Made by a program: the position numbers and the translations under genes. A stretch of 28,535 nt of DNA, taken from assembly GCA_023665325.1 (NCBI GenBank), contig JAMPED010000001.1, forward strand, positions 184,783 through 213,317, read 5' to 3'. The notes beneath the pieces are model-generated. The model was not told where the DNA came from. It did no database searches and saw only the letters and a list, made by a program, of their open reading frames with translations. The DNA is from Acetobacter sp. (GTDB taxonomy: Bacteria > Pseudomonadota > Alphaproteobacteria > RF32 > CAG-239). Of this stretch, positions 1-28,535 are shown one piece after another. Position 1 is the first letter of the stretch. Each line of letters begins with the position of its first letter.

Positions 1-644
1 GCAGTGTTTTTAACCAGTCTGGCGTTGGCGATACTATCGGTCAAAATGCCGGTGATTTTGCTTTGTTCCTTTGCTTTGGCTTTAATATATGGTTGAAGTT
101 TTTTGTATTGACGAGCTATTATCAATGGTTCAATGACATTTAAGATGAGGAGAATTGCGCCAAGATAGATATTAACATTAAAGAGCAAAACTGCTGTGGT
201 GAGAAAAAAGGCAATATGTGGGAGAAACTTTTCTCTGAGGTTACCAAAAATTTGGAACATTCCGAAAACAATATCTCCGGTTTTAGCAAGGATTTTACCG
301 CTTTGTTCGGTGTTAAAGAAATTGGCGGAGTGTTTGTGGTTATGTTTTAACAAAGTATTATGCATTGTGCGTTGATAACGAATCTTCATTCGGGCATCAA
401 CATAGAGGCGAATACCTTGGAAAATATCTTCACCGATATATATGGCGGCTAAGATGATGAGGCAATTTATAACAGCAGCAGATAAGGCATTATGTGGGTT
501 TTCACCGATGATAGAGATAATTTTGGCATAATAAAGCTGTCCGTATGCTGAAAGGGTTGATGGCAGCATTGCTAATATACAAGAGGCAATAAACCAAAAT
601 TTGTTTTTTCTGATAATCAGCAAAAGGAATTTCCATACGTTCAT
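1..644 (-). CDS. ABC exporter half-transporter, membrane domain (partial, cut by window edge)
   Basis: The minus-strand frame starting at 644 stays open to base 3 (214 codons), so the 3' part, including the whole ATPase domain, lies outside the window. The start reads MNVWKFLLLIIRKNKFW and is followed by several hydrophobic helices and a stretch (YVDARMKIRYQRTMHNTLL, then FFNTEQSGKILAK) typical of type I ABC exporter membrane domains. It begins in a TAATG overlap with the stop of the upstream ABC gene, which suggests translational coupling. The pair probably forms a heterodimeric exporter. The substrate (lipid, peptide or drug) cannot be told from sequence. The family call rests on the membrane domain and the neighbour only, since no Walker motifs are visible here. 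Confidence 0.85.
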   Translation of the reverse strand, partial: MNVWKFLLLIIRKNKFWFIASCILAMLPSTLSAYGQLYYAKIISIIGENPHNALSAAVINCLIILAAIYIGEDIFQGIRLYVDARMKIRYQRTMHNTLLKHNHKHSANFFNTEQSGKILAKTGDIVFGMFQIFGNLREKFLPHIAFFLTTAVLLFNVNIYLGAILLILNVIEPLIIARQYKKLQPYIKAKAKEQSKITGILTDSIANARLVKNT

Positions 645-2404
645 TAGTTTTTCTCCTTATCAGCAACAAGGTAGCCGTCTGTTTGCAGACTGTAAAGGTG
701 TTTAAAGATTCCATCTTTCTTTTTGAGCAATGCTTCGGGCGAATCGTCTTCTTTAATTTCTCCGTTTTCCAAAACGAGAATCCTATCCATCGCGCGCAAG
801 GTTGAGAGGCGGTGGGCTATGGCAATTACGGTTTTGTTTTGCATAAGGTTTTCTATCGCGTTTTGAACCATAAGCTCTGACTCGCTGTCTAGTGCCGAAG
901 TTGCTTCATCTAGAATAAGAATCGGTGCATTTTGCAATATAGCGCGAGCAATGGCAATGCGTTGGCGTTCACCGCCCGAGAGGAGAATTCCGCGTTCGCC
1001 GACAATGCTATTGTAGCCTTGTGGGAGGTTTAGGATGGTGTCGTGGATATTGGCAAGTTTTGCGGCGTTATAAATATCTTCTTTACTAGCCTCTGGATTT
1101 GCTAATTGCAAATTTTCCATCAAGGAGCGGTTAAAAAGCGTTACATCTTGCGGAACATAGGCGATATTTTTATGGAGTGAGTGTTGGGTGATATCGGCAA
1201 TATTTTGTGTGCCGATAAGGATTTCTCCGGATTGGGGATTATATGAGCGCAAAATGAGGTTGATAAGGGTTGATTTGCCGGCACCGGAAAAGCCGACAAG
1301 TCCTACTTTTTGATTAGCGGGGATGGTGAGATTTAAGTTTGTGAAAACAGGTTTGTTGTTTGCATAAGCAAAGTGTAAATTTTTGATAGTTATCGTGTTA
1401 TCAGTAACTTTTAATGCGTGAGCGTTGTCTTTATCTTTGACCTCAATTGGTTTATAAATTATCTCTAGATTGCTTTTAAGTTCGCCATAGGATGACGCCA
1501 TATCCAAAGCAAAGCGATTTAGTTCCTCAACACTTTTTGCTAGTGTGTGAATTGTTTGAAAAGCGAAAAATGCATCGGCTAGCGATAAGCTATCAAGAGC
1601 GGTGAAGTATAAAATTGCCGCATAGCAAGAAATTGTAAATATGCTTTGAGATATTCCTACACAAAAGGTGCTTACGCCGCGTTCGGTTTCGCATTTGTAG
1701 GTGGTGCGCAGATATTTTTTGAGTAATTTATAGGCATTTAGGCGTTCGGTAAAAATAGAGCCAGTGTAACGAACAAGCTTATAGTTTGTGAGGCTGTCAG
1801 TGGTGTAGCCGATGTAGTGTTGTTCTTCTTTGCCACGTTGTCTAAAAAGGTTTATAATGTTTGTGTGAAATTTTTTATGAATAAAATAATACGGAATGCA
1901 GAAGATGGAGAGGGTTATAGCAAGTTTTGGGCTGGCGTAAGCGATAATCCCAAATGCAAAAAAGAAATTTATAAGCGGGCGAAAAAGTGTAAAGAGCAAA
2001 TTGATAATTATACTTCCGAGAGTACCTGAAACTTTATTGACAGCAGAGGAGACACGTCCTGTCATCTCATCATCAAAATATGAAACGGAATGAGCGTGTA
2101 CGGTTTTGAACAAATCAAGAATAATGTTTGCGTTTAGGACGGCGCGCGACATATTCATTGTTATACGCACAAAATATTGATTGATGGCTTGGAGTGATTT
2201 GGCAATAACGAAAATAACCAGCCAAAAAGTAATATTAGTTAAAAGAGTGTCTTTGGAACTTTCGCTGAAACAACCGATAAGACGGGAAGAAACATATGGA
2301 GTGATTGATAAGGCAACCGAAGAGAGAATAAAAGTAACGGCGAAGCTTATATACAAAAGTTTGTGTTTTTTGATTGTGGAGAGAATAATGTTTTTTAAGT
2401 TCAT
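644..2404 (-). CDS. ABC exporter, fused membrane and ATPase domains (MsbA/MdlB-like)
   Basis: This is a 586-residue half-transporter of normal length. The N-terminal half holds about six membrane helices. The C-terminal ATPase has a complete motif set: Walker A GFSGAGKST, Q-loop YVPQD, signature LSGGERQR, Walker B ILILDEATSALD with the catalytic glutamate, and H-loop AHRLST. It should therefore hydrolyse ATP and export a substrate across the inner membrane. Its stop overlaps the start of a second half-transporter by one base (TAATG), so the two are likely co-translated and may heterodimerise. The start at 2404 has no strong Shine-Dalgarno sequence. The substrate is unknown; adjacent envelope and glycan genes make a lipid or envelope cargo plausible, but that is inference. 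Confidence 0.92.
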   Translation of the reverse strand: MNLKNIILSTIKKHKLLYISFAVTFILSSVALSITPYVSSRLIGCFSESSKDTLLTNITFWLVIFVIAKSLQAINQYFVRITMNMSRAVLNANIILDLFKTVHAHSVSYFDDEMTGRVSSAVNKVSGTLGSIIINLLFTLFRPLINFFFAFGIIAYASPKLAITLSIFCIPYYFIHKKFHTNIINLFRQRGKEEQHYIGYTTDSLTNYKLVRYTGSIFTERLNAYKLLKKYLRTTYKCETERGVSTFCVGISQSIFTISCYAAILYFTALDSLSLADAFFAFQTIHTLAKSVEELNRFALDMASSYGELKSNLEIIYKPIEVKDKDNAHALKVTDNTITIKNLHFAYANNKPVFTNLNLTIPANQKVGLVGFSGAGKSTLINLILRSYNPQSGEILIGTQNIADITQHSLHKNIAYVPQDVTLFNRSLMENLQLANPEASKEDIYNAAKLANIHDTILNLPQGYNSIVGERGILLSGGERQRIAIARAILQNAPILILDEATSALDSESELMVQNAIENLMQNKTVIAIAHRLSTLRAMDRILVLENGEIKEDDSPEALLKKKDGIFKHLYSLQTDGYLVADKEKN

Positions 2405-2528
2405 AATGATTGTCCGGTTTTGTTAAAACGAGAGGAGTATATCATAAAATTTGGGTGTGTGCAAGAATAAATGTGGGCGGAATATTTTTTTAAGTTGCGA
2501 TTTTGTGTGGGGGGTGTATGGTTTTGAT

Positions 2529-3539
2529 ATGATGAAAAAAGTTATAGCGATATTGTTTCTTTTGGCAGTGGCGGGGGCTTATTGGTTTTTTGCCTTGCGG
2601 TTGGATTATTCTAAGATTGTTTTTGTTTTGCCTTCTTCGGAAAGGACTTCTTCACCATATTATTATGGTAAAGATGGAGATTTCTTTTTAGCGGCTGATT
2701 TGAAACAGGGGTTTGAGAAACTGGGGTATAAAGTTGAATATCGTTTTCGGGAAGATTATGACAATTTGAAATTAGGTAATGCTGGAAATGTGCTTTATTT
2801 TAAAGGGTATTATAATTTTGAGCATTTGCCGGCAGCCAAGGATGATGGGCGTAAACGAGTTCTTTATATTTATTACGTCGAAGGATTGAACTCAGAAATT
2901 TTAGATGAGGTTGATGTGGTGGCAAGTGCTTCAAAGCGGTTTGCTAATGAAGTTATTTCAGCACAAGGAATAGCAGCAATTTATGTACCACAATTTACTA
3001 ATCCGGAACGGTTCAAACTTGCAGAGGTTGAAACAGATAAGACTTATCCGGTTTTATTTGTCGGATCTAATCATAGTGGATATGGGCGTGAGGTGGTTGA
3101 TTTTGCACTTTTGGTTAAGACGCAACTTAGTGTATTTGGTAAATTTTGGGAAAAGAATTTAACTCCGGAGACTTTAAAAGGACAATATATTGATAATGAT
3201 GAGCTGTATCGCTATTATGCTAATGCAGGGGTTGTATTAAATGATCATCGAGCAGATATGCGTTTTTATGGTTTTGTTTCTAATCGAATTTATGATGTTA
3301 CGGCATCAGGCGGGTTCGTTTTGACGGATTATTTGCCTGAAATTGAGGAAATTTATGGAGATAGTGTAGCAACATATAAAGATTTTTATGAATTCAAGGC
3401 TAAATTAGATTATTATTTGGCGCATCCGGAGGAGCGAAAAATAATGGCTGAAAAAGCTCGGGAGATTACGTTAAAGCAATTTACTAACCAAAAAGCAGCA
3501 GCAATTTTGGACAGTGTTTTTAAAAATATTAAAAAGTAG
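2529..3539 (+). CDS. Membrane-anchored glycosyltransferase, CgeB-like (Glyco_trans_1_2 type)
   Basis: I chose the start at 2529 (MMKK) over the longer frame from 2451 because it places a basic N-terminus directly before one hydrophobic helix (VIAILFLLAVAGAYWFFAL) and follows a GGGGGG run. The rest is a soluble alpha/beta protein. Its C-terminal third resembles CgeB/COG4641 glycosyltransferases: LFVGSNHSGYGREV, then YYANAGVVLNDHRADM, FYGFVSNRIYDVTASGG and TDYLPEIEEIYG, followed by a helical tail with HPEERK. The family transfers sugars from nucleotide donors. The N-terminal helix is odd, because the basic start would place the catalytic domain outside the inner membrane. Acceptor and donor are unknown. 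A weak hairpin follows the stop and groES lies 90 bases downstream, so this is probably a single-gene unit. Confidence 0.75.
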   Translation: MMKKVIAILFLLAVAGAYWFFALRLDYSKIVFVLPSSERTSSPYYYGKDGDFFLAADLKQGFEKLGYKVEYRFREDYDNLKLGNAGNVLYFKGYYNFEHLPAAKDDGRKRVLYIYYVEGLNSEILDEVDVVASASKRFANEVISAQGIAAIYVPQFTNPERFKLAEVETDKTYPVLFVGSNHSGYGREVVDFALLVKTQLSVFGKFWEKNLTPETLKGQYIDNDELYRYYANAGVVLNDHRADMRFYGFVSNRIYDVTASGGFVLTDYLPEIEEIYGDSVATYKDFYEFKAKLDYYLAHPEERKIMAEKAREITLKQFTNQKAAAILDSVFKNIKK

Positions 3540-3548
3540 TACTTTTTT
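3531..3548 (+). terminator. Weak AT-rich hairpin with T-run after the CgeB-like gene
   Basis: AAAAAGT (3531-3537) and ACTTTTT (3541-3547) can pair across a 3-base loop, followed by further T residues. The stem overlaps the stop codon and has little GC content, so termination would be partial at best. Confidence 0.3.
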
Positions 3549-3582
3549 TTGAGGAATGCTTGATTTTCAAAAAATGAAACAC

Positions 3583-3600
3583 TAACTAAAGTATTAGTTA
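3583..3600. promoter_or_regulatory. Perfect inverted repeat in the groES leader (possible operator)
   Basis: TAACTAA (3583-3589), AGTA, TTAGTTA (3594-3600) is a perfect 7-bp inverted repeat with a 4-base spacer, 30 bases before the groES start. It is not the CIRCE/HrcA element, which has TTAGCACTC and GAGTGCTAA arms around 9 bases. Just upstream, CTTGA at 3559-3563 could be part of a heat-shock sigma-factor -35 element, but I found no good matching -10. It could be an operator, an mRNA hairpin, or chance in AT-rich DNA. Confidence 0.35.
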
Positions 3601-3629
3601 AAATTTATATATATGAAGGAGAGATGTAA

Positions 3630-3920
3630 ATGCAAGTTAAGCCTTTACGTGAAAATGTTTTGATTAAACGTGTTGAAGAAGAAAATAAAACCGCTGGTGG
3701 TATTATTTTGCCGGATACTGCGAAAGAAAAGCCTAGCGAGGGTGTTGTTATTGCTGCAGGTGAGGGGGCTAGAACAACAGATGGTAAAACTTTGCCGATG
3801 AGTGTTAAGGCTGGTGACCATATTTTGTTTTCTAAATGGTCTGGTACAGAGGTTAAAGTTAATGGTGAGCCCCATTTGATTATCAAAGAAGGCGATATTT
3901 TGGCAATTATAGAAAGATAA
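3630..3920 (+). CDS. groES: Co-chaperonin GroES
   Basis: This 96-residue protein is the normal length for GroES, the seven-membered lid of the GroEL chamber in the cytosol. It starts [20 protein letters not shown] and has the mobile loop with the GroEL-contacting IIL tripeptide (TAGGIILPD), then VIAAGEGA and the roof and core region ending in GDILAIIE. A strong AAGGAG (3616-3621) sits eight bases before the start. A minimal ATG-TAA lies between the two, at 3624. groEL follows after 21 bases, giving the standard groESL operon. An inverted repeat upstream (3583-3600) is the only regulatory candidate I could see. Confidence 0.98.
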
Positions 3921-3938
3921 TTGAGGAAAGGATTTTAG

Positions 3939-5588
<1,650 letters not shown>

Positions 5589-5607
5589 TTTAGGCTATAG
5601 TCTGAGA

Positions 5608-5639
5608 AGCAGTCAGAGTTTTGCTCTGGCTGCTTTTTT
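5608..5639 (+). terminator. Rho-independent terminator of groESL
   Basis: An 11-bp stem pairs AGCAGTCAGAG (5608-5618) with CTCTGGCTGCT (5624-5634), with one T·G wobble and a 5-base loop. It is followed immediately by a T-run to 5639. It lies 20 bases after the groEL stop. Confidence 0.93.
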
Positions 5640-5711
5640 ATTTGTGATAAACTGAATATTAAGAAATTTAGTATATTATTAGGTATAAAATGTATATATA
5701 AGGATTTTAAA

Positions 5712-8700
5712 ATGACGATTAGAAAATCTATATTTCGTTTAGGCTTAACTTTATTTCTGTTTATTTTAAGCACTCAAAGTGTTTGTGCTAAGGTCAGTTT
5801 TGCTGATTTTGCATTTGAAAAAGTGAAGAATAATCGTGTGGAGTTAGTTAAATCTCTTATTGATAAGGGGTATTCGATTGATGCAGTTAATTCTGAGGGA
5901 TTGACTGCGTTATGTCAGTCTGTTCAAGCGAAGGATTATGAAACTTATCGTCGTTTGCGTCGGTTGGGGGCTAGTGCAGAGCATAAATGTATGCAAAAAC
6001 AAGATACGAAAATCGTGAACAAATTTGCATTGCAGTATTCTCCGGAAATAACAGTTTCTAAAGCTAGTGTTTTGCAAGAAAAAAGTCAAAATTTAGAGAA
6101 GTATGAAAAACTTATTCTTGGGACGGTTCTGGCTGCAGCGGCAGTAGGAACAGGGGTTGTAGCGATTGAACAAAATGATGACGATGATACTCAGATTAAG
6201 GCGTGTGATGAGGGGTTTCTGCTTGTTGGCAATGAATGTATTCCTAATACAGCTCCACCTTGTAGGGAAGGTTTTGAGTTGGTTGATGGTAAATGTCAGT
6301 TCATAAGTTGTCCTGATGGGTATATATTAGAAGGGAATGATTGTGTATCGATATGTTCGGATGATCAGGTTTGGAATGGAAATGCGTGTGTTTCTCCACA
6401 ACAATGCCCTGCAGGACAAAGATGGGATGGAACACAATGTGTAGTGATTGTTTGTCCAGAAAATACGCATTTAGTCGGAGATACTTGTGTTGCAGATGGT
6501 AATCTTAACTTTACATACGTGGGCGATGATAATCTTTATGGTGTTAACTCTGAAGATGAAGACGTTTATAATTTATATTCCGTCCCAAGTAAACCTAAAG
6601 ATGAAGCAACAATTACTTTGAGTAATAAGGGAAATGGTAACGCATACGGCGTGTATGGTATTAGCAATGTTACAAACTCGTTTGCTGTAGGTGAAGTCGA
6701 TGATGTTGTTAATACAGGCAAAAATATTGGCAATATTTCTATTACGAGTGAGGGGCGTGGAAGTACATATGGTTTATATTCGAAGATTGAAGATATTAAA
6801 CAATATAAAGAAGCTATCAATGCTCGGAGTATAAATAGTGGTATAGCATTAGGTAATATTAACATTACGCATCGGGGTGGTGGAGATGCATATGGTGTAT
6901 TTGGCGATGTACGTGCGTATAATGCGTTTGCGGCGTATGGTGGCAAATCATTTGGTAATATAACTATTCGTGGTGATGGTGATATTTATGGCATTAGCGG
7001 ATATGTTGCAGCAACGAACGCTGTTTCTCCTTTCTTTGGAAGTAGAGTTTTGGGTAATATTGATTTGTACCAGTATGGCAATAGAGATGTTTATGGAATG
7101 ATGGTTAACAAAGCTGATATTCCAGGAGCTGGAGCTGGCGATGGTAATACAGCTAGTTGGTTTGCATTTAATGCATATGCTTCTGGGGGAGATATTGTTG
7201 AGGGTAATCTAAATATTCGTAATATGGGAGATGGTAATGCTTATGGTATGTATGGCGGAAGAGAATTATATAATGCGATGTCATACGGTGGGAGAGATGA
7301 AACAACGGGTGAACCTAATGGAATTGCGCGTGGTCAAATCAATATTTTAAATGTAGGAAATGGTAACAGTTATGGTATGTATTTGCCGGAGGCTGATGCA
7401 AAAGGGTTGATTGCGAATATTAACTCTAATGGTTCAGAGTCGGTTATCAATATGGTTAATGTTGGAAGTGGAACGGCAACAGGTATGCGTGGTGGTGCTG
7501 AAACCACGATTTTGAATTCTGGCAAGATTGATATCAATAATCTTGGTTCTGGTACTGCTATTGGTATTTATGGAGAGAAAAATTCTAGAATTGAAAATAG
7601 CGGAAGTATCAATATTCATCGTGATACTTATACAGATACAGAAAGCAATGAGGTATATAGTCCAACATCTGTTTCTGGTGGAACGGCATACGGTATTTAT
7701 GCAGAAAGTGGTGCGAATGTTATTAACAGAGGGGAAATTACTATTACAGGCGCTAAGGCTGGAGAAGGAATTCATTTGGAAGATGGCGCAACTCTTGTTA
7801 ATAGAGGTACTGTTAGATTTAATGGTGTGCTGCAAAATGGAAATGATGGTATTGAAAATGCTGTGAACTTTAACGAGATGGGTGGTGAAGTTCTTTTAGG
7901 TCAAGGTGGTCGTTTTTTTGCAAAAGAGCTATCTGGAAAATTAGGTGTTTCTAAAACAACGGTGATGGATAGTTTTGAAAATGAATATGTTGTCAGTGGG
8001 GCATTGCAAGCTAAGGATGTCAGTAAGTTAGATGTATATTCTAAGTCTGCAATGTTTACAGCAGCTAAAAAAGATGATTCGGATGTTGTTTTATCTCGTA
8101 AAGAATTGAAAAATGTTCTTGAAAATGATGCTTTGGGAAAATTCTTTGATGATAACTATAATCAGAAGAATGGCGTTGAAGTATTTAATGTTTTAAAACA
8201 AGCAGAAACAGAGGCAGAGCTTAATACTGCGTCTGCTAATATGACGGGAGTGGATGTGTTACCTAACTTTAGAAAGGAAAATGCATTGGTATATCGTCAT
8301 TTAAGCCGACAGTTTAATGATAATTTGTTTAATAGGCCTGATGAGAATTATATTGGTGGTTACAAATATATTGATGTATCAATGGATAAAGATGGGGTAT
8401 TAACAGGCAGTGATGGTAAAGTTAATGCTGCATATGGGATGCTTAAAGGAAAAACTGATAATGGTATTGTCTATGGTCTTGGTGCAACGGTGGCTCATTT
8501 GGAAAGTGATTATGATAATGGGGCAAATCGGAAGAGTAATATTTTTGGTTTGTGGGCGCCAATTGGATATGATTTTAAAAATGGTACACAGTTATATTCT
8601 AAATTTTATGCTGGATATGCAGATGGTTCATATGATCGTAAGACCCAATTAGGTAAATATTCTGCGGATACAAAAGAATATCAATATGGAATGAGTAATG

Positions 8701-9149
8701 AATTACGCCATAAATTGTCATTGGGTAAAGGTTTTACTTTTGAACCTTTAGCAGAACTTAATTTGTTGGGAATTTATCAGGATAAATTTAATGAAGGGAC
8801 TGCTGCAGGTGCTTTGCACATTGATAGTGGTAATAGCATATCTGTAGAAGGTGGGTTAGGTGCATATTTATCCAAAGAAATGATTTTTAATGATGATAAT
8901 AAATTAGGTATTCAAATTGGTGGTGTTTATTATGTAGAATTTTTAGATTCTGAGGATGGTGTTGATGCTGCGATGTCTGGTATGAGTGGAAAGTATCGGA
9001 TTAAACATAAAGCCCAAGATGACTATGCTGTTTTCTCTTTAAGAGCAAATTATACATATAAAAACCTTATGCTTTATGCGGTAATTGAACAAGAAACAGG
9101 TGGAAATAAAGCATTTTCTATTGATACAGGCGTTCAATATAAATTTTAA
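5712..9149 (+). CDS. Autotransporter-like surface protein: ankyrin-like segment, Cys-rich repeats, YG-repeat passenger, beta-barrel
   Basis: This is a 1145-residue exported protein. Residues 1-26 form a signal peptide (LTLFLFILSTQSVCA). Residues about 30-95 look like one or two ankyrin repeats (ELVKSLIDKGYSIDAVNSEG). Residues about 134-152 are hydrophobic and Gly/Ala-rich. Residues 165-259 hold six CX10C units. From about 268 to 740 runs a Gly/Asn-rich passenger with a recurring G-N-G-N-A-Y-G-(V/M)-Y-G motif, probably a beta-helix, shifting to INSG/INRGEI-type repeats near its end. Residues about 880-1145 have the alternating pattern of an autotransporter barrel, ending in VQYKF with the terminal phenylalanine expected for outer-membrane assembly. 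AAGGA precedes the start. The role is probably surface display or adhesion; the ligand is unknown. The ankyrin and Cys-rich additions are atypical of classical autotransporters. Confidence 0.85.
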   Translation: MTIRKSIFRLGLTLFLFILSTQSVCAKVSFADFAFEKVKNNRVELVKSLIDKGYSIDAVNSEGLTALCQSVQAKDYETYRRLRRLGASAEHKCMQKQDTKIVNKFALQYSPEITVSKASVLQEKSQNLEKYEKLILGTVLAAAAVGTGVVAIEQNDDDDTQIKACDEGFLLVGNECIPNTAPPCREGFELVDGKCQFISCPDGYILEGNDCVSICSDDQVWNGNACVSPQQCPAGQRWDGTQCVVIVCPENTHLVGDTCVADGNLNFTYVGDDNLYGVNSEDEDVYNLYSVPSKPKDEATITLSNKGNGNAYGVYGISNVTNSFAVGEVDDVVNTGKNIGNISITSEGRGSTYGLYSKIEDIKQYKEAINARSINSGIALGNINITHRGGGDAYGVFGDVRAYNAFAAYGGKSFGNITIRGDGDIYGISGYVAATNAVSPFFGSRVLGNIDLYQYGNRDVYGMMVNKADIPGAGAGDGNTASWFAFNAYASGGDIVEGNLNIRNMGDGNAYGMYGGRELYNAMSYGGRDETTGEPNGIARGQINILNVGNGNSYGMYLPEADAKGLIANINSNGSESVINMVNVGSGTATGMRGGAETTILNSGKIDINNLGSGTAIGIYGEKNSRIENSGSINIHRDTYTDTESNEVYSPTSVSGGTAYGIYAESGANVINRGEITITGAKAGEGIHLEDGATLVNRGTVRFNGVLQNGNDGIENAVNFNEMGGEVLLGQGGRFFAKELSGKLGVSKTTVMDSFENEYVVSGALQAKDVSKLDVYSKSAMFTAAKKDDSDVVLSRKELKNVLENDALGKFFDDNYNQKNGVEVFNVLKQAETEAELNTASANMTGVDVLPNFRKENALVYRHLSRQFNDNLFNRPDENYIGGYKYIDVSMDKDGVLTGSDGKVNAAYGMLKGKTDNGIVYGLGATVAHLESDYDNGANRKSNIFGLWAPIGYDFKNGTQLYSKFYAGYADGSYDRKTQLGKYSADTKEYQYGMSNELRHKLSLGKGFTFEPLAELNLLGIYQDKFNEGTAAGALHIDSGNSISVEGGLGAYLSKEMIFNDDNKLGIQIGGVYYVEFLDSEDGVDAAMSGMSGKYRIKHKAQDDYAVFSLRANYTYKNLMLYAVIEQETGGNKAFSIDTGVQYKF
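6204..6488 (+). repeat. Six CX10C units inside the autotransporter
   Basis: Residues 165-259 contain twelve cysteines in six pairs: 165/176, 184/195, 200/211, 215/226, 232/243 and 248/259. Every pair is separated by exactly ten residues, with consensus C-x-x-G-(F/Y/Q)-x-(L/W)-x-G-x-x-C; examples are CDEGFLLVGNEC, CPDGYILEGNDC and CPAGQRWDGTQC. The regular spacing suggests disulphide-stapled mini-domains, like EGF or TIL-type modules but shorter. The spacers between units vary from 3 to 7 residues. Confidence 0.9.
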
Positions 9150-9212
9150 CTTGTTTCTTATAAAAAAATGATATATTGCATTGGGAAATGATATTTAATA
9201 TTTGGGGGTCTT

Positions 9213-9941
9213 ATGGAAAAGATTGTTAATTATGTTCGAAATGGTAAAGGTGCAGGGTTGTTGTTTATCTTAGCTGCGTCAATATTGGTTACCATAATTA
9301 TGTTACTTGTCGCAAAGAGTTTTTATGGCGATATGCGTCCACAGGCAATAACAGTTGCAAAAGATTTTTTGCCGATTACGGTTCAGGGAAAACAAATTGT
9401 AGATCCTGTAGATACTTATAAACGGGTTAATCTAGATTTTGGGCATACGGGTGGTAAGAGTGGTATTTTTACAGTTGTGTTGAATACTAGAAATGATGCA
9501 CCAAGGTTAAAAAAAGGCGAGCAGGGCTTGTTTATTTATAAAGATAGTATTCAGATGGTTACTTCCAGGGAAGTTCGCAGTTATGATTTACAGGATGGTG
9601 TCTGGAATTTGGAAAATTTTGAACAATTGTTGGATACTGTAGCTGGAGCAATGTTTGCTGTTGTTGGTGTGGTTTTAATCGGCATTTTGTTTGTGATTTG
9701 TTTATTTAAGGTTGCTGTTGCTGCATTTTTAGGTGTCTTAGGACAAAAAATAATGGGGAAATCAGGGACCTTGGATATGTCTCAGTTGATGCGTTTGTGT
9801 GCTATTTTAGTTGCAGGATTAGAGGTCTTACGCTGGGGGATTACTCTTCTTGGGGGGACATTTACTGGTTTTCAAGCTTTTATTGTGGTCGTAGCGATGG
9901 AGCTCTTCTTTGTATATAGAGAAAAAGCTGACAATGAATAA
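9213..9941 (+). CDS. Membrane protein, DUF1189-like (function unknown)
   Basis: This 242-residue protein has one N-terminal membrane helix (about residues 14-36), a soluble domain of about 100 residues that should face the periplasm, then three or four further helices (about 146-168, 180-212 and 215-235). The layout and the segment SGTLDMSQLMRLCAILVAGL recall the DUF1189 family of uncharacterised membrane proteins, but the match is by eye and tentative. The soluble part (NLDFGHTGGKSGIFTVVLNT, then QGLFIYKDSIQMV) has no catalytic motif I recognise. It follows the autotransporter by 63 bases and ends in its own strong terminator, so the two may share a transcript. No function can be assigned. 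Confidence 0.7.
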   Translation: MEKIVNYVRNGKGAGLLFILAASILVTIIMLLVAKSFYGDMRPQAITVAKDFLPITVQGKQIVDPVDTYKRVNLDFGHTGGKSGIFTVVLNTRNDAPRLKKGEQGLFIYKDSIQMVTSREVRSYDLQDGVWNLENFEQLLDTVAGAMFAVVGVVLIGILFVICLFKVAVAAFLGVLGQKIMGKSGTLDMSQLMRLCAILVAGLEVLRWGITLLGGTFTGFQAFIVVVAMELFFVYREKADNE

Positions 9942-9970
9942 AAAAATCCCCCTAAATTGGGGGATTTTTT
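9941..9970 (+). terminator. Strong rho-independent terminator after the DUF1189-like gene
   Basis: A perfect 12-bp stem pairs AAAAAATCCCCC (9941-9952) with GGGGGATTTTTT (9959-9970) around a 6-base loop. It begins at the last base of the stop codon. The flanking A-run and T-run make it usable in both directions. Confidence 0.95.
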
Positions 9971-10054
9971 ATGATGTGGTCAAAATATCTTTTTGCTTGA
10001 ATATATTACATCTGATCTTTAAAATTCTAAAAAAAGTAATTTGAGGATTATCCG

Positions 10055-11566
10055 ATGAAATATTTACCGCTTTATATTTTGGCAAGTGCAGTGTTTTGTG
10101 TTAATGTGTCGTTTGCGGAATATACATATAAGGAAGATGATACCCGATTTATGAATGGGGTACTCTATGATGTAAACGGAGATCCTGTGACTGGTATATA
10201 TGAAGAGTTTTATGAAAATAATATAAAAAAAAGCCTTATGCCTTATGTTAATGGGATTTTAAATGGTTTGGGAGTTCTTTATGATGAGCAGGGGAAGAAG
10301 TCTGCAGATATGCCCTTTATTGATGGAAAAGCAGAAGGTGATGCGTTAGTTTATTATGCTAATGGGGCACTTAAAGAGAAAATACCTTATAAAAATGGTA
10401 AAGTTCAGGGGGTAATGCGGTCTTATTTTCCAAATGGTAATTTAAAAAATAAAATAACATATGATAATGGTATCCAGAATGGTCTTGCAAAAGAATATTA
10501 TGATGATGGTAAGGTTAAAGAGGTTTTTAATTATGTTGAGGGTAAAAGAAACGGTGACGCTACTGTTTATTTTTATGATGGAAGCGTTGCTGAAGGATTA
10601 AAATATAGTGATGATGAGATTGTTGGGGAACGTGTAATTTATTATAAGAGTGGACGTCCAAAATCTCGTATTCAATATATTGATGGAAAAAAGAATGGTA
10701 ATGTGCAGAATTATTATGAAGATGGAACGATAGAGTCGGTTATTCCGTATAAAGATGATGTTATTGAGGGTGAAGGAAGTTTTTATCACGAAAATGGCGA
10801 TTTGAAATTAACAGTTATGTATAAAAATAATATGCGTAATGGTTTGGCTAAGGCCTATTATCCAGATGGAAAAATCAAAGTTGCGGTTAATTATCAAAAT
10901 GATGTTAAAAATGGGGTTGAAACTGATTATTATGAGAGTGGTGCAATTAAAACGGAAATGCCCTATGTTGATGGTGTGATTAACGGTATTGGGCGCGAAT
11001 ATGATGAAAATGCGGGGTTATTGACCGAAATGACATACGTGAATGCCGTTGCTAATGGTGTGGCAAAGTTTTATGAGGATGGTAAAGTTAAAACTGAGGC
11101 AATGTATAAAAAAGGTAAAAAAAGCGGAATACAGAAAGATTTTGATAAATCTGGTAATTTATTTTCAGAGAGTATGTTTAAAAATGATATTCTTAATGGT
11201 GAATATAAAGAATTTTATAGTAATGGTAAAATTAAGTCTACAGCCTTATATGTTGCAGGTGTGCTCAATGGATTGTCGCTGATTTATGATGAAGATGGTA
11301 ATTTATCATATGAGGTTCCTTATTCGGATAATCGTAAAAATGGAAAAGTTAAGCGTTATTATCCATCAGGAGAATTGATGGGAGAAGTGACATATGAAAA
11401 AGGGCTTAAACACGGTATGTTGGATGCTTATAATTTGGATGGTACACTGATGGCTAAAGTTTTGTTTAATAAGGATGTTGCTATTAAAGGGTATAGTCTT
11501 GATCACGGTAAGCGTCCGCTTTTGATGACACCTGAAGAATTGACATTGATTAACGGGGCGTATTAA
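10055..11566 (+). CDS. Exported MORN_2/YwqK-type repeat protein, 18 tandem units
   Basis: This 503-residue protein starts with a clear signal peptide (MKYLPLYILASAVFCVNVSFA) and is otherwise almost entirely tandem 24-residue units of the form G-x-x-x-x-Y-Y-x-x-G-x-(L/I)-K-x-x-x-x-Y-x-x-G-x-x-N. These are MORN_2 repeats (PF07661), the type often annotated as YwqK-family antitoxins. I count 18 units between residues 47 and 477, then a 26-residue tail ending in LTLINGAY. Such repeats build long beta-meander solenoids. The antitoxin label is weak here: there is no adjacent toxin gene, and the signal peptide places the protein outside the cytoplasm. GAGGA precedes the start. It stands alone between two intergenic regions, with no obvious functional partner. 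Confidence 0.88.
   Translation: MKYLPLYILASAVFCVNVSFAEYTYKEDDTRFMNGVLYDVNGDPVTGIYEEFYENNIKKSLMPYVNGILNGLGVLYDEQGKKSADMPFIDGKAEGDALVYYANGALKEKIPYKNGKVQGVMRSYFPNGNLKNKITYDNGIQNGLAKEYYDDGKVKEVFNYVEGKRNGDATVYFYDGSVAEGLKYSDDEIVGERVIYYKSGRPKSRIQYIDGKKNGNVQNYYEDGTIESVIPYKDDVIEGEGSFYHENGDLKLTVMYKNNMRNGLAKAYYPDGKIKVAVNYQNDVKNGVETDYYESGAIKTEMPYVDGVINGIGREYDENAGLLTEMTYVNAVANGVAKFYEDGKVKTEAMYKKGKKSGIQKDFDKSGNLFSESMFKNDILNGEYKEFYSNGKIKSTALYVAGVLNGLSLIYDEDGNLSYEVPYSDNRKNGKVKRYYPSGELMGEVTYEKGLKHGMLDAYNLDGTLMAKVLFNKDVAIKGYSLDHGKRPLLMTPEELTLINGAY
10193..11485 (+). repeat. 18 tandem 24-residue MORN-type units
   Basis: Units run from GIYEEFYENN (residue 47) to the unit beginning GMLDAYNLDG (ending at residue 477). 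Seventeen are 24 residues long; the thirteenth (GVAKFYEDGKVKTEAMYKKG) has lost one residue. The DNA copies are clearly diverged, so this is an old expansion rather than a recent slippage product. Confidence 0.85.
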
Positions 11567-11595
11567 ACTTACATTAAAAATGACATAAAGAGGTA

Positions 11596-11624
11596 TTGAC
11601 ATTATATAAATTGGGTGTTAGCGT
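11596..11624 (+). promoter_or_regulatory. Candidate sigma-70 promoter for the helical-repeat gene
   Basis: A perfect TTGACA -35 (11596-11601) is followed after 17 bases by TAGCGT (11619-11624), preceded by TGT as in an extended -10. The predicted start would leave a leader of roughly 30 bases. Confidence 0.5.
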
Positions 11625-11663
11625 GCACCGCGATTTTATATTACTATAACTAAATTTGTTATT

Positions 11664-12236
11664 ATGTCGAACAGAATCTTTAGGGATGACCCCTATTATG
11701 CAGGTACCTCTAAACATTCATCTGATGTTTGTACTACTGAGTTTGATCGTAGTACATTGTCGATGTCGCAGTTGTCTACATTGTGGGCAAATGGTGATAG
11801 AGAGATAGTCAGAACTTACGTTGAGAAGCATTTTCTTGGTTCAGCATTACAGATATGGCTGATGCGCACAGGTGATGTTGAGTTGATTAAGGCATATCTT
11901 AAGCGACATCCGCACTCAGGGCTGTTTGAAGATGCTGAAGAGCTACTGATGGCTTTGAATAGCTATGAGCTTCGAAAAGTTTACTTGGATCAATGGCATC
12001 TTCGCCGGAGTAGCATTCTTCTGCTCTTTGCAGAAAAAGAGTTTGCTCTTTTACGCAGATATGTTGTTAAACATCCAGAAGAATGCTTTTCTCGTACAAT
12101 GCTCTCACTGATGTTTGAAACAGGTGATAAAAAACTTATCCGCCAATATACAAAAGTTCATCCTTCTCTTTTGGACGATGAACGCTATGCAGACAGATTG
12201 CAAAAGTTTGGCTTGGTAAGTACTGCTTCAATTTAG
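11664..12236 (+). CDS. Hypothetical helical-repeat protein
   Basis: I do not recognise this 190-residue protein. It has no signal peptide or membrane helix and should be cytosolic. It is built from about five degenerate helical units with core L-x-x-L-(W/M)-x-x-G-D-x-E-(L/I)-(I/V)-R-x-Y-(V/L)-x-K-H-P. The clearest are WANGDREIVRTYVEKHF (residues 41-57), LMRTGDVELIKAYLKRHP (66-83), FAEKEFALLRRYVVKHPEE (122-140) and FETGDKKLIRQYTKVHPS (151-168). Such alpha-solenoids usually bind partners. Similar-looking repeats occur in uncharacterised Bacteroides proteins, to my recollection. The gene has a consensus TTGACA upstream but no Shine-Dalgarno sequence before its ATG, unlike most neighbours. A terminator follows directly. 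It could be an acquired gene. Confidence 0.75.
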   Translation: MSNRIFRDDPYYAGTSKHSSDVCTTEFDRSTLSMSQLSTLWANGDREIVRTYVEKHFLGSALQIWLMRTGDVELIKAYLKRHPHSGLFEDAEELLMALNSYELRKVYLDQWHLRRSSILLLFAEKEFALLRRYVVKHPEECFSRTMLSLMFETGDKKLIRQYTKVHPSLLDDERYADRLQKFGLVSTASI

Positions 12237-12244
12237 CTTTAAAG

Positions 12245-12272
12245 AAAAGCACGCTGTTAAAGGCGTGCTTTT
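12245..12272. terminator. Bidirectional terminator between the helical-repeat gene and ugd
   Basis: AAAAGCACGC (12245-12254) and GCGTGCTTTT (12263-12272) form a perfect 10-bp stem with an 8-base loop, with more T residues following on the plus strand. It sits between two convergent genes, and the A/T arms let it serve both. Confidence 0.9.
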
Positions 12273-12277
12273 TTGTT

Positions 12278-13582
12278 TTATTTACGACCGAGACTTTTTA
12301 TCTCAAAGCCTAATTCTTTGGCTTGTTTGATATCAAAAATATTGCGGTAGTCTGCAATTTGTGGACGTTTCATTAGTGTTTTTATTTTTGCTAAATCTAG
12401 AGATTTGAACTCTTGCCAGTCAGTTAAAACGGCTAAAACATCTGCTCCACCGATGGCATCGTAGGCAGAGGAACAATAGGTTATAGAGTTGCCTAAAATG
12501 GTTTTGGTGTTTGGCATTGCTTCAGGATCATATAGTTTGATATTTGTGTCGTGTGCCAGCATAATTTCTATAATTTGTAAAGCTGGAGATTCACGACAGT
12601 CATCTGTTCCGCCTTTAAAAGCGCTGCCTAAAACAGCAATTGTCGGATTTTTAATTTCTGCGACCATATCTAAGATACGTTTTGCCATATTGATTTTACG
12701 ACGTTCATTACTTTTAATGGTTGTTTCAATTAGTGATAAATCTACACCATTAAATTTTCCCATATATGCCATTGCGTTAGTATCTTTGGGGAAGCAAAAG
12801 CCGCCATAACCTGGACCGGGTGTGAGGAATTTTGCTCCAATACGACTATCTAGTCCCATTCCTTTAGCGACTTCGTAGATATCGGCACCCGAGGTTTCAC
12901 AAAAATCAGCCATTTCGTTGATGTATTGGATTTTCATTGCTAAGAAAGCATTAGATGCATATTTAATGGTTTCTGAAGATTGACGGGAAACATAAAGAAT
13001 TGTACTTCTGTTTTCAAATGGTTTATATAGTTTACCAATAAGATTACGAGCACGTTCAGAGTTGGCACCAACAATAATTCTATCTGGATTAAAAAAGTCG
13101 TGTACAGCAAAACCTTCACGGAGGAATTCAGGAAGGGAGATGACATCAAAATCTGCTTTAGGGTTGGTGCGACGGATAATGTTTTCTACGGCATCACCAG
13201 TGTTTACTGGAACGGTAGATTTGATAGCAATAACAGTATATCCGTTCAGATATTTGGCTAATTCTTCAGCTGCGGCTTTGATATATTTCATATCAGCTTC
13301 TTTGGTGATGGGATTTGGTGGGGTGCCGACAGCTATTAAAATCAGATCTGCATCGGGAATGCTTTCTGCGAAAGATGTAGAAAATGCTAATTTTTTGTTA
13401 GCTGTGTTTCGTGAGAACAGTTCTTCAAGCCCTTCTTCAAAGATGGTTATTTGACCTGATTTTAAGGCGTTTATTTTTTTTTCATCAATATCTAAGCAAA
13501 TGACATTATTTCCCAGTTCAGCAAAACCTACACCTGTTGGTAACCCTACATATCCGGTACCGATAACGGTTATTTTCATCAT
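12278..13582 (-). CDS. ugd: UDP-glucose 6-dehydrogenase
   Basis: This enzyme oxidises UDP-glucose to UDP-glucuronate with two NAD+, supplying uronic acids and derived sugars for surface polysaccharides. The 434 residues are typical of the longer bacterial form. The N-terminal Rossmann motif is GTGYVGLPTG (residues 8-17), followed by the NAD-site acid in CLDID (29-33). The central dimerisation helix holds KYASNAFLAMK (207-217). The catalytic cysteine is C263 in YGGFCFPKD, and FKGGTDDCRESPA marks the UDP-binding domain. The GTGYVGLPTG variant and overall form also resemble related UDP-sugar dehydrogenases, so the exact substrate is likely but not proven. Two adjacent ATGs (13582 and 13579) follow GGAGA; either could be used. 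A near-consensus promoter lies upstream. Confidence 0.93.
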   Translation of the reverse strand: MMKITVIGTGYVGLPTGVGFAELGNNVICLDIDEKKINALKSGQITIFEEGLEELFSRNTANKKLAFSTSFAESIPDADLILIAVGTPPNPITKEADMKYIKAAAEELAKYLNGYTVIAIKSTVPVNTGDAVENIIRRTNPKADFDVISLPEFLREGFAVHDFFNPDRIIVGANSERARNLIGKLYKPFENRSTILYVSRQSSETIKYASNAFLAMKIQYINEMADFCETSGADIYEVAKGMGLDSRIGAKFLTPGPGYGGFCFPKDTNAMAYMGKFNGVDLSLIETTIKSNERRKINMAKRILDMVAEIKNPTIAVLGSAFKGGTDDCRESPALQIIEIMLAHDTNIKLYDPEAMPNTKTILGNSITYCSSAYDAIGGADVLAVLTDWQEFKSLDLAKIKTLMKRPQIADYRNIFDIKQAKELGFEIKSLGRK

Positions 13583-13609
13583 ACAATCTCCTAGTTCATT
13601 TATGGAGAT

Positions 13610-13638
13610 ATGCTAAGAGATTTGCTGAGAATTTGCAA
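13610..13638 (-). promoter_or_regulatory. Candidate sigma-70 promoter of ugd
   Basis: On the minus strand, TTGCAA (13633-13638) and TAGCAT (13610-13615) are separated by 17 bases and lie about 30 bases before the ugd start. Confidence 0.5.
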
Positions 13639-13761
13639 GGTTTATTATGGGTTGTTTACAATTCTATTGCTGTATAGAATGAAATAGTCATTGAAGTTTT
13701 TTACTAGTGTGTTAAATTATAATACATTAGATATTTAACGGTTTAGCTAAGGAGAGCGGAT

Positions 13762-14034
13762 TTGAAAAAGGTTTTAAGTTTATTGATATTATGTATGTGG
13801 GGGATTGTAGCTCAGGCAGCAGAGATTAAGTCAGATAGTTTAGGATTAACAAAAGAACAAAGTCAAAAGCTGACTGAAATGCAAGAGCAATTAAAGGCTG
13901 AAATTCAACCGATTTGGGATGAGGTAGAAAGTGGGCGTAACCGCATTATTGAGATTGAAAAGAAATATTTTCAAGAGTTTTGGAATATGCTTACAGAGGA
14001 ACAGAAACAGAAGTTTGCTGATTTGCAGAGATAA
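13762..14034 (+). CDS. Small periplasmic Spy/CpxP-like (LTXXQ) protein
   Basis: This 90-residue exported protein starts with TTG at 13762, supported by an AAGGAGAG site just upstream and by the fact that this start gives a complete signal peptide (KKVLSLLILCMWGIVAQAA). The mature part is wholly helical and charged. It contains two copies of the LTxxQ motif that marks the Spy/CpxP superfamily, LTKEQSQKL near residue 33 and LTEEQKQKF near the C-terminus. Those proteins act as periplasmic chaperones or metal-stress sensors. At 90 residues this is shorter than Spy or CpxP, so it is a minimal member or a lookalike. A TATAAT at 13718-13723 is a candidate -10 without a well-spaced -35. The gene is convergent with dnaK. 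Confidence 0.72.
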   Translation: MKKVLSLLILCMWGIVAQAAEIKSDSLGLTKEQSQKLTEMQEQLKAEIQPIWDEVESGRNRIIEIEKKYFQEFWNMLTEEQKQKFADLQR

Positions 14035-14059
14035 TTGTTTTATGATATGTTATTAAAAA

Positions 14060-14089
14060 AAGAACCCGTCAGAAAACTGGCGGGTTCTT
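14060..14089 (-). terminator. Rho-independent terminator of dnaK
   Basis: A 13-bp stem pairs AAGAACCCGTCAG (14060-14072) with CTGGCGGGTTCTT (14077-14089), with one wobble and an AAAA loop. On the minus strand it is followed by a run of seven T residues, so it serves dnaK. In the plus direction the hairpin lacks a good T-run. Confidence 0.93.
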
Positions 14090-14104
14090 GGGGTTTAAGA
14101 AGGA

Positions 14105-16027
14105 TTATTTTACCTCTTCAAAGTCAGCGTCTACGACGTTGTCGTCTTTTTTGGCTTCAGCCTCAGGAGCGCCTTGTTCAGCACCCTGTGCAGTTGCACC
14201 AGCTTGTTCTCCTTGCGCTTTATACATTGCTTCACCGAGTTTTAAGGAAGCTTGCATTAAAGCGTCAGTTTTTTCTTTGATTGCGGCAGCGTCTTCGCCA
14301 TCCATTACGCCTTTAAGAGCTGTGATAGCAGCCTCAATGGCGTCTTTATCTGCAGAAGAAATCTTATCAGAATTTTCTTTCAAAGTTTTTTCTGTGGTGT
14401 GGATTAAGCCTTCAGCTTGGTTTTTAGCCTCAACCAATTCTTTCTTTTTCTTATCTGCTTCAGCGTTAGCTTCTGCATCTTTAACCATTTTTTCGATGTC
14501 TGCATCAGACAAACCGCCAGAAGCCTGAATGCGGATAGCTTGTTCTTTGTTAGTTGCTTTATCTTTTGCTGAAACGTTTACAATACCGTTGGCATCAATA
14601 TCAAAAGTAACTTCAATTTGTGGCATACCACGTGGTGCAGGTGGAATACCTACCAAGTCAAATTGTCCGAGCAATTTATTGTGTGCGGCAATTTCACGTT
14701 CACCTTGGAACACACGAATTGTTACAGCGGTTTGACCATCTTCTGCGGTTGAGAATACCTGAGATTTGCGTGTTGGGATGGTTGTGTTACGATCAATCAA
14801 ACGTGTGAATACGCCACCCAAGGTTTCGATACCTAAAGAAAGCGGGGTTACATCAAGCAACAGAACGTCTTTAACATCACCCATTAAAACGCCACCCTGA
14901 ATTGCTGCACCAACAGCAACAACTTCATCAGGGTTAACGCCTTTGTGTGGTTCTTTGCCAAAGATTTCTTTAACTTTTTCTTGAACTTTTGGCATACGGG
15001 TCATACCACCAACAAGAATAACCTCGCTGATGTCTGATGGGTTAACGCCGGCGTCTGCCATAGCTTTTTTGCAAGGTTCAACTGTACGTTCAATCAAATC
15101 CTCAACGATTGATTCCAATTTAGCACGAGTTAATTTAATGTTTAAGTGCTTTGGAATTGGTGTGCCAGTACTCATATCTGCCGTGATAAATGGTAGGTTG
15201 ATCTCGGTTTGAGTTGCAGAAGAAAGTTCGATTTTAGCTTTTTCTGCGGCTTCTTTTAAACGTTGCAATGCTAAACGATCTTGCTTCAAATCAATATTGT
15301 TTTCTTTTTTGAATTCATCAGCCAGATAATTTACTAAGCGTTGGTCAAAGTCTTCACCACCGAGGAATGTATCACCGTTGGTTGATTTAACTTCAAATAC
15401 GCCATCGCCGATTTCAAGAATGGAAATATCAAATGTACCACCACCGAGGTCATATACGGCGATTGTGCCGGTGGCTTTTTTATCCATACCATAAGCAAGG
15501 GCTGCTGCTGTTGGCTCGTTGATGATACGCAATACTTCAAGACCAGCAATTTTACCTGCGTCTTTGGTAGCTTGACGTTGTGAGTCATTAAAGTATGCAG
15601 GAACGGTGATAACTGCTTTTTCGATTTTTTCGCCAAGATAACTTTCAGCAAACTCCTTAATCTTCTGTAAAACGATAGCAGAAATTTGAGAAGGCGCATA
15701 TTTTGTGCCTTTAACTTCTACCCAAGCGTCGCCATTATCACCCGCGGTGATTTTGAAAGGAACAAGATTTTTATCTTTTTCCACTTCTGGAGAGTCAAAA
15801 CGACGACCAATCAAACGTTTGATAGCAAACAATGTGTTTTCAGGGTTGGTAACAGCTTGGCGTTTTGCCGGATAGCCAACTAGACGGTCAGTATCTGTGA
15901 ACGCAACCATAGACGGAGTTGTTCTTGCTCCTTCAGAGTTTTCAAGCACTTTTGCTTCGCCGCCTTCCATAATTGCAAAGCAAGAGTTGGTTGTACCCAA
16001 GTCGATACCTAATACTTTATTGCTCAT
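14105..16027 (-). CDS. dnaK: Chaperone DnaK (Hsp70)
   Basis: This 640-residue protein has the normal DnaK length. It is the ATP-driven cytosolic chaperone that works with DnaJ and GrpE. The ATPase domain begins [12 protein letters not shown] and carries the signatures [25 protein letters not shown] and [11 protein letters not shown]. The interdomain linker is [16 protein letters not shown], the substrate domain contains [20 protein letters not shown], and the C-terminus ends in the conserved DADFEEVK that contacts DnaJ. It is transcribed alone: no dnaJ or grpE is adjacent, unlike the common dnaK-dnaJ operon. A candidate promoter with a 17-base spacer lies upstream and a strong terminator follows. 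A divergent flotillin-like gene shares the upstream region. Confidence 0.99.
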
Positions 16028-16070
16028 ATTTAATATCCTTTTTCAGTGTTATAAAATCTTTCTGTTACCT

Positions 16071-16099
16071 TATATAGGGAGCAATTTTTATTGCGGCAA
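16071..16099 (-). promoter_or_regulatory. Candidate dnaK promoter
   Basis: On the minus strand TTGCCG (16094-16099) is separated by 17 bases from TATATA (16071-16076). The bases just before the -10 (CTCCC) also resemble the start of a heat-shock sigma-factor -10 (CCCCAT-like), but no CTTGA -35 is positioned for it. A small inverted repeat (16081-16094) lies in the spacer. Confidence 0.55.
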
Positions 16100-16152
16100 T
16101 AGTTTGGTGTCGAAAAAATGATTTTTTTCATAAAAATATTTTGACAAATTGC

Positions 16153-16180
16153 TTGACAAAACTAAAAGGTTGTTTATAGT
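16153..16180 (+). promoter_or_regulatory. Near-consensus sigma-70 promoter of the flotillin-like gene
   Basis: TTGACA (16153-16158) and TATAGT (16175-16180) are 16 bases apart. A second TTGACA lies 12 bases upstream (16141-16146), so TTGACAAA is repeated directly. The predicted leader is about 36 bases, AT-rich and without a Shine-Dalgarno site. Confidence 0.75.
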
Positions 16181-16222
16181 GAAACTGATATTTTATTTTT
16201 ATTAACTTAAATTTTTCTGTTT

Positions 16223-17686
16223 ATGGAACAAGTTTTGAATTATTTGCCGTGGGTAGGTATTGCTATTGCGGTGATTGTGGTAGTTGCTACCATCCGGTGG
16301 GTGCTTTCGTTGCGCCGTGTGGTTAAACCCTCTGAGGTTCACGTTGTCCGCCGTGGCAAAATAACACAGATTTACGGCAATGTGAAGGCTGTAACAGATT
16401 CAGCTGGGAATGTTCAGCAACCCGATGAATCGGCGGGAAATGTGTATTATCACGTTCCGGTGTGGATTCCTATCTGGGGTGTGGAGGTGCAAGTGCTTCC
16501 TTTGCACAACTTTTCAATCGATTTGGACAGTTATGAAGCGTACGATAAGGACAAGCTCCCATTTATTGTGGATGTTACAGCGTTCTTCCGTATTGCAGAC
16601 TATCGTCAGGCCGCCTCGCGTATTGAAGATAATGATACGCTTGAAGAGCATCTGATGAAAATTGTACAAGGTGCGGTTCGTACTATTTTGGCTCAAGACC
16701 TGTTGGAAGAGATTATGACATCTCGTTCTAAGTATGGCGAGCAATTTACAAGCGAAGTTTCGGCAAACCTTAGAGAATGGGGTATCGTTCCCGTGAAGAG
16801 CGTGGAGCTGATGGACATTCGTGATAAGGAAGGTGAGAAAGTTATCGCCAATATTATGGAGAAGAAAAAATCTGCCATCGATATGGAAAGCCGTAAGGAA
16901 GTTGCCAAGAACAAACAGGAAGCTGAAACGGCTGAGGTTGAAGCGCTACAGGCTGTAGAACTCCGCAAGGAGGAAAAAGAAGAAGCGGTCGGTAAGCGTA
17001 AGGCAGAACGCCAAAAAGCTGTCGGCATTGCAGAAGAGCAATCTAAGCAGGAAGTGCAGGAACAGGCCAAGATGACCAAAGAAAAAGAAATGGAGGTTGT
17101 TAAGGTCGGGACCATTCGTCAGGCGGAGATTGACAAAGAAAAGAAAGTCATCGATGCCGATGCTAAAAAAGAAAGCGATAGAATTGCTGCAGAAGCCAAG
17201 GTGGTTGTGGCTGAAAACAACAAGCAAGAGGCTGAGCATATGGCTCAAGCCGAATTTGTGAAGAAAACCAAAGAGGCGGAAGCCGGTTTGGTTGCTGCCG
17301 AAAATGAAGCCAAAGGTATTCAGGCAAGAGGTGAGGCTGAGGCTATAGCCAAGGAAAAGGCCGGCCTTGCTGAAGTTCAGCCGCAGATTACCCTTGCCAA
17401 GGAAATCGGCGAAAATGATGGGTATCAGACCTACTTGATTGAAATCAAGAAGGTTGAAGCTTCTCAAGCTGTTGGTGTTGAACAGGCTAAGAACCTTGGC
17501 AATGCTGACATTAAGATTATTGCCAATGCTGGTGGTAATGTGTCTGAGGGCGTTAGCTCGGTTATGGATTTGTTTACGGCTAAAGGCGGGCAGGCGCTGG
17601 GCTCAATGCTTGAAGCCCTTGCTGGTACAGAAGCAGGTAAACAGCTTCTTGACAAGGTTGCTAAACCTTCTGAAACTAAGAAATGA
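16223..17686 (+). CDS. Flotillin-like SPFH/Band-7 membrane protein
   Basis: This 487-residue protein has one N-terminal membrane helix (about residues 7-30) followed by an SPFH/Band-7 domain (about 35-205; EVHVVRRGKITQIYGN, then FIVDVTAFFRIADYRQAASRI and AVRTILAQDLLEEIMTSRSKY). A long Glu/Ala/Lys-rich coiled coil follows (about 205-390; repeated EAE, AKEK and EAEAIAKEKAGLAEVQ), then a short Gly-rich tail. This order is that of flotillins, which oligomerise on membranes and organise microdomains. No NfeD-type protease gene is adjacent, although bacterial flotillins often have one. The gene has a strong local promoter but no Shine-Dalgarno site, and it uses noticeably more AAG, GAG and GCC codons than the nearby envelope genes. 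Acquisition by transfer is possible. Confidence 0.88.
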   Translation: MEQVLNYLPWVGIAIAVIVVVATIRWVLSLRRVVKPSEVHVVRRGKITQIYGNVKAVTDSAGNVQQPDESAGNVYYHVPVWIPIWGVEVQVLPLHNFSIDLDSYEAYDKDKLPFIVDVTAFFRIADYRQAASRIEDNDTLEEHLMKIVQGAVRTILAQDLLEEIMTSRSKYGEQFTSEVSANLREWGIVPVKSVELMDIRDKEGEKVIANIMEKKKSAIDMESRKEVAKNKQEAETAEVEALQAVELRKEEKEEAVGKRKAERQKAVGIAEEQSKQEVQEQAKMTKEKEMEVVKVGTIRQAEIDKEKKVIDADAKKESDRIAAEAKVVVAENNKQEAEHMAQAEFVKKTKEAEAGLVAAENEAKGIQARGEAEAIAKEKAGLAEVQPQITLAKEIGENDGYQTYLIEIKKVEASQAVGVEQAKNLGNADIKIIANAGGNVSEGVSSVMDLFTAKGGQALGSMLEALAGTEAGKQLLDKVAKPSETKK

Positions 17687-17709
17687 TAATGTTCCAATCT
17701 TAAAAAAAG

Positions 17710-17739
17710 AGCGCTCCGTTTGGGGCGCTTTTTCTTTTT
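17710..17739. terminator. Bidirectional terminator between the flotillin-like gene and metK
   Basis: AGCGCTCC (17710-17717) pairs with GGGGCGCT (17722-17729), with one wobble and a GTTT loop. T-rich sequence to 17739 follows on the plus strand and a seven-base T-run on the minus strand. The genes converge here and the arm runs into the metK stop codon. Confidence 0.87.
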
Positions 17740-18772
17740 AGTAGGTTGGGTTGCCTTTTGAGTTGAAATACCTCATTAAACCATTTTGACAAAGCTTTTT
17801 GTATATTGGGCGATTTAGTTTTAATGTTTTAATCAATTCTTTTGGGGAACAATCTGGACAGATGTTTATACTGGTTTCTTTTCCGTTTTTGATTGTTTTG
17901 ACAACGGCGCTTGGGAGTTCTGATTTGCCGATGCAGGAAGAAAGGTAAACATAACATTTGTCATTATTTTTAAGATATTGAATTGCTAATTTGCGGGCAA
18001 AAAGATTTAATGTTAAATCGGCTTTGCTAGGGTCTTTAGTCCACGGTGAACCGCCACCGATGGGGCAGGCGGTGGAGTAGAAGTCACAAGCAAGCTTTCT
18101 ACCTGTAATACCACAATCAGCAATAGATGAGTGGCAAGTATATGAACCTGTACCGTTGATAATGAGTTTTTCAGGTGTTTGTCCTAAAGTTTCAATAATG
18201 AGCGGACGTAAATCTTCTTCTTTTATCATTGGAACTGCTGCAATAGCAGTTATGATATTGCTTTTAGTATCTAAAGTAATTTGTGTTTTGATGTCTAATC
18301 CTAGATTATCAGAGTTACGAGCCTTAGTATATAGGGCATTATTAAGTTTTTGCGCGAGGTATAATTCACGGTTAATTAGTTCTTCGCTCTTTTCTGCATA
18401 GCCAACAAATACACCTTGGTCCCCCCAACCGTTTGCGTCTATACCTTGGCCTATTTCGGTTGATTGGGCACTGATAAGATTTGTAATTTTGAGGTTGTTA
18501 ATATCAATGGCATTATTTTGCCAGATTTTATTATATTGTTCATTGTATCCAATTTGTCTTAGAGCTTTTTTTATCGTTGCTCGTAAATGATTAAATTTGA
18601 CGTTACCAGTCACTTCACCACCTAGGACGATATGGTTGTTTTTAACCATTACCTCCACAGCATAACGTACATTTGGATCTTGTTTTAAACATTCATCAAG
18701 TAAAGCACAAGAGATGAAATCAGCAATTTTATCAGGGTGTCCTAAAGACACATATTCAGCAGTTTTGTTCAT
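17738..18772 (-). CDS. metK: S-adenosylmethionine synthetase, short divergent form
   Basis: MetK makes S-adenosylmethionine from methionine and ATP in the cytosol. I placed the start at 18772 (MNKTAEYVSLGHPDKIAD) rather than the longer frame to 18826, because GGAGAA lies four bases upstream and the family begins near this motif. That gives 344 residues, against about 384 in E. coli. Active-site elements remain: H12, D14 and K15 in GHPDKIAD, GGEVTGN, WGDQGVFVGYA with D118, D160/K162 in LGLDIKTQIT, DCGITGRK (219-226) and KDPSKAD with K246 and K250. The usual NPTGRFVIGGP segment is replaced by NGTGSYTCHSS. The enzyme should be active but belongs to a divergent branch. A riboswitch and promoter lie directly upstream. 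Confidence 0.92.
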   Translation of the reverse strand: MNKTAEYVSLGHPDKIADFISCALLDECLKQDPNVRYAVEVMVKNNHIVLGGEVTGNVKFNHLRATIKKALRQIGYNEQYNKIWQNNAIDINNLKITNLISAQSTEIGQGIDANGWGDQGVFVGYAEKSEELINRELYLAQKLNNALYTKARNSDNLGLDIKTQITLDTKSNIITAIAAVPMIKEEDLRPLIIETLGQTPEKLIINGTGSYTCHSSIADCGITGRKLACDFYSTACPIGGGSPWTKDPSKADLTLNLFARKLAIQYLKNNDKCYVYLSSCIGKSELPSAVVKTIKNGKETSINICPDCSPKELIKTLKLNRPIYKKLCQNGLMRYFNSKGNPTY

Positions 18773-18779
18773 AAAAGTT

Positions 18780-18830
18780 CTCCGTTTTAGTCCTATCAGG
18801 TGTCGGACAAGTAAGGTTAAATCCACACTA
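18780..18830 (-). ncRNA. SAM-II/SAM-V-like riboswitch in the metK leader
   Basis: On the minus strand the leader contains, in order, GTGTGGATTTAACC, CTTGTCC, GACACCTGATA, GGACTAAAACGG and the Shine-Dalgarno GGAGAA. This matches the SAM-II core as I know it (GAUUUAACC-UUG...GUGAUA...GCUAAAA). GTGT (18825-18828) can pair with ACAC (18800-18803) as P1. GTCC in the loop (18805-18808) can pair with GGAC (18790-18793) as the pseudoknot. The CTAAAA strand runs straight into the ribosome-binding site (18780-18783), so ligand binding would hide it and reduce metK translation. Placement before a SAM synthetase fits feedback by its product. Confidence 0.85.
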
Positions 18831-18857
18831 AAGCGTTAGTATTGCTTTACAAAAGGC

Positions 18858-18886
18858 ATTAGACGCTGATTGTTTTTGATTGTCAA
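18858..18886 (-). promoter_or_regulatory. Strong sigma-70 promoter of metK
   Basis: On the minus strand TTGACA (18881-18886) and TCTAAT (18858-18863) are separated by exactly 17 bases. The -35 overlaps the stop codon of the upstream DUF502 gene. The transcript would begin near 18851, giving a leader of about 80 bases that includes a small AAAGC/GCTTT hairpin and then the riboswitch. Confidence 0.8.
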
Positions 18887-19596
18887 TTTGTTTTTTTGAG
18901 TTTCTTCTGCTTTTTTTCTTTTTCCGGAGAAACAATACCGCAAGATACTGTATATTTTAAGGCATCTTCTACACTCATATCAAGTTTAATAATATCAGCC
19001 GCAGGAACCATAATTAAAAAACCAGATGTGGGGTTGGGGGTAGTGGGAACAAAGACACTTACCATTGGTGTAGGGGCAAATTTAGTTTGGAGTTCTGAAC
19101 TTGTTTCTCCTGCTAGGAAGCCAATAATCCATAAACCTTTACGAGGATATTCTAGCAATACAGCTTCTTTGAAAGATTGAGATTTGGAAGAAAAAATTGT
19201 TTCAAATAGTTGTTTAAGCAAAGAATAAATGCTTGAAACAAGTGGCATTTTGGAAACGATGAAATCACCTAAGCGAACGAAAAATTTGCCGATGAAGCCG
19301 GTTGTAAACATACCGATTAGGATAAGTACCAAAATAAGCATTGCTACTCCGACACCAGGGATATAGGGGATAAACTCGTGAGCGCTCATCTGTGGTGGAA
19401 TGAGAGCTCTACTCCACTTGTCGGTCCATAAAAACAGCTCATATGCCATATAAAAAGTTATAGCAACAGGGGCGGTTACTAAGATACCAGTAAATAAATA
19501 AGTTTTGAGTTTAGAAACGACGTAACCGAAAAAGCTGGGCTTTTTTTGCTTTTCCTCAATAGCTTTACGCAATTTCTTGATATGTTTCTTTTTCAT
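18883..19596 (-). CDS. DUF502 inner-membrane protein
   Basis: This 237-residue protein has a basic, Lys-rich N-terminus in the cytosol, two membrane helices (about residues 31-55 and 78-101) and a conserved C-terminal domain. Family hallmarks of DUF502 are clear: LFTGILVTAPVAITFYMAYE, IPGVGVAMLILVLILIGM, MPLVSSIYSLLKQLFETI and VFVPTTPNPTSGF. The molecular function of the family is not established. Its first 32 bases overlap the 3' end of recJ, and AGAGG inside recJ provides its ribosome-binding site, so the two are almost certainly co-transcribed. The metK promoter starts within its stop codon. The C-terminus is again Lys-rich (EKKQKKLKKTN). Confidence 0.93.
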   Translation of the reverse strand: MKKKHIKKLRKAIEEKQKKPSFFGYVVSKLKTYLFTGILVTAPVAITFYMAYELFLWTDKWSRALIPPQMSAHEFIPYIPGVGVAMLILVLILIGMFTTGFIGKFFVRLGDFIVSKMPLVSSIYSLLKQLFETIFSSKSQSFKEAVLLEYPRKGLWIIGFLAGETSSELQTKFAPTPMVSVFVPTTPNPTSGFLIMVPAADIIKLDMSVEDALKYTVSCGIVSPEKEKKQKKLKKTN

Positions 19597-21361
19597 TGGA
19601 CCTCTTAATATCTGTAATTATAAATTGAAGGGATGTGGTGTTATTCCAGCGGTTAAAACGCAGGTTGCCAACAACGTCATAGCAGTCTTGGCGGCTGCTT
19701 AAAATTTCTTTACCCATTTCTGTATCTGCAATTTTGAAAGCGATAGCTGGTAGGCGTTCTTTGGTAAAGGATGTGAGCTCACATTTAATGTGTCCAGCAC
19801 CGATGATGCAAGCTCTTTTGAAGTAAACATTGCGAATAAGTAATGTCGGCTCTGGATTACCTGTTCCAAAAGGTTTTAGTTGTTCTATTTCTGAGCAAAG
19901 GTTTGAATTGGCAGCGGGAAGTGCAACGCTCATATCAATGTTAATGATTGGATGCGGAGTTGTGTTATTTAGGCTTTGTGTAACATATTCTCCTGCAAAT
20001 TTTTGAAACTCAGGGATTTGTTCTTCTGTTAAAGAAAAACCAGCAGCCATTGTGTGTCCTCCGCCTTTAGTAATGATGCCTTTTTCTTTAGCTGCAATAA
20101 TAAGAGCCCCTAAATCTACACCATCAATAGAACGGGCGGAACCTTTGACTTCGTCTGCTTCAATGCTCATTACAAAAGCGGGAAGGTTATATCGTTCTTT
20201 CAATTTTCCTGCCACAATACCGATAACACCTTGATGCCAGCCTTTGCTTGCTACAAAAGCTATAGGATAAGACTGTGGTGTTCCTTCCAGTTGTTCAATA
20301 GACTGTTGTAACACAAAGCATTCAATGTCTTTGCGTTCTTGATTATAGTTGTTCATTTCTTCAGCGAGGTGTTCTGCTTCTAGTGGGTTTGTTGAGCAGA
20401 GCAAACGACTACCAATGTATGCTTTACCAACACGTCCGCAGGCGTTAATTCGCGGTCCTAAAACAAAACCTAAATGATAGGCATCTGGTTTTTCGTTAAT
20501 ATTAGCTTTATCAATTAGCGTTTTTAAACCGAGATTTTGGCGGTTTGCCATTATCTTTAATCCTTGAGTTACAAATGCGCGATTTAATCCTAATAGTGGG
20601 ACGACATCGCAAACACTGCCTAAGGCTACCAAATCTAGCCAGTTCATTAGGTTGGGTTCTGGTAGGGTATTGGTGTAAAATCCTCTTTGGCGTAATATAC
20701 GATTAACCGCAACGATGGTCATAAATACTACACCGACAGCAGCCATATATCCTAAATCTGGTCGTTCATTACTTTGATCTAAGCGTTTAGGGTTTACAAC
20801 AGCGTAAACTTTAGGAAGTCTTGTTTCTGCCTCGTGATGGTCAAGCACGATAATATCAAATTTTTCGGCAGCAGTATCTAATATTTCAAAAGCAGAGGTT
20901 CCACAATCAACTGTTATTACTAAATTAGCGCCAAAATTTGTAAATTCTTGAAAAGCTAAAGCACTTGGACCATAGCCTTCTTCACGTTCGGGGATATGAA
21001 CGGCTGTTTCTATGCCACAATATGTTAGAAATAAACGTATAACAGAAGTTGAGGTGGCACCATCAACATCATAATCCCCGATGATGGCAATTTTTTGGTG
21101 ATTGATAATGGCATTAGCAATGCGTTCGGCAGCTTTGTCCATATCTTTTAAGATGGAGGGATTGGGCATCAGTGTTGCAATTTTAGGATTTAGAAAAAGC
21201 GAACTATTTTCTGTGTTTAGACCACGTAAGAGCAGTAATTTTGCTAAATGTACAGAAATACCTAATTGGCGACAAAGTATTTCAGTTTGCCGTTCGTCGG
21301 TTTGAATAATCTTCCAGACATTACCACCGATGGAGAGATTGCTTTCTTCTGTATTGTTCAT
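19565..21361 (-). CDS. recJ: Single-stranded-DNA exonuclease RecJ
   Basis: RecJ degrades single-stranded DNA 5' to 3' in recombination and mismatch or base-excision repair. I use the start at 21361 (MNNTEESN), preceded by AGGAATAG, rather than an extension to 21412 that would add 17 residues with no family counterpart. That gives 598 residues, within the usual range. The DHH phosphoesterase domain shows GDYDVDGATS (95-104), VDCGTSAFE (151-159) and the DHH triad at 174-176 in VLDHHEAE, all metal-binding. The DHHA1 part ends in KGGGHTMAAGFSL, and an OB-like C-terminal domain follows. The downstream DUF502 gene overlaps it, and the GT-C gene upstream ends 52 bases away without a clear terminator. 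Confidence 0.96.
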   Translation of the reverse strand: MNNTEESNLSIGGNVWKIIQTDERQTEILCRQLGISVHLAKLLLLRGLNTENSSLFLNPKIATLMPNPSILKDMDKAAERIANAIINHQKIAIIGDYDVDGATSTSVIRLFLTYCGIETAVHIPEREEGYGPSALAFQEFTNFGANLVITVDCGTSAFEILDTAAEKFDIIVLDHHEAETRLPKVYAVVNPKRLDQSNERPDLGYMAAVGVVFMTIVAVNRILRQRGFYTNTLPEPNLMNWLDLVALGSVCDVVPLLGLNRAFVTQGLKIMANRQNLGLKTLIDKANINEKPDAYHLGFVLGPRINACGRVGKAYIGSRLLCSTNPLEAEHLAEEMNNYNQERKDIECFVLQQSIEQLEGTPQSYPIAFVASKGWHQGVIGIVAGKLKERYNLPAFVMSIEADEVKGSARSIDGVDLGALIIAAKEKGIITKGGGHTMAAGFSLTEEQIPEFQKFAGEYVTQSLNNTTPHPIINIDMSVALPAANSNLCSEIEQLKPFGTGNPEPTLLIRNVYFKRACIIGAGHIKCELTSFTKERLPAIAFKIADTEMGKEILSSRQDCYDVVGNLRFNRWNNTTSLQFIITDIKRSNEKETYQEIA

Positions 21362-21413
21362 TTCTATTCCTTTGTTTTTAAATATTATAAGGAATATTTG
21401 GTTGAATGACAAG

Positions 21414-23027
21414 TTATTTATTTATTGCGGGGATAATTTTATTGTTTTTTAGCCACTCTTGGGCGCGCCATTTTCCTTCTGGAGTGAGAGTTAGAATGAT
21501 GGTGTTATTATCGATATATATTGCATTATGGTGGGGCCAAGGATATACCGTGTTTTGAAGATATTGTCTTAGCTCGGGGGTTAGATTTAAGATGTTTACG
21601 TCTATGTATTGCCAATAAATGTCAAAATCAGCGGCAAAAAAATCATTTGGGTAATAGAATTTATAAGCTTTTGATGGTAGATGCCACGGGATGTATGGTG
21701 CAGTTAACGTATATGAATCTGTTTTGCTACCGGTGTTAGGTAGATAATAACGGCTACGGAAATCTAAGGTGCCGCCTTGGATAAATGTGTAGTTTTTGAA
21801 TGGTGAAAAGGCGGAATTTTCTTCTATGCGGCGGAGGATTCGTTCTGTGAGGTTTGTTTCAGCTTTGAAGCCAAATTGCCAAACTTTTGATGCATAAGCG
21901 ATGGTATGTATATTATAAAAAGTGAGAGAAAATAGTGAGATAAAACCAATGTTTCGAATGAAATGAGTGGAGGCACGCAAGAAGATGCTGGCAGCATAGA
22001 TATAAATATAAATGAGTCCAAAAAAGTCTATTCGTGGTTCATAAAGTACATACACGCTGTTTTGAGCGGCGAAAAGAGTGATGAGAGAAGAGAGGATTAG
22101 CCCACTGATAGCACAGAAGAATAAAATGAGGTTAGACAGGCGTTTGGGGATGTAGAACAGAAGTATGAAGATGGCTGTTATGGTTAAAATTAGCCACGTA
22201 TATTTATAAAAAGCAGAGATGAAACTGGTGGTTATTACAAATTGTCCATATATTGCGGAGGGGAGCAGGTTTATTTTTTCTATTAAAGTATTAAGGTTGA
22301 TGCTGACAGTATTATATGTGTCATATTGTAGGTGATATTTTTTTAGTTCAGATTGAATGAAGAGAAATAATATCAGCGAGAAAATGATGGCAACAATATG
22401 AGGAGTATATTTATGAATAAGCGTTTTAAATGCTAGTTTTTTGAAGCATATATCATTAAGAATAAGAGTGAAGAATAAGATGCAAATAAGATTAACTACA
22501 GGAGGATAACCACCGAGGGATAGGGTAAATAATATGGTGGTAATAGGTAGGCTTAATTTGGTTGGCTTGTAGGTTAAGAGCCAATATCCGCCGATGATAA
22601 ATAATGTCCAAGAAAGGCAACTTAAGGTGAGAAATGCAAAATATAGCCACGAAAGAGTGTATGGTGCAGTGATAAGATTTAATCCTAGGAGGATAAAAAT
22701 ATATTTTTTTTGAGGTATTTCCCAGAGTTTGAATAGTAAAATAGCAGCGAATGAGAAGATGGCGAGGCTTAATGTTAAAGTTAGTATGGGGAGAATTTTT
22801 CCACCAAATAGGAGAACTGGGAGAAAGAATTGAGAGAAACGTCCCTCAAATACGCCACTCCAGAGCGGGGTATATTCTTTCATCCATCCCCAGTCGTGGT
22901 TTCCCCACAGGAAATTTATTAAAAAAGGTAGATAGGATAAGGTTGAAAACACTGCAAGCCATAGCCAGCTTTTAAAAATAAAGGTGGTTTGGTTAAGAGG
23001 GGGAATGGCTTGGTTACATTGTGTCAT
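21414..23027 (-). CDS. GtrII-like multispanning glycosyltransferase, paralog 1
   Basis: This 537-residue inner-membrane protein has about ten or more hydrophobic helices and a C-terminal soluble domain of about 140 residues. Near the N-terminus it has WGNHDWGWMKEY, SGVFEGRFSQFF and GGKILPILTL. The same pattern occurs in the two other large proteins of this cluster and fits the Glucos_trans_II (GtrII) family of GT-C enzymes, where acidic and arginine residues in the first periplasmic loop are essential. Such enzymes move a sugar from polyprenyl phosphate to a surface glycan on the outer face of the membrane. The C-terminal part shares RI..RIE, RYY, a W-P motif and IYIDNNTIILTLTPEG with its paralogs. 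It starts one base after the GtrB-like gene. Acceptor and sugar are unknown. Confidence 0.82.
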   Translation of the reverse strand: MTQCNQAIPPLNQTTFIFKSWLWLAVFSTLSYLPFLINFLWGNHDWGWMKEYTPLWSGVFEGRFSQFFLPVLLFGGKILPILTLTLSLAIFSFAAILLFKLWEIPQKKYIFILLGLNLITAPYTLSWLYFAFLTLSCLSWTLFIIGGYWLLTYKPTKLSLPITTILFTLSLGGYPPVVNLICILFFTLILNDICFKKLAFKTLIHKYTPHIVAIIFSLILFLFIQSELKKYHLQYDTYNTVSINLNTLIEKINLLPSAIYGQFVITTSFISAFYKYTWLILTITAIFILLFYIPKRLSNLILFFCAISGLILSSLITLFAAQNSVYVLYEPRIDFFGLIYIYIYAASIFLRASTHFIRNIGFISLFSLTFYNIHTIAYASKVWQFGFKAETNLTERILRRIEENSAFSPFKNYTFIQGGTLDFRSRYYLPNTGSKTDSYTLTAPYIPWHLPSKAYKFYYPNDFFAADFDIYWQYIDVNILNLTPELRQYLQNTVYPWPHHNAIYIDNNTIILTLTPEGKWRAQEWLKNNKIIPAINK

Positions 23028-23028
23028 T

Positions 23029-23973
23029 TTAATCCAAAGTTTTATCTATGATATAGGTTGGTCGGTTTTTAACTTCAATGAATATACTGGCAATGTACTC
23101 ACCTATAATGCCCATAAAGAGAATGGTAATCCCACTAAAAAAGGTAATGGCACTCATTAGTGATGTCCAACCAATAATGGTAGAACCATTGAAATAAGCG
23201 ATAACAGTCCAAAGCATTAAGAAGAAACTTAATGTGGAAATGAGTACTCCGGAGAGGGTGATGATATGTAAAGGTACAGCAGAAAAACTAGAGATACCTT
23301 TTAAGGCGAATAATATCATTTTTTTTAAGGGATATTTGGTTGTGCCAGCTTCGCGTTTTTTACGGTCATAATAAACATTGGCTGATTTGAAACCAATAAG
23401 GGGAACAATGGCTCGTAAAAATAGATTTTTTTCTTTAAATTCAGCCATAGTTTGGACTGCACGTTGGCTTAGAAGACGAAAATCTGCGTGGTTGGAAACA
23501 AGCTCAACTCCTAATATTTTCATTATTTTATAAAACCATAGAGCTGTATTGCGTTTGAAAAAACTGTCTGTATCTCGTCGATTTCTTACACCATAGACGA
23601 TTTCGGCACCATTATAGTATTTTTTTATCATATTTTTAATGACGGTAGGATCATCTTGTAAATCGGCATCTATAGTGATGTAAATATCTGCTTTAGTGGA
23701 ATACAATCCGGCGAGTAGGGCTTCTTGATGTCCAAAATTACGAGATAGGCATATTCCTTTGATATGTTCGTGTTTTTTATTTGCTACTTCAATGATTTGC
23801 CACGTTTTATCTTTGGATCCATCGTTTACAAAAACGAGTTTACTTGCGGGTGAGATTAGTTTTTCTGTTATGAGATTTTTATAGATTTTATTTAGTGTGT
23901 TAATACTGTCGGGAAGTATCTCTTCTTCATTATAACACGGGACAATAATTGCTAATTCGGCAAGTTTTTTCAT
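23029..23973 (-). CDS. GtrB-like polyprenyl-phosphate glycosyltransferase (GT2 family)
   Basis: This 314-residue enzyme should transfer a sugar from a nucleotide donor to undecaprenyl phosphate on the cytosolic face. The GT2 domain (about residues 1-230) shows IIVPCYNEEEILPDS, FVNDGSKDKTWQ, the DxD region TIDADLQDDP, GVRNRRDTDSFFKR and NHADFRLLS. Two C-terminal membrane helices follow (about 235-260 and 270-295), ending IGEYIASIFIEVKNRPTYI. This is the layout of GtrB and dolichol-phosphate mannose synthase relatives. It sits between three GtrII-like genes and is followed after one base by the first of them, so it probably supplies all three. No GtrA-type flippase gene is in the window. AAGGAAGG precedes the start. 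The sugar cannot be read from sequence. Confidence 0.93.
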   Translation of the reverse strand: MKKLAELAIIVPCYNEEEILPDSINTLNKIYKNLITEKLISPASKLVFVNDGSKDKTWQIIEVANKKHEHIKGICLSRNFGHQEALLAGLYSTKADIYITIDADLQDDPTVIKNMIKKYYNGAEIVYGVRNRRDTDSFFKRNTALWFYKIMKILGVELVSNHADFRLLSQRAVQTMAEFKEKNLFLRAIVPLIGFKSANVYYDRKKREAGTTKYPLKKMILFALKGISSFSAVPLHIITLSGVLISTLSFFLMLWTVIAYFNGSTIIGWTSLMSAITFFSGITILFMGIIGEYIASIFIEVKNRPTYIIDKTLD

Positions 23974-24050
23974 TGGCGCCTTCCTTTACCACTGGTCAGG
24001 TTAATTTCTGATGTTATAGCATAGAAAGCGTAATTTTTTTATTAACGTAT

Positions 24051-25616
24051 TTATATTTTCGGATATAAGGTGCGGATTTTTTCGCGAAATTCATCAAGTC
24101 CGGCTTGATTATAGATGATAATAATGATGTCGTCATTAACAAAAATAGATGAAGGATGGGGGAAGGGCTTGGCTTCTGTTATAAAGTAGTGGTATATTTC
24201 CGGTGTGATGTCTGAAGGGAAAATCGTGGTTTTGTGGTTAATATAGTTGTGGGGGGAATAAAATTCTATTAGGTTTGCTCCTTGCCACATTGCGAGGTAG
24301 GGTAAAGTGAGCAAAAATACATCGTTTATATCATACTTACCTTGGTAATAGTTAGGACGCAAAGAAATGTCACCAACCTGATAAAAACGATATTGATGGT
24401 TGGGATTAAAGGCAGGGTGGTTTTCAATCCTTTCGGTGATTCGATCTAAAATTGCAAATTCGGCATCAAAACCTTGTTTCCATACTTTTTGAGCACGGTA
24501 ATCATTGATGATGTTTAACGGGATGAGGAAAAACATAAATATTAGAGCTAAAGAGTGACTGATATTTGCTTTATATTTTAATAGTAAAGCTAAGAAAAAG
24601 GCATATAAAAATGCGAATCCGTAAAAATCTATGCGAGAAACGTATTCTGTATGAGGAATGACGAGAAATGTGGTGAGTGCAGTACTCCATATTGTTCCAA
24701 ATATAAAAACAATAGTTAATGTGCGGTGTTTCCAGTTTTGGGCTGTGAAGAGAGCTCCTATGATGGCGCAAAAGCTCATTAGAGCAAGAAGAGTTTTATA
24801 ACCTAATTCCATAAATGGGGTGGTTATGAAAAATTGGCGAAAAGCTATTTGGATTGTGGAAATAAATTTTGCAGGTAGTTCATTTAATGGCGTTGTTTCA
24901 AGATTATAAACATTATCAGTGGGTAGTATTTTGAGCGTTAGTTTGAAGAGTAGAGCGGCTACAAGGATGTTTAATATGGTGTATCTGTAAGTTTGGAAGA
25001 TGTTATATAATGTTTTATTTTCAAAAAGATATGATATGACTATTCTTCCGCTGAGACAAACAAAAAATGTGTTTATAATAGGGGGATAGCCGCCGAGCGT
25101 GGTGTAAAAACATAAAATAGCAATAAAGGAAAGTGCTTTTTTGTGAGATAATTTGGATGTTAGCTCAGAGAGATAAAGACCAAGAATGGCAAGTAATGTC
25201 CACAAAAGACAGCTGATGGTGATAAATGAAAAATACATCCAAGAAAGTGTATAAGGCTCAGTGGCGAAAAAAGTGATAAAGAGAATGTAATTAAGGCGAT
25301 TTGTTGGAATTTGCCAATATTTAGCAAGAATCCAAAGAGCGATAGTTAAAAATGTAAAGCCGATAAGATTATTCAATATAGGTAGAATCTGTCCGTTAGT
25401 TAGTAGACGGTAAGGAATAAATTGAGTAAAACGTCCTTCAAATAATCCTGATGACAGCAATAATTCAGTTTTGACAAAAGCAACATCGTGATTACCCCAC
25501 ATAAAAGTGAGACTGTGATATAAAAAAGCAAAGTTGATAATTAAAAAACTTATGTATAGGGCGGAAAGGTCAGTTTGAGAAGGATACAGAGATAATTTTT
25601 GCAGTAGTTTTTTCAT
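24051..25616 (-). CDS. GtrII-like multispanning glycosyltransferase, paralog 2
   Basis: This 521-residue polytopic protein is built like the other two. It has the N-terminal motifs MWGNHDVAFVKTEL, SGLFEGRFTQFIP and NGQILPILNNL, about ten membrane helices, a VWKQGFDAEFAILDRI junction and a C-terminal soluble domain with RIENHPAFNP, YQVGDISLRPNYY and PHPSSIFVNDD. In the first loop it has HDV where the other two have HDW, and NGQ where they have GGK or AGK. Its start overlaps the stop of the third paralog by one base (TAATG), so those two are translationally coupled. A gap of 77 bases without a terminator separates it from the GtrB-like gene. It is probably a GT-C transferase using a polyprenyl-linked sugar; the acceptor is unknown. 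Confidence 0.82.
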   Translation of the reverse strand: MKKLLQKLSLYPSQTDLSALYISFLIINFAFLYHSLTFMWGNHDVAFVKTELLLSSGLFEGRFTQFIPYRLLTNGQILPILNNLIGFTFLTIALWILAKYWQIPTNRLNYILFITFFATEPYTLSWMYFSFITISCLLWTLLAILGLYLSELTSKLSHKKALSFIAILCFYTTLGGYPPIINTFFVCLSGRIVISYLFENKTLYNIFQTYRYTILNILVAALLFKLTLKILPTDNVYNLETTPLNELPAKFISTIQIAFRQFFITTPFMELGYKTLLALMSFCAIIGALFTAQNWKHRTLTIVFIFGTIWSTALTTFLVIPHTEYVSRIDFYGFAFLYAFFLALLLKYKANISHSLALIFMFFLIPLNIINDYRAQKVWKQGFDAEFAILDRITERIENHPAFNPNHQYRFYQVGDISLRPNYYQGKYDINDVFLLTLPYLAMWQGANLIEFYSPHNYINHKTTIFPSDITPEIYHYFITEAKPFPHPSSIFVNDDIIIIIYNQAGLDEFREKIRTLYPKI

Positions 25617-27208
25617 TAGTTTTGCTCATTTAAGGTTGTTAATTGTTGACTTAGTATATTTTTTCCTTCTGGAGTTAGAGAAAAAATGCAATATTTGTTG
25701 TCTAAATAAATGGCACTTGTGGATGGCCATAAGGTTTGCGGATTTGTTATGAAAGTAATGAGTTCGGAGGTAATCTCATTTAAATTGATTGGAACTTGAT
25801 TGGCGGCAAAGTCTTGTGATGCGTAAAAGTTATAGTGTTCACTAGCAGTCCAATAACGTCCAAATGGAGTTTTTAAGGTGTAATATCCATATTTTTCTGT
25901 TGGTGAAGTTGTGTAATATCTGGGACGTAAAGAAATCTCACCAGCTTGGATGATGTTGTATATGGTGTTTGGGGTATAATTGGGATGACTTTGTATTCTA
26001 TCGGTGATGCGTTGCTGTAGTAAATCTTCAGCTTTGAAACCGAGGATAAGCGTTTTTGAATATGATAAATTGAGTGTTATATTAAGCCAAAGTAGAGTGC
26101 CTGTTATCAACAAAAATATGTTACGTATCCATATTGTGGTATGTTTTTTGATATAGAATAGGCAAAAGAGTAATAAGGTTGGGAGGCTATAAAAATCTCC
26201 ACGAACCATAAATGCGGTTGGATCATTGATGGTAAAATAGTTGTTTGCTTCTTGGTAAGAAAGCCATAGAGGAAGTTTTAGTGTAAGTAGAAGTGTTGGT
26301 ATTAGAATTATGAAAAGAAATAATTTTCTTTTTTTACGGTAATTTATAGCTAATAATCCGCAAAAACTGAAGATTATAAGAGTGGTTAGCATTTTAAAAC
26401 TTAAAGGGAAAAATGGTTGTGTTTGTAATAAACTTTGTAGAGATGATGTTAGTGTTTCAGGAATCTTGAAAAATAGGTTGAGGGTTGTTTCTGTTTGGCT
26501 GTTATAGAGTGAAATCATTAAGTTTTGTGTTTTTAGCCAATTATATATACAAGGAAGTGGTAGCAAAGCAAGGATAAAGCTGATGACAAAGGGGGAAAGT
26601 TTACGAATTAAATCTTTAATGTGTGAGGTCGTGGTGAGTGCGTTGGCTGCATATAAACAAGCGGCAACAGCATACATTGTTATTGATGCCGGATAGCCTC
26701 CTGCTGCTATGAATAATAAAAATGCGCTTAAGAGAATGTGTGCAAGATAGTGATTAGTTTGGGTGTTTTTTGCGGCAATGAGGGAGAAAGTTATGAATAA
26801 ACTCCAACTGAGTAAACTAAAAGTGATGAAGTGGAAATATAGGATTTCATTGATGAATGGAAGAGTTGCGATAGTAATGAGGAATAGTTTATCCTCCAAA
26901 TCGGTGGGGGTAAATTTGAAAAAATGTGTGCAGAGTAAAATTAGTGCTAATGTGTATAGCAAGAAACCCAAAGTTATATTCAAAATAGGGAGGATTTTTC
27001 CAGCAAGGAATAGATTTGATAAAATATATTGGCTAAATCTTCCTTCAATCAGTCCGGATTTTAGGTTAGAGTCATAAATAAGGGGTAACCAATCGTGGTT
27101 TCCCCACGTGAAATGAAATAGTAAAGGGCTAAAGCATAGGCATAATGCGCTGAATGTCCAAAGCCAGCAGGATATTTCGTTTTTGCTGAGGTGGAAAAAA
27201 TGCGGCAT
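25616..27208 (-). CDS. GtrII-like multispanning glycosyltransferase, paralog 3
   Basis: This 530-residue first gene of the glycosylation cluster is again polytopic, with motifs TWGNHDWLPLIYD, SGLIEGRFSQYI and AGKILPILNITLG near the N-terminus. The C-terminal soluble domain has RITDRIQSHPNYTP, IIQAGEISLRPRYY, WPSTSAIYLDN and FSLTPEGKN. Overall identity to the other two paralogs looks modest outside these motifs, so the duplications are old and the specificities may differ. Its upstream region faces the divergent DUF192 gene; I see only a weak minus-strand -10 (TATAAA near 27223). Downstream it overlaps paralog 2 by TAATG. The role is inferred from the GtrII resemblance and the neighbouring GtrB-like gene. 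Confidence 0.82.
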   Translation of the reverse strand: MPHFFHLSKNEISCWLWTFSALCLCFSPLLFHFTWGNHDWLPLIYDSNLKSGLIEGRFSQYILSNLFLAGKILPILNITLGFLLYTLALILLCTHFFKFTPTDLEDKLFLITIATLPFINEILYFHFITFSLLSWSLFITFSLIAAKNTQTNHYLAHILLSAFLLFIAAGGYPASITMYAVAACLYAANALTTTSHIKDLIRKLSPFVISFILALLPLPCIYNWLKTQNLMISLYNSQTETTLNLFFKIPETLTSSLQSLLQTQPFFPLSFKMLTTLIIFSFCGLLAINYRKKRKLFLFIILIPTLLLTLKLPLWLSYQEANNYFTINDPTAFMVRGDFYSLPTLLLFCLFYIKKHTTIWIRNIFLLITGTLLWLNITLNLSYSKTLILGFKAEDLLQQRITDRIQSHPNYTPNTIYNIIQAGEISLRPRYYTTSPTEKYGYYTLKTPFGRYWTASEHYNFYASQDFAANQVPINLNEITSELITFITNPQTLWPSTSAIYLDNKYCIFSLTPEGKNILSQQLTTLNEQN

Positions 27209-27236
27209 TATATATCTCTTTTATACGTTTCATTTC

Positions 27237-27266
27237 TTGACAATTTACAGGCAAAAAGTCTAATAT
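27237..27266 (+). promoter_or_regulatory. Sigma-70 promoter of the DUF192 gene
   Basis: A perfect TTGACA (27237-27242) is followed after 18 bases by TAATAT (27261-27266), about 24 bases before the start codon. Confidence 0.7.
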
Positions 27267-27290
27267 ATAGTAAATTTTGAGGAGTTATTG

Positions 27291-27710
27291 ATGCGTTATT
27301 TGTGGATTTTTTTATTGTTTTTAAATAGCTTTTCGGTTCAGGCTGCAGAAGTTAATATTAGTGATAAGGCAATTTTTAATGTACCGATAGCCAAAACAGT
27401 GGATGAATTACAGCGTGGATTGATGTTTGTGCGAGAGTTGCCTGAAGATGGTGGAATGCTGTTTGATTTTCGCTCGTTTCAAGATCGTGAGCTGAGTATG
27501 TGGATGAAGAATACGTATATTCCATTAGATATGTTTTTTATTAGCTGTGGGATGATGGTGGTAGATATTCGTAAAAATACTAAACCGATGTCTTTGGAGC
27601 TTATTCGAAGTAATGCAAGATTTTGTTATGTGTTAGAGGCAAAGGGTGGGATTGCAGATGCTAAAAATATACATATTGGTGATAAAGTGATATATTCGGA
27701 TACGAAATAA
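27291..27710 (+). CDS. Exported DUF192 protein
   Basis: This 139-residue protein starts with ATG at 27291, six bases after GAGGAG; an in-frame TTG at 27288 is less likely. A signal peptide (RYLWIFLLFLNSFSVQA) is followed by a complete DUF192 domain: AKTVDELQRGLMFVREL, GGMLFDFRSF, ELSMWMKNTYIPLDMFFI and YVLEAKGGIADAKNIHIGDKV. The family is a small beta-barrel found widely in exported or membrane-linked form; its function is not established. It has its own consensus promoter. The next gene, an OB-fold protein with a separate candidate promoter, is 63 bases downstream. Two cysteines (SCGMM and RFCYVL) could form a disulphide in the periplasm. Confidence 0.92.
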   Translation: MRYLWIFLLFLNSFSVQAAEVNISDKAIFNVPIAKTVDELQRGLMFVRELPEDGGMLFDFRSFQDRELSMWMKNTYIPLDMFFISCGMMVVDIRKNTKPMSLELIRSNARFCYVLEAKGGIADAKNIHIGDKVIYSDTK

Positions 27711-27717
27711 GTCTAGG

Positions 27718-27746
27718 TTGAACAGGTTTTGGGCTTGGTATATATT
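27718..27746 (+). promoter_or_regulatory. Candidate promoter of the YgiW/YdeI-like gene
   Basis: TTGAAC (27718-27723) and TATATT (27741-27746) are 17 bases apart, upstream of a strong AGGAGG at 27763-27768. Confidence 0.5.
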
Positions 27747-27773
27747 TCTCTTGTTATTTAACAGGAGGAAAAG

Positions 27774-28190
27774 ATGAAAAAGTTTTTATTTTTTTTAATG
27801 GCGGCAACAATGTTTACTGGTGCTGTTTCTGCGAAGCATAATTGTGGTTGTGATGGCTGTGAAGTTTGTAAAGTGGAAGATAAACTTAGGCACAAACAAC
27901 AGCATAAAGGTGGTTTTATGGCTGTGGAAGCAACACCGGTTAGTGTAGCACGTATTTTGACTTTGCCTGATGATACACACGTTACAGTCATAGGACATAT
28001 CACTGATCGTGTTGGTAAGGGTGAATACAATTTTACGGATGGTTCAGATAATATTGTTGCAGAAATTGGTAAAAAAGATTGGAAAGGGCAAATTGTTTCG
28101 CCACAAGATAAAGTTATCCTTAAAGGAAAAGTTGTTAGAGATACAAATGATGTGACACTTGATGTCAAATCTGTTAAAGTGGTGAATTAG
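27774..28190 (+). CDS. Periplasmic YgiW/YdeI-type OB-fold (BOF) protein with Cys-rich N-terminus
   Basis: This 138-residue exported protein has a signal peptide (MKKFLFFLMAATMFTGAVSA). The C-terminal 90 residues match the bacterial OB-fold (BOF, PF04076; NirD/YgiW/YdeI stress-tolerance) pattern: GGFMAVEATPVSVA, DDTHVTVIGHITDRVG, YNFTDGSDNIVAEIG, WKGQIVSPQDKVILKGKV and TLDVKSVKVV. Family members are small periplasmic proteins linked to stress and signalling. Unusually, the mature N-terminus carries HNCGCDGCEVCKVEDK, four cysteines in 9 residues as C-x-C-x2-C-x2-C, followed by a His/Lys-rich segment (LRHKQQHK). That suggests metal binding or disulphide linkage and is not part of the family core. 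AGGAGG precedes the start, and a perfect terminator follows. Confidence 0.88.
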   Translation: MKKFLFFLMAATMFTGAVSAKHNCGCDGCEVCKVEDKLRHKQQHKGGFMAVEATPVSVARILTLPDDTHVTVIGHITDRVGKGEYNFTDGSDNIVAEIGKKDWKGQIVSPQDKVILKGKVVRDTNDVTLDVKSVKVVN

Positions 28191-28199
28191 CGGTATGAA

Positions 28200-28234
28200 A
28201 AAACAGATACAGCTTTTATAGCTGTATCTGTTTT
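28200..28234. terminator. Bidirectional terminator between the OB-fold gene and infA
   Basis: A perfect 15-bp stem pairs AAAACAGATACAGCT (28200-28214) with AGCTGTATCTGTTTT (28220-28234) around a 5-base loop, with T-runs in both directions. The two genes converge here. Confidence 0.95.
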
Positions 28235-28237
28235 GAA

Positions 28238-28459
28238 TTAGTCTTTATGGCGGAAAGTAATGCGCCCTTTAGTAAGATCGTATGGGGTCATTTCAATATC
28301 GACTTTATCACCAACCATTACGCGGATGCGAAATTTACGCATTTTTCCGGCTGTATGCGCTAATATCTCCACACCGTTTTCGAGCTTAACTCTAAACATT
28401 GCATTTGGGAGTTTTTCTATAACATCTCCAGTAAATTCTAACAGTTCTTCTTTACTCAT
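28238..28459 (-). CDS. infA: Translation initiation factor IF-1
   Basis: This 73-residue S1/OB-fold protein is the usual IF-1 length. It binds the A site of the 30S subunit during initiation. Diagnostic segments are [61 protein letters not shown] and the ending TFRHKD. The EELLEF start and [14 protein letters not shown] resemble alphaproteobacterial IF-1. AGGAA lies upstream of the start, a TTGTAA/TATATA promoter lies further up, and a shared terminator follows. It is probably transcribed alone as far as the window shows. Confidence 0.98.
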
Positions 28460-28489
28460 TTAAGGTTCCTTATCAATTCTTTTTTTTGC

Positions 28490-28518
28490 TATATATACTG
28501 CAAAATCTTATTTTACAA
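28490..28518 (-). promoter_or_regulatory. Sigma-70 promoter of infA
   Basis: On the minus strand TTGTAA (28513-28518) and TATATA (28490-28495) are 17 bases apart, about 30 bases before the infA start. Confidence 0.6.
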
Positions 28519-28535
28519 GCATTTTTTGAGTTTTT

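What the first reader, a model, noticed from the sequence alone, without database searches (positions are those of the whole stretch)
21414..27208. Three GtrII-like GT-C paralogs served by one GtrB-like enzyme
Three membrane proteins of 521-537 residues share an N-terminal WGNHD...SG(L/V)(F/I)EGRF(S/T)Q...(G/N)(K/Q)ILPIL pattern and a related C-terminal soluble domain with R-x-x-YY and a W-P or F-P motif. They surround a single GT2/GtrB-like gene, with TAATG or one-base junctions. Classical gtr serotype-conversion loci have one GtrA flippase, one GtrB and one GtrII-type enzyme. Here there are three old, diverged transferases and no GtrA in view. This suggests one lipid-linked sugar pool used for three different acceptor positions or acceptors, with flipping done elsewhere or by one of the paralogs. 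The basis is visible motifs plus family knowledge; the division of labour is inference.
Basis: partly seen in the sequence, partly recalled or inferred. Interest (0 to 1): 0.75.

Follow-up and report, generated by a model that had tools for sequence, protein, structure and literature searches.

The report
One sugar-lipid maker, three outward transferases
An uncultured bacterium carries a conserved gene set in which one enzyme probably loads a sugar onto a membrane lipid and three different sister enzymes probably attach that sugar to molecules outside the inner membrane; it is a new arrangement of a known kind of machinery, and what is being decorated is unknown.

The parts
25616..27208 (-). 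Paralog C, GtrII-like GT-C transferase, 530 aa; first gene of the set
   Evidence: (PF14264 46.1 bits), model pLDDT 93.2, GT-C fold, own group 100/100
24051..25616 (-). Paralog B, GtrII-like GT-C transferase, 521 aa; the most conserved of the three; its start overlaps the stop of C by one base (TAATG)
   Evidence: (PF14264 38.1 bits), model pLDDT 95.7, GT-C fold, own group 100/100, mean pairwise identity 0.639, junction
24030..24045 (-). Conserved intergenic element TTAATAAAAAAATTAC in the B-GtrB gap; possible promoter or operator for gtrB, function unknown
   Evidence: alignment of window + 16 relatives; exact in the window and in 15 of 16 relatives (G022 lacks it); in 5 whole genomes 6 exact hits, 4 of them here
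23029..23973 (-). GtrB-like polyprenyl-phosphate glycosyltransferase (GT2), 314 aa
   Evidence: PF00535; NCBIfam PgfS 240.5 bits, below its cut-off of 500; Synechocystis GtrB sll0501 194 bits against 124 for ArnC; D94, D96, R122, D157, R200 conserved
21414..23027 (-). Paralog A, GtrII-like transferase homologous to B and C, 537 aa
   Evidence: (PF14264 25.3 bits, below cut-off 30), 32% identical to B and 30% to C, own group 100/100 and joined to C at 98/95; not modelled

Best explanation
This is a conserved three-component (Gtr-type) periplasmic glycosylation system with an expanded last step. The GT2 (GtrB) loads a sugar onto undecaprenyl phosphate on the cytoplasmic side; an unlinked GtrA-family protein flips it; A, B and C, three GT-C-type enzymes, each transfer that sugar to a different acceptor or acceptor position in the periplasm, probably lipo-oligosaccharide core or envelope proteins rather than a polymeric O antigen. 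Shown here: gene content and order, family, fold of B and C, old separate orthology of A, B and C, conservation of the set, and a conserved GtrA elsewhere in relatives. Inferred: enzymatic activity, a shared donor, the sugar, the acceptors, and the role of that GtrA.
For: C-B-GtrB-A in the same order in 15 of 16 relatives with a GtrB at 74-80% identity; the 16th (G020) ends after GtrB-B on a 3275-base contig. A, B, C each one group of 17 rows (16 relatives plus the window), 100/100. GtrB functional residues conserved. GT-C folds for B and C. GtrA type c8 in 9 of 9 plus 7 of 7 genomes. In some relatives outside the clade a GtrA does lie near a 53-58% GtrB: within about 1-3.5 kb in 3 of 3 genomes searched for both (G010-G012) and overlapping it in G136. 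Shared core but paralog-specific conserved residues enriched in the C-terminal domain: 7 of 16 eligible columns against 4 of 56 elsewhere, p 0.0015 at the 95% threshold; 9 of 22 against 14 of 78, p 0.028 at 90% (the domain boundary was chosen).
Against: Co-location does not prove a common donor. A second GtrB-like GT2 occurs in 9 of 9 relatives, and there are 5-8 PF14264 matches per genome, so 2-5 lie outside the cluster. GtrA c8 sits beside another GtrB-like gene in 6 of 16 genomes and may serve that one. Of 14 GtrB loci outside the clade with about 1.5 kb of flank, only 2 (L141, L151) showed a GtrA-like neighbour by BLAST, so linkage of GtrA to this GtrB type is not general at that distance. 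Sugar and acceptor are untested. The window's own genome is not held, so GtrA and LPS genes were seen only in relatives.
Confidence: 0.6

Rival explanations
1. Assembly line: A, B and C act one after another on the same acceptor, each adding one sugar of a short oligosaccharide built outside the membrane, as mycobacterial arabinosyl- and mannosyltransferases do.
For: All three kept together and C-B closely coupled, gap -8 to +10 bases in 15 genomes, fit a pathway in which each step is needed. Precedents: several GT-C Araf transferases using one donor (passages of PMC11127046), and MptA and MptB homologs clustered with another GT-C gene in Micrococcus luteus (passages of PMC3229680).
Against: Unequal divergence (mean pairwise identity B 0.639, A 0.523, C 0.468) may mean separate acceptors or unequal importance. 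No order of action can be read from sequence.
Confidence: 0.3
2. The three proteins use different lipid-linked sugars, made by this GtrB and by other GT2 enzymes of the genome; their co-location reflects duplication and inheritance only.
For: A second GT2 of 37-39% identity in 9 of 9 relatives, overlapping an MFS-type gene in G003; a 745-747 aa PF14264 protein has its own neighbouring GtrB-like gene in G005 and G008, so other donor-transferase pairs exist.
Against: Order kept in all 15 relatives where it can be read; 24 residues at least 95% conserved in all three families, as a common donor site would give; in the six regions read around the second GT2 (G001, G002, G003, G006, G007, G009) no ORF matched A, B or C by BLAST at 1e-8.
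Confidence: 0.15
3. Classical phage-type O-antigen serotype conversion locus that lost its gtrA.
For: Same protein families as gtrA/gtrB/gtr(type); GtrA and GtrB are interchangeable among Shigella serotypes (abstract in passages of PMC3259042).
Against: PF04932 (Wzy/WaaL) over cut-off in 0 of 15 relatives, with weak partial matches in 2; PF02397 in 1 of 15; PF01943 over cut-off in 5 of 15, of which two (G002, G007) fall inside an ORF resembling the MurJ of G003, two (G005, G008) lie next to the second GT2 where MurJ lies in the regions read, and one (G019) was not examined. Housekeeping neighbours recJ, DUF502, metK and old vertical-looking groups.
Confidence: 0.08

Closest known systems
Shigella/Salmonella gtrA-gtrB-gtr(type) O-antigen glucosylation loci
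   Same: GtrB-type GT2 plus a GtrII-like GT-C enzyme next to it; a GtrA-family protein in relatives' genomes
   Different: Three GT-C paralogs, no local GtrA, apparently vertical chromosomal inheritance, and no Wzy/WaaL-type gene over cut-off in 15 relatives
Mycobacterial Emb/Aft arabinosyltransferases and MptA/MptB mannosyltransferases
   Same: Several GT-C enzymes drawing on one polyprenyl-phosphate sugar; GT-C fold; Micrococcus luteus has MptA, MptB and another GT-C gene clustered (passages)
   Different: Different GT-C families, a different donor route for arabinose, a different envelope
Streptococcus mutans pgfS-pgfM1-pgfE-pgfM2
   Same: One membrane GT2 (PgfS is the best NCBIfam match, 240.5 bits) with two related membrane proteins in one cluster (passages of PMC5856776)
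   Different: PgfM1 is of the PMT-2 subfamily; the window's GT2 is under the PgfS cut-off; the system modifies surface proteins of a Gram-positive
Listeria/Bacillus GtcA with the GtlA-GtlB type LTA glycosylation system
   Same: A GtcA protein (GtrA family, recalled) serving more than one glycosylation pathway (abstract of PMC7389260)
   Different: Teichoic acids as acceptors; other transferase families (recalled)

Membership tests
Pfam PF14264 (GtrII), paralogs B and C | Whole-protein score over the curated cut-off of 30 bits | tested here: met
   C 46.1 and B 38.1 bits
Pfam PF14264 (GtrII), paralog A | Whole-protein score over the curated cut-off of 30 bits | tested here: not met
   A 25.3 bits, E 1e-05. 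A is a clear paralog of B and C and many of its orthologs carry the domain; it is filed as a homolog of the family, not as a member by the cut-off
GT-C superfamily | GT-C membrane fold | tested here: met
GT-C superfamily | Conserved acidic residue in the first extracytoplasmic loop | tested here: inconclusive
   D of WGNHD (90% or more) and E of EGRF (95% or more in all three) lie between the first (14-30) and the next long (79-100) helix of the B model; sidedness and catalytic placement were not examined
GtrB (polyprenyl-phosphate glycosyltransferase) | Functional residues D94, D96, R122, D157, R200 of Synechocystis GtrB | tested here: met
   All five identical by reading the alignment with the residue numbers in passages of PMC4728340
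GtrB (polyprenyl-phosphate glycosyltransferase) | GT-A domain followed by two transmembrane helices | tested here: inconclusive
   PF00535 at 9-174 and alignment over 5-310 of 314 residues to sll0501; helices were not predicted separately
GtrB (polyprenyl-phosphate glycosyltransferase) | Uses UDP-glucose | not testable with these tools
   Sugar specificity cannot be read from these data
Classical gtrABC locus | gtrA, gtrB and one gtr(type) together | tested here: not met
   Three GT-C genes; no gtrA beside the cluster in the scanned window proteins; GtrA unlinked in relatives
Classical gtrABC locus | Modifies O antigen | tested here: inconclusive
   LpxC 15 of 15 but PF04932 over cut-off 0 of 15; ABC-type O-antigen export was not tested

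The most novel reading that the evidence does not exclude
In a clade of uncultured, apparently gut-associated Alphaproteobacteria without recognisable O-antigen polymerase or ligase, the Gtr system was rebuilt from a phage-style decoration device into a core pathway: one GtrB and one unlinked GtrA feed a family of old GtrII paralogs (three in the cluster, at least two more groups elsewhere) that build a cell-surface glycan sugar by sugar in the periplasm.
Probability: 0.3. Interest if true: 0.65.

Novelty: new variant of a known kind. Interest (0 to 1): 0.45.

Why it matters
It shows GtrII-type enzymes as fixed, apparently vertically inherited chromosomal genes kept as a set of three in bacteria that seem to lack ordinary O antigen. 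If right, it ties an uncharacterised GT-C paralog set to a single donor enzyme, so that one deletion (gtrB) against three single deletions would separate 'one pool, several acceptors' from 'one chain, several steps'.

Tried and rejected
Genome of the window: none held; relatives were used. Flipping by a paralog: no evidence found; B and C both model as GT-C enzymes. PDB relatives by sequence profile: none (two designed proteins at E about 0.2). Rfam at gathering scores and tRNA scan of the window: nothing. CtrA-like box in the B-GtrB gap (a recalled resemblance): a loose GTTAA-N7-TTAC pattern with one mismatch is not enriched in the window (10 found, 12.08 expected), so not claimed. RNA structure in the gap: z -2.8 in the window alone, not tested in relatives, not claimed. 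Promoter scan: 27 found, 29.5 expected, so the 11-of-12 site just before recJ is weak evidence. Prior description of this 3+1 set: not found in the searches, which cover only open-licence full texts and of which I saw the listings; [quoted passage not shown] the folds found here do link it.

Papers: PMC3259042, PMC4728340, PMC5856776, PMC7801869, PMC3688519, PMC11127046, PMC3229680 and PMC12826051 were seen as found passages only; PMC7389260 as outline and abstract; PMC1184546 was not held and nothing from it is used. All others appear only in listings.

Rows left out. Tree: it holds the A1-profile hits plus the window's three; PF14264 matches outside the cluster in G004, G006, G009, G017, G020, G022, G023 and G024, and most of those in G008 and G016, were not fetched, nor one of G021 and those of G042, G044, G051, G077 and G124; L109 and L167 were fetched but gave no hit to the A1 profile; L099 was skipped as a second copy of L002. 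So the further paralog groups are under-sampled; fragments P0091-P0094, P0207-P0208 and P0313-P0317 were not taken, and for A only the 120 best of 237 hits were listed; the length filter removed none.

Change after re-checking: the linkage of GtrA to GtrB outside the clade is weaker than I first wrote (2 of 14 loci within about 1.5 kb), and confidence was lowered from 0.62 to 0.6.

Full report
What is there. On the minus strand the window encodes, in order of transcription, C (25616-27208), B (24051-25616), a GtrB-like GT2 (23029-23973), A (21414-23027) and then recJ, a DUF502 protein and metK. C and B overlap by one base (TAATG); GtrB and A are one base apart; B and GtrB are separated by 77 bases. 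The nearest records are titled Alphaproteobacteria, mostly as MAGs or uncultured, two of them from deer gut samples; the window's own genome is not held.

Conservation of the 3+1 set. A scan of genome contigs with GtrB kept 80 loci; the nine at 76-80% identity all carry C-B-GtrB-A in this order before recJ. Two more distant alphaproteobacterial loci checked in the same way, L010 and L011, do not. A search of the 153 genomes held for the order gave 48 with a GtrB match at E 1e-80 or better: 16 at 74-80% identity and 32 at 50-58%. Of the 16, 15 have all of C, B, GtrB and A; G020 ends on a 3275-base contig after GtrB-B. Two further genomes without such a GtrB match have A and C on short contigs (G021) or neither (G018, 0.8 Mb). 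PF14264 occurs in 26 of 153 genomes of the order; 18 of these (the 16 plus G018 and G021) have 2-9 matches, the other eight have 1-4. In 385 genomes sampled from the class, the A1 profile at E 1e-10 finds only G003 itself and one other, G352.

Age. In a tree of 81 proteins, A, B and C each form one group of 17 rows with support 100/100; A and C join at 98/95 (root for drawing only). So the paralogs split before these genomes diverged. C has diverged most (mean pairwise identity 0.468) and B least (0.639), A 0.523. Two further GtrII groups recur elsewhere in several of the genomes: one near squalene/phytoene-synthase and M16-peptidase genes, one near clpB and plsX-fabH genes (neighbours by clustering; Pfam on one example each; groups).

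The missing GtrA. All clade genomes searched have GtrA-family proteins away from the cluster: 9 of 9 and 7 of 7. One type (c8) is in all 16; the first nine are 68-89% identical to each other and the other seven 75-97% identical to one of them. In the fetched flanks gat-type genes are seen near it in 14 of 16 and uvrD in 12 of 16. In 6 of 16 (G004, G005, G006, G008, G023, G024) it stands beside a YdjC gene and another GtrB-like gene; in the other 10 no GtrB-like gene was seen in the flanks, about 5 kb for five of them and about 1.5 kb for five. Outside the clade, a GtrA lies within about 1-3.5 kb of the 53-57% GtrB in 3 of 3 genomes searched for both (G010-G012) and overlaps it in G136; but in 14 such loci with about 1.5 kb of flank only L141 and L151 showed a GtrA-like neighbour. 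G010-G012 have no PF14264 match. A plausible reading, not a shown one, is that c8 or another GtrA flips the lipid made by this GtrB. A GtcA protein acting on two lipid-linked sugars is known from Listeria (abstract of PMC7389260), and a gtr operon with a damaged gtrB alongside a second operon has been discussed in Salmonella (passages of PMC3688519).

Division of labour. Across 99 A, 90 B and 91 C sequences, 24 residues are at least 95% conserved in all three. Of 72 columns conserved at 95% in two or more paralogs, 11 are fixed differently, 7 of 16 in the C-terminal domain (B 402 onward) against 4 of 56 elsewhere (p 0.0015); six of them lie in B 426-448. At 90% it is 23 of 100, 9 of 22 against 14 of 78 (p 0.028), eight of them in B 427-449. 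The boundary was set. This fits a common donor site and different acceptors, but proves neither.

Acceptor. LpxC is in 15 of 15 genomes; PF04932 (Wzy/WaaL) is over cut-off in 0 of 15, with two weak partial matches; PF02397 in 1 of 15; PF01943 over cut-off in 5 of 15, two of them inside a MurJ-like ORF, two by position probably the same, one unexamined. The built-in controls found all four families in E. coli and Caulobacter. The genomes are drafts of unstated completeness, and ABC-type O-antigen export was not tested. So lipid A core or proteins are likelier acceptors than a polymeric O antigen, as an inference.

Regulation. The B-GtrB gap holds an element, TTAAYAAAAAANTTAC, exact in the window and in 15 of 16 relatives; G022 lacks it. 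In five whole genomes there are six exact matches, four of them here and two within ORFs; the reversed pattern gives none. It may be a promoter or operator for gtrB; its function is unknown.

Known precedents. One donor feeding several GT-C enzymes is known in mycobacteria (passages of PMC11127046 and PMC3229680), and systems with multiple candidate epimerases or GT-Cs were noted in Xanthomonas and Bacillus (passage). The window is therefore a new variant: the GT-C enzymes are GtrII-like and kept as three fixed paralogs, the flippase is unlinked, and the usual O-antigen acceptor seems missing.

Noticed in passing
window 24030-24045 (minus strand), B-GtrB gap: A short A/T-rich element is conserved in the window and relatives (exact in 15 of 16) and, in five genomes, its exact matches outside ORFs are all at this locus (4 of 6 matches); its role is unknown.
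   Followed up: partly
L111:2949-6123 and L117:3702-6873: In G005 and G008 a 745-747 aa PF14264 protein sits beside its own GtrB-like gene (41% identical to the window's), a separate one-plus-one module.
   Followed up: no
L082:2-1057: An ORF joins ankyrin repeats to a GtrA domain, followed by three related ORFs of 535-548 aa; the one tested (L082:1044-2651) has no Pfam match.
   Followed up: no
L118:3995-6254: The second GtrB-like GT2 overlaps an MFS-type gene and lies divergently from murJ; ORFs of like size and order are seen in five other relatives.
   Followed up: partly
window 5712-9149: An 1145-aa protein with an autotransporter beta-domain and weak, below-cut-off DUF5874 and ankyrin matches.
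   Followed up: no
window 10055-11566: A 503-aa protein with strong MORN_2 repeat matches.
   Followed up: no
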